Shown here piece by piece: positions 1-54,197 of a stretch of DNA of 54,197 nucleotides (position 1 is its first letter; every line of letters begins with the position of its first letter). Under the pieces are notes generated by a model, which was given only the letters and a program-made list of their open reading frames with translations, ran no database searches and was not told where the DNA came from. A program made the translations under genes and the position numbers. The stretch comes from Pelagibacterales bacterium SAG-MED29 (GTDB lineage: Bacteria > Pseudomonadota > Alphaproteobacteria > Pelagibacterales > Pelagibacteraceae), in assembly GCA_014653815.1 (NCBI GenBank), contig JACWDZ010000005.1, positions 1 to 54,197 on the forward strand, read 5' to 3'.

Positions 1-351
1 ATTAAAAATGATAATTTATATACATATCATTGGCCAGGAAATGTAAGAGAATTAAGAAATTTAGTTGAAAGAATTACTATTTTATCTGCTAACGAAACCA
101 AAGAAAATATTAACAAATTAATTAATGATGTTTTGGTTTCTTCTTCATCGACAGAAAATAATAAGAATATCTTGGAAAAATCTTTTGCTTCACCATTAAA
201 AGAAGCAAGAGAACATTTTGAAAAAGAATATTTAACTACACAATTAAAAAAGAATCATGGCAATATCTCTAAAACGGCAGATTTTATTGGCATGGAGAGA
301 TCTGCGCTTCATAGAAAGTTAAAATCTTTAGGAATTAAAGGCATAAACTAA
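1..351 (+). CDS. ntrX: NtrX-type sigma-54 response regulator, C-terminal part
   Basis: The gene enters from the left edge, so only the last 116 residues are visible. Frame 1 is open from base 1 and carries the W-PGNVRELRNLVER signature of the end of a sigma-54 AAA+ domain (about visible residues 11-23). A linker follows, then a Fis-type helix-turn-helix at the C-terminus (NISKTADFIGMERSALHRKL). The regulator would activate transcription with sigma-54 after phosphorylation by a partner kinase. Its stop lies one base before trkA. In alphaproteobacteria ntrX is commonly followed by trkA, which favours NtrX over NtrC. The receiver domain is outside the window, so the exact paralogue is inferred. 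A TTG at 133 could mislead an ORF finder; it is internal. Confidence 0.85.
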   Translation: MKNDNLYTYHWPGNVRELRNLVERITILSANETKENINKLINDVLVSSSSTENNKNILEKSFASPLKEAREHFEKEYLTTQLKKNHGNISKTADFIGMERSALHRKLKSLGIKGIN

Positions 352-352
352 A

Positions 353-1726
353 ATGAATATAATTATATGTGGAGCCGGCAAGGTTGGCTTTTCAATAAGT
401 AAACAATTATCAGCTCAAGGTCATTCCGTGACTGTTATTGATCAATCTTCCGAAGATATAAAGAAAATTAACGACACCCAAGACGTTAAGGGAATTGTTG
501 GGCGAGCTACACTACCAACAGTACTTGAAAATGCAGGAGCTGAAAAAGCAGATATGGTTATTGCTGTTACTAGAAACGATGAAACAAACATGATTGTTTG
601 TCAATTAGCCAGTTCATTATTTAACGTTTCAAAAAAAATTGCACGTATAAGAACTAAAGATTTTTTAGAGGGAAAGTGGGGTAAGCTTTACAATAAATCA
701 AACATTCCAATAGATGTAATTATTTCTCCGGAACTTGAAGTAGCAAAGTCTTTATATAGAAGACTAGAGGCACCAGGAGCTTTAGATAATGTACCTTTTG
801 CTAATGATAGAGTAAAAATGCTAGAAATATCAATTGAAAAAAACTGTCCAATTAAAAATATACCTTTAAGAGATTTAACGAAAAAATTTCCTGACTTTAA
901 AGCAAATATCTTAGGAGCTGTGAGAAAAGAAAAATTTATATATCTAAAAAAAGAAGACAAAATGTTAGATGGTGACAATGTATATGTCGTTGTAAGTAGT
1001 GATCAATTAAATGTAATCCTCAAGGCATTTGGTCATGAAGAAAAAGTCGCTAAAAATATTTTAATCATTGGCGGAGGTAATATTGGACTAAATCTAGCTA
1101 AAATGTTGGAAATTAATTTTGAAGATGTAAGAGTAAAAATCATTGAAAAAAATAAAAAAAGAGCTGAAGAAATAGCTAGTGAATTATCGTCTTCAATTGT
1201 AATTAATGGCGATGCCTTAGATGAAGATATTCTTAAGGAAGCAAATTTAGAAGACTCTGAAACTGTACTAGCGCTAACCAATGATGACGAAAACAACATG
1301 ATGGCTTGTGTATTAGCTGAAAAAAAAGGGTTAAAAAAAAGAACTATCGCTATAGTTAATAAAACAAATTATAATTTATTACAGGACTCATTAAATATTG
1401 ACGATCTAGTTGATCCAAGAATGACAACTGTTTCAAGAATTATGGAACATGTTCATCGAGGAACAATCGGAACAGTTTATTCTCTTCTTGATGGAGAATA
1501 TGAATTTATTGAAGCCAAGATTTTAGAAAAATCAGAGTTATTAAATAAAAAGATTAGAGATTCAAACTTACCAGAGGATATTAGAATAGGAGCAATTGTT
1601 AGAAAAGATCAAGTTATTATACCAAGATCAAGCTTTGTTTTTGAGAAAGATGATCTTGTAGTTTTTCTTGCAAAAAGAGAACAACTGAAAGAAGTTGAGA
1701 GTATTTTTAGCGTTAGCTCTATCTAG
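353..1726 (+). CDS. trkA: Trk potassium uptake regulatory subunit TrkA
   Basis: This 457-residue cytosolic protein has the duplicated TrkA layout. An N-terminal Rossmann nucleotide-binding half has GAGKVG near residues 6-11 and is followed by a TrkA_C domain (about 140-225). A second Rossmann half has GGGNIG near 238-243, with a second TrkA_C domain (about 370-455). It binds NAD(H)/ATP and gates the TrkH channel. The length is normal for proteobacterial TrkA. It starts just after the ntrX stop and ends two bases before trkH, so the three are probably co-transcribed. Both glycine-rich loops are intact. Confidence 0.95.
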   Translation: MNIIICGAGKVGFSISKQLSAQGHSVTVIDQSSEDIKKINDTQDVKGIVGRATLPTVLENAGAEKADMVIAVTRNDETNMIVCQLASSLFNVSKKIARIRTKDFLEGKWGKLYNKSNIPIDVIISPELEVAKSLYRRLEAPGALDNVPFANDRVKMLEISIEKNCPIKNIPLRDLTKKFPDFKANILGAVRKEKFIYLKKEDKMLDGDNVYVVVSSDQLNVILKAFGHEEKVAKNILIIGGGNIGLNLAKMLEINFEDVRVKIIEKNKKRAEEIASELSSSIVINGDALDEDILKEANLEDSETVLALTNDDENNMMACVLAEKKGLKKRTIAIVNKTNYNLLQDSLNIDDLVDPRMTTVSRIMEHVHRGTIGTVYSLLDGEYEFIEAKILEKSELLNKKIRDSNLPEDIRIGAIVRKDQVIIPRSSFVFEKDDLVVFLAKREQLKEVESIFSVSSI

Positions 1727-1728
1727 CA

Positions 1729-3141
1729 ATGAATTTTAAAGGAATAAGTTATTATTTAAGTTTATTCTGTTTTCCAATAAGCATTTTAGCATTTATAAAT
1801 ATTTTATACTCTTCTTATTTTGACTATTTTTTAAGCATTAACTCTTATGTTGCAACATTAATTGTTTCTTTTGTAATCGGTTCAAGCCTTTTATTTGTAG
1901 GAAAAAAGTCAGAAAAAAAAATCAATTTCATAGAACAGCTGTTATTAATAATTCTAGTCTATCTACTTATTTCTTTCTTTATTTCCTTGCCTTTTTATTT
2001 AAGCAATTATCAGGTGACTTTCTTAAATTCTTTGTTTGAAGCAATTTCAGGTATTACCGGCACAGGTTTTTCTATTTTTAAGAATATCAAATATCTTGAT
2101 CCAACTTTGGTGTTGTGGCGTTCATCCTCACAGTGGATAGGTGGATTATATTTTTTATTTTTTTTAATTCTTATTTTTTCAAACAAACAATTTAACTATA
2201 AGATGAATAACTTAACTTATTCTGGAGATGGCAGAACTAACTCAGAAAGCAACATTAAAAATCTTTTATCTACAATTTTCATTCTATATTCTGTATTAAG
2301 TTTCATTATTTTTTTATTATTAAATATTTCAGGAATTAGAATGTTTAATTCACTAAATCTTAGTATGAGTTTGATTTCGGCAGGAGGTTTTATCCCAACG
2401 GATTCATTAGAAACAATTATTCGATCAAATCCACAGAAATTAGTTTTTATATTTTCTTTACTAATTTCAATGTTAAATTTTTTCTTGTTTTTAAATGTTT
2501 TTCAAAAAAAAGTTATTATTCGAGAACATAAAGAAGATCTTTATTTAGTTATGTTATCTATTTTTTTTATTTTGCTTGTATATTTGAATAATTATAGTGG
2601 ATTAAATATCATTATAAGTGTCTTAAGCAGCTTAAGCAATTCAGGATTATCATTAATAAGCTCTGATAATAATTTAAGTTTATACTTTATATTAATTTCT
2701 GCAATTGGAGGGTCATTAATATCAAACACTTCAGGAATTAAATTTACTAGAATTTATGTTCTTTTAAGAACAGCTTCTTCAGAAATTATTAAATTAATTA
2801 GCCCGAATAGCATAACAAATAAAAATATATTTAATTCAGAAAAAAAAATTACGAATGAGAATATAAAAATTTCTTTTCTAATTTTTATCTCATTTTTTAT
2901 AAGTTTATTTATTCTTTCAGGGATTTTAATAGTTGACAGTATTGACTTTGAAAAATCATTTAAATTATCTATTTTAACAATTACTAATACAACGACTTCA
3001 GCCATGTTTGGAATAGAAGAGATGGATTTTGCAAATTTACTAACAACTTCAAAATTAAGTTTGATTATCTTTATGATTATTGGAAAAATTGAGCTAATAT
3101 CATTTTTTTTAATTATCAAAAAAATATTTTTTAAAGATTAA
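1729..3141 (+). CDS. trkH: TrkH-type potassium transporter membrane subunit
   Basis: This 470-residue polytopic membrane protein is dominated by Leu/Ile/Phe helices. It is the expected partner of TrkA immediately upstream. Four pore-loop-like segments can be placed: TGTGF (about 110-114), SAGGF (about 219-223), SNSGLS (about 303-308) and TTTSAMFG (about 423-430). The first two fit the family's filter glycines well; the last two are more divergent. The conserved SSQWIGGL segment (about 132-139), which follows the first loop in TrkH/KtrB proteins, is present. Length is close to the roughly 480 residues of TrkH. Family assignment is good; ion selectivity (K+ or Na+) is not settled by sequence. 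Confidence 0.85.
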   Translation: MNFKGISYYLSLFCFPISILAFINILYSSYFDYFLSINSYVATLIVSFVIGSSLLFVGKKSEKKINFIEQLLLIILVYLLISFFISLPFYLSNYQVTFLNSLFEAISGITGTGFSIFKNIKYLDPTLVLWRSSSQWIGGLYFLFFLILIFSNKQFNYKMNNLTYSGDGRTNSESNIKNLLSTIFILYSVLSFIIFLLLNISGIRMFNSLNLSMSLISAGGFIPTDSLETIIRSNPQKLVFIFSLLISMLNFFLFLNVFQKKVIIREHKEDLYLVMLSIFFILLVYLNNYSGLNIIISVLSSLSNSGLSLISSDNNLSLYFILISAIGGSLISNTSGIKFTRIYVLLRTASSEIIKLISPNSITNKNIFNSEKKITNENIKISFLIFISFFISLFILSGILIVDSIDFEKSFKLSILTITNTTTSAMFGIEEMDFANLLTTSKLSLIIFMIIGKIELISFFLIIKKIFFKD

Positions 3142-3142
3142 T

Positions 3143-4189
3143 ATGTCCAAAATTGTAATAATAGGTGCTGGTGCTATGGGCTCTGCTTTCACTTTCCCTT
3201 GTTTAGACAACCAACATGATACAACTATTGTTGGTACTCATTTAGAAAATGAATTTATCGATAATTTAAAGAATAATAAGAATTTACACCCCGCTCTTGG
3301 AGTTCATATTCCAGAAGGTGTTAAACTTTTAAAATTTGATAAATTTGCTGAATTATTTAAATCAAATGTTGATTTGATAGTTCTTGGAATTAGTTCAAAA
3401 GGAATTGAATGGGTTTCAGAACAACTAAGCAAAATTGCTAAAGATAAAAAATTACCAAATATTTTAATGTTAACTAAGGGTTTAAGTGTTCATGAAGATA
3501 AATATGAATTATTAGTCGATAAAATAAAAAGACTACTTATATTAAAAGGGATAACGAATCTTAACATTTCAGTAGTAGGCGGACCTTGCTTAGCAGCTGG
3601 TTTAGCCAATAGAATTCATAGCAGTGTAATTATAGCGAATGAAGATATTAAAATAGCTAAAAAAATTGCTGACATGATAAATACTAATTATTATCACACG
3701 TCGTCCTCCGATGATCTTAATGGAGTTGAAGTATCGGCTGCTATAAAAAATATTTTTTCCATGGCTGTAGGAGCTGCAAAAGGGATGAGTAGCAAAAACG
3801 CTTCAAATGAAATTCGAGAAAAAAATTATTTAAACACAGCTTCAGCTTTAATTAAACAATCAGTATATGAGATGGAAATATTCGTTGAGCACCTTAAAGG
3901 AAAAAAAGAAACAGTTAAGGGTTTAGCAGGTCTAGGTGATTTATATGTAAGCTCAGGAGGAGGAAGAAATGCTAAAATGGGATCTTATATTGGAGAAGGA
4001 TTGACATTTTCTGAAGCAAAAAAAACGAAAATGGAAAAAGTAACTGTTGAAGGTGCAGATTTAGCACAAGAAATTGGAAAAAAAGTAAATGAAGATTTTG
4101 ATGAAAAAAAATTGCCTTTAATGTTAGCCATGATTAATACAATAGTAGATAATAAAAAACTTGAACTTAACTGGGAAGCCTTTAGGTAA
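3143..4189 (+). CDS. gpsA: NAD(P)-dependent glycerol-3-phosphate dehydrogenase, GpsA type
   Basis: This 348-residue soluble enzyme interconverts glycerol-3-phosphate and dihydroxyacetone phosphate. The N-terminal Rossmann motif GAGAMG is at residues 8-13. The conserved catalytic lysine sits in the AAIKNIFSMAVGAAKG segment (about K202), and LAGLGDLYVSS followed by GGGRNAKMG matches the family's substrate loop. The gene overlaps glpK by one base (TAATG). The usual GpsA role is biosynthetic, making glycerol-3-phosphate for phospholipids. The position directly before glycerol kinase and a glycerol importer suggests it could also run in the oxidative direction. That catabolic role is inference. 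Confidence 0.88.
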   Translation: MSKIVIIGAGAMGSAFTFPCLDNQHDTTIVGTHLENEFIDNLKNNKNLHPALGVHIPEGVKLLKFDKFAELFKSNVDLIVLGISSKGIEWVSEQLSKIAKDKKLPNILMLTKGLSVHEDKYELLVDKIKRLLILKGITNLNISVVGGPCLAAGLANRIHSSVIIANEDIKIAKKIADMINTNYYHTSSSDDLNGVEVSAAIKNIFSMAVGAAKGMSSKNASNEIREKNYLNTASALIKQSVYEMEIFVEHLKGKKETVKGLAGLGDLYVSSGGGRNAKMGSYIGEGLTFSEAKKTKMEKVTVEGADLAQEIGKKVNEDFDEKKLPLMLAMINTIVDNKKLELNWEAFR

Positions 4190-5670
4190 TGAGAAAATTT
4201 ATTATTTCTATAGATGCTGGCACAACTTCTAACAGAGCAATACTTTTTGATTTAAAAGGTAAACCAATTTTTTCATCTCAAAAAGAATTCACACAATTTT
4301 TTCCAAAAAGTGGTTGGGTAGAACATAATCCGGAAGAAATTTGGAATACTACTAAAAAAGTTTTAAAAGATGTAATTTTAAAAGCAAAAAAACTTAAAGG
4401 AAAAATATTAACTATTGGAATTACTAATCAAAGAGAGACTACAGTTCTATGGGATAAAAAAACTGGTAAAACTGTTTATAGAGCTATTGTTTGGCAAGAC
4501 AGAAGACAAGCTGATTATTGTAAAAAATTAAAAAATCAAAATAAAGAAACTCTTATTTTTAATAAAACTGGATTACCAATCGACTCATACTTTTCTGGAA
4601 CTAAAATAAAATGGATATTAGACAATGTTCCATTAGCTAAAAAATTAATGAATAAAAGACAACTTAAGTTTGGAACTATAGATAGTTTTTTAATCTGGAG
4701 ATTAACAAAAGGTAAGATGCATGCAACCGATTCTACCAATGCAAGTAGAACTATGATTTATAATATTTCTACAAATAAATGGGATGATACAATTTTAAAG
4801 ATATTAAAAATAAAAAAACATATTCTTCCTGATGTTAAAAACTGTGCTGATAACTACGGTTCAACACATCCTTCAATTACAGGCAAATCGATTCCAATTA
4901 CTGGTGTGGTTGGTGATCAACAATCTGCTGCAATAGGTCAATGTTGTTTTGAACCGGGTTCATTAAAAAGTACTTATGGAACAGGCGCATTTGTATTATT
5001 AAACACAGGCTATAAAAAAATATACTCTAAAAATAGATTGTTAACGACTATTGCTTATAGAATAAAAGGCAAAACAACTTATGCGATGGAGGGATCCATT
5101 TTTATAGCTGGAGCTGGAGTTCAATGGTTAAGAGATCGAATGAGGTTTTTTAAAAAAGCATATGAGACTGAAAAAATACTAAAATCTTTAAAAGATAATA
5201 AAGATGTTTATTTAGTTCCAGCATTTACAGGCATGGGTGCTCCATATTGGAATCAAAACTCCCGAGGTGTTTTGAGTGGATTAACAAGAGACACCGGACC
5301 AAATGAAATTGTTAGAGCTACAGTAGAGTCTGTTGCTTATCAAACTTACGATTTATTTGAAGCAATGAAACATGATGGTTTACGACCAAGGATGGTTAAA
5401 GTAGATGGAGGAATGGTTATGAATAATTGGTTCTCTCAATTTTTATCAGATATAGTAAATGTTAAAGTTTATAGACCAAAAGTTCATGAAACAACGGCTT
5501 TAGGAGCTGCTTTTATGGCTGGTCTAAAAATTGGTGCTTATAAATCTTTAAGAGATATTTCAAAAAATTGGAGTCTAGAAAAAAAATTTAAACCAAAAAT
5601 GAAAAACCATACTAGAAAATCACTTCTATTAGGCTGGTCAAAGGCAATAAAAAGAGCACTGATTAACTAA
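4189..5670 (+). CDS. glpK: Glycerol kinase
   Basis: This 493-residue FGGY-family kinase converts glycerol and ATP to glycerol-3-phosphate in the cytosol. Visible motifs are the N-terminal phosphate loop DAGTTSNRAILFD (9-21), ITNQRETTVLWD (about 81-92), the GSLKSTYGTGAF segment and the C-terminal GGMVMNNWFSQFLSD segment. Length is typical of GlpK. It follows gpsA with a one-base overlap and precedes the importer genes by about 100 bases. The set fits a glycerol uptake and activation operon. No truncation or missing motif is evident. Confidence 0.95.
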   Translation: MRKFIISIDAGTTSNRAILFDLKGKPIFSSQKEFTQFFPKSGWVEHNPEEIWNTTKKVLKDVILKAKKLKGKILTIGITNQRETTVLWDKKTGKTVYRAIVWQDRRQADYCKKLKNQNKETLIFNKTGLPIDSYFSGTKIKWILDNVPLAKKLMNKRQLKFGTIDSFLIWRLTKGKMHATDSTNASRTMIYNISTNKWDDTILKILKIKKHILPDVKNCADNYGSTHPSITGKSIPITGVVGDQQSAAIGQCCFEPGSLKSTYGTGAFVLLNTGYKKIYSKNRLLTTIAYRIKGKTTYAMEGSIFIAGAGVQWLRDRMRFFKKAYETEKILKSLKDNKDVYLVPAFTGMGAPYWNQNSRGVLSGLTRDTGPNEIVRATVESVAYQTYDLFEAMKHDGLRPRMVKVDGGMVMNNWFSQFLSDIVNVKVYRPKVHETTALGAAFMAGLKIGAYKSLRDISKNWSLEKKFKPKMKNHTRKSLLLGWSKAIKRALIN

Positions 5671-5694
5671 ATCAATTTAAAGTTGTATATTTTT

Positions 5695-5713
5695 TACAGG
5701 AAATAGCCCTGTA
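5695..5713. promoter_or_regulatory. Inverted repeat upstream of the glycerol binding-protein gene
   Basis: TACAGG and CCTGTA form a perfect 6-bp inverted repeat around a 7-base spacer, in the 100-bp gap between glpK and glpV, about 58 bases before the glpV start. There is no T-run behind it, so it does not look like a terminator. It could be an operator half-site pair or a small RNA hairpin. The regulator is unknown. A purine/G-rich stretch, GGGGGAA, lies just before the glpV ATG and is a plausible ribosome binding site. Confidence 0.35.
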
Positions 5714-5770
5714 CAAATAAGTTCTATTTTGCTTCAATTAGGAAAATAACAAACAACAACGGGGGAATTA

Positions 5771-7486
5771 ATGTTTAAAACATTGAAAACTATAATAGCT
5801 GCTGCTGTTGCTTTCACTTTAGTTTCAACATCTGCTTATTCAGACGCAATAAGCAAATGGGCAAAAGGAGAATTTAGTCTTTCTACACTTTCTGAAAAAG
5901 AAAGAATTAAAGAACTTAAATGGTTCCAAGATGCTGCGAAGCCATTCAAAGGAATGTCTATCAAAGTATTGTCTGAAACTATTCCGACACATGAATATGA
6001 ATCAAAAGTTTTAACAAAAGCTTTTGAGGAAATTACTGGGATTAAAGTTAATCACCAGTTATTAGGTGAAGGTGATGTTGTAATGGCTGTACAAACACAA
6101 ATGCAAACTAACGTAAGTATATACGATGCTTATATCAATGACTCAGATTTGATTGGTACTCATGCTAGGATGCAACAAGCTGTTAACTTGACGAAATGGA
6201 TGGCTGGAGAAGGTAAAGATGTAACTTTACCAACTTTAGACTTAGATGATTTCATTGGTAAACAGTTTACTACAGGACCGGATGGCGATTTATATCAAAT
6301 GCCTGACCAACAATTTGCTAACCTATATTGGTTTAGAAAAGATTGGTTCGACAGACCTGAAATCAAAAAAGGTTTTAAAGCCAAATACGGATACGATTTA
6401 GGTGTGCCTTTAAATTGGTCTGCTTATGAAGATATCGCTAAATATTTTTCAGAAGATGTTAAAAATATTGACGGTGTTAGAATTTATGGTCATATGGACT
6501 ACGGTAAAAGAGCTCCTGACTTAGGTTGGAGAATGACTGACGCGTGGTTATCAATGGCTGGAGCAGGTGATGTAGGAAAACCTAATGGAATACCAGTAGA
6601 CGAATGGGGAATAAGAATGGAGAAAGGTTCTTGTAATCCGGTTGGAGCTTCAGTAACAAGAGGTGGAGCTGCTAATGGTCCTGCTGCTGTATACGCAATT
6701 AGAAAATGGGATGAATGGTTAAGAAACTATGCGCCTCCAGGTGCTGCGGCTATGGACTTCTATCAGTCTCTACCATCTCTATCTTCTGGAAACGTTGCTC
6801 AGCAAATTTTCTGGTACACAGCTTTCACAGCTTCATTAGTAGGAAAAAATCCTAACAATAAAGTTGTTGATGCTAACGGTAAGCCGTTATGGAGAATGGG
6901 TCCATCACCAAAAGGACCTTATTGGGAAGAAGGCATGAAGCTTGGATATCAAGATGCTGGATCATGGACTTTATTTAAGTCTACACCAGTTAAAAATAGA
7001 AAAGCTGCATGGTTGTACGCTCAATTCGTTGTATCAAAAACAGTAGATCTTAAGAAAAGTCACGTTGGTCTAACTATTATTAGAGATAGTTCCATCGATC
7101 ATAAATCATTTACTGAAAGAGCAGGTGATTTAGGTGGACTTGTTGAGTTCTACAGATCTAACAATAGAAATATTTGGTCACCAACAGGTATAAATGTTCC
7201 GGATTATCCGAAACTTGCACAGATCTGGTGGCAACAAATTGGAGATGTAAACTCAGGTGCGTTTACTCCACAACAAGCTATGGACCGTCTTGCAGAAGAG
7301 ATGGACTTAGTTATGTCTCGTATGGAAGCTGCTGATAAAGCTAGCAAAGCATACGGTGGATGTGGACCAAGACTTAATAAACCAAGAGAAGCTTCTTATT
7401 GGTTAAATAAAAAAGGTTCACCAAAAGCTAAACGTGATGAGAAACCTCAAGGTAAAACTGTTCCATACGCGAGAGCTTGGAAGTAA
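5771..7486 (+). CDS. glpV: ABC transporter substrate-binding protein, GlpV-like (glycerol)
   Basis: This 571-residue periplasmic binding protein is unusually long for a sugar-type binding protein, but long GlpV-type proteins are known from rhizobial glycerol transporters. A Sec signal peptide is clear: positively charged MFKTLK, a hydrophobic core, then a likely cleavage near residue 24 (TSAYSDA). The mature part begins with helical, charged sequence and is Trp- and Gly-rich. It is followed by two ABC ATPases, two permeases and a DUF2160-type small membrane protein. That matches the rhizobial GlpV/S/T/P/Q/U gene set, and the upstream glpK strengthens glycerol as substrate. Substrate is inferred from context. 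Confidence 0.82.
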   Translation: MFKTLKTIIAAAVAFTLVSTSAYSDAISKWAKGEFSLSTLSEKERIKELKWFQDAAKPFKGMSIKVLSETIPTHEYESKVLTKAFEEITGIKVNHQLLGEGDVVMAVQTQMQTNVSIYDAYINDSDLIGTHARMQQAVNLTKWMAGEGKDVTLPTLDLDDFIGKQFTTGPDGDLYQMPDQQFANLYWFRKDWFDRPEIKKGFKAKYGYDLGVPLNWSAYEDIAKYFSEDVKNIDGVRIYGHMDYGKRAPDLGWRMTDAWLSMAGAGDVGKPNGIPVDEWGIRMEKGSCNPVGASVTRGGAANGPAAVYAIRKWDEWLRNYAPPGAAAMDFYQSLPSLSSGNVAQQIFWYTAFTASLVGKNPNNKVVDANGKPLWRMGPSPKGPYWEEGMKLGYQDAGSWTLFKSTPVKNRKAAWLYAQFVVSKTVDLKKSHVGLTIIRDSSIDHKSFTERAGDLGGLVEFYRSNNRNIWSPTGINVPDYPKLAQIWWQQIGDVNSGAFTPQQAMDRLAEEMDLVMSRMEAADKASKAYGGCGPRLNKPREASYWLNKKGSPKAKRDEKPQGKTVPYARAWK

Positions 7487-7506
7487 CAAGAGGTTAATCT
7501 AAATTG

Positions 7507-7536
7507 AAAAGGGGGCACTAGTTGCCCCCTTTTTTT
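7507..7536 (+). terminator. Intrinsic terminator after glpV
   Basis: A GC-rich stem of 11 pairs (AAAAGGGGGCA pairing with TGCCCCCTTTT) closes a 5-base loop CTAGT and runs into seven T residues at 7530-7536. It lies 20 bases after the glpV stop and 18 bases before the ATG of the next gene. It is the strongest hairpin in this AT-rich window. Because the downstream ATPase and permease genes have no obvious promoter of their own in this gap, partial read-through is likely. The hairpin would keep binding-protein mRNA more abundant than the rest of the operon. Confidence 0.9.
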
Positions 7537-7554
7537 AAAACTAAATTATTAATT

Positions 7555-8619
7555 ATGAGTCTAGAATTAAAAAATATAGAAAAAAAAGTTGGAATAGATA
7601 CTCATATACATCCTACAAGTCTTAAATTAGAAAAAAATACAATTAATGTGCTGTTAGGCTCCACATTAGCTGGAAAAACTACATTAATGCAAATAATGGC
7701 TGGTTTAGATAAACCAACCTCAGGTGAAATATGGTTTAATGAAAAGAATGTAACTGGAATGAAAGTTCAAAAAAGAAATTGTTCCATGGTTTACCAGCAG
7801 TTTATTAACTATCCAAATTACACAGTATATGAAAATATTGCTTCACCGTTAGTGATAACAGGAGTCAATTCTGATGAAATTAAAAAAAGAGTAGGAAAAG
7901 TTGCTGAACTCTTAAAATTGTCAACAATGCTAAATAAAAAACCTGATGAGCTATCAGGTGGCCAACAACAAAGAACAGCTTTAGCAAGAGCTTTAGTCAA
8001 AGACTCTGATTTAATTTTATTAGATGAACCTTTAGCTAATTTAGATTTTAAATTAAGAGAAGAATTAAGAGAGGAACTACCAAAATTGTTTGAAGATAGA
8101 GATTGTATAGTTGTTTATGCAACAACAGAACCATCAGATGCTTTAATGATAGGAGGCAATACAGCAACGTTATTAGAAGGTAAAGTAGTTCAATACGGAA
8201 AAACTTTAGAGGTTTACAACAAACCTGAAAACTTAATCTCTGCTAAAGTTTTTAGCGATCCACCAATGAATATCGCAGAAGTAAAAAAAAATGGAGATAC
8301 TTGCAAAGTAACTGACAACAATGTTAAGTGGAAATCATCTGCCAAAATTAAAGATGGAACTTATAAGATCGGTATAAGACCACATAATATTACTACTTAT
8401 AAAGAAGGAAATAATTCAGTTGAAATAAATGGGAAAGTACAGATTTCTGAATTAAGTGGATCAGAAAGCTTAATTCATTTCACAAATGGTAATTTAAATT
8501 GGGTTTCTTTATCGAATGGAATTCAACAAAAAAATGTTGGCGATGATACAAAATTATATATGAACACAGATGAATTTTTATATTTTGATGAAAATAACAG
8601 ACTGGTAAACAATGGCTAA
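7555..8619 (+). CDS. glpS: ABC transporter ATPase, GlpS-like
   Basis: The 354-residue ATPase belongs to the carbohydrate-type (MalK/UgpC-like) subfamily with a C-terminal regulatory domain. Walker A reads GSTLAGKTT (about 35-43). The signature LSGGQQQR is intact (about 133-140), as is Walker B LILLDEP (about 151-157). The H-loop position reads YATTEPSDAL where VTHDQ-EAL is expected, so the switch histidine is missing. The ATG at 7555 is chosen because an in-frame upstream TTG at 7522 lies inside the terminator hairpin. It overlaps glpT by 8 bases and should pair with GlpT as a heterodimer. Confidence 0.88.
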   Translation: MSLELKNIEKKVGIDTHIHPTSLKLEKNTINVLLGSTLAGKTTLMQIMAGLDKPTSGEIWFNEKNVTGMKVQKRNCSMVYQQFINYPNYTVYENIASPLVITGVNSDEIKKRVGKVAELLKLSTMLNKKPDELSGGQQQRTALARALVKDSDLILLDEPLANLDFKLREELREELPKLFEDRDCIVVYATTEPSDALMIGGNTATLLEGKVVQYGKTLEVYNKPENLISAKVFSDPPMNIAEVKKNGDTCKVTDNNVKWKSSAKIKDGTYKIGIRPHNITTYKEGNNSVEINGKVQISELSGSESLIHFTNGNLNWVSLSNGIQQKNVGDDTKLYMNTDEFLYFDENNRLVNNG

Positions 8620-9676
8620 AATTACTTTAAAAGACTTAAGCCATAGCTATTTAGAGAATCAAGATAGTAATGCTGACTGGGCTCTTAGAGAAGTTAATAT
8701 TGATTGGAAAGATGGTGGAGCATACGCGCTTTTAGGTCCATCAGGTTGTGGAAAGACAACTTTATTAAATATTGTTTCAGGTTTGTTAAAACCTACAAAA
8801 GGCAGCGTGTTGTTCGATGATAAAGATATAACAACATTTAATCCTGTTGAAAGAGATATTGCTCAAATATTTCAGTTTCCAGTTATTTATGACACTATGA
8901 CTGTTTATGACAACTTAGCATTTCCATTAAAAAATAGAGGTCTTTTAGAATCAGAAATAGCATCCAAAGTAAAAGAGATTGCTGAAATGCTTGAGCTAAC
9001 ATCAACTTTGAATAATAGAGCTTCAGGTTTAACAGCTGATGGTAAACAAAAAATTTCCTTAGGCAGAGGACTTGTTAGATCAGATGTAAATGTAATTATG
9101 TTTGATGAACCATTGACCGTTATAGATCCACATTTAAAATGGGTTTTAAGATCAAAATTAAAAGAATTACATCAAAAAATTAATCGTACGATGATTTATG
9201 TAACACACGATCAAACAGAAGCCTTAACTTTTGCTGATCAAGTTGTAGTAATGCATGAAGGACAAATTGTTCAAACTGGTACACCAGTTGAGCTTTTCGA
9301 AAAACCCAAACACACGTTTGTTGGACATTTTATCGGGTCACCTGGAATGAATATTCTTCCATGTGAAATAAAAAATGGTGAGGTTAATTTTAGTGGAAAA
9401 AAAATTCCAAGTCATAAGACTATAAAAAAATCAAACTTTAATAGAACTCAAATAGGTATAAGACCAGAGTTTATTAATTTTTCTAATAACGGAATCCCAG
9501 TTAAAATAAAAAGGGTAAGCAATACTGGAAGACATAAAATTATTGATACCGAAAGCAGTGGAGGAAATATAAAAATATTATCAAATTCTTCTACCGAAAT
9601 CCCAAGTGGAAGCGCTCATATAACTTTCAATCAAAAATATACTTATGTTTATGAAGATAATTGGATCATAGAATAA
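8612..9676 (+). CDS. glpT: ABC transporter ATPase, GlpT-like
   Basis: This is the second 354-residue ATPase of the glycerol importer. Walker A is GPSGCGKTT (about 43-51), Walker B VIMFDEP (about 161-167), and the H-loop VTHDQTEAL has its histidine. The ABC signature, however, reads LTADGKQK (about 139-146) instead of LSGGQ, so it is strongly degenerate. The C-terminal half resembles the regulatory domain of MalK-type ATPases. The last bases overlap the start of glpP (ATAATG). The defect complements that of GlpS, which argues for an obligate heterodimer and against a broken gene. The name is by gene order and is unrelated to the MFS antiporter also called GlpT. Confidence 0.88.
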   Translation: MAKITLKDLSHSYLENQDSNADWALREVNIDWKDGGAYALLGPSGCGKTTLLNIVSGLLKPTKGSVLFDDKDITTFNPVERDIAQIFQFPVIYDTMTVYDNLAFPLKNRGLLESEIASKVKEIAEMLELTSTLNNRASGLTADGKQKISLGRGLVRSDVNVIMFDEPLTVIDPHLKWVLRSKLKELHQKINRTMIYVTHDQTEALTFADQVVVMHEGQIVQTGTPVELFEKPKHTFVGHFIGSPGMNILPCEIKNGEVNFSGKKIPSHKTIKKSNFNRTQIGIRPEFINFSNNGIPVKIKRVSNTGRHKIIDTESSGGNIKILSNSSTEIPSGSAHITFNQKYTYVYEDNWIIE

Positions 9677-10542
9677 TGAATAAAACTATTAATCAAAAAG
9701 CTTGGTTTTTTGTAGTTCCTGTATTTATTCTTGTTGCATTTAATGCAGCTATTCCTTTAATGACTGTAGTTAATTACTCATTTCAAGAAACTTTTGGAAA
9801 CAATGTATTTGCATGGGAGGGTACTAGATGGTTTAAACAAATTTTATTATCAGAAAGATTCCACGCAGCACTTGGCAGACAATTTGCATTCACTTTTATT
9901 ATTCTTTTAATTCAGATTCCTTTAGGCATTGGTATTGCTTTAACTATGCCAAAAAAGGGTTGGGGAGTTCCAGTTTGTTTAATTTTAATGTCTATGCCAC
10001 TTTTAATTCCTTGGAATGTTGTTGGTGCAATGTGGAATATTTTTGCTTTACCTGACATTGGTTTTCTTGGTCATTCATTAAATGGAATGGGCTTTGATTA
10101 TAATTTTACTCAACAACCCGGAGATGCTTGGTTTACAACAATATTAATGGATGTTTGGCACTGGACTTCTTTAGTAGTACTTTTATCTTATGCAGGGCTT
10201 AATTCTATTCAGCCTGCATATTATCAAGCTGCAGAAATCGATGGAGCAAGCAGATGGGCTATCTTTAGATATATAGAACTACCTAAAATGAAAAAAGTTT
10301 TAACGTTGGCTATTTTATTGAGATTCATGGATAGTTTTATGATTTATACAGAGCCTTTTGTTTTAACCGGAGGCGGACCAGGTAATACTACAGCTTTCTT
10401 GTCGATAGACTTAGTAAAAATGGCTTTAGGACAATTTGATTTAGGTCCAGCCGCAGCAATGTCGTTAATTTATTTTTTCATTGTTCTATTAGTTTGTTGG
10501 GTATTTTATAATTTGATGATGAAAAATGAGGTGCAGTCATGA
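9676..10542 (+). CDS. glpP: ABC transporter permease, GlpP-like
   Basis: This 288-residue inner-membrane protein has about six hydrophobic helices. The binding-protein-dependent permease EAA loop appears as YYQAAEIDGASRWAIFRYIELP (about 176-197), which docks onto the ATPases. The extended N-terminal periplasmic loop and the TEPFVLTGGGPGNTT segment are typical of sugar/polyol MalF/UgpA-like permeases. The ATG at 9676 overlaps the preceding stop. A TTG start five codons earlier is less likely because translational coupling at ATAATG fits the operon. It forms the membrane pore with GlpQ. Confidence 0.9.
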   Translation: MNKTINQKAWFFVVPVFILVAFNAAIPLMTVVNYSFQETFGNNVFAWEGTRWFKQILLSERFHAALGRQFAFTFIILLIQIPLGIGIALTMPKKGWGVPVCLILMSMPLLIPWNVVGAMWNIFALPDIGFLGHSLNGMGFDYNFTQQPGDAWFTTILMDVWHWTSLVVLLSYAGLNSIQPAYYQAAEIDGASRWAIFRYIELPKMKKVLTLAILLRFMDSFMIYTEPFVLTGGGPGNTTAFLSIDLVKMALGQFDLGPAAAMSLIYFFIVLLVCWVFYNLMMKNEVQS

Positions 10543-11339
10543 AGAAATATAAGTGGTTAGTACCTACATTATATATAATTTTTTTAATGCTTCCGATTTA
10601 TTGGCTTATCAATATGTCGTTTAAGACAACTACAGAGATTATAAACACATACTCTTTGTGGCCACAGAAATTTACTACTGAAAATTATGTTAAAATTTTT
10701 ACGGATAGCACATGGTACATGGGTTATGTAAATTCGATTACTTATACCGTATTTAATACAGTTATTTCGGTTGCAGCTGCTTTACCTGCTGCTTATGCTT
10801 TCTCTAGATATAAATTTTTGGGAGACAAGCATTTATTCTTTTGGTTGTTAACTAATAGAATGGCTCCGCCCGCAGTTTTTGCGTTACCATTTTTTCAGTT
10901 TTATTCTTCTGTAAATTTATTTGATACTCACATTGCTGTTGCCTTATCACATTGCCTGTTTAATATTCCATTAGCTGTTTGGATTTTAGAAGGTTTTATG
11001 TCTGCTGTTCCAAAAGAATTAGATGAAACAGCCTATGTAGATGGATATTCATTTGGAAGATTCTTTTTCAAAATTTTTGTTCCAACAATCGCTGCAGGAA
11101 TAGGAATAACAATGTTTTTCTGTTTTATGTTTTCATGGGTTGAGTTATTGTTAGCCAAAACATTAACAGCTACAGAAGCAAAACCTATAGCAGCAACTAT
11201 GACAAGAACTGCTAGCACCTCAGGTTATGAATTAGGTTTGTTAGCTGCAGCAGGAACTTTAACAATTATACCTGGGGCAATTGTGATTTACTTTGTTAAA
11301 GATTATATTGCTAAAGGATTTGCGATGGGAAGAGTATGA
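10539..11339 (+). CDS. glpQ: ABC transporter permease, GlpQ-like
   Basis: This 266-residue MalG/UgpE-type permease has about six membrane helices. The N-terminus matches the family (LPIYWLINMSFKT near residues 18-30). The EAA loop reads ELDETAYVDGYSFGRFFFKIFVP (about 158-180). It overlaps glpP by four bases (ATGA) and the next gene by four bases, so it is tightly coupled. It is the second half of the glycerol pore. Here GlpQ means the permease of the rhizobial glycerol system, not the glycerophosphodiesterase of the same name. Confidence 0.9.
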   Translation: MKKYKWLVPTLYIIFLMLPIYWLINMSFKTTTEIINTYSLWPQKFTTENYVKIFTDSTWYMGYVNSITYTVFNTVISVAAALPAAYAFSRYKFLGDKHLFFWLLTNRMAPPAVFALPFFQFYSSVNLFDTHIAVALSHCLFNIPLAVWILEGFMSAVPKELDETAYVDGYSFGRFFFKIFVPTIAAGIGITMFFCFMFSWVELLLAKTLTATEAKPIAATMTRTASTSGYELGLLAAAGTLTIIPGAIVIYFVKDYIAKGFAMGRV

Positions 11340-11692
11340 TATTTACAAATTTACATGCAGATGCGTGGAAAAAAGTTGGAGAAACCAAAGAAAAAGGATT
11401 TTTTGATTTTGATTTATTTTCTTGGATGGCCTGGACTTGGCAAACTGCTGCTTTTTTCATTTTTATAGCATTATGTATAACCGTGATGCTTATTTGGGAA
11501 AAAAAGGTTCCAGGTGGATCTCCACGAAAAGGAATTTTAGGTTTAGACACGACAAGAGGAGACAGACTATTCATTTCACTATTAGGAAGTGCTTTCATAC
11601 ATTTATTTTGGTTAGCTCTTGTAGGAAGCATTCTATGGTTAGCAACAATTTTTTGCATTTTCTACGCCATAATTGTATTTAGATATGTTTAA
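11336..11692 (+). CDS. glpU: Small integral membrane protein, GlpU/DUF2160-like
   Basis: This 118-residue protein has two to three hydrophobic segments (about 30-52 and 78-116) and a conserved middle (PGGSPRKGILGLDTTRGDR). It resembles the DUF2160 proteins encoded with rhizobial-type glycerol ABC transporters as GlpU. It overlaps the glpQ stop (ATGA), so it belongs to the operon. Its molecular role is not known to me; an accessory membrane subunit is the simplest idea. The final Tyr-Val and short C-terminus look complete. Confidence 0.8.
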   Translation: MIFTNLHADAWKKVGETKEKGFFDFDLFSWMAWTWQTAAFFIFIALCITVMLIWEKKVPGGSPRKGILGLDTTRGDRLFISLLGSAFIHLFWLALVGSILWLATIFCIFYAIIVFRYV

Positions 11693-11709
11693 AATATCTT
11701 TTAATAAAA

Positions 11710-12993
11710 ATGTTTAAAAAGATATTAAATTTATTAGCTCAATCAACTTTAATATCTCTAGTATTAGCTTTAATATTCTATTTAATAATCGACGCTAATT
11801 TTTTAAATCTTAAAGTTAAAATTTACGAAAATTTTCCAAATATAGAGTTAAGGAAACATATTTTTAATAAAAGATCTAAAATAGAGCATTTTAAAAATGA
11901 TTATAATGTTAAATTTTTACCATACACGCAGTTCGAAAAATTAAGCTATATTAAAAAGAAAATTATCTTTGAAAATGATTTAATTTTAAAATCAAATCAT
12001 TCAAATAATTCAATTGCTTATAAAAGATATAACTCTTTTTTTATAGATTTTTTCGATGATAAACTTTTATTAACCGATCATTCTGGAAATATATATTATA
12101 TAGATAAATCTGAATTATTTTCAAACAAAAAAGAATTAAAAGCCAAAAATATAAAAAGTGATTTTAAAGCTACTAGAGTTTTTGATGCGTTTATATATTC
12201 AAATAAATTATTTGTTTCATACATTAGCGAAAAAGATGGATGTAATACTATAAATGTTAGTAATACAGAAGTTAATTTTAAGATGTTAGAATTTAAGAAC
12301 TTTTTTAATCCTGAGATTTGTAATAACTCTGGATCACCTGGAAAAATTCAATATTTTAAAAAAGGAGCAGAAGAAGGAATTTTATTAAGTACATCAGAAG
12401 GCATTCACGATAAACCAGGATTAAACACTCAGGACCCTAATTCACTTTTTGGAAAGATTTTATTTATTCCATTTGATAAAGAAAAAAATTTTGAAGTTTA
12501 TTCAATTGGACATCGAGTAATTCAAGGACTAAATGTAAATAATAATATAGTTATTTCATCAGAACATGGACCAAGAGGAGGAGATGAAATTAATAGAATA
12601 TTTTATAAAAAAAATTATGGATGGCCTGTTGTATCACTTGGTGAAAGATATGATTTTAAGTACGGAAATGATTTATTGACTTATAAAAAAGATCATAAAA
12701 AAAATAATTTCATAGACCCTTTATTTAGCTTTATACCCAGCATTGGAATATCGGAAATAATTAATCTTCCAAAAACATTCTCAATTTATTATGAAAATCA
12801 TTACTTAGCCTCTTCTTTAAATGGAAGAAGTCTTTATTTTATTAGATTTGATCAAGATTTTAAAAAAACAATCTCCACTGAAAAAGTTTATATAAGCAAC
12901 AGAATAAGAGATATGAAATTCTCTTTAGAAAATAATAGTATTGTATTAGCTTTAGAAGAGTTAGGTGAAATAGGAATTCTATCTAACAACTAA
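11710..12993 (+). CDS. Divergent PQQ-dependent sugar-dehydrogenase-like protein
   Basis: This 427-residue protein has one N-terminal hydrophobic helix (about 12-33) that probably anchors a periplasmic domain. The C-terminal half carries motifs of the soluble glucose/aldose dehydrogenase beta-propeller: GHRVIQGL, EHGPRGGDEIN and YGWP. The N-terminal half is poorly conserved and I cannot place the usual catalytic-histidine segment in it. The enzyme may therefore bind a different cofactor or be non-catalytic. It starts 17 bases after glpU, so it may ride on the glycerol operon mRNA. The substrate is unknown. Confidence 0.65.
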   Translation: MFKKILNLLAQSTLISLVLALIFYLIIDANFLNLKVKIYENFPNIELRKHIFNKRSKIEHFKNDYNVKFLPYTQFEKLSYIKKKIIFENDLILKSNHSNNSIAYKRYNSFFIDFFDDKLLLTDHSGNIYYIDKSELFSNKKELKAKNIKSDFKATRVFDAFIYSNKLFVSYISEKDGCNTINVSNTEVNFKMLEFKNFFNPEICNNSGSPGKIQYFKKGAEEGILLSTSEGIHDKPGLNTQDPNSLFGKILFIPFDKEKNFEVYSIGHRVIQGLNVNNNIVISSEHGPRGGDEINRIFYKKNYGWPVVSLGERYDFKYGNDLLTYKKDHKKNNFIDPLFSFIPSIGISEIINLPKTFSIYYENHYLASSLNGRSLYFIRFDQDFKKTISTEKVYISNRIRDMKFSLENNSIVLALEELGEIGILSNN

Positions 12994-13005
12994 GATAGAA
13001 TTTTT
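12975..13005. terminator. Terminator hairpin spanning two convergent stop codons
   Basis: A perfect 10-bp stem (AATTCTATCT / AGATAGAATT) with an 8-base loop is followed on the plus strand by T residues. The stop codon of the sugar-dehydrogenase-like gene (12991-12993) and that of the opposite aminotransferase gene (12990-12992) both lie within the hairpin's loop and stem. It can terminate plus-strand transcripts. In the minus direction the T-run is weaker, so bidirectional function is uncertain. Confidence 0.7.
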
Positions 13006-14117
13006 AACAAATTTTTAATTATATAATTAATTTCCTGATTTTTTATTCCTATACCTGAAGGTAAATAAAAACCATTTTTAGATAGATATTCTGAGTTAGG
13101 CATTTTTATATTTTTAAATAGTCCTAATTTCTTATATATTTTTTGTTTATTCATAGACAAAAAAAATGGCCTTGTACCAATTTTTTTTCTTAATAATTTT
13201 TTCATCATTTCTTTTTTACTAATTGCAATGTTATCTTTTAAGAGAACACCAAAAACCCAATAAATATTTTGAGCATATTTTGTACTATTTTTCTGTAATA
13301 TAATATTTTTATTAATCTTAAGACTTTTGTAATATAAATTACCAATTTCCCTTTTCCTTTTAATTATCCATTTAATATTCTTTAATTGGCCACAACCCAT
13401 TGCCGCTTGAAGATTTGACATTCTATAATTCCAGCTAATTTCACTGTGATTGAATCGATCGTAATAAGATTTAGAAAAAGATAAATTTCTGAACGATTTA
13501 CTTCTTTCAAAATATTTTTTTATATTTGTGCAAATCATACCTCCTTCACCGGTAGTAATATGTTTATTTGCGTAAAAACTAAAAGTGCTTATATCTCCAA
13601 AACTACCACAAATTTTATTATTGTATTTTAACCCAATAACTTCAGCTGTGTCTTCGATGATAATTATCTTTTTTTTTTTTGCAATTTTAAGAATTTTGTT
13701 CAGATCAACCGGCAAACCGTAAATATGAGTTATAATTATCGCTTTTGTTTTATTAGAAATCTTTTTAATAGTTTCATTAACATTCATATTCCAAGTATCC
13801 AAATCACAGTCTACTAGGACTGGTTTCAAATTATTCTTAATTACTGCGTTAGTTGTAGAAATTATAGAAAAGGCAGGAATTAAAACTTCAGAGCCTTTTT
13901 TTAAACCTAAACATTTTATTGCTATCTCTAGCGCTGCAGTGCCATTAGATACTGCTACTCCATATCTTTTTTTATTGAAATATGAAAATTCTTTTTCAAA
14001 CTTTCTTACAAAAGGGCCTTCAGAGGAAATCCAATTTGATTTTAAGGCTTGAGTTAAAAATTTTTTTTCATTTTTAAAAATTTTAGGAACATTTACTGGA
14101 ATAAATTTTTTTTTCAT
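12990..14117 (-). CDS. DegT/DnrJ/EryC1-type sugar aminotransferase
   Basis: This 375-residue PLP enzyme is of the type that makes amino sugars for surface glycans or acts on nucleotide-sugar ketones. Family features seen are the N-terminal NWISSEGPFVRKFEKEF, AVSNGTAALEIAIKCLG (cofactor-phosphate region), IEDTAEV and the internal aldimine lysine in STFSFYANKHITTGEGG. The C-terminal YLPSGIGIK is also family-like. The coding strand has a run of 12 A residues (13669-13680) encoding four lysines. Its start overlaps the upstream cupin gene stop by one base. It is convergent with the preceding gene and overlaps it by 4 bases. The exact sugar substrate is unknown. Confidence 0.88.
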   Translation of the reverse strand: MKKKFIPVNVPKIFKNEKKFLTQALKSNWISSEGPFVRKFEKEFSYFNKKRYGVAVSNGTAALEIAIKCLGLKKGSEVLIPAFSIISTTNAVIKNNLKPVLVDCDLDTWNMNVNETIKKISNKTKAIIITHIYGLPVDLNKILKIAKKKKIIIIEDTAEVIGLKYNNKICGSFGDISTFSFYANKHITTGEGGMICTNIKKYFERSKSFRNLSFSKSYYDRFNHSEISWNYRMSNLQAAMGCGQLKNIKWIIKRKREIGNLYYKSLKINKNIILQKNSTKYAQNIYWVFGVLLKDNIAISKKEMMKKLLRKKIGTRPFFLSMNKQKIYKKLGLFKNIKMPNSEYLSKNGFYLPSGIGIKNQEINYIIKNLLKILS

Positions 14118-14515
14118 TAAAATTTATTTTTATCTCTTTTAGGATAATATGGTCCTTGCTTAACTTCAATAAACTTACAGCCCTTCAACATTTTAAAACT
14201 ATGTCCGGCACTTAACAATACAACAATATCATTTTTATTTGCTATTTTACTAAAAAGATAAATCTTCTTATTATTAAAAAAATTAATCTTAATTTTTCCG
14301 CTTAGAATAATTAAAACCTCCGATGTTCCAGAAATTTTTCTTATATTCTTCTTGTGTAGATGAGGTTGAATCTCGTGACCTTTAGGGTGATTCATATAAG
14401 CCACTTGTTGTAAAAATTTAGATTTAGTAAAAAAATTAACTCCTCTTTTTTTTAAATAATCTGCTTTAATTATTAGTGCGATAGTCTTCTTTTTATATGT
14501 TATATTTTGAATCAT
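14117..14515 (-). CDS. Cupin-fold protein of a nucleotide-sugar cluster
   Basis: This 132-residue single-domain cupin has a metal-site motif PHLHKKN (two histidines), followed by EVLIILSGKIKINF and a second-half histidine in LSAGHSFKML. It ends in EVKQGPYYP, a pattern I associate with cupins next to DegT aminotransferases in glycan clusters. A sugar-isomerase or epimerase role is possible but unproven. The ATG at 14515 is preferred over an upstream start because it begins right after a 47-base divergent gap and gives a compact domain. It is translationally coupled to the aminotransferase gene (TAATG). Confidence 0.65.
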   Translation of the reverse strand: MIQNITYKKKTIALIIKADYLKKRGVNFFTKSKFLQQVAYMNHPKGHEIQPHLHKKNIRKISGTSEVLIILSGKIKINFFNNKKIYLFSKIANKNDIVVLLSAGHSFKMLKGCKFIEVKQGPYYPKRDKNKF

Positions 14516-14562
14516 ATAGATTAACAAAAATATTAATAACAATAGTTAAATATATAGTAAAT

Positions 14563-15303
14563 ATGAGTTTTAGCGTAATCTTACCTACTTTAAATGAAAA
14601 AGGTCATATTTTAAAATTAATTGAGCAGATTTCACATATTTTTAAAACTTACAAAAAAGAATATGAAATTATAGTTGTGGATGACAACTCAAATGATGGA
14701 ACTTTTGAAATTGTTAAAAATCATCAGATAGATAAATCTTATTTAAAAGTAATTTTAAGAACAAACAAAAAAAAAAATTTAGCAGAGTCTATTAACGAAG
14801 GTATCTTAGCTTCAAAATTTGAAAATATCATTTGGCTAGATGCTGATTTTCAGCATCCTCCTAAATATATAAAAAATTTCATTGAAAAATCTAAAAAATA
14901 CGACGCAATTATATCCTCTAGATTTTTAGATAAAAGCGAAAGGTATTTTAACAATGATAAATTTAAGAAACAAATAAATGAAAATCAGAGCTATCTTTAT
15001 AATAAACTTTGTCGCATTTTTTTGTTTAGAGACATTACAGATTATACTAGTGGTTATATTTGTGTAAAAAAAAAATTTTTTGAAAATTACAGTTTAAAAG
15101 GTTATTACGGTGATTATTTTGTAGATATGATAGTTAATTTAAAAAGGAAAAAAATTAATTTAATCGAAATTCCTTTTAAAGACGAAATAAGAGCTTCAGG
15201 GATTTCTAAAACAGTCGTAAAGGTTAATATAAAGTATATTTACATCTGCTTCAGATATTTTGTAACTTTAATAAATTCTTTCTTTAAATCAAAATTTAAT
15301 TAA
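14563..15303 (+). CDS. Family 2 glycosyltransferase, dolichol-phosphate-mannose-synthase-like
   Basis: The 246-residue protein starts at the ATG of MSFSVILPTLNEKGH, the standard opening of a GT2 GT-A domain. The nucleotide-sugar site VVDDNSNDGT (about 41-50) and the DxD-type WLDADFQHPP (about 88-97) are present. The C-terminus lacks the membrane helices of DPM-family proteins with an extra anchor. It would transfer a sugar, possibly mannose, to a lipid carrier. Longer upstream starts are unlikely, since they run into the divergent gap. It overlaps the convergent gmd gene by 8 bases. Confidence 0.85.
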   Translation: MSFSVILPTLNEKGHILKLIEQISHIFKTYKKEYEIIVVDDNSNDGTFEIVKNHQIDKSYLKVILRTNKKKNLAESINEGILASKFENIIWLDADFQHPPKYIKNFIEKSKKYDAIISSRFLDKSERYFNNDKFKKQINENQSYLYNKLCRIFLFRDITDYTSGYICVKKKFFENYSLKGYYGDYFVDMIVNLKRKKINLIEIPFKDEIRASGISKTVVKVNIKYIYICFRYFVTLINSFFKSKFN

Positions 15304-16348
15304 AATTAAGGTTTTTTAACTTATCAATATCACTTTCTACCATAGTTTTAACTAATTTTTTGAAAGATATTTTTGGTTTCCATTTTAATTCTTTTTTTGC
15401 TTTTGAAGAGTCTCCTTTTAATTCGTGAACTTCTGTTGGTCTAAAATAATACTTATCAATTTTAATTATTGTTCTTTTGGTTTTTTTATCGATTCCAATT
15501 TCTTTGACACCTTTTCCTTTCCAAATAACTTTAACATCAATACATTTATAGGCTTCATTAACAAAATCTTTAACAGACTTGCTTACTCCAGTAGAAATAA
15601 CATAATCTGATGGTTTTTTTTGTTGAAGCATCATCCACATTGTTTTTATATAATCGTCAGCTGCACCCCAATCTCTTTTTGCATTTAAATTACCTAAATA
15701 AAGTATTTCTTTATTTCCTAAAAAATAGTTAGCCACAGCTCTAGTAATTTTTCTTGTAACAAAAGTTGCTCCTCTTCTTTCACCTTCATGATTAAACAAA
15801 ATTCCATTTACTGCAAAAATATTATATGCCTTTCTGTAATTAATTACTGTCCAATAAGAAAAAAGTTTTGAAATAGCGTAAGGACTTGTAGGAGCAAAAG
15901 GTGTCTTTTCATTTTGAGGAATTTTAGTATTTCCAAATATTTCAGAAGTTGAGGCTTGATAAAATTTTATTTTTTTTTCTAATTTTAATATTCTTATAGC
16001 CTCAAGTAGTCTTAAGGTTCCTAATGCATCGGCATTAGCAGTGTATTCAGGAGTCTCAAAACTTGTTCTCACATGAGACTGGGCAGCTAAATTATAAATT
16101 TCATGAGGTTTGGTTTGCTGTATGATCCTAATTAAATTTGATGTATCTGTTAAATCTCCATAATATGGAAAGTAAGATTTGTTGAGAACATGTTTAGTGT
16201 ATAAATGATCGATCCTTTCTGTATTAAATGAAGATGATCTTCTTTTTATTCCGATAATCTTATAATTTTTCTTTAAAAGGAAATCAGCTAAAATTGATCC
16301 ATCTTGTCCAGTAATACCGGTGATTAAAGCAGTTTTTTTAAATTTCAT
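15296..16348 (-). CDS. gmd: GDP-mannose 4,6-dehydratase
   Basis: This 350-residue short-chain dehydrogenase/reductase converts GDP-mannose to GDP-4-keto-6-deoxymannose. The NAD(P) loop ITGITGQDGS (about 9-18), the KRRSSSFNTERIDHLY segment specific to Gmd, and the YxxxK catalytic pair in SPYAISK are visible. RDWGAADDYIKTMW and the C-terminal FRPTEVHEL are also Gmd-like. Length matches the family. It likely feeds GDP-6-deoxyhexose or GDP-perosamine-type precursors; the nearby DegT aminotransferase could act on its 4-keto product. GDP-mannose could come from the ManC-type enzyme encoded at 35871-37076. Confidence 0.93.
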   Translation of the reverse strand: MKFKKTALITGITGQDGSILADFLLKKNYKIIGIKRRSSSFNTERIDHLYTKHVLNKSYFPYYGDLTDTSNLIRIIQQTKPHEIYNLAAQSHVRTSFETPEYTANADALGTLRLLEAIRILKLEKKIKFYQASTSEIFGNTKIPQNEKTPFAPTSPYAISKLFSYWTVINYRKAYNIFAVNGILFNHEGERRGATFVTRKITRAVANYFLGNKEILYLGNLNAKRDWGAADDYIKTMWMMLQQKKPSDYVISTGVSKSVKDFVNEAYKCIDVKVIWKGKGVKEIGIDKKTKRTIIKIDKYYFRPTEVHELKGDSSKAKKELKWKPKISFKKLVKTMVESDIDKLKNLNFN

Positions 16349-16431
16349 TAAGAAATTAAATATATTAAAAAATTCATTATTTAAACAAATATTTTAATTA
16401 TAAAAGTAATTTATATTAATATACTGATAAA

Positions 16432-18093
16432 ATGAATATGAAATTTAATAATCAAGTTTGTCTTTATGCATTTTTTACAATTTATTTATTTATAGGAATC
16501 TTGATTTATAAAGATTATGGAGTAGGTATTGAAGAGCATTTTCAAAGGCAAAACGGGTTTTATTGGTTGAATTACCTTTTTTCTAATAGTAATTTTGATG
16601 ATTTTAAATCACTAGTTAATATTAAATATAAAGAAATTTTATTAAAAAATCCAGATTTACCAAATCCAGACTTTTTTAACTTTTATGGAATTGCATTTGA
16701 TCTTCCACTAGCTTTTATTGAAACTTTTTTTAAATTAGACTCTAGTAAAACTTATTTTGAAATAAGACATTTATTTACTTTCTTAATTTTTTTTATAAGT
16801 TCAATTTATTTTTATAAGATTATTAAAAGTAGATTTAATAATAATTTAGTAATTTTTTTAGGTTTGTTTTTTTATATAAGCGCCCCCAGAATATTTGGAG
16901 ATAGTTTTCATAATAATAAGGATATATTATTCTTATCCATTTTAACAATTGCCATAAGTTATTTATTTGATTTGTTTGAAAAAACTACTAATAAAAAATT
17001 AATACTATTTTGCTTTTTTTCAGCGCTAGCATCCTCATCGCGAATTATGGGTATATACCTGCCTTTAATTCTAATGATATTTTATTTTTTAGATTTTTTG
17101 ACTAATAAATTTTTATTCAGAGATTTTATCTTTAAATCAACAAAAATGTTTTCAATTTTTATTTTTTTTCTTTATTTACATTATCCATATATTTGGCAAT
17201 TAAATATTTTTGAGTTTGATCAATGGTTTAAAAATTTTTTTTATTGGATGGACATAGAAATTCTTTTTAATGGAAACTATTATAACATTAAATATTTGCC
17301 AAGATCTTATTTGCCAGTTTGGATATACATTTCTACACCAATATTTATTTTAATTTTTTTCTTAATTGGGATTTTTATCATTGGAAAAACAATCTTTCAA
17401 AGAATACTAAAAATAGATAAAAAGAAAATAAATAAAAAAGGCGATCTTTGGAATTCAAACAATGAGAAAAAAGATTTATTAGTTTTTACAAGTTTTTTTA
17501 GTTTTTTTTCTTATGCAATTTTTTTAAATGTCGCTATGTTAAGTGGTTGGCGACATTTTTATTTTTTACATTTTTTTATAATTTATTTTTCAATAGTAGG
17601 TTTAAATTTTTTATATCCGATTTTAACTAAAAAATTTAATAACAAAATTGTGTATATAATAAGTTTATTAATTGTAGTTAATCTTTTTTATTTAAATATA
17701 AAGTTTCATCCTTACCAAAGTTTATATTTTGTAAATTTTTTAAATTTAAAAACAAAAGATAATTATCAGGTTGACTCACCGTCTCTTAGCAGATCTGATG
17801 CATTAAAATTTATAGTTGAAAACGAACAAAACAATGATGAAAAGATTTATGTTGCTAATGCTTCGTGGACACCTATGTATAATGGAAAAGATATGTTAAG
17901 TATCACTAACCAAAAAAAATTGGTTTTTGTTGGCCAGGAGTATGCTCAAGCAGACTACATATATACAAATTTTATTTATAAATCAGATGAAAAGTATAAT
18001 AAAAACTATAATATACCGGCAAATTTTACAAAGATAAAAGATTTTAAAATAAATAATATTTTGATTTACAGGATTTATAAAAAGATAGAATAG
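16432..18093 (+). CDS. Polytopic membrane protein, ArnT/GT39-like glycosyltransferase candidate
   Basis: The 553-residue protein has about ten hydrophobic helices and a C-terminal soluble tail. The first periplasmic loop carries an acidic pair after helix 1 (YGVGIEEHFQRQNG), and a loop near residue 150 carries SAPRIFGDSFHNNKD. A late segment reads KFHPYQSLYFVNFLN. These resemble lipid-carrier-dependent glycosyltransferases of the GT39/GT83 kind, but the match is from memory and partial. It starts 83 bases from the divergent gmd gene. A second ATG two codons later is possible. It is extremely rich in Phe, Ile and Asn. Confidence 0.55.
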   Translation: MNMKFNNQVCLYAFFTIYLFIGILIYKDYGVGIEEHFQRQNGFYWLNYLFSNSNFDDFKSLVNIKYKEILLKNPDLPNPDFFNFYGIAFDLPLAFIETFFKLDSSKTYFEIRHLFTFLIFFISSIYFYKIIKSRFNNNLVIFLGLFFYISAPRIFGDSFHNNKDILFLSILTIAISYLFDLFEKTTNKKLILFCFFSALASSSRIMGIYLPLILMIFYFLDFLTNKFLFRDFIFKSTKMFSIFIFFLYLHYPYIWQLNIFEFDQWFKNFFYWMDIEILFNGNYYNIKYLPRSYLPVWIYISTPIFILIFFLIGIFIIGKTIFQRILKIDKKKINKKGDLWNSNNEKKDLLVFTSFFSFFSYAIFLNVAMLSGWRHFYFLHFFIIYFSIVGLNFLYPILTKKFNNKIVYIISLLIVVNLFYLNIKFHPYQSLYFVNFLNLKTKDNYQVDSPSLSRSDALKFIVENEQNNDEKIYVANASWTPMYNGKDMLSITNQKKLVFVGQEYAQADYIYTNFIYKSDEKYNKNYNIPANFTKIKDFKINNILIYRIYKKIE

Positions 18094-18094
18094 T

Positions 18095-18358
18095 ATGAGA
18101 ATATATGTTTACAAATTAATAATTTTAATGATTGCAATATTTTTTTTGTACCATTTAACAATTGGTCACACTATTTATAAATTTCAAAATAAAATCTACT
18201 CATCAATAAATAAGAAGATAGTAGGAGATTTTAAGGAAAAAATAAGAGAAGAGATAAAAAACTCTCTTAAAAAAAAGAGGATATTAAAGAAAGAAGACGC
18301 TTTATTGTTGAATGAATTATTTATAAAACTTAATTCTGAAATTAAGGACACCAAGTAA
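18095..18358 (+). CDS. Small membrane-anchored protein, function unknown
   Basis: This 87-residue protein has one hydrophobic helix near the N-terminus (about 8-26) and a charged, Lys-rich helical tail. It begins one base after the preceding stop, so it is co-transcribed with the membrane glycosyltransferase candidate. I do not recognise the family. It could be a regulatory or assembly partner of the upstream protein. It is short, but its position, tight spacing and clear single-helix topology support a real gene. Confidence 0.55.
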   Translation: MRIYVYKLIILMIAIFFLYHLTIGHTIYKFQNKIYSSINKKIVGDFKEKIREEIKNSLKKKRILKKEDALLLNELFIKLNSEIKDTK

Positions 18359-18366
18359 TAAAAAAA

Positions 18367-18957
18367 GTGATAATTTCAAAAAAAAATCAGTTTTTATTGA
18401 TAAATACAAATGTTCTAAACAAGAAAATATTTAATTTAATTATTAAAAATATACCAAGTTCGATCTTTTCAAAAATTGATTTTTTTTTCTTTAAAAATGC
18501 TATTGAGTCAAAAAAAATAAATCTTTATTTAATAAAAAAAAGAAATAAGATTTCTTCAATTATTAGCACAGTATCAGTCAGCAACTACAGATTGTTACAA
18601 AAATCAATTTTTTTTTATCTTTTAAAGAATCCTATAAAGATACTAACGAATTTTAAATTTTTTTTAAATCTTTTAGATAGAGATTCTAACGAAATTGATT
18701 CTAAAAATGAAAAAAAATATTTACATCTTTTACATTTAATAATATTTAAAAAGCAATTTATTAATAATTCTTTAAAAGCAAAAGATGATATAATAAATTA
18801 TTTTTTTAGAAAGATTTTAAATAAAAACGGTGCAAATTTTTTATATTTATGTTATGAAAAAGAGAATATTCAAGCTCACAAATATTATAAAAGAAACAAA
18901 TTTAAAATTTATAAAAAAAATAGAAGTACAATATTTATTAAAAAAAAGGTTACTTAG
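18367..18957 (+). CDS. Divergent GNAT-like acetyltransferase candidate
   Basis: This 196-residue, lysine-rich protein starts at a GTG. The C-terminus (NGANFLYLCYEKENIQAHKY, then YKRNKFKIYKK) resembles the last strand/helix of GNAT N-acetyltransferases, where A--YY-R-GF is typical. The acetyl-CoA pyrophosphate loop (Q/R-x-x-G-x-G/A) is not evident, so activity is uncertain. It sits at the end of the glycan cluster and three bases before gap. Possible roles include N-acylation of an amino sugar made by the DegT enzyme. The assignment is tentative. Confidence 0.45.
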   Translation: MIISKKNQFLLINTNVLNKKIFNLIIKNIPSSIFSKIDFFFFKNAIESKKINLYLIKKRNKISSIISTVSVSNYRLLQKSIFFYLLKNPIKILTNFKFFLNLLDRDSNEIDSKNEKKYLHLLHLIIFKKQFINNSLKAKDDIINYFFRKILNKNGANFLYLCYEKENIQAHKYYKRNKFKIYKKNRSTIFIKKKVT

Positions 18958-18960
18958 GAT

Positions 18961-19965
18961 ATGATAAAAGTTGGTATAAATGGCTTTGGTAGAATAGGAA
19001 GATTAATTTTGAGAGCTATTTTAGAAAATTATAAAAATAAAATTCAAGTAGTCGCGATCAACGATTTAGGTTCAATCGAAACTAATGCTCATCTAATCAA
19101 GTATGATAGCACTCATGGAATTATTAATGAGGATGTTCAAACTTCAAAAGATGGGTTCAAAATTGGAAGTCATAATATAAAAGTATTTTCCGAAAAAGAT
19201 CCAACTAATATCCCATGGAATAAAGTTGGTGTGGAAGTAGTTCTAGAGTGCACTGGTATATTTTTAGATAAAGTTTCTGCAGAAAAACATATTAAAGGTG
19301 GAGCTAAAAAAGTAATTATTTCAGCACCAGCAAAAGAAGTTGATTTTACTTTGGTTCAGGGTGTTAATAGCAAGGAGTTAAAAAAAGAGCACAATATTAT
19401 TTCTAATGGATCTTGTACTACGAACTGTTTAGCGCCTGTTGCTATGGTTCTAGAGAAAACTTTTGGAATAAATTATGGCTATATGACAACTATTCATAGT
19501 TATACTGGCGACCAAAAGCTTCTTGATACATTACATAAAGATTTAAGAAGAGCGAGAGCTACCGAAGGGTCAATGATACCAACTTCTACAGGGGCTGCAA
19601 AAGCGATGAGTTTAGTTTTACCAAGCCTTAAAGGAAAATTAGATGGAACAGCTATCAGAGTTCCAACACCAAATGTTTCTTTAATTGATTTAACATTAGT
19701 TACCGAAAAAGAAGTAACTCCTAAAAGCATTAATGATGCTATGAGTGAAGCAGCCAAAGGAGAGTTAAAAGGTATTTTAGATATAAATCAAAAACCTTTA
19801 GTGTCTAAAGATTTTAATCATAATCCACACAGCTCAATATTTGATGCTACACAGACTCAAGTTGTAAAAGGAAAATTTAGTAGGGTTCTTTCATGGTATG
19901 ATAATGAGTGGGGATTTTCAAATCGTATGTGTGACACAGCTATTCAGATAGCAACTTTGATCTAA
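18961..19965 (+). CDS. gap: Glyceraldehyde-3-phosphate dehydrogenase
   Basis: The 334-residue enzyme oxidises glyceraldehyde-3-phosphate to 1,3-bisphosphoglycerate. The NAD site GINGFGRIGRL (4-14) is followed by the nucleotide-binding aspartate in INDLG. The catalytic motif SNGSCTTNCLAP contains the active-site cysteine at about residue 152. The phosphate-site segment ATEGSMIPTSTGAAKA and the C-terminal WYDNEWGFSNRM are standard. Length is normal. It starts with ATG right after the preceding gene and overlaps an opposite-strand small gene at its 3' end. Confidence 0.96.
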   Translation: MIKVGINGFGRIGRLILRAILENYKNKIQVVAINDLGSIETNAHLIKYDSTHGIINEDVQTSKDGFKIGSHNIKVFSEKDPTNIPWNKVGVEVVLECTGIFLDKVSAEKHIKGGAKKVIISAPAKEVDFTLVQGVNSKELKKEHNIISNGSCTTNCLAPVAMVLEKTFGINYGYMTTIHSYTGDQKLLDTLHKDLRRARATEGSMIPTSTGAAKAMSLVLPSLKGKLDGTAIRVPTPNVSLIDLTLVTEKEVTPKSINDAMSEAAKGELKGILDINQKPLVSKDFNHNPHSSIFDATQTQVVKGKFSRVLSWYDNEWGFSNRMCDTAIQIATLI

Positions 19966-20134
19966 TTGTTTTTTCAGCTTCTTCAATTAATTTTAAAGTG
20001 TTTGAAGGTATATCAGACTTTTGTTTTGGAATAGGTTTATTTGTCATGGTTGTATTTATTTTCTTTTCTTTTCTTAAATTTTGTAAATCATCAATTGCAC
20101 TTAAAATATCATTAATACTATAACGTTCTTCCAT
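19940..20134 (-). CDS. Small conserved-looking protein, function unknown
   Basis: This 64-residue, soluble, highly charged protein (EERYSINDILSAIDDLQN at the N-terminus) ends in a likely amphipathic helix (TLKLIEEAEKTIRSKLL). It is not a simple shadow: its first 168 bases lie outside gap, with only 26 bases overlapping the 3' end of gap on the opposite strand. The sequence looks like a real coiled or helical protein. I do not recognise a family. The gap-side terminator is absent, so antisense transcripts across the gap 3' end are likely. Confidence 0.55.
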   Translation of the reverse strand: MEERYSINDILSAIDDLQNLRKEKKINTTMTNKPIPKQKSDIPSNTLKLIEEAEKTIRSKLLSE

Positions 20135-20179
20135 TGATTAACTATAACACTAGCTGTATAAAAATAAAAGAAATAAACT

Positions 20180-20956
20180 ATGAATAATAAAAATATAAAC
20201 TTAACTGCAAATAAATTAGTCAAAGCTTTTTTAAAAAATAGAATTATTTCACCTATTCCAAGTAGATATACAAAAAAAATTGCTCAAGCTCAAAAAATAA
20301 GAAAACTATGTGAGAGTAAAATTAAAAAACCTATTATTGGTTTTAAAGCTGGCGGTACTGGAATACCAGTGTTGAAAAAATTAAAAGAGAGAGAACCTTT
20401 TTATGCAACAGTCTATAAACATAATTTTTTAAAAAATAATAAAAGTGTAAGAATTAATAAATATACCCTCGGTATTGAACTTGAAGTTTGTTATTTAATA
20501 AAAAAAGATTTTTTTTATTTAAAAAAAAATATTACCAAAAAAAATATAACTAGATATATTACTCATATGGCTCCATGTATTGAAGTTGTTGGTTATAGGC
20601 AAAGAAAAAAAGGAATTAAAACTTTAGGTGATCTTTGTTCCGATTTTGGAGCAAATGTTAAATTTATTATTGGAACAAAAAAAAAATTTAAAAAAATTAA
20701 GGTAAATGATTTAAAAACCAATATTTCAAACAATCAAATTAATCATTCAGTTAATGGAAATACAAATACTGTTTATATTAATCCTATTAATTCCTTAAAA
20801 TTTGTTTTAACTAAACTTAAAAAAGATAAAATTAAATTTAATAAAAATTTTTATGTTTTTACCGGTTCAACTGTAGGAGTGGTTCCGATTCTATCTAAAG
20901 GTTTTTATACGGGTAAAATTGAAAAGCTTGGCTCTGTAAAAGTTAAAATAATTTAA
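20180..20956 (+). CDS. 2-keto-4-pentenoate hydratase (MhpD/FAH superfamily)
   Basis: This 258-residue enzyme is of the hydratase/decarboxylase branch of the fumarylacetoacetase superfamily. Signs are GIELEVCYLIKKD (metal-ligand glutamate pair), the MAPCIEVVGYR segment, and the C-terminal FTGSTVGVVPI with the TGS turn. MhpD-type enzymes hydrate 2-hydroxypenta-2,4-dienoate or related acids. No other aromatic-degradation gene is in the window, so the substrate is unknown. It is convergent with a small gene and overlaps it by 4 bases. Lys-rich composition follows the AT bias. Confidence 0.75.
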   Translation: MNNKNINLTANKLVKAFLKNRIISPIPSRYTKKIAQAQKIRKLCESKIKKPIIGFKAGGTGIPVLKKLKEREPFYATVYKHNFLKNNKSVRINKYTLGIELEVCYLIKKDFFYLKKNITKKNITRYITHMAPCIEVVGYRQRKKGIKTLGDLCSDFGANVKFIIGTKKKFKKIKVNDLKTNISNNQINHSVNGNTNTVYINPINSLKFVLTKLKKDKIKFNKNFYVFTGSTVGVVPILSKGFYTGKIEKLGSVKVKII

Positions 20957-21168
20957 TTAGATAAGAAATAGCCACCGACACCAATTACCAAAATTGAAAA
21001 TATTAGTTTTATTTTTTTAATTAATTGATCTTTTTTTTTCCCTTCAAATTTTCTTTTTGATAGAAAATAAATATTTGTTTCACCGCTATTTCTAAATTTA
21101 GGTCTTAACGGAGAAGGAATAGTTTTATTTTGTATGTGTTTAAATTTTTTAGGGTTTATTTGTAACAT
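20953..21168 (-). CDS. Small tail-anchored membrane protein, function unknown
   Basis: This 71-residue protein has a basic cytosolic N-terminus (PKKFKHIQNK, then RPKFRNSGE) and one C-terminal hydrophobic helix (about 52-69, FSILVIGVGGYFLS), so it should be tail-anchored. It is transcribed divergently from the iron operon; their starts are 130 bases apart. It overlaps the 3' end of the hydratase gene by four bases. No family is recognised. Codon use and clean topology support a real gene at moderate confidence. Confidence 0.5.
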   Translation of the reverse strand: MLQINPKKFKHIQNKTIPSPLRPKFRNSGETNIYFLSKRKFEGKKKDQLIKKIKLIFSILVIGVGGYFLSN

Positions 21169-21231
21169 AAATCATATAAACCCCATTTAATTGAAGTTAG
21201 CAAGATTGTTCTACTATAGGGTGCGTCATTA

Positions 21232-21260
21232 TTGCTAATAATAATCATTATCAATATACT
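21232..21260 (+). promoter_or_regulatory. Promoter of the iron ABC operon
   Basis: TTGCTA (21232-21237) and TATACT (21255-21260) are separated by 17 bases, close to the sigma-70 consensus spacing. The first Fur-like box overlaps the -35/-10 spacer, and the second lies just downstream of the -10. The start codon at 21299 would give a 5' leader of about 30 bases. This is a prediction from sequence; an alternative pair TTGAAG/TACTAT upstream has only a 15-base spacer. Confidence 0.6.
21239..21253. promoter_or_regulatory. Fur-like box 1 (7-1-7)
   Basis: TAATAAT-C-ATTATCA differs from the 7-1-7 Fur consensus TGATAATNATTATCA in one position. It overlaps the spacer of the predicted promoter for the iron binding-protein gene. 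Binding by a Fur-family repressor under iron-replete conditions would block RNA polymerase. Whether the cell's regulator is Fur, Mur or Irr cannot be told here. Confidence 0.65.
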
Positions 21261-21265
21261 GTAAA

Positions 21266-21280
21266 TGATAATCATTATCA
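21266..21280. promoter_or_regulatory. Fur-like box 2 (7-1-7, perfect)
   Basis: TGATAAT-C-ATTATCA is an exact match to the 7-1-7 Fur consensus and a perfect inverted repeat apart from the centre base. It lies just downstream of the predicted -10 and 18 bases before the ATG of the iron binding-protein gene. It is 13 bases after box 1, so two repressor dimers could bind side by side. This is the best regulatory site in the window. Confidence 0.8.
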
Positions 21281-21298
21281 ATTAACAAAAGCCAAAAA

Positions 21299-22318
21299 AT
21301 GAATATATTACGAATAATTTCCTTAACTTTTATATTTTCTTTTACTACTAGCTTATTTGCAAACGAAGTAAATATATTTAGCGCAAGGCATTACGACTCC
21401 GATGTTCAGTTATATGAAAAATTTACAGCTAAAACCGGAATTAAAGTAAACGTTGTATCTGGTAAATCAGGTGCTTTAGAAAAAAGGATAATTGAAGAGG
21501 GAGCCGATGGTCAAGCTGATCTATATATTACGGCAGATGCTGGAAGATTAGGTGCTTTTGCAGCTAATTTACAAGGCGGTCTAACAAGTGCAGCTATTAA
21601 ATCAGCTGTTCCAAGTAATTTTAGAACTTCTAAATGGGTTGGTATAGCAAAAAGAGCAAGGATAGTTTATTTTGCTCCAGAAAGAGTTAGTGGTGCAGAA
21701 TTAGCTGGTTTGACTTATGAAAGTCTAGCTGATCCAAAATGGAAAGGTAGATTAGTAATAAGAGCTTCAAATAATATTTACAATCAATCACTCGTAGCTT
21801 CATTAATCAAAAATAATGGAAAAGGAAAAATCGCAGAGTGGTCAAAAGGAATGGTTGCAAATATGGCTAGAGCTCCAAAAGGTAACGATAGAGCTCAAAT
21901 TCTAGCTGTCGCAGCAGGAGAGGCTGATATAGCAGTAGCTAATACATATTATTTAGCTCTAATGTTGTCTGGAAAAAAAGGACCAGAGCAACAAGCCGCT
22001 GCAAAAAAAGTAAAACCATTTTTTCCTAACCAAGATGGAAGAGGTACACATATGAATATTAGTGGTGCTGGTTTAGTTAAAGGTGCTCCTAATAAGGATA
22101 ATGCAATCAAACTAGTAGAATTTTTATTAAGTGAAGAAGCACAAAATCACATAGTAAATAATACTTTTGAATATCCTATGATTGCAGGTATTTCTCCACA
22201 TTCACTCGTAGTGAATATGGGATTAGATTTTAAACAAGATCTAAAAACTAAAGTTGTTAATTACGGAAAAAGACAAGCTGATGCTTTAGAAGTAATGACA
22301 GCCGCAGGTTGGAAATAG
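21299..22318 (+). CDS. fbpA: Iron(III) ABC transporter periplasmic binding protein
   Basis: This 339-residue protein is of the FbpA/FutA type that binds ferric iron in the periplasm. A signal peptide is clear (MNILRIISL, then a hydrophobic core to SLFA, cleaved before NEVNIF). The mature protein opens with NIFSARHYDSD, which matches the family (H-Y pair near the ligand site), and the tyrosine pair in VANTYYLALM is the typical iron-ligand motif. It is followed by a two-domain permease and an ATPase. Fur-like boxes directly before the gene support iron control. Substrate is inferred from these features. Confidence 0.9.
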   Translation: MNILRIISLTFIFSFTTSLFANEVNIFSARHYDSDVQLYEKFTAKTGIKVNVVSGKSGALEKRIIEEGADGQADLYITADAGRLGAFAANLQGGLTSAAIKSAVPSNFRTSKWVGIAKRARIVYFAPERVSGAELAGLTYESLADPKWKGRLVIRASNNIYNQSLVASLIKNNGKGKIAEWSKGMVANMARAPKGNDRAQILAVAAGEADIAVANTYYLALMLSGKKGPEQQAAAKKVKPFFPNQDGRGTHMNISGAGLVKGAPNKDNAIKLVEFLLSEEAQNHIVNNTFEYPMIAGISPHSLVVNMGLDFKQDLKTKVVNYGKRQADALEVMTAAGWK

Positions 22319-22336
22319 ATAACGTTTGTTAATTAT

Positions 22337-22507
22337 ATGAGTCGAATAACTAAAAAAGATATTAACTTAAATAGGTTAAAAACTGGTTGTTCGACTTGTA
22401 TGAATGAAGCTAAAATAATGAAACAAAAAATCTCAAACAGAAAAGCGTCTGAAATCAAGATAAATGAAATTAAAGATATTGTTTCATCAATGTTCAAAAA
22501 AAATTAA
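22337..22507 (+). CDS. 56-residue CxxC protein in the iron operon
   Basis: An ATG at 22337 opens a 56-codon frame, 18 bases after the binding-protein stop and 87 bases before the permease start. The product is basic and helical with one CxxC motif (TGCSTCMNE, Cys18 and Cys21) and no signal peptide or membrane helix. No good ribosome binding site is visible. The sequence is not a shadow: the same region has no other convincing frame. The cysteines suggest metal or redox binding, but function is unknown. It was judged real on its position inside a tight operon and its composition. Confidence 0.5.
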   Translation: MSRITKKDINLNRLKTGCSTCMNEAKIMKQKISNRKASEIKINEIKDIVSSMFKKN

Positions 22508-22526
22508 AGGTTTGACGTCAATAGAT

Positions 22527-22585
22527 TCTCTGGTTTAAAATGCTTTAGCTTAAATAAATGACAATTAAGCCGCTTTAACCAGAGA
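22527..22585 (+). other. Long imperfect hairpin between CxxC gene and iron permease
   Basis: TCTCTGGTT (22527-22535) pairs with AACCAGAGA (22577-22585). After a one-base bulge three more pairs follow, then an internal loop, then GCTTAA (22548-22553) with TTAAGC (22565-22570) and an 11-base terminal loop. The arms have an unequal number of bases, so it is an imperfect but extended structure ending 9 bases before the permease ATG. There is no T-run, so it is not a standard terminator. It may be an mRNA-processing or stability element or a translational control for the permease. Confidence 0.55.
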
Positions 22586-22594
22586 TTTAATATA

Positions 22595-24223
22595 ATGAAA
22601 AATTTAATAAGTAAGTATAATTTCTGGTTTTTTAGTTCTTTTACCATTGCTTTAATTGTTGCACTGCCCATTATTACAGTTTTCCTTAGTTTTTTTTCTG
22701 AGACAAGCAATTATTTTACAATATTAAAAAATACATTTCTTCTTGATTATATAAATAACTCTCTATTAATTTTAATTTCGGTTTTATTTATAACATTTAT
22801 ATTAGGGGTTTCTTCTGCATATTTTATTTCATTTTATGAGTTTCCATTAAGCAATTTTTTTAGCTGGGCATTGATTTTAGCTTTTGCCATACCAGGATAT
22901 ATATTTGCTTTTTCTATAATAGCTTTTTTTGAAAATTATGGGACTGCTTACTCAATACTTACAAATGTTTTTGGTGAATATAATTATAACCCCCATATTC
23001 CAAAATTAGACGGAGTTCTAGGCTCTATTATTGCTATTAGTTTTTCATTATTTCCTTATGTCTATGTTCTAACTAGGTCTTCTTTTTTTTTCCAATCAAA
23101 CAACTATATAGAAGTAGGTCAAAATCTTGGTTTATCTGAAAAGGAAACATTTTTAAAAATTATATTACCTTCAGCAAGACCAGCTATAATTGCTGGTTTA
23201 GCTTTGGTAGCAATGGAATGCTTGTCAGATTTTGGTACAGTATCTATTTTTAGTGTTTCGACATTAACAACTGGGATCTACAATTCATGGATTTCCTTTG
23301 ACGATCTTAATTCTGCTAATCAAATCTCGTTCATTCTGCTTTTATTCATACTACTTCTTTTATCAGTAGAGATTTATTCTAGAAAAGAGGCCAAATATCA
23401 CCAACCTGGGAGAGGATTTAAACCCATTAATAAAATTAAATTAAATGGAAAAAAATCATTATTAGCTTTTTCTTTTTGTCTTTCTGTTTTTCTTATCAGT
23501 TTTGTATTTCCTGTTTCACAAATGATATATTGGACAATTAAATTTCCTAAATATATTCAAGATATAAATATTCTAAGGATTAATTTAAATACATTATATT
23601 TAGTAAGTTTAGCTAGTTTGGTTTTAGTATTTATTTCTTTATTTATTAACTATGGAAGCAGAATTTCTAAAAGTAAAATTTTAAATTACTTAACAAATTT
23701 TTCTATTTCAGGATATGCTATTCCAGGAGTAATTTTAGCTGTAGCTTTCATTACTTTATTTTCAAATTTAAGTGATTTAATTAATGAAAATACTAATATC
23801 GGTAGTACTAAAAAAATATTTATTGGTTCTATATTTGGCTTAATACTTGCTTACTTTGTCAGATTTTTTTCTCTATCTTTCAACGGAATAAAATCTAGCT
23901 ATGAAAAAATAAATAATTCTATTGATGAAAGTGCTTACTTACTTGGATATTCGAAAATAAGAACATTTTCAAAAATTCATATTCCTTATCTTAAAAACAA
24001 CATCATATTGATAATAGTTCTAATCTCTTTAGAAATTATTAAAGAGTTGCCTATAACAATGATACTCAGACCTTTTAATTTTGAAACTTTTGCTACCCAG
24101 GCTTATGTTTATGCCTCTCAAGATTTAATAGAAGCAGCTGCTTTACCCTCATTGTTTTTAATCAGTTGGGCTACAATTCTAATTTTATTTTCTTCAAAAT
24201 ATATACTTTCTCAAAAAAACTAA
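22595..24223 (+). CDS. fbpB: Iron(III) ABC transporter permease, fused two-domain type
   Basis: The 542-residue inner-membrane protein has about 12 helices and consists of two homologous permease halves, as in FbpB/SfuB. Each half has a cytosolic coupling loop: YIEVGQNLGLSEKETFLKIILP (about 170-191) and SIDESAYLLGYSKIRTFSKIHIP (about 444-466). Since both permease domains are in one chain, no second permease gene is needed. It starts just after the long hairpin and ends 13 bases before the ATPase gene. Fe3+ as substrate is inferred from the neighbouring binding protein and Fur-like boxes. Confidence 0.9.
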   Translation: MKNLISKYNFWFFSSFTIALIVALPIITVFLSFFSETSNYFTILKNTFLLDYINNSLLILISVLFITFILGVSSAYFISFYEFPLSNFFSWALILAFAIPGYIFAFSIIAFFENYGTAYSILTNVFGEYNYNPHIPKLDGVLGSIIAISFSLFPYVYVLTRSSFFFQSNNYIEVGQNLGLSEKETFLKIILPSARPAIIAGLALVAMECLSDFGTVSIFSVSTLTTGIYNSWISFDDLNSANQISFILLLFILLLLSVEIYSRKEAKYHQPGRGFKPINKIKLNGKKSLLAFSFCLSVFLISFVFPVSQMIYWTIKFPKYIQDINILRINLNTLYLVSLASLVLVFISLFINYGSRISKSKILNYLTNFSISGYAIPGVILAVAFITLFSNLSDLINENTNIGSTKKIFIGSIFGLILAYFVRFFSLSFNGIKSSYEKINNSIDESAYLLGYSKIRTFSKIHIPYLKNNIILIIVLISLEIIKELPITMILRPFNFETFATQAYVYASQDLIEAAALPSLFLISWATILILFSSKYILSQKN

Positions 24224-24236
24224 TATAATTCATAAA

Positions 24237-25307
24237 ATGTCAAAACAATTTTTTGAAATTAAAAATGGAAACTTTGTAGCAAGCGAAAAAAACAAAGTTA
24301 ATAATATTAACCTTAAGATAGAAAATCAAGGAGAAATAGTTTCTCTATTAGGCCCTTCTGGAGTTGGTAAAACAACTATTTTAAGAACTATAGCGGGCCT
24401 TCAAAAACTTAGTTCAGGTGAAATTTTTTTAAAAAATAAATTAATTTCTTCAAATATGACTCATATAGAACCTGAAAAAAGAAATATAGCTTTATCATTT
24501 CAAGACAATTCTTTGTTTCCGAATTATAAAGTCATAGATAACATAAACTTTGGAAAAAAAAGAGCTAATGGAAGTGGTTCTATTATAGATGTAAATGAAA
24601 TTATAAAGCTTTTGCATATAGAACCTATTTTAGACAAATTTCCACATCAAATAAGTGCTGGAGAGGCGCAAAGAGTATCTCTAGCAAGATCCTTAATGTC
24701 TAAACCTGATTTATTGTTACTGGATGAACCTTTTTCAAATATAGACCAAAGCTTAAAGGACGAAATCCAAGTTTCTGTAAAGAAACTTTTAAAAAGAATA
24801 AACTTAACAACTATCATTGTAACTCACGATTCTTACGAAGCTTTCTCTATGGCTGATAAATGTGGAATTATTCTAAATCAGGAATTAAAACAATATGATG
24901 TTCCATACAATGTTCATCATGAACCTAATTCAATAGAAATAGCTAATTTTTTAAATAAAGGAGTATTTATTGATGTAAAAATTATAGATAGTGAATGTGC
25001 AGTTCATAAGTTAAAACATAAGGAATTAGGTGAAATTAGAGGAAAACTATCAAATAAGTTTCCATCCGGCTCGAATGTAAAATTACTTTTGCAACCGGAA
25101 GATTTAATTCATGATGACCAAAGTAAATTAAAATTAGAAGTTGTAGATAGGAAATTTAGAGGAACTAATTTTATATATACTTTAAAAACAAAAAATGGTG
25201 AACATTTACCGGTTTTTGTTCATTCGCATCATATTCATCAACATGAAAAATCTGAAAATTTTGGCATTAAATCTCCGATTTATATTGACCACTTGGTATG
25301 TTTTTAA
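24237..25307 (+). CDS. fbpC: Iron(III) ABC transporter ATPase
   Basis: This 356-residue ATPase energises the preceding permease. Walker A is GPSGVGKTT (about 39-47), Walker B LLLLDEPFSN (about 157-166), and the switch histidine is present in VTHDSYEAF. The ABC signature reads ISAGEAQR where LSGGQQQR is usual, so it is a modified but recognisable version. A C-terminal domain of about 120 residues resembles the regulatory domain of FbpC/PotA-type ATPases. It is the last gene before tRNA-Arg. No terminator is visible in the 24-base gap to the tRNA. Confidence 0.9.
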   Translation: MSKQFFEIKNGNFVASEKNKVNNINLKIENQGEIVSLLGPSGVGKTTILRTIAGLQKLSSGEIFLKNKLISSNMTHIEPEKRNIALSFQDNSLFPNYKVIDNINFGKKRANGSGSIIDVNEIIKLLHIEPILDKFPHQISAGEAQRVSLARSLMSKPDLLLLDEPFSNIDQSLKDEIQVSVKKLLKRINLTTIIVTHDSYEAFSMADKCGIILNQELKQYDVPYNVHHEPNSIEIANFLNKGVFIDVKIIDSECAVHKLKHKELGEIRGKLSNKFPSGSNVKLLLQPEDLIHDDQSKLKLEVVDRKFRGTNFIYTLKTKNGEHLPVFVHSHHIHQHEKSENFGIKSPIYIDHLVCF

Positions 25308-25331
25308 GTAAATATAGTTACTAATTAAATT

Positions 25332-25408
25332 GCGCCCTTAGCTCAGTTGGATAGAGCATCGGTTTTCTAAACCGAGGGTCGTAGGTTCGAATCCTTCAGG
25401 GCGCGCCA
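25332..25408 (+). tRNA. tRNA-Arg (anticodon TCT)
   Basis: A complete cloverleaf of 77 bases including an encoded CCA. The acceptor arm GCGCCCT pairs with AGGGCGC, followed by discriminator G and CCA. The D-arm starts AGCTCAGTTGG, the anticodon loop TTTCTAA places TCT at the anticodon, and the T-arm contains GGTTCGAATCC. It reads AGA (and AGG) codons, the main arginine codons in this AT-rich DNA. It lies between the iron and amino-acid transporter operons. Confidence 0.97.
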
Positions 25409-25457
25409 ACTTTAAAAATGTTATTAAGGTTGTCTAATTGTACATATATACTAAAAA

Positions 25458-25505
25458 AAAGTCTGTCTTCTAGATATAGTATATCATTATAGATAAAGAC
25501 ACTTT
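25458..25505 (+). other. Predicted folded leader upstream of the amino-acid binding-protein gene
   Basis: AAAGT (25458-25462) and GTCTT (25465-25469) pair with AAGAC (25496-25500) and ACTTT (25501-25505), giving ten pairs with a 2-base bulge. The enclosed stretch contains the self-complementary GATATAGTATATC. It sits in the 202-base gap between tRNA-Arg and the binding-protein gene. It may be processed tRNA trailer or a leader RNA. No known riboswitch class is recognised. The remainder of the gap holds no gene. Confidence 0.35.
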
Positions 25506-25561
25506 AAATCATATTGAACACCAACTTGGATTAATCCATAATGAATCGTTTTGAAATTCAT

Positions 25562-25589
25562 TTTTCAAAAATATTGTTAACAATATAAT
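25562..25589 (+). promoter_or_regulatory. Promoter and palindrome before the amino-acid ABC operon
   Basis: A consensus -10 TATAAT (25584-25589) lies 16 bases after TTTTCA (25562-25567, four of six matches to -35). The spacer and -10 overlap a perfect 16-base palindrome ATATTGTTAACAATAT (25571-25586), which would suit a dimeric repressor or activator. AGAGAGGA at 25593-25600 is a good ribosome binding site. The predicted 5' leader would be short (about 15 bases), so an upstream promoter is possible. The regulator is unknown. Confidence 0.45.
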
Positions 25590-25610
25590 ATAAGAGAGGA
25601 AATCATAATT

Positions 25611-26657
25611 ATGATGAAATCAATTAAAACTTGGATTTTAGTTGTACTTGCTTCTTCATTGCTTGTGGCTTGCGGCCAAGGCGGTGGAGGTTCTGGGTCA
25701 AAAAAATCTAAGACTTTAGATAACACAAAGAAAGCCGGTTTTGTAAAATGTGGAGTTTCACAAGGACTTCCTGGATTTTCAAATGCTGACGCATCTGGAA
25801 ATTGGACTGGTATAGATGTAGACGTATGTAGAGCTGTTGCAGCTGCTGTATTAGGCGATGCTGACAAAGTTAAATATACTCCGTTAAGTGCAAAAGAAAG
25901 ATTCACTGCATTAACATCTGGTGAAATCGATGTACTTTCACGAAACACAACTTGGACATTATCAAGAGATGCTGACATTGGTTTAACGTTTGTTGGTGTT
26001 AACTTCTACGATGGTCAAGGATTCATGGTTAGAAAAAATTCTGGAATCAATTCAGTTAATGATTTTAAAGATGGTATATCTGCGTGTACAAACACAGGTA
26101 CTACTACAGAGCTAAACATGAGAGACTTCTTTAATTCCAAAAATATTAAGTATGAACCAATCGCTTTTGAAAAAGCTGATGAAGTAGTTCAAGCTTATGA
26201 TGCTGGAAGATGTGATACTTATACAACTGATAAATCTGGATTAGCAGCTCAAAGAACTAAATTGAGTGCGCCAGATGATCATAAAGTATTACCAGAAACA
26301 ATTTCTAAAGAACCGCTAGGACCTGTTGTAAGACAAGGTGACTCAGTGTGGGAAGATATTGTTAGATGGTCTCTAAACGTTATGATCGAAGCCGAAGAGT
26401 ATGGTGTTAATTCATCAAATGCTTCAAGCTTAAAAGACTCTGATAATCCAGCTATTAAGAGATTAGTTGGAGCTGAAGGAGAATTAGGAGCTGCTTTTGG
26501 TCTAGACAATGAGTGGAGCTTAAGAATTATTGAGCAAGTTGGAAACTATGGTGAAATCTATAAAAAACATATAGCTGACACTAATATTTTACCGAATAGA
26601 GGTCCAAATCAACTTTGGACTAAAGGCGGTATTCTATACGTACCACCTGCGAGATAA
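25611..26657 (+). CDS. aapJ: Amino-acid ABC transporter binding protein, AapJ/YhdW-like, predicted lipoprotein
   Basis: This 348-residue protein binds amino acids in the periplasm. The family is recognised by FVKCGVSQGLPGFSN near the N-terminus, VDVCRAVAAAVLGD, ERFTALTSGEIDVLSRNTTW and the C-terminal LPNRGPNQLWTKGGILY, as in AapJ/BztA/YhdW. Unlike a plain Sec signal, the N-terminus has a lipobox-like LLVAC ending at Cys21, then a Gly/Ser/Lys linker (GQGGGGSGSKK). This predicts lipid attachment at Cys21. The start could be either of two adjacent ATG codons. It is separated from the permeases by a terminator hairpin. Confidence 0.93.
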   Translation: MMKSIKTWILVVLASSLLVACGQGGGGSGSKKSKTLDNTKKAGFVKCGVSQGLPGFSNADASGNWTGIDVDVCRAVAAAVLGDADKVKYTPLSAKERFTALTSGEIDVLSRNTTWTLSRDADIGLTFVGVNFYDGQGFMVRKNSGINSVNDFKDGISACTNTGTTTELNMRDFFNSKNIKYEPIAFEKADEVVQAYDAGRCDTYTTDKSGLAAQRTKLSAPDDHKVLPETISKEPLGPVVRQGDSVWEDIVRWSLNVMIEAEEYGVNSSNASSLKDSDNPAIKRLVGAEGELGAAFGLDNEWSLRIIEQVGNYGEIYKKHIADTNILPNRGPNQLWTKGGILYVPPAR

Positions 26658-26670
26658 TCGCTAATTAATT

Positions 26671-26703
26671 AAAAAGGGCTGGATTTATCCGGCCCTTTTT
26701 TTT
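26671..26703 (+). terminator. Intrinsic terminator between the amino-acid binding-protein and permease genes
   Basis: A 13-pair stem (AAAAAGGGCTGGA with TCCGGCCCTTTTT, one G-T wobble) closes a TTTA loop and is followed by eight or more T residues. It lies 14 bases after the binding-protein stop and 14 before the first permease start. The permease genes have no clear separate promoter here, so it likely acts as a leaky terminator that sets expression ratios. Confidence 0.92.
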
Positions 26704-26716
26704 ACTCTCCTATTAA

Positions 26717-27895
26717 ATGAATTTTAAAAACTTTAAATTCGACATGAGCAACAAGAATAAGGATTTAATTCCACAAGTTCTTACTGTTTTATTTATAATT
26801 TTAGTATTAATTTATTTTACCATTAATGCTCAGAACAATATGGGAAATAGAGGGATCTCATTTGGATTTGGGTTCTTATCCCAGGAGTCTTCTTTTGATA
26901 TAACTTTTTCATTAATTGACTACGATGGATCTCATTCTTATGCAAAAGCATTTTTAGTAGGTCTATTAAATACAATCTTAGTTTCGGCTATAGGTATTTT
27001 TTTCGCAACAATACTAGGAGTAACAGTAGGAATTTCAAGATTGTCACAAAATTATTTGATATCAAAAACTGCAGAGTGCTATGTAGAGATTTTTAGAAAT
27101 ATACCATTAATATTACAAATATTTTTTTGGTATTTTGCTGCATTAAGAGCATTACCTCTCACAATAGATTCAATCAATTTTTATGATATTAGTTTCTTAA
27201 ATGTAAAAGGATGGTATGTACCAAGGTTTATATGGACAAATTTTTCTTTATTCGTCTATTCTTTGATTGCTGCAACTGTTTTAATAATTTTTGTCTCTAA
27301 ATATGCAAAAAAAAAGAGAGATGAAATTGGAAAACAAGTTCCTGTTTTTTATATTTCTCTTGGAATTTTATTTGGCTTACCTTTTTTGACTTTTTTAATA
27401 GGAGGAGTAACTCTATCTTTTCAAATTCCAGAATTAACTCAATTATCTAAGACTATTTATGTTTATCAAGGAGGAGTTACTATTATTCCAGAGTTAATTT
27501 CTTTAGCATTAGCTTTATCTATGTATACAGCCACATTTATCGCTGAAAACGTAAGAGCTGGAATATTGGGGGTTAACAAAGGCCAAAAAGAAGCAGCTGC
27601 TTCAATTGGTCTAACAAAAGGGCAAATCTTAAAACTTGTTGTTATGCCTCAAGCATTGAGAATAATAATTCCTCCTACTACTAATCAATATTTAAATTTA
27701 ACGAAAAATTCATCTTTAGCGGCAGCTATAGCTTATCCAGATATAGTTTTAGTTTTTGCTGGCACTGCATTAATGCAAACTGGAAGAGCAATTGAGATAA
27801 TCTCAATTACAATGCTTACATACCTATCATTAAGCTTATCAATCTCAGCGTTTATGAATTGGTATAATAAAAAAATGGCTATTAAGGAAAAATAA
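26717..27895 (+). CDS. aapQ: Amino-acid ABC transporter permease, AapQ-like
   Basis: This 392-residue permease is of the long AapQ/BztB/YhdX class. It has an N-terminal helix, the FLVGLLNTILVSAIGIFF membrane entry, RNIPLILQIFFWYFA, and the coupling loop GQKEAAASIGLTKGQILKLVVMP near residues 290-312. The sequence between helices is expanded relative to short His/Gln permeases, as in the AapQ class. It overlaps aapM by one base (TAATG). It forms a heterodimeric pore with AapM for general L-amino acids. Confidence 0.92.
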   Translation: MNFKNFKFDMSNKNKDLIPQVLTVLFIILVLIYFTINAQNNMGNRGISFGFGFLSQESSFDITFSLIDYDGSHSYAKAFLVGLLNTILVSAIGIFFATILGVTVGISRLSQNYLISKTAECYVEIFRNIPLILQIFFWYFAALRALPLTIDSINFYDISFLNVKGWYVPRFIWTNFSLFVYSLIAATVLIIFVSKYAKKKRDEIGKQVPVFYISLGILFGLPFLTFLIGGVTLSFQIPELTQLSKTIYVYQGGVTIIPELISLALALSMYTATFIAENVRAGILGVNKGQKEAAASIGLTKGQILKLVVMPQALRIIIPPTTNQYLNLTKNSSLAAAIAYPDIVLVFAGTALMQTGRAIEIISITMLTYLSLSLSISAFMNWYNKKMAIKEK

Positions 27896-29151
27896 TGAAA
27901 TTAAATCTAGTAAAACCAAGCAAAGAAAATCTGAATACTTTTGTTACCTTAGGTAGTGTTCTTATTTTAGTGGGTTTTTTTGATTTTTTAGCTAATACTT
28001 TCCTAGATTTAAATTTTACCGGATTCCTCCCAGGTGGACTTAGTTTTCTTACACCGATTATTATTGGCGTTATAGGACTTCACTTTATTAGAATTGAATT
28101 TAGCGGAAATAGATTGCTTGATAAAATTAATACTAACTTTAATTCAAGTAATTTTAATGCTTTTTTAAGTTTATTGGTAATTTTTGCACTAATCAAATAC
28201 ATTCCTCCGATTTTAAATTGGTTTATTTTTGATGCTGATTTTGCGGGTAACACAAAACAAGATTGTACTAGTGGCGGGGCTTGTTGGGTTTTTGTAAAAG
28301 TTTGGCTTAATAGATTTGTTTACGGAATGTATCCAGATACAGAACAGTGGCGAATTAATATAGCCTTTTTTATGTTGCTCGCACTTGTAGGAGCATCATT
28401 TTTTGTTCCAGCGAAGATTAAGAAATATATACTTATATTTTTGCTATTTGTTTATCCTATCATTGGATTAAAATTGATTTCTGGAGGGGATTTTGGTTTA
28501 GAATATATTGAAACTGGAGCCTGGGGAGGTTTATCATTAACCTTTATAGTGTCTGCCTTTGCTCTAATATTATGCTTTCCCGTCGGAATGTTTCTTGCTT
28601 TAGGTAGAAGATCAAATTTACCTGCAATTAGATATACTTCTATCGGTTTTATAGAACTATGGAGAGGTGTTCCATTAATAACAGTTCTATTTATGTCAGC
28701 AGTAATGTTTCCTATGTTTTTACCAGATGGTACTTATGTAGATAAATTGATTAGAGTATTAGTTGCTATAACGCTTTTTGAAGCAGCTTATATGGCTGAG
28801 GTTATAAGAGGAGGCCTTCAAGCGTTACCTAAAGGTCAGTACGAGGCAGCTAAATCTCTTGGTATGGGATATTGGAGAATGCATTTTCTTATAGTTTTAC
28901 CTCAAGCATTAAAATTAGTTATTCCGGGAATTGCAAATACTTTTTTAGCTTTAGTGAAAGATACTCCTTTAATATTTGTTGTAGGACTGTTAGAACTTGC
29001 AGGTATGGTAAATTTAGCGAAAACAAATCCAGAATGGCTTGGTATGGCAATGGAAGGTTATGTTTTTGCTGGTTTAGTTTTTTGGGTAATTTGTTATGCT
29101 ATGAGTAGATATAGTCAAAATTTAGAGAAAAAATTAAGTACTGAAAGATAA
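27895..29151 (+). CDS. aapM: Amino-acid ABC transporter permease, AapM-like
   Basis: The 418-residue partner permease of the AapM/BztC/YhdY class has about eight membrane helices. Recognisable stretches are WGGLSLTFIVSAFAL, PVGMFLALGRRSNLP, RGVPLITVLFMSAVMFP and the coupling loop KGQYEAAKSLGMGYWRMHFLIVLP. The DCTSGGACWVFVKVWLNRF loop is a typical extra segment of the class. It starts on the aapQ stop codon and ends directly before aapP, so it is translated as part of the same operon. Confidence 0.92.
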   Translation: MKLNLVKPSKENLNTFVTLGSVLILVGFFDFLANTFLDLNFTGFLPGGLSFLTPIIIGVIGLHFIRIEFSGNRLLDKINTNFNSSNFNAFLSLLVIFALIKYIPPILNWFIFDADFAGNTKQDCTSGGACWVFVKVWLNRFVYGMYPDTEQWRINIAFFMLLALVGASFFVPAKIKKYILIFLLFVYPIIGLKLISGGDFGLEYIETGAWGGLSLTFIVSAFALILCFPVGMFLALGRRSNLPAIRYTSIGFIELWRGVPLITVLFMSAVMFPMFLPDGTYVDKLIRVLVAITLFEAAYMAEVIRGGLQALPKGQYEAAKSLGMGYWRMHFLIVLPQALKLVIPGIANTFLALVKDTPLIFVVGLLELAGMVNLAKTNPEWLGMAMEGYVFAGLVFWVICYAMSRYSQNLEKKLSTER

Positions 29152-29883
29152 ATGAGTAAAATTATAGAGCTTAAAAATGTAAATAAATGGTTTGATAAAT
29201 TTCAAGCATTAAAAGATGTAAATCTTGAAGTTAACCAACAAGAAAAAATTGTAATTTGTGGTCCTTCTGGATCAGGCAAATCTACATTAATTAGATGTAT
29301 TAACAGACTTGAAGAACATCAAGAAGGTCAAATAGTAGTTGATGGAAAAGAAATATCAGAAAATACAAAAGATATCGAAAAGATTCGAGCAGAAGTTGGA
29401 ATGGTATTTCAGCAATTTAATTTATTTCCGCATTTATCAATTTTAGACAATTGTACTCTCGCTCCAATATGGGTTAAGAAAATGCCAAAAAAACAAGCTG
29501 AAGAAATTGCTATGGAAAACTTAAAAAGAGTTCAAATAGCTGACCAAGCTAAAAAATTTCCAGGTCAATTATCAGGAGGTCAACAGCAACGATGTGCTTT
29601 AGCTCGTGCTTTATGCATGAAGCCAAAAATTATGTTATTTGATGAACCAACGTCAGCGCTTGACCCAGAAATGATTAAAGAAGTATTGGATGCAATGGTT
29701 GATTTAGCCAAGGCCGGAATGACCATGATTGTTGTCACTCATGAAATGGGATTTGCCAAGGAAGTAGCTGATAATATGATTTTTATGGATGAAGGACGAA
29801 TTGTTGAGAAAGCAAAAACACAAGATTTTTTTAACAATCCAAAATCTGATCGAACTAAACTTTTCTTAAGTCAAATATTATAA
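29152..29883 (+). CDS. aapP: Amino-acid ABC transporter ATPase, AapP-like
   Basis: This 243-residue polar-amino-acid type ATPase has all standard motifs: Walker [10 protein letters not shown] (about 38-46), Q-loop [10 protein letters not shown], signature [15 protein letters not shown] (about 145-159), Walker [16 protein letters not shown] and the switch histidine in VVTHEMGFA. It follows aapM with no gap. It drives the AapQ/AapM pore with the AapJ-type binding protein. No degenerate motifs, in contrast to the glycerol ATPases. Confidence 0.95.
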
Positions 29884-29970
29884 ACTGTTAGACAGGGGTT
29901 GTTTTAATCTTACTAATGGTGTATTTCCAATTTGAGATAAATTAATGTTATTTTCCACAATCTAAAATAC

Positions 29971-30654
29971 ATGAGAAAAATTATCATTTTAATTATAATC
30001 TTATTTTCTCTAAACTTTCAAGCAATTGGCCATGTTCAGCATTATGAAAATTTTAACTATTTAGAATATGAATTATTTAGAAACAACAAATCTATAGGTT
30101 ATCATAAATATGATTTTATAAGAGATGGAGACAATTTATCAATTATTAGTGAAGTAAATTTTAAAATTACAAAACTAGGGGTCGATTTATATAAATATTT
30201 TGCAAAAAGTGAAGAAAATTATGAAAAAGGAATATTTAAAAGCTATTCTTCTAAAACTAAACAGAATAAAAAAGATAGATACGTAAAAATTAAGGTTGCT
30301 ACACCAGAAAAAAATTTAATAATAGATGGATCTTCTTATAAAGGAAAAGCAAATAATCAATTTATAGTAGGAACATGGTGGAACCATGAAATTGTTGATG
30401 CTAAAGCTCAAATCAGTGGAATTTCTGGAAGAATAATAGATCAAACCGTTACATTTTTAGGAAAAGAAGAGATTAAAATTGGTAACAAAACTTACAAAAC
30501 ACTGCATTTTAATTTTAAATCTTCCGACATAACACTTCCTGAAAGTAAAAAACTTAATACAGATATTTGGTATGAAGAAAATACGTATCTATGGGTTAAA
30601 GCTGCTTTTGAAAAAACAGGGTATTGGGAATATAGATTAAAAACTTATAAATAA
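29971..30654 (+). CDS. Periplasmic protein of unknown function (DUF6134/DUF3108-like)
   Basis: This 227-residue protein begins with a Sec signal peptide (MRKIIILIIILFSLNFQAIG, likely cut near HVQH). The mature part is beta-rich and starts LEYELFRNNKSIGYHKYDF, a pattern seen in DUF3108/DUF6134-type periplasmic or outer-envelope proteins (dG--IG-h---f). A Trp-Trp pair (GTWWNHEIVDA) and a C-terminal YLWVKAAFEKTGYWEY are conserved-looking. No catalytic motif is apparent. It is separated from aapP by 87 bases in which I see nothing. Confidence 0.6.
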   Translation: MRKIIILIIILFSLNFQAIGHVQHYENFNYLEYELFRNNKSIGYHKYDFIRDGDNLSIISEVNFKITKLGVDLYKYFAKSEENYEKGIFKSYSSKTKQNKKDRYVKIKVATPEKNLIIDGSSYKGKANNQFIVGTWWNHEIVDAKAQISGISGRIIDQTVTFLGKEEIKIGNKTYKTLHFNFKSSDITLPESKKLNTDIWYEENTYLWVKAAFEKTGYWEYRLKTYK

Positions 30655-30815
30655 TTTATATTTTTGCTCTCTTTTTTTGGTTTAAGTCAACAATTATTAT
30701 CATTTTTTTTTAATTTTTTTCGCTAAAAACCACTAAATTTTTCTTACCCAAAATGAACTTTTACTGTTGCCAAAATCTTAATTTTAGGGTTGTATAAATA
30801 AAAAAAGGGAGTTCT

Positions 30816-31181
30816 ATGGAAGAAAATTTTAACGTTCATCTAGGTAAAAAGTTAAGAATGCGAAGACTGTCTCTTGGTTTTACTCAAACAAAAGTCGCTC
30901 AAGCAATTAATGTAACATTTCAACAAATACAGAAATATGAAAAAGGAACTAATGGTGTAAGCTCAAATAGATTAATGCAACTTTCTCAATTTCTAAAAGT
31001 TCCAATTATATATTTTTTTGAAGATTATAAAGATTTTAAAAATCCAAACCCTGCTGAATTGATAAATGAAGATCTCAATTATTCATTTTTAAGCAGAACT
31101 TTTTCTTCTTTATCTAAAACACAAAAAGAAAAGATTTTTCAAATATTAAGCAATACTGCAAGATTTGAAAAACACGGATAA
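30816..31181 (+). CDS. XRE-family helix-turn-helix regulator
   Basis: This 121-residue DNA-binding protein has a Cro/C1-type helix-turn-helix at residues about 9-63 (LGKKLRMRRLSLGFTQTKVA, then FQQIQKYEKGTNGVSSNRL). The C-terminal 50 residues form a likely dimerisation helix. It resembles the short XRE regulators that are widespread in alphaproteobacteria. AAAAAAGGGAGTT before the ATG is a good ribosome binding site. The 161-base gap upstream holds runs of T and A and no other gene. Targets are unknown. Confidence 0.88.
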   Translation: MEENFNVHLGKKLRMRRLSLGFTQTKVAQAINVTFQQIQKYEKGTNGVSSNRLMQLSQFLKVPIIYFFEDYKDFKNPNPAELINEDLNYSFLSRTFSSLSKTQKEKIFQILSNTARFEKHG

Positions 31182-31192
31182 TTTTAATTGAT

Positions 31193-31268
31193 TGGCTCCT
31201 CGGGCAGGACTCGAACCTGCGACCAATTGATTAACAGTCAACTGCTCTACCAACTGAGCTACCGAGGA
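31193..31268 (-). tRNA. tRNA-Asn (anticodon GTT)
   Basis: On the minus strand a 76-base cloverleaf reads TCCTCGG at the 5' end and CCGAGGA, G, CCA at the 3' end. The D-arm has AGCTCAGTTGGT, the anticodon loop CTGTTAA places GTT, and the T-arm has GGTTCGAGTCC. CCA is encoded. It lies 12 bases after the XRE gene stop, on the opposite strand. Confidence 0.97.
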
Positions 31269-31317
31269 ATGAAAATGAACATACTTTTTTTAAAAAAATA
31301 AAACAACCAATTTTTTT

Positions 31318-31391
31318 TGGAGGCCACGCCCAGAATCGAACTGGGATAAAAGGATTTGCAATCCTCTGCGTAACCATTCCGCCACGTGGCC
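31318..31391 (-). tRNA. tRNA-Cys (anticodon GCA)
   Basis: On the minus strand a 74-base cloverleaf begins GGCCACG and ends CGTGGCC followed by discriminator T and encoded CCA. The anticodon loop TTGCAAA gives GCA, and U73 is a known identity base of tRNA-Cys. The T-arm has AGTTCGATTCT. It is 49 bases upstream of tRNA-Asn in the transcription direction, so both may be processed from one transcript. Confidence 0.97.
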
Positions 31392-31435
31392 TAAACTAAC
31401 CTTAAAAACTATTTAAATCATTTAAGTGGTTCAAT

Positions 31436-31455
31436 AAAGGGAAATCTATCCCTTT
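31436..31455. other. Small hairpin upstream of valS
   Basis: AAAGGGA and TCCCTTT form a 7-bp stem with loop AATCTA about 46 bases before the valS start. The following plus-strand bases are TTAGGTTTTAG, a weak T-run. It could be a weak terminator for upstream plus-strand transcription or part of a valS leader. No T-box elements are recognised. Confidence 0.35.
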
Positions 31456-31501
31456 TAGGTTTTAGTTCTTTTGATATAAACTATATTAAGGATAATCAAA
31501 A

Positions 31502-34150
31502 ATGGAATTTAAAAAATACAATCATTTAAAAGAAGAGAAAAAAATCTCGGATTTTTGGATTAAAAAAGGGTGTTTTAAACCTCGTAAAGGGAGACTTAAA
31601 AATACATTTTCAATTGTTATTCCGCCTCCAAATGTTACTGGAAGACTTCATATGGGACATGCTTTAAATAATAGCCTCCAAGATGTACTTGTTCGATTTA
31701 ATAGGATGAAAGGAAACGAAACTTTATGGCAGCCCGGAACTGACCATGCAGGAATTGCTACTCAAGCAGTCGTAGAAAAAAACTTAGAAAAAGAGGGCAT
31801 TAAAAAAAATGATTTAGGAAGAGAAAAGTTCATTAAAAAAGTTTGGCAATGGAAAGAAGAATCAGGTGGAATAATTTTAGATCAACTCAAAAAATTAGGT
31901 TGTTCGTGTGATTGGTCAAGAACCAGATTTACTATGGATAAAGATCTATCTCATGCAGTAACCAAAGTATTTGTAGAACTTTATAATAATAAATTAATTT
32001 ATAAAGATAAAAAACTTGTGAATTGGGATACTAAACTACAAACAGCTATTTCTGATTTAGAAGTAGTACAAAAAGATGTACAATCTCAACTATATTACAT
32101 TGACTATCAAATTGAGAATTCTGATAACAAAATCACAATTGCCACTACAAGACCGGAAACGATGATGGGAGACACTGCTGTAGCAGTAAACCCTAAAGAC
32201 GAAAGATATACTAATTTAATCGGCAAAAATGTAGAAATACCTTTAGTGAATAGAAAGGTAAAAATCATTGCTGATCACTACGCAGATCCTGACCATGGAT
32301 CAGGAGCAGTAAAAATAACACCAGCACATGATTTTAATGATTATGAAGTTGGAAAAAGAAATAAATTAGAATTAATAAACATTTTTGAGAAAAATGGAAA
32401 AATAAACAACAATGGAATTAAAAAATTTGTTGGTTTAGATAGATTTGAAGCAAGAAAGCTTTTAGTAAAACAACTTAAAGAAACTGGAAATCTTGTAAAA
32501 ATTGAAACTATTAAAAATAAAGTTCCTTATGGAGATCGCTCCAATACTACAATCGAACCGCTTTTAACAGAACAATGGTTTGTTGACGCAAAAAAATTAT
32601 CAAAAAAACCAATAAGTATAATTAATGAGGGAAAGACTACTTTTTTTCCTAAAAATTGGACCAAAACATTTTTTCAATGGATGAAGAATATTGAACCTTG
32701 GTGTATATCTCGTCAAATTTGGTGGGGTCATAGAATTCCTGCTTGGTATGATGAAGATAATAATATCTTTGTAGCTGAAAATGAAAATGATGCATTAATT
32801 TTAGCAAAGAAAAAAAATAAGAATAAAAAAATTAAGCTTAAACAAGAAACTGATGTTTTAGATACCTGGTTCTCATCAGCATTATGGCCTTTCGCTACTT
32901 TAGGTTGGCCAGCTAAAACAAAAGAACTTTCAAAATTCTATCCAACTTCAGTACTTGTTACAGGTTTTGACATAATTTTTTTCTGGGTAGCCAGAATGTT
33001 AATGATGGGTAATTATTTTAATAAATATACTCCTTTTCATAAAATTTATGTTCATGCATTAGTACGAGATGAAAAAGGGCAAAAAATGTCTAAATCCAAA
33101 GGAAATGTAATTGATCCTCTAGAACTTATTAATGAGTTCGGAGCAGATAGCTTAAGGTTTACTTTAATTTCAATGGCCTCTCCAGGAAGAGATGTAAAAT
33201 TATCAAAAGACAGAGTTGTAGGAAATAGAAATTTTATTACAAAAATCTGGAGTGCTAACAATTTTTTAACACTAAATAATTGTAAATTAAGTAAAAAAGT
33301 AAATATTAAATCTTTAAAGCTTCCAATCAATCAATGGATATTTAATGAGTATATTAAGACTCAAAATTTAGTATCAAAAAACATTGAAATTTTTAGATTT
33401 GATGAATCAGCAAAACATGCTTACCAATTTGTATGGCATTCTTATTGTGATTGGTATTTAGAGTTTTTGAAACCAATTTTTAATTCAAAAAACAAGGCTG
33501 AAATTAGAGAAGCGCAATTATTTTCATCATTTATGATGGGCAATATTTTAAAACTTCTCCATCCTTTTATACCCTTCTTTACAGAGACAGTGTGGTCAAA
33601 AAATAAGTATAAAGCAATTTTTAAGGAGGATTTAATTTCATCTTCATGGCCTAATTATAAAAATCTCAATAAATTTAATAAAAATCAAATTGATATTAAC
33701 AATATAATTGATTTAATTTCCAATATTAGATCAGCAAAAGCTGAATTAAAAATTACACCAAAGCTATTTTGCGATGTATCATTCTCTGAAAATTCTGTAA
33801 AACTTAAAAAATTGATTAATAATTATTTTAATTTGATTAAACAAGTAGGAAGGGTAAATAATATTATCAAAAATAAGCATAATAATAAAAACTTTATTGA
33901 TATTTTAGTTTTAAAAGAAAAACTTTCACTAGGATTCAGTACAGATGTTGATTTAGCTTCTCAAAAAGAACGAATTCTTCAAAAAATAGAAAAGATAAAA
34001 AAACAAGTTGATGACCTAAATAATAAGCTTAAAAATAAGGCTTATCTAAAGAATGCTCCTAAAGGAATTGTGCAAAATGATAAAAAATTAGTCAAAGAAT
34101 TAACTGTTGAAGATGTAAAATTAAGAAGTATTGTATCGAGTATTAGTTAA
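31502..34150 (+). CDS. valS: Valyl-tRNA synthetase
   Basis: This 882-residue class I synthetase charges tRNA-Val. The HIGH motif appears as HMGH in [14 protein letters not shown] (about 50-53) and KMSKS is intact in [10 protein letters not shown] (about 526-535). The editing-domain stretch [18 protein letters not shown] and [10 protein letters not shown], both typical of ValS, are present. The C-terminus ends in a coiled-coil arm ([17 protein letters not shown]), which also marks ValS versus IleS. Length is normal. It ends two bases before ilvD. Confidence 0.97.
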
Positions 34151-34152
34151 AT

Positions 34153-35871
34153 ATGTCTAAAATTAATAAGAAAAAATTACCAAGTCGCCACACATCTTTG
34201 GGACCTGATAGAGCTCCACATCGATCTTTTTATTATGCGATGGGTGAAACAGAACAAGATGTAGCAAAACCTTTTGTAGGTGTTGTTTCAACTTGGAATG
34301 AAGCAGCTCCTTGTAATACAGCTTTAATGAGACAGGCGCAGTCAGTTAAAAAGGGTGTCAGACAATCCGGCGGAACACCAAGAGAATTTTGTACAATTAC
34401 AGTTACTGACGGAATAGCTATGGGTCATGAAGGAATGAAATCATCTTTGATTTCAAGAGAAGTTATAGCTGACTCAGCAGAACTAACAGTCAGAGGACAT
34501 TGTTATGATGCTTTAGTTGGTATTGCAGGATGCGATAAATCCTTACCAGGATTAATGATGTCTATGTTGAGATTAAATGTTCCAAGCGTTTTTATTTATG
34601 GTGGTTCAATTTTACCTGGTAAATATAAAGGTAAAGATGTAACAGTTGTTGATGTATTTGAAGCTGTCGGAAAACATTCTGCGGGTTCAATGTCGTCTAA
34701 AGAACTTAGAGAATTAGAATTAGTCGCTTGTCCTAGCGCCGGTGCTTGTGGCGGGCAGTTTACAGCTAATACTATGGCATGTGTTTCTGAGGCTATTGGA
34801 TTAGCATTACCTTATTCTGCGGGGACACCAGCTCCATACGAAGAAAGAGATAAGTACGCTTTTGAAAGTGGCCAAACAGTAATGAATTTATTAGAAAAAA
34901 ACATAAAACCAAGAGACATAGTAACAAAAAAATCTTTAGAAAACGCTGCAACAATTGTAGCAGCTACAGGTGGTTCAACTAATGCAGCTCTTCATTTACC
35001 AGCTTTAGCAAATGAAATTGGAGTTAAATTTGATTTAATGGATGTCGCAAAAATATTTAAAAAAACACCTTACCTTGCGGATTTAAAACCTGGTGGAAAA
35101 TATGTTGCAAAAGATATGTGGGAAGCAGGTGGAGTTCCTATGTTATTAAAAACCTTAAACGATGGTGGTTTTATACATGGTGATTGTATGACTGTTACTG
35201 GCAAAACAATGAAAGAAAATTTAAAAAATATTAAATTTAATCCTAATCAAAAAGTTTTAAGAAAATATAATAATCCCTTATCTCCAGATGGCGGAGTTAC
35301 TGGATTAAAAGGAAACTTAGCTCCAGATGGAGCTATTGTAAAAATAGCTGGTTTAAAAAAACTACAATTTACTGGCAAAGCAAAATGCTTTGATAATGAA
35401 GAAGATGCCATGAAAGCAGTGCAGACGAAGAAATATAAAGATGGAGATGTAATTATAATAAGATACGAAGGGCCTAGAGGAGGTCCAGGCATGAGAGAAA
35501 TGCTATCAACTACAGGAGCGATTTATGGTCAAGGTAAAGGAGAAAAGGTTGCTTTAATAACGGACGGAAGATTTTCTGGAGCAACTAGAGGTTTCTGTGT
35601 TGGACATGTTGGTCCTGAAGCAGCATTAGGCGGACCAATCGCGTTACTAAAAAATGGTGACACTATAGATATAGACGCAAAAAAAGGAACAATTAATGTT
35701 AGATTAACAAAATCTCAATTAGTCTCTAGAAAGAAAAAATGGAGAGCTAAAAAATCTTCATTTGGCTCAGGTACACTATGGAAGTATGCTCAAACAGTTG
35801 GCCCAGCTTATCTTGGCGCACCAACTCATCCGGGTAAAAAAAAAGAAGTTAAAGAATATTCTAAGATTTAA
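34153..35871 (+). CDS. ilvD: Dihydroxy-acid dehydratase
   Basis: This 572-residue iron-sulfur enzyme makes the 2-keto acids for valine, isoleucine and pantothenate. Cluster-type cysteines are in [11 protein letters not shown] and in [17 protein letters not shown]. Other family segments are [27 protein letters not shown] and [20 protein letters not shown]. Length matches IlvD. It lies directly after valS, so charging and synthesis of valine are neighbours here. Its stop overlaps the next start by one base. Confidence 0.96.
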
Positions 35872-37076
35872 TGAAGATCAGACCAGTTATTTTATGTGGC
35901 GGTTCCGGAAATAGATTATGGAGTAATTCAAAAAAACATCAAGCAAAACAATTTATAGATTTCGGAGGTTGGACTTTGCTTGGTAAGACTTTAGAGAGAA
36001 TTAAAGGATCTTTGTTTGATGCTCCAATAATTAGCACTAACTCACAATATCTTAAAGAAATAAAAAATCATTTAAAGAAACATAAGATTAAAAAATATAA
36101 AATTGTACTAGAACCAAAAAAAAGAAACACTGGTCCAGCTATTCTTTCTAGCGCACTGATAAAGGATATCCCAGATAAACAGCCTATGATATTTTTAACT
36201 GCAGATCATTTGATAGAAAAAATACATAAATTTAACAATGAAATTAAAAAAAAGAAAAAATATCTAACTGATAATAATATTTTTATTTTTGGCATAAAAC
36301 CTAATACACCATCTGATCAATTTGGATATCTAATTACTAAAAAAATTAAAAACAATTTAAATAAAGTTACGACATTTCTTGAAAAACCTAATCACCTTAG
36401 TGCTAAAAAAATAATAAAACAAGGGGGATACTGGAACTCTGGAATGTTTTTCTTAAGAAAAGACTCAATCATTAATAATTTCAAAAAATATCAAAAAAAT
36501 ATTTATCGGAATTCTTTGTTAGCAGTTAAAAAAAGTAATTTTAAAAATAATATATATTATCTAAACAAGAATGCATTTTCAAAGAATTCATCAAAATCTT
36601 TTGATTATGCGATTTTAGAAAAAATAAAAAATATAAATGCTATAAAGCTAAATATACCTTGGTCAGATTTAGGAAGTTGGAAAGAAATTCTTTTAATGTA
36701 TCATAGAAATAAAGCTAAATATTTTACAAAGAAGAATACTTTTTATAGACCGTGGGGTAGGTACACTAATTTATTTAGCGGTAATAATTTTTTAATAAAA
36801 GAAATACATGTTAATTCAAAAGGAATTTTGAGTTTACAAAAACATTTTCATAGATCTGAACATTGGGTCGTGACGCAAGGTGTGCCCAAAATTACATTAA
36901 ATAAAAGATTTTTTTTCATTAAACCGAATGAAACAATTTTTATTCCCCAAGGAGCGATACATAGAATTCAAAATACCAGTAAGAAACCAGTTAAAATTAT
37001 GGAAGCACAAATAGGATTAATTTTAAAAGAAACTGACATAGTTCGTTACAAAGATGTTTACGGACGCGCTAATTAA
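35871..37076 (+). CDS. manC: Mannose-1-phosphate guanylyltransferase / mannose-6-phosphate isomerase
   Basis: This 401-residue two-domain enzyme is slightly shorter than typical AlgA/ManC (about 470). The N-terminal nucleotidyltransferase begins VILCGGSGNRLWS (7-19) and has TTFLEKPN; the usual PKQF reads AKQF in KKHQAKQF. The C-terminal cupin-like isomerase domain has RPWGRYTN, LSLQKHFHRSEHWVV and IPQGAIHRIQN. It would supply GDP-mannose, the substrate of the gmd product encoded at 15296-16348. It is convergent with xthA and overlaps it by 8 bases. Confidence 0.9.
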   Translation: MKIRPVILCGGSGNRLWSNSKKHQAKQFIDFGGWTLLGKTLERIKGSLFDAPIISTNSQYLKEIKNHLKKHKIKKYKIVLEPKKRNTGPAILSSALIKDIPDKQPMIFLTADHLIEKIHKFNNEIKKKKKYLTDNNIFIFGIKPNTPSDQFGYLITKKIKNNLNKVTTFLEKPNHLSAKKIIKQGGYWNSGMFFLRKDSIINNFKKYQKNIYRNSLLAVKKSNFKNNIYYLNKNAFSKNSSKSFDYAILEKIKNINAIKLNIPWSDLGSWKEILLMYHRNKAKYFTKKNTFYRPWGRYTNLFSGNNFLIKEIHVNSKGILSLQKHFHRSEHWVVTQGVPKITLNKRFFFIKPNETIFIPQGAIHRIQNTSKKPVKIMEAQIGLILKETDIVRYKDVYGRAN

Positions 37077-37845
37077 TTTCCAATTCAATTGGGGTATGGT
37101 CTGAAGGTTTAGTTTTAGACCTAGGTTTTTTATTAATATTAATTGATTTTATATTTTCTAATAAATTATTTGAAACTAAAAAATGATCTATTCGCATCCC
37201 ATAATTTTTCTGCCAAGAACCTGAAAAATAATCCCAAAAAGTGTATTCTTTTTTAGATTTATTAAAATATCTATAGATATCATTGAATCCTAAATTTATT
37301 AGTTCTCTGTATTTTTTTCTAATTTCCAATCTAAACAGAGCATCATTTTCATATCTTTTGCAGTCATAGACATCAATGTCTTCAGGTATAATGTTAAAAT
37401 CTCCAGAAATAATTAAATTAGAATTTGTTGTTAGTTCTTTTTTAATTTTTTTAATAAAGGACACAAGCCAATTCTTTTTGTATTCATATTTTTCTGTATC
37501 AACAGGATTACCATTGGGCACATAAATATTAATAAGTTTTGTTTTTTTTTTATTTAAAGATATTTCTCCAGTAATTATTCTGGATTGTTTTAGTTTATCT
37601 TTAACGAAATCATTTTTAACATTTTCTATTTTAGGCTTAGATAAAAAAGCTACACCATTATAACTTTTTTGACCAAATACATAAGAATTATATCCGATTT
37701 CTTTAAAAATTTCTGAAGGAAAATTTTCATTTTGTGTTTTTATTTCCTGTAAGAGCAAAATATCTGGTTTTGAATCTTTTATATAATTAAGTATATTTTC
37801 AATTCGTGCGCGAACGGAATTTACATTCCATGATACAATTTTCAT
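37069..37845 (-). CDS. xthA: Exodeoxyribonuclease III
   Basis: This 258-residue AP endonuclease/3'-exonuclease begins MKIVSWNVNSVRAR, the family start. Further motifs are LLLQEIKTQ (catalytic Glu), NIYVPNG, ISGDFNIIPEDID and the C-terminal SDHTPIELEI (catalytic Asp-His). The ATG at 37845 is chosen because the family begins at this Met and it overlaps the upstream erpA stop (ATGA); a longer frame to 37875 would add ten unrelated residues. It acts in base-excision repair. Confidence 0.94.
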   Translation of the reverse strand: MKIVSWNVNSVRARIENILNYIKDSKPDILLLQEIKTQNENFPSEIFKEIGYNSYVFGQKSYNGVAFLSKPKIENVKNDFVKDKLKQSRIITGEISLNKKKTKLINIYVPNGNPVDTEKYEYKKNWLVSFIKKIKKELTTNSNLIISGDFNIIPEDIDVYDCKRYENDALFRLEIRKKYRELINLGFNDIYRYFNKSKKEYTFWDYFSGSWQKNYGMRIDHFLVSNNLLENIKSININKKPRSKTKPSDHTPIELEIN

Positions 37846-38162
37846 CAGACAGAAAATGACAACCCACAACCACAAGAAGATGATGCTTTAGGGTTAACAA
37901 TAACAAAAGACTCACCAATCATTTCTTTTTTAAAATCAACAGTAGAGCCTGAAATAATATCAAGCGAATCTTCATCAACCACTGCTTTTCCAAAAATAAT
38001 ATCTTTTTTGTCGACTTTACTATCAAAACTAAAATTGTATTTAAAACCAGAACAACCACCACCTTTTACTGAAATTCTAAAAAATTTTTTTAACCGATCT
38101 TCACTAATAATCTTTTCTATTTGTTCTTTAGCTCGCTCTGTAAATTCTATTTTTTTTGTCAT
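37845..38162 (-). CDS. erpA: A-type iron-sulfur carrier, ErpA/IscA-like
   Basis: This 105-residue carrier has the three conserved cysteines of the A-type family: Cys37 in GGGCSGF and Cys97/Cys99 in SSSCGCGLSF. It binds an iron-sulfur cluster or iron and delivers it to target enzymes such as the IlvD-type dehydratase. It is co-transcribed with xthA. Length is normal. The assignment to ErpA rather than IscA is based on absence of isc genes nearby and is tentative. Confidence 0.9.
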   Translation of the reverse strand: MTKKIEFTERAKEQIEKIISEDRLKKFFRISVKGGGCSGFKYNFSFDSKVDKKDIIFGKAVVDEDSLDIISGSTVDFKKEMIGESFVIVNPKASSSCGCGLSFSV

Positions 38163-38200
38163 AATCAGTTATTATGTAGTATATATTTTAATATCCGATT

Positions 38201-39331
38201 ATGCAAAAAAATAGCTTCTCTAAATTATCAATTTCTATTAAATCCAGAGGAAGATTTAACGTTGAAAAGAAAAGTAATCTCAGATCCTCTTATCAAAGAG
38301 ATAGAGATAGAATTGTTCACTCGACAGCTTTTAGAAGGCTAAAACACAAAACTCAAGTTTTTGTTAATACAACGGGTGATCATTACAGAACCAGAATTAC
38401 ACATTCTTTAGAAGTAGCTCAAATAGCAAGAACACTTGCAAAATACTTTAAATTGAATGAAGATTTGTGTGAAACTTTAAGTTTAGCTCACGACTTAGGT
38501 CACACTCCATTTGGTCATGCAGGAGAAGAAGCTTTAAATGATTGTATGAGAGAATATGGAGGATTTGATCATAATATTCAAACAATCAGAATAGTAACAC
38601 TTTTAGAAAATAAATATTATAACTTTAAAGGTCTTAATTTAACTTTTGAAACATTAGATGGTTTAATAAAACATAATGGACCTGTTCATAATTTAACTAA
38701 ATTTAATAATATTTTAGGAAAAAATTTTTTTAAAAGAAAAATAAATTTTCAAAACAGCCCTTCATTAGAAGCACAAATAGCATCAATCTCTGATGATATT
38801 GCGTACAACAGTCATGATTTAGAAGACGGTTTAAGAGCACAATTATTTAAATTGAAAGATCTTAAAAATTTACCGGTTCTTAACTTAATATTAAAAAGAC
38901 ATGATAGAAAATTTAAAAAATTTTCTCAGGATTTGATTTTAAGACAAATAATTAGAGATATAATCAATGAAATGGTTAAAGATATTATTATTAATACAAC
39001 AAAGAATATTAAAAGAAATAATGTTAATAATATTAATGATGTATATAAATCAAAATATCCTATTGTGCATTTTTCTAAAAAGATGAATTTATTTGATACA
39101 AGTATAAAAAAATTTTTAAAAGAAAAGATGTATCTTCACAAAAGTGTTCTACAAAAAACTAGCTATGGTAAGAAAATTATTAAAGGCTTATTTCTAAAGA
39201 TTAAAAAAAACCCTAAAAAATATATAAATATAAACAATATTAAAAAATCTGATATAGACAGATCAATTTGTGATTTTATAGCTGGAATGACTGATAGATT
39301 TGCAATAAATCTATATAATAAATCAAAATGA
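38201..39331 (+). CDS. dgt: dGTPase-like deoxynucleotide triphosphohydrolase
   Basis: This 376-residue HD-domain enzyme hydrolyses dNTPs to nucleosides and triphosphate. Family motifs are RDRDRIVHSTAFRRLKHKTQ (29-48), RITHSLEVAQIARTL with the first His, and the metal-site HD in LAHDLGHTPFGHAGE (about 96-110). A later ISDDIAYNSHDLEDGL supplies the last Asp. It starts with ATG 38 bases from the divergent erpA gene and overlaps argS by four bases (ATGA). Confidence 0.92.
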   Translation: MQKNSFSKLSISIKSRGRFNVEKKSNLRSSYQRDRDRIVHSTAFRRLKHKTQVFVNTTGDHYRTRITHSLEVAQIARTLAKYFKLNEDLCETLSLAHDLGHTPFGHAGEEALNDCMREYGGFDHNIQTIRIVTLLENKYYNFKGLNLTFETLDGLIKHNGPVHNLTKFNNILGKNFFKRKINFQNSPSLEAQIASISDDIAYNSHDLEDGLRAQLFKLKDLKNLPVLNLILKRHDRKFKKFSQDLILRQIIRDIINEMVKDIIINTTKNIKRNNVNNINDVYKSKYPIVHFSKKMNLFDTSIKKFLKEKMYLHKSVLQKTSYGKKIIKGLFLKIKKNPKKYININNIKKSDIDRSICDFIAGMTDRFAINLYNKSK

Positions 39332-41052
39332 ATATATTTGAAGAATATATAAACAAGATTACCGCACTAATACTTGAAAATCAAAAACTTCTTAAACTAG
39401 ATAATTTAAATAAATTTAAAGGTATTGTCGTAGAAAGTCCTCCAGCGGAGTTTGATTTTGATTTATCTTGCAATGCTAGCCTTGTATTAGGAAAAATAAA
39501 TAAGATTAATCCTAAGGAGTTGGCTAATAAAATTAAAAACTTAATCTTAAAAGATTTAAAAGATTTTAAAAAAATAGAAATTGCAGGACCAGGTTTTCTA
39601 AATTTAAAGTTAACAAATAAATCTTTGATTATAAATATAGATAAAATTTTAGAGAATAGAAAAACTTATGGTAAAAAAAATTCTAACAATAATTATAATA
39701 TAGAATTTGTATCAGCTAATCCAACAGGACCAATGCATGTAGGTCATTGTAGGGGAGCTATTTATGGGGATGTTTTAGCTAATTTATTAAAATTTAACGG
39801 CAATAAAGTTACAAAAGAATATTATATCAATGATTATGGAAATCAAATTAAAAATTTTGCTAAATCGGTTTATTTAAGAATAAGAGAAATTAAATACAAT
39901 GAAAAATTTATCTCGAAAAAAGATCTTTATCCCGGAGAGTATATAATTGAAATAGGAAAAAAAATTATTGACTCAAATAAAAATGAAAAATTTGATAATT
40001 TTGATGAATCTTTCAATTTACTTAAAAAAGAGTCATTAAAACATTCAATGGATTTAATTAAGTCAGACTTAAAAAAATTAGGCATTGAACATGATAATTT
40101 TTTTTCAGAAACAGAATTGATTGAAAATAAATTAGTAGAAAAAGCAGTAAATTATTTAAAGAAAAATAATTATGTCCAAGAAGGTTACTTAGAACCTCCA
40201 AAAGGAGATAGAGATGAAACCTGGAAAAAAACTAAGAGATTAATTTTTAAATCCACTTTATTTGGTGATGATACGGATAGAGCAATGCAAAAAAACGATG
40301 GGTCTTGGACATATTTTGCAAACGATGTTGGTTACCATATGGATAAAGTAAATAGAAATTATAAATACTTAATTAATGTTCTCGGAGCAGATCATACAGG
40401 ATATGTAAAAAGAATAACAGCTGCTGTTAGTGCGCTTTCAGAAAATAGAGTGAAATTAAATTGTAAAGTTTGTCAGTTAGTAAAATTATATAAAGATGCA
40501 AAACCTTTTAAAATGTCTAAAAGGGCTGGAGATTTTATTTCAGCTCAAGATCTATTAAATGAAGTCAATAAAGATTCTATAAGATTTATGATGTTAAATA
40601 GAAGCAATGATGTTGAGCTGGATTTTGATTTTGATAAAGTATTAGAAAAAAGTAAAGACAATCCTGTATTTTATGTTCAATACTCTTTTGCAAGAATTAG
40701 TTCATTGTTCAAAACATTAAATAAAGATTTAAATGATAAAATAAATCTAGATTCAAAAGTATTTTTATTAAATGAAAATGAAATTAAAATTTTAAGAAAA
40801 ATATTTGAGTGGCCAAAAATTATAGAGACAGCTTCTTCTAAATATGAACCTCATAAAATACCATATTATCTTTATGAGCTTGCAACATTATTTCACTCCT
40901 ATTGGAGCAAGGGAAATGAAGATAAAAAATTTAAATTTATCGAAAATGGTAAAATTAAAAAAAAGGAGACATTGGCAATCATTGTTCTTGTGGCTACAGT
41001 CATACAAAGAGGGATGAATATTTTAGGTGTTTCACTCCCAGATAAAATGTAA
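39328..41052 (+). CDS. argS: Arginyl-tRNA synthetase
   Basis: This 574-residue class I synthetase has the HIGH signature as HVGH in SANPTGPMHVGHCRGA (about 137-140). A KMSKR variant is in FKMSKRAGDF (about 395-399). The N-terminal Add1 domain and the C-terminal DALR-type anticodon domain (VFYVQYSFARISSL onwards) are recognisable. It is followed with one-base overlap by a small membrane protein and then nagZ, which is a common alphaproteobacterial order. Confidence 0.96.
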   Translation: MNIFEEYINKITALILENQKLLKLDNLNKFKGIVVESPPAEFDFDLSCNASLVLGKINKINPKELANKIKNLILKDLKDFKKIEIAGPGFLNLKLTNKSLIINIDKILENRKTYGKKNSNNNYNIEFVSANPTGPMHVGHCRGAIYGDVLANLLKFNGNKVTKEYYINDYGNQIKNFAKSVYLRIREIKYNEKFISKKDLYPGEYIIEIGKKIIDSNKNEKFDNFDESFNLLKKESLKHSMDLIKSDLKKLGIEHDNFFSETELIENKLVEKAVNYLKKNNYVQEGYLEPPKGDRDETWKKTKRLIFKSTLFGDDTDRAMQKNDGSWTYFANDVGYHMDKVNRNYKYLINVLGADHTGYVKRITAAVSALSENRVKLNCKVCQLVKLYKDAKPFKMSKRAGDFISAQDLLNEVNKDSIRFMMLNRSNDVELDFDFDKVLEKSKDNPVFYVQYSFARISSLFKTLNKDLNDKINLDSKVFLLNENEIKILRKIFEWPKIIETASSKYEPHKIPYYLYELATLFHSYWSKGNEDKKFKFIENGKIKKKETLAIIVLVATVIQRGMNILGVSLPDKM

Positions 41053-41315
41053 TGTATAAAATCATTAATTTATTTTTTATAATTCTTATTTTCTTATTTT
41101 TTGTATATGTTTTTAATTATTATTCTTCAAATAAAAATATCAAAAATATCAATTTAACAAGATCAAACATTGAAGAAATTTTAAAAAATAAAACTTCAAA
41201 TTTAGAAGTTCTAGAAAACGATACTAACAATGTTATTGAATTTAACTCTTCATTTTCAGAAGAAATAAAAATCGATGAGCAGAGAAATTTTTGGAATTTA
41301 TTGAAAATTAAATGA
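41052..41315 (+). CDS. Small single-helix membrane protein between argS and nagZ
   Basis: This 87-residue protein has one N-terminal helix (about 5-25, very Phe/Ile-rich) and a short polar tail with many Asn and Glu. It overlaps both neighbours by 1-4 bases (TAATG and ATGA), so it is surely translated with them. In many alphaproteobacteria a longer SPOR-domain protein occupies this place between argS and nagZ. No SPOR domain is visible here. It may be a reduced relative that kept only the membrane anchor; that is inference. Confidence 0.65.
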   Translation: MYKIINLFFIILIFLFFVYVFNYYSSNKNIKNINLTRSNIEEILKNKTSNLEVLENDTNNVIEFNSSFSEEIKIDEQRNFWNLLKIK

Positions 41316-42256
41316 AAAAAAAAGCAATTATAACTAGCATAAAAGGCTATCGTTTGTCTTTTAAAGAACAAACGTTGATAAAAAAAGAAAAACCCTGGGG
41401 TTTAATTCTTTTTAAGAGAAATATTAAATCATTAAAACAATTAAAAGAATTGATAAAAAAAATTAGACAATCCAGTAAAGATTCTAAATTTCCTATAATG
41501 ATTGATGAAGAGGGTGAAACGGTATCAAGATTAAGCAAAATTATTAATCACAATATTTCTCAAAAATTATTTGGCGATATGTACAAACACAATCCTAAAA
41601 TTGCTTTAATTATTTATAAAAATTATATTAATAATTTAACTTCTCTCTTAAAAAAGATTGGCATAAACATTAACACTGTGCCAGTACTTGATGTGATTAG
41701 AAAGAAAACTCATAAAATAATTGGGAATAGAAGTTTTTCAAATAATCCCCAGATTGTTGGAAAATTAGGGCAAGTATGCGTTAAACAATATAAATCAAAT
41801 AAATTAGGAACAGTGATTAAACATATTCCTGGTCATGGATGTGCTTCATTTGATAGTCATCTAAAAACTCCTAAGGTAAAATTAAATTATAAAGATCTAA
41901 ATAAAATTGATTTTTTTCCTTTCAAATTAAACCCATCACAATTTGCCATGACAGCTCATATTTTATATACAAAAATTGATAAAAATAATGTTGCTACTTT
42001 TTCAAAAAAAATAATTTCTCAAATTATAAGAAAAAATATTGGGTTTAAAGGAATTTTGATTTCCGACGATATTTCAATGAAAGCTTTAAAGTATGATTTA
42101 GTAACAAATGCAAAAAAATCACTTATCGCAGGTTGCAATCTTGTTTTATATTGTGCTGGAAATTATAAAGATTCTTATAAATTGATAAAAGAAGTTCCTT
42201 TTATAGACAAATTTACTACTAAAAAAACTTCAGAATTTTATAAATTTTTAAGATAA
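41312..42256 (+). CDS. nagZ: NagZ-type beta-N-acetylhexosaminidase (GH3)
   Basis: This 314-residue cytosolic enzyme of the GH3 family removes GlcNAc from recycled muropeptides. Visible are MIDEEGETVSRL (usually D-EGGRV-RL), the KHIPGHGCASFDSH histidine loop and the nucleophile segment ILISDDISMKAL. The GGR part of the first motif is altered to GET. Length is typical. It lies between a small membrane gene and scpA, as in other alphaproteobacteria. Activity is likely but the altered motif is a reason for caution. Confidence 0.88.
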   Translation: MKKKAIITSIKGYRLSFKEQTLIKKEKPWGLILFKRNIKSLKQLKELIKKIRQSSKDSKFPIMIDEEGETVSRLSKIINHNISQKLFGDMYKHNPKIALIIYKNYINNLTSLLKKIGININTVPVLDVIRKKTHKIIGNRSFSNNPQIVGKLGQVCVKQYKSNKLGTVIKHIPGHGCASFDSHLKTPKVKLNYKDLNKIDFFPFKLNPSQFAMTAHILYTKIDKNNVATFSKKIISQIIRKNIGFKGILISDDISMKALKYDLVTNAKKSLIAGCNLVLYCAGNYKDSYKLIKEVPFIDKFTTKKTSEFYKFLR

Positions 42257-42265
42257 AATTACCGA

Positions 42266-43006
42266 ATGGAATCAAAAGGTTTAAATCAGATATCTATTAA
42301 TATTCCAAATTATACTGGTTCATTGGAAGTTTTGCTTGATTTGGCTAAAACTCAAAAAGTTGACTTAGCCGAAATATCTATAACTAAATTGGCAGACCAA
42401 TTTTTAGATTTTATCAAAAATAATGAAAATTTAAATTTAGAATCCGCATCAGAACACCTTCTAATGGCTACGTGGTTAGCATATTTGAAATCTAAATTGT
42501 TACTACCAGAAGATCAAGATGATGATTTTAGAGCTTTGGAAGTTGCTGAAAAACTTAAATTACAATTAAAAAAATTAGAATTAATTAGAATTCTTTCTGA
42601 TCAAATGTTAAAAAAAAAAAGATTAGGTGTTCATATTTTTACGAGAGGTATGAAAGGTGGAATTAGATCGATAAAAACTCCAATTTATGATGTTTCTTTA
42701 TATGAATTGCTAAAAACTTACTCTAATCTTCAAATGCAAAAATCATTTCAAAAAATAAATATTCCTAAACTACCTGTTTTTTCGACTGAAGAAGCAATTA
42801 AACTAATTAAAGGTAATTTTAGTCAAATTAGCGATTGGAAAGATATTAATGAATTAATACCACAGTTTTATTTTAATAAAAAAATGAAAAGAACAGGTAT
42901 AACTGGTATATTTGCAGCTAGTTTAGAATTAACCAAAGAAGGGGCTATTGAGATTTTTCAAAAAAAAATGTTTGATAAGATAATGATAAAAAGAAATTCT
43001 AACTAA
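42266..43006 (+). CDS. scpA: Segregation and condensation protein A
   Basis: This 246-residue kleisin subunit works with Smc and ScpB in chromosome condensation. The N-terminal SMC-binding helix region begins with TGSLEVLLDLAKTQKVDLAEISITKLADQF, and the C-terminal winged-helix-like part follows about residue 170. AATWLAYLKSKLLLPE-like MATWLAYLKSKLLLPEDQ is a strong ScpA marker. Spacing to nagZ is 9 bases and the stop overlaps the scpB start by one base. Confidence 0.93.
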   Translation: MESKGLNQISINIPNYTGSLEVLLDLAKTQKVDLAEISITKLADQFLDFIKNNENLNLESASEHLLMATWLAYLKSKLLLPEDQDDDFRALEVAEKLKLQLKKLELIRILSDQMLKKKRLGVHIFTRGMKGGIRSIKTPIYDVSLYELLKTYSNLQMQKSFQKINIPKLPVFSTEEAIKLIKGNFSQISDWKDINELIPQFYFNKKMKRTGITGIFAASLELTKEGAIEIFQKKMFDKIMIKRNSN

Positions 43007-43692
43007 TGAAAGATAAAAAAAAAAATAATGTAATTACTTTTCCATCGAACGTATCAAAAATTGAACGTCAAGTGGAAGCAATTCTTTTTTCAGCTTCTGA
43101 GCCTCTAGATATAGAAACTATTGAAAAGAGAGTTCAATCAAGTTCAGATATTTTAAAGATATTAGAAAAAATTAAAGATACTTATAAAAATAGAGGTATA
43201 AATTTAGTTTGTATAAAAAATAGGTGGTCTTTTAGAACAGCTGAAGATTTATCAAAATTAATGTCTCTTCAAAAATCTACACAAAGAAAATTGTCTAAAG
43301 CTACAATTGAAACATTAGCAATTATTGTTTATCACCAACCAGTTACTAGATCTGAAATAGAAGAAATTCGCGGAGTATCATTTGCAACAAATACATTAGA
43401 AATTTTATTAGAACTTGACTGGGTGAGACCAGCTGGCAGAAAAGACTTACCTGGAAAGCCAATTCAATATGCAACTACTGAAAATTTCTTAAATCACTTT
43501 AATATTCAAAAATTATCTGACTTACCAACTATTGATGAATTGGGCTCTGCTGGTTTAATTGATACATCAAGTATAGACAAATCAATCTTTGGAACTGGAA
43601 AGTTTTTTAAAGAGCAGTCAATAAATGAAAAACAGAATATTTATGAAAATATAGAAGAAGCAATTAAGAAAGCTCCTGAAACAGATAAATAA
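43006..43692 (+). CDS. scpB: Segregation and condensation protein B
   Basis: This 228-residue partner of ScpA forms the winged-helix dimer of the SMC complex. Family features are VEAILFSASEPLDIETIEKR near residues 21-40 and the conserved LSKATIETLAIIVYHQPVTR, then IEEIRGVSFATN. A C-terminal tail after residue 190 is charged and probably disordered. It follows scpA with a TAATG overlap and is 42 bases before tatA. This pair is widely conserved between nagZ and tat genes. Confidence 0.94.
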   Translation: MKDKKKNNVITFPSNVSKIERQVEAILFSASEPLDIETIEKRVQSSSDILKILEKIKDTYKNRGINLVCIKNRWSFRTAEDLSKLMSLQKSTQRKLSKATIETLAIIVYHQPVTRSEIEEIRGVSFATNTLEILLELDWVRPAGRKDLPGKPIQYATTENFLNHFNIQKLSDLPTIDELGSAGLIDTSSIDKSIFGTGKFFKEQSINEKQNIYENIEEAIKKAPETDK

Positions 43693-43734
43693 AGATATTA
43701 ATTTAATTAAAATTATTGTATATAATTAATAATT

Positions 43735-43932
43735 ATGGGAATTAGTTTTTGGCAAATAGCTATAGTAGTTGTGATCGTGGTTTTGCTTTTTGGAAGAGGC
43801 AAGATATCAAGCTTAATGGGAGATGTAGCCAAAGGCATTAAAAGTTTTAAAAAAGGCATGTCTGATGACTCTTCCTTAACCAATGATGACAACAAGAATA
43901 ATTCAGACAAATCCGATTCCGAAAATAAATAA
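43735..43932 (+). CDS. tatA: Tat translocase subunit TatA
   Basis: The 65-residue protein has the standard TatA shape: short N-terminus, one membrane helix (about 5-20), the hinge FGRGKISSL and an amphipathic helix ([15 protein letters not shown]). A Ser/Asp/Asn-rich acidic tail follows. It forms the protein-conducting pore for folded exported proteins. Its length is typical of small TatA. It precedes tatB by five bases. Confidence 0.95.
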
Positions 43933-43937
43933 TCAAA

Positions 43938-44171
43938 ATGCCTCAAATTGGTTGGTTAGAGATTTTAGCAGTAGTTATAATTGCTATTCTAGTTTTAGGT
44001 CCTAAAGAGTTTCCTGTTGCTTTAAAAAAAGTAGGTTCATATATAGGAAAATTAAAAAATACATTTAGCAGTTTTCAGAGAGAAATATCATCAGTAACTA
44101 GTGAAATTGACTCAGAAAAGGATATTATCAAAGATGAAGATTTAAAAAAAAAAGATAAACTAGATGACTAA
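43938..44171 (+). CDS. tatB: Tat translocase subunit TatB
   Basis: This 77-residue protein has the TatB-specific N-terminus (IGWLEILAVVIIAILVLGPKE) with a single helix and the GPKEFPVALKKVG hinge, followed by an amphipathic helix. It is shorter than many TatB proteins (about 150) and lacks a long acidic tail. It binds TatC and the twin-arginine signal. It overlaps tatC by 8 bases. Confidence 0.93.
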   Translation: MPQIGWLEILAVVIIAILVLGPKEFPVALKKVGSYIGKLKNTFSSFQREISSVTSEIDSEKDIIKDEDLKKKDKLDD

Positions 44172-44925
44172 TTCAAATTCTTTTACTAGTCATTTTGTTG
44201 AACTTAGATCCAGACTTATAAAATCAATAATATTTATTTTTATTATTTTTATTATTTCATATATTTTTGCTGAACAGATTTATAATTTTTTAGTAGAACC
44301 CTACGCTAATGCTGTAAAAGATGATCAAAACTCTAGAAGGCTTATTTTTACAGCCTTACATGAAACTTTTATTGCTTATTTAAAGATTGCATTTTTTTCT
44401 GCAGTTTTTTTAGGAAGTCCAGTGCTATTAATTCAAATTTATAAATTTATAGCACCAGGATTATATAAAAATGAAAAAAAAGCTCTCTTACCATATCTAA
44501 TATTTACTCCCATCCTTTTTTTATTTGGCGGATTATTAGTTTATTACTTAATTATGCCACTAGCTATTAAGTTTTTTTTATCTTTTGAATCTATAGGCAC
44601 AAGCACAAGTCTGCCTATTCAATTAGAAGCAAAAGTAAACGAATATTTATCTTTAATTATGAGACTAATATTTGCATTCGGAATAAGCTTTCAACTTCCA
44701 ATACTTTTAAATTTATTAGCAAAAATAGGTGTAGTTAATTCTAATTATTTAAAAAAAACTAGAAGATATGTAATAGTTATTATTTTTACAGTTGCAGCTA
44801 TATTAACACCTCCAGATCCGATTACACAGATTGGTCTAGCTATACCTTTATTATTACTTTATGAACTATCTATATTAACAGTGAAGTTTACTGAAAAAAA
44901 AGATAAAGAAGTAGAAGATGCATAA
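44164..44925 (+). CDS. tatC: Tat translocase subunit TatC
   Basis: The 253-residue polytopic protein has six helices. The signal-peptide recognition region is seen in FTSHFVELRSRLIKS near the N-terminus and FKIAF-like YLKIAFFSAVFLGSPVLLIQ follows. FEFGISFQLPI-like AFGISFQLPILLNLL and the PPDPITQIGLAIPLL segment are standard. It is the core receptor of the Tat system with TatB. It overlaps serS by 8 bases. Confidence 0.95.
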   Translation: MTNSNSFTSHFVELRSRLIKSIIFIFIIFIISYIFAEQIYNFLVEPYANAVKDDQNSRRLIFTALHETFIAYLKIAFFSAVFLGSPVLLIQIYKFIAPGLYKNEKKALLPYLIFTPILFLFGGLLVYYLIMPLAIKFFLSFESIGTSTSLPIQLEAKVNEYLSLIMRLIFAFGISFQLPILLNLLAKIGVVNSNYLKKTRRYVIVIIFTVAAILTPPDPITQIGLAIPLLLLYELSILTVKFTEKKDKEVEDA

Positions 44926-46165
44926 TCTTAAAGACTTAAGAAAAAATTTAGAAACATTTAAGAAAAAATTTAAAGATAGAAATTTAGATTTTAATATTGA
45001 TGACTTTAATAATGTAGATAAAAACAATAGAGAATTAATTAATAAAAAAGAATTATTAGAACAAGAAAAAAGACAATTATCTAAATCAAATGAAAAATCA
45101 AATTTTGAAAAATCAAAGAATATTTCAGATCAAATTGATAAACTTTTATCAGAACAAAAGAAAACACAAAAAAAAATAGATCAAATTCTTTTTAATCTTC
45201 CCAATATTGCAAATAAAGATGTTCCGATTGGAAAAGATGAGAGACAAAATAAATTAATTAAAAAAGTTGGAAAATTAAAAGATTTTAGTTTTAAAATTAA
45301 ATCACATATTGAACTCGGTTCCAAAGGTAAAGCCATTGATTTTGATACGTCGATTAAATTATCGGGATCAAGATTTGTTGTCCTTAGAGATAAATTTGCA
45401 ATGCTGGAGAGAGCACTAATTAACTTTATGCTAGATACCCACGTAAATGAGTTTAAATATACCGAGATTTCAGCACCTTTAATTGTAAATGAAGATGTAA
45501 TGTTTGGTACTGGCCAACTCCCAAAATTTGAAGATGATCAATTCGAGATAAAATTTGATAACTCAGAAGAAAGAAAGTTTTTGATACCAACGGCTGAAGT
45601 TGTTCTTACTAATTTAGTTAGACAGTCGAATTTGAATGCTAACGAACTTCCTCAACGATTTGTTGCTGCCACTCCATGTTTTAGAAAAGAAGCAGGAAGC
45701 TATGGAAAAGATACCAAAGGAATGATGAGACAACATCAGTTTTATAAAGTTGAGCTTGTAAGTATAGTTGAGCCAAAAAATTGCATTACTGAATTAGATC
45801 GAATGTTAAATTGTGCAGAAGAAATTTTAAAAAAATTAGAAATTCCTTATCAAGTAATACTTTTGTCATCTGGAGATATGGGTTTTAGTGCTGAAAAAAC
45901 TTTTGATATTGAGACCTGGATACCCTCAGAAAAAAAATACAGAGAAATCTCAAGCTGTTCATCTTGTGGATCTTTTCAAGCAAGAAGAATGGGTACAAAA
46001 TATAAAACATCCAACGGAAATGAGTATGTTGGAACTTTAAATGGCTCTGGTTTAGCCGTAGGAAGATTAATGATAGCTTTATTAGAAAATAATCAAAATG
46101 AAGATGGTTCAATTAGCATTCCAACAATTTTAAAAAAATATATGAATAATTTAGATAAAATTTGA
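44918..46165 (+). CDS. serS: Seryl-tRNA synthetase
   Basis: This 415-residue class II synthetase has an N-terminal coiled-coil arm (NRELINKKELLEQEKRQL onward to about 105) that grips tRNA-Ser. The catalytic core has motif 2 FRKEAGSYGKDTKGMMRQHQF and motif 3 GSGLAVGRLMIALLEN. SSCSSCGSFQARRM is also typical of SerS. Length is normal. It is followed by a 47-base gap before yajC in which no clear terminator is seen. Confidence 0.96.
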   Translation: MHNLKDLRKNLETFKKKFKDRNLDFNIDDFNNVDKNNRELINKKELLEQEKRQLSKSNEKSNFEKSKNISDQIDKLLSEQKKTQKKIDQILFNLPNIANKDVPIGKDERQNKLIKKVGKLKDFSFKIKSHIELGSKGKAIDFDTSIKLSGSRFVVLRDKFAMLERALINFMLDTHVNEFKYTEISAPLIVNEDVMFGTGQLPKFEDDQFEIKFDNSEERKFLIPTAEVVLTNLVRQSNLNANELPQRFVAATPCFRKEAGSYGKDTKGMMRQHQFYKVELVSIVEPKNCITELDRMLNCAEEILKKLEIPYQVILLSSGDMGFSAEKTFDIETWIPSEKKYREISSCSSCGSFQARRMGTKYKTSNGNEYVGTLNGSGLAVGRLMIALLENNQNEDGSISIPTILKKYMNNLDKI

Positions 46166-46212
46166 TTATTATTCTCTTGTTTAACTAACTCTTTTATTAT
46201 AATTATCCTTTA

Positions 46213-46497
46213 ATGAACGGCCAAGGAATAGCACAATTCATACCATTAATTTTAATATTTGTAATTTTTTACTTTTTTTTGATTAGACCTCAGCAAAAAA
46301 GAGTTAAAGATCATAAAGCTATGGTTGAATCTTTAAAAAGAGGGGATGAAATAATAACATCGGGTGGAATTATAGGCACTATTGACAGGGTTATGGAGGA
46401 CGACCGCATCGAAGTGATTATTGGAGAAAATACAAAAGTTCAGATTATAAGATCAACAATAACAAGTTTACTTAAAAAAGAAGAAATTAAAAAATAA
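46213..46497 (+). CDS. yajC: Sec translocase accessory protein YajC
   Basis: This 94-residue protein has one N-terminal helix (about 5-23, IPLILIFVIFYFFLI), the family marker RPQQKRVKDHKAMVE and a short cytosolic domain with GDEIITSGGIIGTI. It associates with SecDF. It is 9 bases before secD and clearly part of the yajC-secD-secF operon. Length is typical. Confidence 0.95.
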   Translation: MNGQGIAQFIPLILIFVIFYFFLIRPQQKRVKDHKAMVESLKRGDEIITSGGIIGTIDRVMEDDRIEVIIGENTKVQIIRSTITSLLKKEEIKK

Positions 46498-46506
46498 TTC
46501 TTTTTC

Positions 46507-48051
46507 GTGTTAAATTTTTCTAAAATAAATATTTTTTTAATTTATCTTATTTTTTTATTGATAGCTTTTTTTTCAATATTAAATTTTCAGAATCAAAAAG
46601 AACCCTTAATAGACAAAAAAGTTAATCTAGGCTTAGATTTACAAGGAGGGTCTTATCTTCTACTAGAAATTAATTCGGATCCCTTAATTAAAGAAAAAAT
46701 TCAATCAAAAGTCATCCCTCTTAAAAAATTACTAAAAGACAACAATATAAATTACTCAAATTTTAAGATTAAAGAAAAAGATTTAAGCTTTTCATTAAAT
46801 GATATTGAGAAATTCAAATTATTGTTTTTTTCTAAAAAAGACAATTTATTAAATCCTTATATTGGTAATTACAATTCATTTGAACTAGATTTGGAAATTT
46901 TAGAAAATGACAGTGTGCGAGTTATATTTTCAAAATATGGTTTGTTAACTATAAATAACTCAGCCTTAAAACAATCTATTGAAATTGTTAGACGTAGAAT
47001 TGATGATGTTGGAACAAAAGAACCAACAATCTTACAGAGAGGTGAGAAAAGAATTTTAGTTGAATTACCTGGCTTAAAAGATCCAGAAAGAATTAAAAAT
47101 CTCTTAGGAAAAACAGCGCAATTAAATTTTAGGTTAGTTGCTGATAATGAAGAATTTGGCGTTGATGAACTAGTGTCAGATATTGGGGAAGAGCTTAATG
47201 TTAGCAAAAGAATTGTGATGAGTGGTGAAAATTTAATTGATGCTCAACCTAATTTTAACAATCAATCAAATCAACCGACAGTATCTTTTACTTTAGATAG
47301 ATTAGGAGCTCAAAAATTTGGTAGAGCAACTACAGATAATATAGGAAAAAGATTAGCTATAGTTTTAGATGGAAAAATCATAAGCGCACCTTCTATAAAT
47401 GAAGCTATAACCTCAGGAAGTGGAATTATTTCAGGAAATTTTTCATTTCAAGAAGCAACTGATCTAGCTTTATTATTAAGATCAGGAGCATTACCAACTC
47501 CTTTAACGATTGTGGAAGAAAGAAGTGTGGGGCCTGATTTAGGAGCAGATTCAATAACATCAGGAATAACATCTTTAATAGTCGGGTTTGTTTTAGTTAT
47601 TTTTTTCATGATTTATAAATATAAAATATTCGGTTTAATAGCTAATCTAGCTTTGATTGCAAATTTAATTATGCTTGTGGGAGTTTTAACTATTTTAGAA
47701 GCAACTTTGACATTACCGGGTATAGCAGGAATAATTTTAACTGTTGGTATGGCAGTAGATGCAAATGTATTAATATTTGAAAGAATTAAAGAAGAATTAA
47801 AAACAGAAAAATCTATAATACATGCATTTGACATTGGTTATTCTAAAGCAAAAATTACAGTTCTTGATGCTAATATTACAACTTTAATTGCAGCAATTAT
47901 ACTCTTTGCCTTTGGATCAGGGCCAGTTAAAGGATTTGCAATTACTCTAGGCATAGGAATCGTAACAACTTTATACTCAGCATATTTTTTGGCTAGACAT
48001 TTAACTTCAATGATTATTTTAAATAAGAAAGAAGGAAAGGTAAATTTATAA
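46507..48051 (+). CDS. secD: Protein translocase subunit SecD
   Basis: This 514-residue six-helix RND-type protein uses the proton gradient to help Sec export. A GTG start is chosen because no ATG lies before the first membrane helix and the signature NLGLDLQGGSYLLLE follows directly. Other motifs are VRRRIDDVGTKEPTI, GISS-like APSINEAITSG and the membrane DANVLIFERIKEEL segment with the key Asp. Its stop overlaps secF (TAATG). Confidence 0.95.
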   Translation: MLNFSKINIFLIYLIFLLIAFFSILNFQNQKEPLIDKKVNLGLDLQGGSYLLLEINSDPLIKEKIQSKVIPLKKLLKDNNINYSNFKIKEKDLSFSLNDIEKFKLLFFSKKDNLLNPYIGNYNSFELDLEILENDSVRVIFSKYGLLTINNSALKQSIEIVRRRIDDVGTKEPTILQRGEKRILVELPGLKDPERIKNLLGKTAQLNFRLVADNEEFGVDELVSDIGEELNVSKRIVMSGENLIDAQPNFNNQSNQPTVSFTLDRLGAQKFGRATTDNIGKRLAIVLDGKIISAPSINEAITSGSGIISGNFSFQEATDLALLLRSGALPTPLTIVEERSVGPDLGADSITSGITSLIVGFVLVIFFMIYKYKIFGLIANLALIANLIMLVGVLTILEATLTLPGIAGIILTVGMAVDANVLIFERIKEELKTEKSIIHAFDIGYSKAKITVLDANITTLIAAIILFAFGSGPVKGFAITLGIGIVTTLYSAYFLARHLTSMIILNKKEGKVNL

Positions 48052-48959
48052 TGTATAAGAATATAAATTTTTCTTCAAAATTTAGTTCAGCAAATATTTT
48101 ATCATTACTTGTTTTCATAATAAGTGTTTTATTTATTTTATTTAAAGGTCTTAATTACGGTATTGATTTTAAAGGAGGCACATTAATAGAATTAAGAGCA
48201 GATAATAAAAATATTAATATATCAGAAATAAGATCATCTTTAAATTCTATGAACTTAGGAGATGTTAATGTTAAAGAATTTGGTAAAGAAGGAGATTATC
48301 TAATTAAAGTAGAGCAAAAAACAGAAAACAATAACCAACTCATACCTGAAATCAAAAAAACTTTGATTAACAACTTAAATGCGGAAATAAACTTTAGAAG
48401 AGTCGAGAATGTTGGGCCTAAAGTAAGTTCTGAACTTTTGCAGTCAGGAATAATTGCTATTTCTTTATCTCTGATAGCTATGCTTTTTTATATTTGGATA
48501 AGGTTTGAATGGCAGTTTAGTGTTGGGTCAATTGTTGCATTATTCCATGATGTAATAATTACCATAGGAATATTTTCAATTTTATCCTTAGAAATTAATC
48601 TTTCAATAATTGCAGCAGTTTTAACCATTGTAGGATATTCTATGAATGATACAGTAGTTATATATGATCGTATAAGAGAAAATTTAAATAAACATACAAG
48701 ATTAAATATTAGCGAAACAGCTAATCTTTCTATTAATGAAACCCTATCAAGAACAATTATAACTTCTGTAACTACTTTATTAGCTTTGCTGTCAATTTAT
48801 ATTTTGGGTGGAGAAATTTTAAGAGGTTTTTCTTTTGCTATGATACTAGGGGTTCTAATAGGAACTTACTCATCGATTTTTGTGGCAGCTCCGGTTTTAA
48901 AGTTCTTTAAAGTTAGCTATAAAACTTTGGAAAAAAAAGAGGAAAAAATAGTTCCTTAA
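48051..48959 (+). CDS. secF: Protein translocase subunit SecF
   Basis: This 302-residue partner of SecD has the first-helix region LNYGIDFKGGTLIELRA, VGPKVSSELLQSG and the helix-4 segment NDTVVIYDRIRENL with a conserved Asp. It has the same six-helix topology as SecD. It ends exactly at the base before the opposite-strand PuuD-like gene ends, so no room is left for a normal terminator. Confidence 0.95.
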   Translation: MYKNINFSSKFSSANILSLLVFIISVLFILFKGLNYGIDFKGGTLIELRADNKNINISEIRSSLNSMNLGDVNVKEFGKEGDYLIKVEQKTENNNQLIPEIKKTLINNLNAEINFRRVENVGPKVSSELLQSGIIAISLSLIAMLFYIWIRFEWQFSVGSIVALFHDVIITIGIFSILSLEINLSIIAAVLTIVGYSMNDTVVIYDRIRENLNKHTRLNISETANLSINETLSRTIITSVTTLLALLSIYILGGEILRGFSFAMILGVLIGTYSSIFVAAPVLKFFKVSYKTLEKKEEKIVP

Positions 48960-49562
48960 TTAGTAAAGATTTTGAGCAGCAACCATTGAAAGAAGCATTG
49001 GGAAAGAAAGTAGAGTGTTTGTTCTTGATAACAACATTGCTGTTTTAGCTGATTTTGCTTTTTCTTCAGGCGAACAATCAACAATTCCTAGAGCCTTTTT
49101 TTGATTTGGCCAAATAATAAACCATACATTGTAAGCCATAATTATTCCTAGCCACATTCCTATTCCAATCGCCGTACTTTTTGGATCACTACTACCAATT
49201 CCCAATATCATTGCTTGGTGAACGTAACCTTGTAGGTAAGCAACTATTAAACCTGATACTATAGTCACTAAAGCTGCCCATCTAAACCAAAATAAAGCTT
49301 TTGGAGCAATTACCTTTCCAATAGCGGGCTTTTGCTCATCTGGAATGTTAGGCATTGATGGAATTTGAACGAAGTTAAAATACCATAGTAATCCAATCCA
49401 CATTATTCCACTTAAAACATGCAGATATCTAAATAACCAGCTATAGAAACTTCTGTCAAAAGCAAAACCATCTCCACCAAAATGCAATCCTAGAAAAAGA
49501 ATTAAAGCGATTGCTAAAGAGTAATGAACTGTTCTAGATAGAGATTGTAAAATACTAATCAT
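48960..49562 (-). CDS. PuuD-type urate oxidase N-terminal membrane domain
   Basis: This 200-residue polytopic protein has about five or six helices and segments such as RYLHVLSGIMWIGLLWYFNF and MWLGIIMAYNVWFIIWPNQ, which match the membrane domain found at the N-terminus of bacterial PuuD urate hydroxylases (Urate_ox_N). The usual C-terminal cytochrome c domain (CxxCH) is absent and there is no such gene next to it. His residues in the helices could bind haem. Function as urate oxidase is therefore uncertain. It ends at the base directly after the secF stop and is 27 bases downstream of uvrA. Confidence 0.78.
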   Translation of the reverse strand: MISILQSLSRTVHYSLAIALILFLGLHFGGDGFAFDRSFYSWLFRYLHVLSGIMWIGLLWYFNFVQIPSMPNIPDEQKPAIGKVIAPKALFWFRWAALVTIVSGLIVAYLQGYVHQAMILGIGSSDPKSTAIGIGMWLGIIMAYNVWFIIWPNQKKALGIVDCSPEEKAKSAKTAMLLSRTNTLLSFPMLLSMVAAQNLY

Positions 49563-49589
49563 GATTCTTTTATACCATAATTTATGATT

Positions 49590-52469
49590 TTAAGCAGTTT
49601 TTTTCATAGAAGAATTACCTAATAATTCTCTTATAAATCTTCCAGTATAACTTTTTTCAATCAGAGACACTTTTTCTGGTGTTCCCTCAGCAATAATTTT
49701 TCCTCCATTTACTCCACCTTCGGGACCCATATCAATTATATGATCTGCAGTTTTAATAACATCTAAATTATGTTCTATAACAACAACTGTATTTCCAGTA
49801 TTTGCAAATGCCTGTAATATTTCTAAAAGTTTTTTAATATCATGTGAGTGCAAGCCTGTTGTTGGTTCGTCTAAAATATACAATGTTCTTCCAGTTGGTC
49901 TTTTTGATAGTTCTTTTGCTAATTTAATTCTTTGTGCTTCTCCCCCTGATAGAGTAGTAGCTTGTTGACCTATTTTCATGTAACCTAATCCAACATGTTT
50001 GAGAGTAATTAACTTAGATTTTATATTTTGAATATTTTCAAAAAAAACACATCCTTCATCGACAGTCATATCTAAGATATCTGCTATATTCTTATTTTTA
50101 AAGCGAATTTCTAGAGTTTCTCGATTGTATCTAGCGCCTTTACAAGTATCACAAGGAATAAATACATCTGGAAGAAAATGCATTTCATAGGTAATAACGC
50201 CATCACCTTCGCATGTTTCACATCTTCCACCTTTTACATTAAAAGAATATCTTCCTACTTTATATCCTCTAGCTTTTGACTCTGGTAAAGCGGCAAACCA
50301 TTCTCTGATTGGTCCAAAAGCTCCTGTATAGGTAGCAGGATTTGATCTTGGTGTTCTTCCAATTGGAGATTGATCAATATCAATTATTTTATCAATTAAT
50401 TCAGTTCCTTTAAAACCAGTAAAGGCTTTAGGAACTTTTCTACTTTTATTTTTATTAAGTATTAGATTAAACGCGTTATATAATGTTTGTAATATTAAAG
50501 TTGATTTTCCACTTCCAGAAACTCCAGTAACACAAGTAAAAGTTCCAACAGGTATTTTTAAATTAACCTTTTTTAAATTATTTCCACTCGCTCCACTTAT
50601 TTCTATAAATCTTCCATTTTTTGCAGTTCTTCGTTTTCTTGGTATTGAAATAAATTTTTTACCTGAAAGATAATCCCCAGTAATACTTTTTTTATTTTCA
50701 ATAATTTGATTAACGTTTCCTTCAGCTACAATTTGTCCTCCATTTAATCCAGCTTCGGGACCTATATCAATAATATGATCTGAACTTTCCATGGTTTCTA
50801 TGTCATGTTCAACAACAATAACTGTGTTTCCCAAGTCTCTTAATTTTTTTAAAGCGGCAATTAATTTTTTATTATCTCTTTGGTGTAGACCAATGGAAGG
50901 TTCGTCTAAAACGTATAGGACTCCAGTTAGTCCAGAGCCAATCTGTGAAGCTAATCTTATTCGCTGTGCCTCACCGCCAGATAGTGTTCCCGACTCACGA
51001 GATAAAGTTAAATAATTTAATCCTACATTAAGTAAAAAATTTAACCTTTCATTAATTTCTTTTAAAATGTGTTGAGCAATTTTATTTTCTCTTTCAGTAA
51101 AAACATTTATCAGATTAGCAAACCATTTTTGTGCTTCATCAATTGATTTTTCAGTAATTTCACTAATATTAAGAGAATTTATCTTAACACAAAGGGCTTC
51201 ATCTTTTAATCTCATTCCTTTACATTTTTCACAATTAGACTCACTTTGGTATTGAGATATTTCTTCTCTTTTCCATTCACTGTCAGTTTCTAGATACCGT
51301 CTTTCTAGATTATTGACCACTCCCTCAAATGTTTTTTTTGTATTATAGGACTCATAACCATCATCATAAGAAAATTTTATTTCTTCATCGTCAGAACCAT
51401 ATAAAATTACATCTTGAATTTTCTTAGGTATTTTTTTCCACTGATCTGAAAGAGAAAATTTATAGTGTTTAGCTAAAGAAGATAATGTTTGTGCATAATA
51501 CATTGAAGTTGATTTTGCCCATGGTTCGACAGCTCCATCTTGTAAACTTTTCTTAGTGTCAGGTATAACTAAATTTGGATCTACATTTAAATTGTGTCCA
51601 ATACCCTCACACTCTTCACATGCGCCAAAAGGTGAATTGAAAGAAAATAATCTTGGTTCAATTTCTTCTATAGTAAAACCACTTTCTGGACATGAAAACT
51701 TGGAAGAAAAAGTTACACTTTCTAGTTTTCTAAATTTTTTAGGTAATGTTTCATTTTCATATTCGACTATTAAAAGTCCATTTGATAAATTCAACGCAGT
51801 TTCCACACTATCAGCTAGTCTATTTCCTAAATTTGAATTTAAGATAATTCTATCCACAACTACTGAGATGTCATGTTTGATTTTTTTATTTAGATTAGGA
51901 AAGTCATCAATATTAAGATAATTTCCATCCACTTTAAGTCTAGAGAATCCTCTTTTTTTGTAGTTTAAAATTTCTTTTTTATATTCACCTTTTCTACCTC
52001 TGACTACAGGAGCTAATAAATATATAGTGCTATTTTTGGGTAATTTTTTAATCTTATCAACCATTTCACTTATGGACTGAGAAACAATTGGCTTACCTGT
52101 AAAAGGAGAGTAAGGAATTCCAGTTCTTGCGAACAATACACGCATATAATCATATATTTCAGTTACTGTAGCTACTGTTGATCTGGGATTCCTTGAGGTA
52201 TTTTTTTGTTCAATTGAAATTGCAGGACTTAAACCTTCAATTAAATCTACCTTAGGTTTTTTCATCTTATCTAAAAATTGTCTTGCGTAAGAAGAGAGGC
52301 TCTCAACATAACGTCTTTGTCCCTCAGCATAAATAGTATCAAATGCTAAAGATGATTTTCCTGAGCCAGATAGACCTGTGATGACTACTAATTTCTCTTT
52401 TGGAATTTCAAGAGAAACATTTTTTAGATTGTGTTCTTTAGCGCCTTTTATAACGATTTTTTTCAACAT
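49590..52469 (-). CDS. uvrA: Excinuclease ABC subunit A
   Basis: This 959-residue nucleotide-excision-repair ATPase recognises damaged DNA with UvrB. Two ABC domains are present: [20 protein letters not shown] (about 32-51) with a later [16 protein letters not shown], and [10 protein letters not shown] with a later [15 protein letters not shown]. Zinc-module cysteine pairs occur in ACEECEGIG and in [11 protein letters not shown] with CDTCKG. Length is in the normal range. It is divergent from ssb. No recognisable SOS box lies in the shared 101-base region. Confidence 0.97.
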
Positions 52470-52570
52470 ATTTTTTTTATAAAATAATAATGATCTTATA
52501 TTTATTAATCAATTATGATATAAGTATTCAACTTTTAATAAATAAAATCACAAATTTAGTCAAAAATATT

Positions 52571-53032
52571 ATGGCAGGTAGTTTAAATAAAGTACAATTA
52601 ATAGGTCGTTTAGGCGCAGATCCAGATATCAAGCAAATGGTTAATGGTAAAAATGTCGCTAGATTAAGCATAGCAACAAGTCAATCATGGAAAGATAAAT
52701 CTAGTGGAGAGAGAAAAGAAAAAACTGAGTGGCATAGAGTTGTAATTTTTAACGAAGGATTAGTTGGCGTTGTTCAACAATACCTTAAAAAGGGAGCTAA
52801 TGTTTATATTGAAGGCCAGTTAAGCACAAGAAAGTGGAAGGATGAGTCTTCAGGACAAGACAAATATTCTACCGAAATAGTTTTGCAAGGCTATAATTCT
52901 AGTTTAACTATGCTGGATGGCAGGAACAGTAAAAATGATTCTACAGATTTAGTAAAAGAAAACAAAAGTTCTTTACCAAACGAGAGTCTAAATCAAGATA
53001 ATTCTGATTTAGATGATGAAATTCCTTTCTAA
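52571..53032 (+). CDS. ssb: Single-stranded DNA-binding protein
   Basis: The 153-residue protein has an OB-fold (residues about 4-110) with NKVQLIGRLGADPD and TEWHRVVIFNEGL and GQLSTRKWKDESSGQDKY. The C-terminal acidic tip DLDDEIPF recruits partner proteins and is intact. The ATG at 52571 begins MAGSLNKVQLIG, the family start; a longer frame from 52490 would add 27 AT-rich residues and is rejected. It is divergent from uvrA and lies just before gyrA. Confidence 0.96.
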   Translation: MAGSLNKVQLIGRLGADPDIKQMVNGKNVARLSIATSQSWKDKSSGERKEKTEWHRVVIFNEGLVGVVQQYLKKGANVYIEGQLSTRKWKDESSGQDKYSTEIVLQGYNSSLTMLDGRNSKNDSTDLVKENKSSLPNESLNQDNSDLDDEIPF

Positions 53033-53037
53033 ATTTC

Positions 53038-54197
53038 ATGGAAAAACACAGCATAGAGAATAATAAATCTTTTAAACCTATCTTTGTACAAGATGAAATG
53101 AGTTCGTCTTATTTATCTTACGCTATGAGTGTAATAATAAGTAGAGCACTTCCAGACGTTAGAGATGGTTTAAAACCTGTTCATAGAAGAATTATATATG
53201 CAATGTATAAAGGTGGATATGATTGGTCTAAACCATTTAGAAAATCTGCAAGAATAGTTGGAGACGTAATTGGTAAATATCATCCACATGGAGATCAATC
53301 AGTTTATGATGCTCTTGTTCGATTAGTTCAAGATTTTTCTATGAGCTTACCTTTGATATCAGGCCAAGGAAATTTTGGATCAATAGATGGAGATCCTCCT
53401 GCAGCGATGCGTTATACAGAAACTAAACTTGCTAAAATTGCGCAATACTTAACCGAAGATTTGGAAAAAAATACAGTTAATTATAGAAATAACTATGATG
53501 AAACGGAAAAAGAACCTGAAGTACTTCCGTCTCAATATCCAAATATATTAGTTAATGGTGCTGGCGGTATTGCGGTAGGAATGGCCACAAGCATTCCTCC
53601 TCATAATTTAGGTGAAATTATAAATGGCACTATTGCTTATATTGAAAACAAGGAAATTACCATTAGTCAACTAATGAAGCATGTTCCGGGTCCAGATTTT
53701 CCAACAGGTGGCATAATTATTGGAAAAGATATTTTAAAACAAGGATACAATAAAGGAAGAGGATCATTTAAGATTAGAGGAGAAATAGATTTAGAAGAAA
53801 AAAAAGGTGGTAGAGAATGTTTAATTATCAAATCTATTCCTTACCAAGTTAACAAATCAGCTTTAATTGAAAAAATTGCACAATTAGTTAGAGATAAAAA
53901 AATAGAGGGAATAAGAGATATAAGAGATGAATCTAACAGAGAAGGCATAAGAGTCGTTATAGAGTTAAGAAAAGCTGTTGAACCAGAAACTGTTAGAAGA
54001 CAGTTATATAAACTAACAAATATTGAGAATTCTTTTGGATTCAATACACTTGCTATTGTTAACAACAAACCAAAAATTCTTAATTTAAAAGAATTTATTT
54101 CCGAATTTTTAAAATTTAGAGAAGATACAGTTCTTAAAAGAATTAAATTTGACTTAAAAAAAGCTGAAGATAGAGCTCATATTTTAATTGGTTTAGC
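53038..54197 (+). CDS. gyrA: DNA gyrase subunit A, 5' part
   Basis: The gene runs off the right edge with 386 codons visible. After a short start (MEKHSIENNK) the family sequence follows: MSSSYLSYAMSVIISRALPDVRDGLKPVHRR. The catalytic tyrosine is in PPAAMRYTETKL at residue 126, and the QPNFGS-like GQGNFGSIDGD fits GyrA rather than ParC. The helix around the quinolone-interacting site reads HPHGDQSVYDALVR, so the residue equivalent to Ser83 of E. coli is Gln, while the Asp equivalent to Asp87 is kept. It starts five bases after ssb. Confidence 0.95.
   Translation, partial: MEKHSIENNKSFKPIFVQDEMSSSYLSYAMSVIISRALPDVRDGLKPVHRRIIYAMYKGGYDWSKPFRKSARIVGDVIGKYHPHGDQSVYDALVRLVQDFSMSLPLISGQGNFGSIDGDPPAAMRYTETKLAKIAQYLTEDLEKNTVNYRNNYDETEKEPEVLPSQYPNILVNGAGGIAVGMATSIPPHNLGEIINGTIAYIENKEITISQLMKHVPGPDFPTGGIIIGKDILKQGYNKGRGSFKIRGEIDLEEKKGGRECLIIKSIPYQVNKSALIEKIAQLVRDKKIEGIRDIRDESNREGIRVVIELRKAVEPETVRRQLYKLTNIENSFGFNTLAIVNNKPKILNLKEFISEFLKFREDTVLKRIKFDLKKAEDRAHILIGL

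Follow-up and report, generated by a model that had tools for sequence, protein, structure and literature searches.

The window analysed here, a whole contig of 54,197 nucleotides (C42) from a source genome assembly of 951 kb in 46 contigs that is 80% complete, carries on one strand a glycerol-3-phosphate (G3P) dehydrogenase, a glycerol kinase, a binding protein, the ATPases GlpS and GlpT, two permeases and a DUF2160 protein, in that order. We infer glycerol as the substrate of this importer from the adjoining glpK and G3P dehydrogenase genes.

3143..4189, + strand: NAD(P)-type glycerol-3-phosphate dehydrogenase (PF01210, PF07479)
4189..5670, + strand: glycerol kinase GlpK (TIGR01311, above cut-off)
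5771..7486, + strand: solute-binding protein, GlpV by content (PF01547)
7555..8619, + strand: GlpS, MalK-type ABC ATPase, 354 aa (ABC_tran; GlcV/UgpC-like; MalK fold)
8612..9676, + strand: GlpT, MalK-type ABC ATPase, 354 aa (open frame; profile matches; MalK fold)
9676..10542, + strand: permease, GlpP by content (PF00528, UgpA-like)
10539..11339, + strand: permease, GlpQ by content (PF00528)
11336..11692, + strand: small membrane protein DUF2160, GlpU by content (PF09928, 112.7 bits)

The GlpS frame is open from 7522, and its start was taken as the ATG at 7555; GlpT begins 8 bases before GlpS ends, and the start of GlpP is assumed to be the second Met of a frame open from 9661. The gene content is that of GlpSTPQUV: two ATPases, two permeases, a DUF2160 protein and a binding protein, with glycerol genes adjoining. 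The part of the Rhizobium leguminosarum VF39 report drawn on here describes GlpSTPQUV as a glycerol ABC importer with the same complement, its small membrane protein included, beside glycerol genes (PMC7912956); in the window the neighbours are glpK and the NAD(P)-type G3P dehydrogenase. An R. leguminosarum strain other than VF39 (L065) has the same ATPase motifs as the window. The closest named GlpT relatives among the matches listed are from uncultured Pelagibacteraceae, at 93% and 79% identity.

GlpS and GlpT are CUT1 (MalK-type) importer ATPases by descent, each predicted to have the full MalK fold. AlphaFold2 models of the single subunits, built from 28-row alignments, resemble known structures of this group over nearly their full length (GlpS: pLDDT 93.1, and against 4khz_B Z 38.8, rmsd 3.1, 352 aligned; GlpT: pLDDT 88.6, and against 2it1_B Z 38.1, rmsd 2.4, 346 aligned). 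Both are related in sequence to MalK, UgpC and GlcV but score under the curated thresholds of the NCBI families so named, and Pfam OB_MalK scores above its cut-off on GlpT only.

Complementary motifs in GlpS and GlpT

Homologues came from two sources. The best 80 GlpT relatives listed, from a list built via six short peptide patterns, comprise 68 orthologues with flanks (L001-L068, at least 50% identity) and the 12 closest ordinary CUT1 ATPases (L069-L080, 34-41% identity), which serve as controls; among the matches listed, GlpT identity falls from at least 50% in the first group to at most 41% in the second. A further 100 loci, a selection from the DUF2160 matches, were anchored on that family. 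The window, 67 of the 68 listed orthologues and these 100 loci give 168 GlpS/GlpT pairs; L034 was excluded for a GlpS divided between two frames, hence 168 GlpS and 169 GlpT sequences. Three loci are repeats, so that 165 of the 168 pairs are distinct, and the 168 GlpS fall into 67 clusters at 70% identity, the lowest identity to the window's GlpS being 40%. The 67 named loci are from Alphaproteobacteria (55) and Gammaproteobacteria (12). L034 (Mesorhizobium sediminum KCTC 42205) has an intact GlpT, its divided GlpS reflecting either a sequencing error or a pseudogene. In L067, from an Arenicellales MAG, the GlpT open frame is 242 aa long though the match covers residues 1-352, which suggests a broken frame or a misassembly; this frame and that of L068, cut by a contig end, are the short GlpT frames of the sample, and the motifs are covered in both.

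7588..7590, + strand: GlpS A-loop position, occupied by Val12 in place of the expected aromatic (aromatic in 2/168 GlpS)
7603..7605, + strand: GlpS His17, possible stand-in for the A-loop aromatic (His 135, Trp 12, Tyr 10, Phe 3 of 168)
7657..7683, + strand: GlpS Walker A, GSTLAGKTT (Gly-Lys-Thr in 168/168)
7951..7974, + strand: GlpS signature LSGGQQQR, residues 133-140 (consensus; 168/168)
8116..8133, + strand: GlpS switch loop YATTEP, with Thr191 in the His column (column-wise alignment)
8735..8761, + strand: GlpT Walker A, GPSGCGKTT (consensus)
9029..9052, + strand: GlpT altered signature LTADGKQK, residues 140-147 (LSGGQ in 0/169)
9113..9127, + strand: GlpT altered D-loop, LTVID (PLTVID in 167/169; PLSNLD in 12/12 controls)
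9197..9214, + strand: GlpT switch loop YVTHDQ, His199 (consensus; His in 169/169)

The first-pass annotation had claimed that GlpS keeps the LSGGQQQR signature with Thr for the switch His (YATTEPSDAL), and that GlpT keeps the His (VTHDQTEAL) with LTADGKQK as its signature; all four readings are exact in residues and in position. By alignment GlpS Thr191 and GlpT His199 share one column, and GlpS residues 133-140 share theirs with GlpT residues 140-147. The complementary pattern holds in 168 of 168 pairs: His never appears in this column of GlpS, nor SGG in the GlpT signature, and the expectation that the two losses would go together among homologues is borne out, independent, non-co-varying motif change occurring in 0/168.

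Within GlpS the switch-His column is occupied by Thr (147) or Ser (21) and never by His, while Walker A Lys-Thr, Q-loop Gln, Walker B Asp-Glu and the Gln at signature position 5 are each kept in 168/168; the D-loop reads ANLD in 131 and VNLD in 37. The A-loop aromatic so rare in GlpS is present in 169/169 GlpT and 12/12 controls, and an aromatic or His stands five residues further on in 160 of the 168 GlpS, where it may stack on adenine in its place. Every GlpT has the Walker A Lys. At position 4 of its signature (the second Gly of LSGGQ; Asp143 here) GlpT has Asp in 167 sequences, Glu in 1 and Ala in 1; position 5 is free (A51 G38 E26 Q24 N15 M6 L5 D3 V1; n=169), and position 6 is Lys (Lys145) in 169/169. 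After the Q-loop Gln all 169 have Phe-Pro; in the 12 controls the first of these two residues is Ser, Asn, Asp or Thr and the second is Tyr. The controls carry both motifs in each protein (LSGGQRQR in 11, LSSGQRQR in 1; switch His in 12), with SNLD in all 12 D-loops, whereas GlpS and GlpT carry one motif each and neither combines a consensus signature with the switch His, as a canonical homodimer would.

The two genes also travel together. DUF2160 and GlpS (E 1e-55 or better) occur in an identical set of 85 of 398 phylum-wide genomes, the lists having been matched by eye, with one GlpS match in each of the 85 (5 best candidates scored per genome). In 167 of 168 loci, judged by frame start, GlpS precedes GlpT on a shared strand; the exception in gene order, L037, has a long open frame and a match that sits downstream within it. 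Among the 5 best candidates from each of the 398 genomes, there were no intermediates between GlpS and ordinary ATPases at E 1e-81 to 1e-55. The DUF2160 importer itself is patchy, found in 43/297 genomes of the order and 48/385 of the class (the class figure including weak matches). Weak DUF2160 relatives were considered as markers of the heterodimer and rejected: of ten such places nine were looked at (G076 being left out), and in eight of the nine a canonical CUT1 ATPase occurs singly. These eight (L278-L285) have short, weakly DUF2160-like proteins close to one canonical CUT1 ATPase; L277, also a weak match, has no CUT1 ATPase above the score limit.

Other ATPase pairs and the tree

A second asymmetric CUT1 pair was met among the control ATPases at L236 (G001:C113:80000-90000), where one ATPase is without the switch His and another has a changed signature, in an operon that also encodes a binding protein and two xylose-isomerase-like proteins. 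Its first subunit has 8 members above 330 bits in 385 genomes (L237-L244, L237 being the L236 gene), all of which have LSGGEQQR or ASGGEQQR, Pro in the His column ([YF]ATPD), and the A-loop aromatic. Partners are seen in seven of the eight loci, the other (L268) stopping at a contig edge; besides L236 these are L267 and L269-L273. The partners have L[SAG]EGEKQR in six cases and VSEGEKQR in L273, with the switch His in 7/7. A plasmid search for close relatives of the first subunit returned nothing above 42% identity.

Seven other CUT1 ATPase pairs (L231-L235, L254, L259), taken as a negative control, have L[SA][GS]GDRQR and LSGGEMQR signatures and keep His in both members, so complementary loss does not follow from the mere presence of a second ATPase gene. 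By eye, the neighbours of L231 resemble dihydroxyacetone kinase subunits. At L252 (G196) an ATPase with LSVNELQK adjoins one with GPPSCGKTT and LSGGERQR, His being kept in both. In the window's own genome 13 other ABC frames were aligned, a set that leaves out the match behind L197, one LivG-like frame and a UvrA-like frame. Signature position 4 is Gly in 13/13 of them (Asp in GlpT), and the switch column has His in 11 and Gln in 2, both LivF/UrtE-like. The same genome has two LivG/LivF-type pairs on contig C1 (L186, L190), with Gln for the switch His in the LivF/UrtE-like partners.

In a tree of 89 rows, from which the A-loop, signature, D-loop and switch columns had been removed, four groups, GlpS, GlpT and the two subunits of the second pair, each make up one side of a branch (99-100 bootstrap). 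Support for joining GlpS with its second-pair counterpart (94/67), and GlpT with its own (68/78), is decisive in neither case. A quick tree grouped GlpT with a subunit of a canonical-type pair (83), an arrangement that is not rejected (p-AU 0.423), nor is a single clade of all four asymmetric subunits (p-AU 0.209). These tests, which are not decisive, would be compatible with one origin of the asymmetry or with two.

One working ATP site and what the other may do

Which motif joins which composite site in ABC dimers is established knowledge. By that rule a single site, the one that joins the GlpS core to the GlpT signature, takes every change in signature, D-loop, switch and A-loop, so the non-consensus residues lie within one composite site and are conserved in its orthologues. 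This supports the interpretation in the first-pass annotation, with refinements. Its division into a consensus and an altered site holds in 168/168 pairs, the consensus site being complete except for one oddity, the Phe-Pro after the GlpT Q-loop Gln. The other site does lose both the signature and the switch His, and the GlpT D-loop and GlpS A-loop are changed there too. To call it degenerate is right in that it is altered and wrong if decay is meant, given core GlpS residues kept in 168/168 and altered motifs that are near-invariant. Since dN/dS is also low (0.022-0.082 by NG86 in 12 comparisons, six genomes by two genes within the window's family, with synonymous sites near saturation), the altered site is specialised and not decaying.

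We propose, with a probability of roughly 0.7, that GlpS and GlpT form a single MalK-type heterodimer beneath the two permeases, as gene pairing and motif logic suggest, with one hydrolysing site and one silent one. Site 1, made of GlpT Walker A/B, Q-loop and H-loop with the GlpS signature and D-loop, would be complete and would hydrolyse ATP. Site 2, made of the GlpS core with the GlpT LTADxKQK signature and TVID D-loop, would keep its phosphate-binding P-loop but lack the switch His and the ordinary forms of signature and D-loop, and would most likely act as a non-hydrolysing, fixed hinge or regulatory half-site. A single hydrolysing site would in turn imply the spending of about one ATP per glycerol. 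In MalK the backbone of the Gly at signature position 4 meets the gamma-phosphate, and the signature Gln touches the ribose. The Asp that GlpT has at the former position therefore argues against a normal ATP sandwich at site 2. Each ATP site of an ABC dimer is composed of motifs from both subunits, and the conserved degenerate site of exporters is thought to keep ATP as a long-lived hinge, according to the part of an exporter review consulted here (PMC7756269). By analogy site 2 of GlpST may keep ATP in this way, or ATP there may have been given up.

The latter is taken further in a rival reading, rather unlikely in our estimate, in which site 2 handles no ATP at all: GlpS would carry ADP, another phosphate ligand or nothing, and the TADxKQK and TVID loops of GlpT would form a permanent protein clamp or sensor. 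The near-absence of the A-loop aromatic from GlpS points this way, the more so as mutation of the A-loop Tyr at the degenerate site of CFTR shortens ATP residence (in the same part of PMC7756269), and so do the near-invariant Asp beside a free position 5 in the GlpT signature and the D-loop altered in 167/169. The P-loop Lys-Thr and Walker B kept by every GlpS speak against it, as does the residue that may take over stacking on adenine. Conversely, since Walker A Lys-Thr, Q-loop Gln and Walker B Asp-Glu are kept throughout, some hydrolysis at site 2 is compatible with the sequences. That both sites hydrolyse, with GlpT Asp143/Lys145 and the GlpS Thr191 region forming a different working catalytic site, would also suit the near-invariance of the replacement motifs; it is an improbable reading given a GlpS switch column of Thr or Ser only, free variation of GlpT in the column of the ribose-contacting Gln, and Asp in place of the Gly that contacts the gamma-phosphate.

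Homodimers, or partnerships with other ATPases in which the two sets of motifs never combine, are very improbable: a GlpS pair would be without both His and a GlpT pair without both signatures, and GlpS-GlpT pairing is complete across the genomes examined. Local decay in a streamlined, AT-rich genome, which the small assembly and the Pelagibacteraceae origin of the closest named loci listed might suggest, is scarcely credible, and decay confined to SAR11 is rejected, with the complementary motifs in 168/168 pairs, the same motifs in Rhizobiaceae, Paracoccaceae, a Marinobacter and others, and a dN/dS of 0.02-0.08.

The preferred arrangement, a consensus composite site beside a non-consensus one that is conserved, is that of TAP, CFTR and TM287/288, and according to the material consulted every human exporter with a degenerate site has an altered signature (PMC7756269). 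GlpST differs from these in being an importer, in keeping the Walker B Glu, in losing the canonical A-loop aromatic, and in the nature of the signature change, Gly to Asp. The first-pass annotation had held such asymmetry to be less well known in importers, which needs tempering: besides the two LivF/UrtE-like ATPases with Gln noted above, a degenerate site has been inferred by sequence in the fused importer ATPases RbsA and NupO of Bacillus subtilis (PMC11466899, as far as the part consulted goes). Those are Type II importers with fused domains whose second Walker A is without Lys, whereas GlpS and GlpT are encoded by two genes and keep that Lys in 168/168 and 169/169, which sets them apart from the RbsA type. 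The LivG/LivF type is similar in having two adjoining ATPases with Gln in the His column of one; its LivG-like partners here have LSFGQ and LSGGQ, and so have a signature mildly changed or unchanged, unlike that of GlpT.

Degenerate sites are already known, and so are importers to which one has been assigned by sequence (PMC7756269, PMC11466899, in the parts used here). The literature searched, which leaves most subscription papers outside, yielded no MalK-type ATPases from separate genes whose complementary loss is fixed in both Alpha- and Gammaproteobacteria and recurs in another pair. Nor did it yield a structure or biochemistry of GlpST, data on direct interaction of its subunits, or a description of its ATP sites; this does not show the last to be unpublished. 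Tentatively, and at less than even odds, GlpST and the second pair may together represent a so far unrecognised group of MalK-type importers powered by one ATP site. In this reading the other half-site, with its signature Gly replaced by Asp or Glu and its switch His by Thr, Ser or Pro, would have become a clamp or sensor poor in nucleotide, and each molecule of a small, cheap substrate would cost one ATP.

The exporter review, in the portion consulted, regards it as unclear why so many ABC transporters retain a site that does not hydrolyse ATP (PMC7756269). GlpST makes a clean importer model for this question of why an apparently idle second site persists: with a small soluble substrate, separate ATPase genes and ordinary CUT1 ATPases for contrast, ATP cost, directionality and the roles of the half-sites would be open to direct measurement. 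If one ATP were indeed saved per glycerol, this would bear on the carbon economy of streamlined ocean bacteria.
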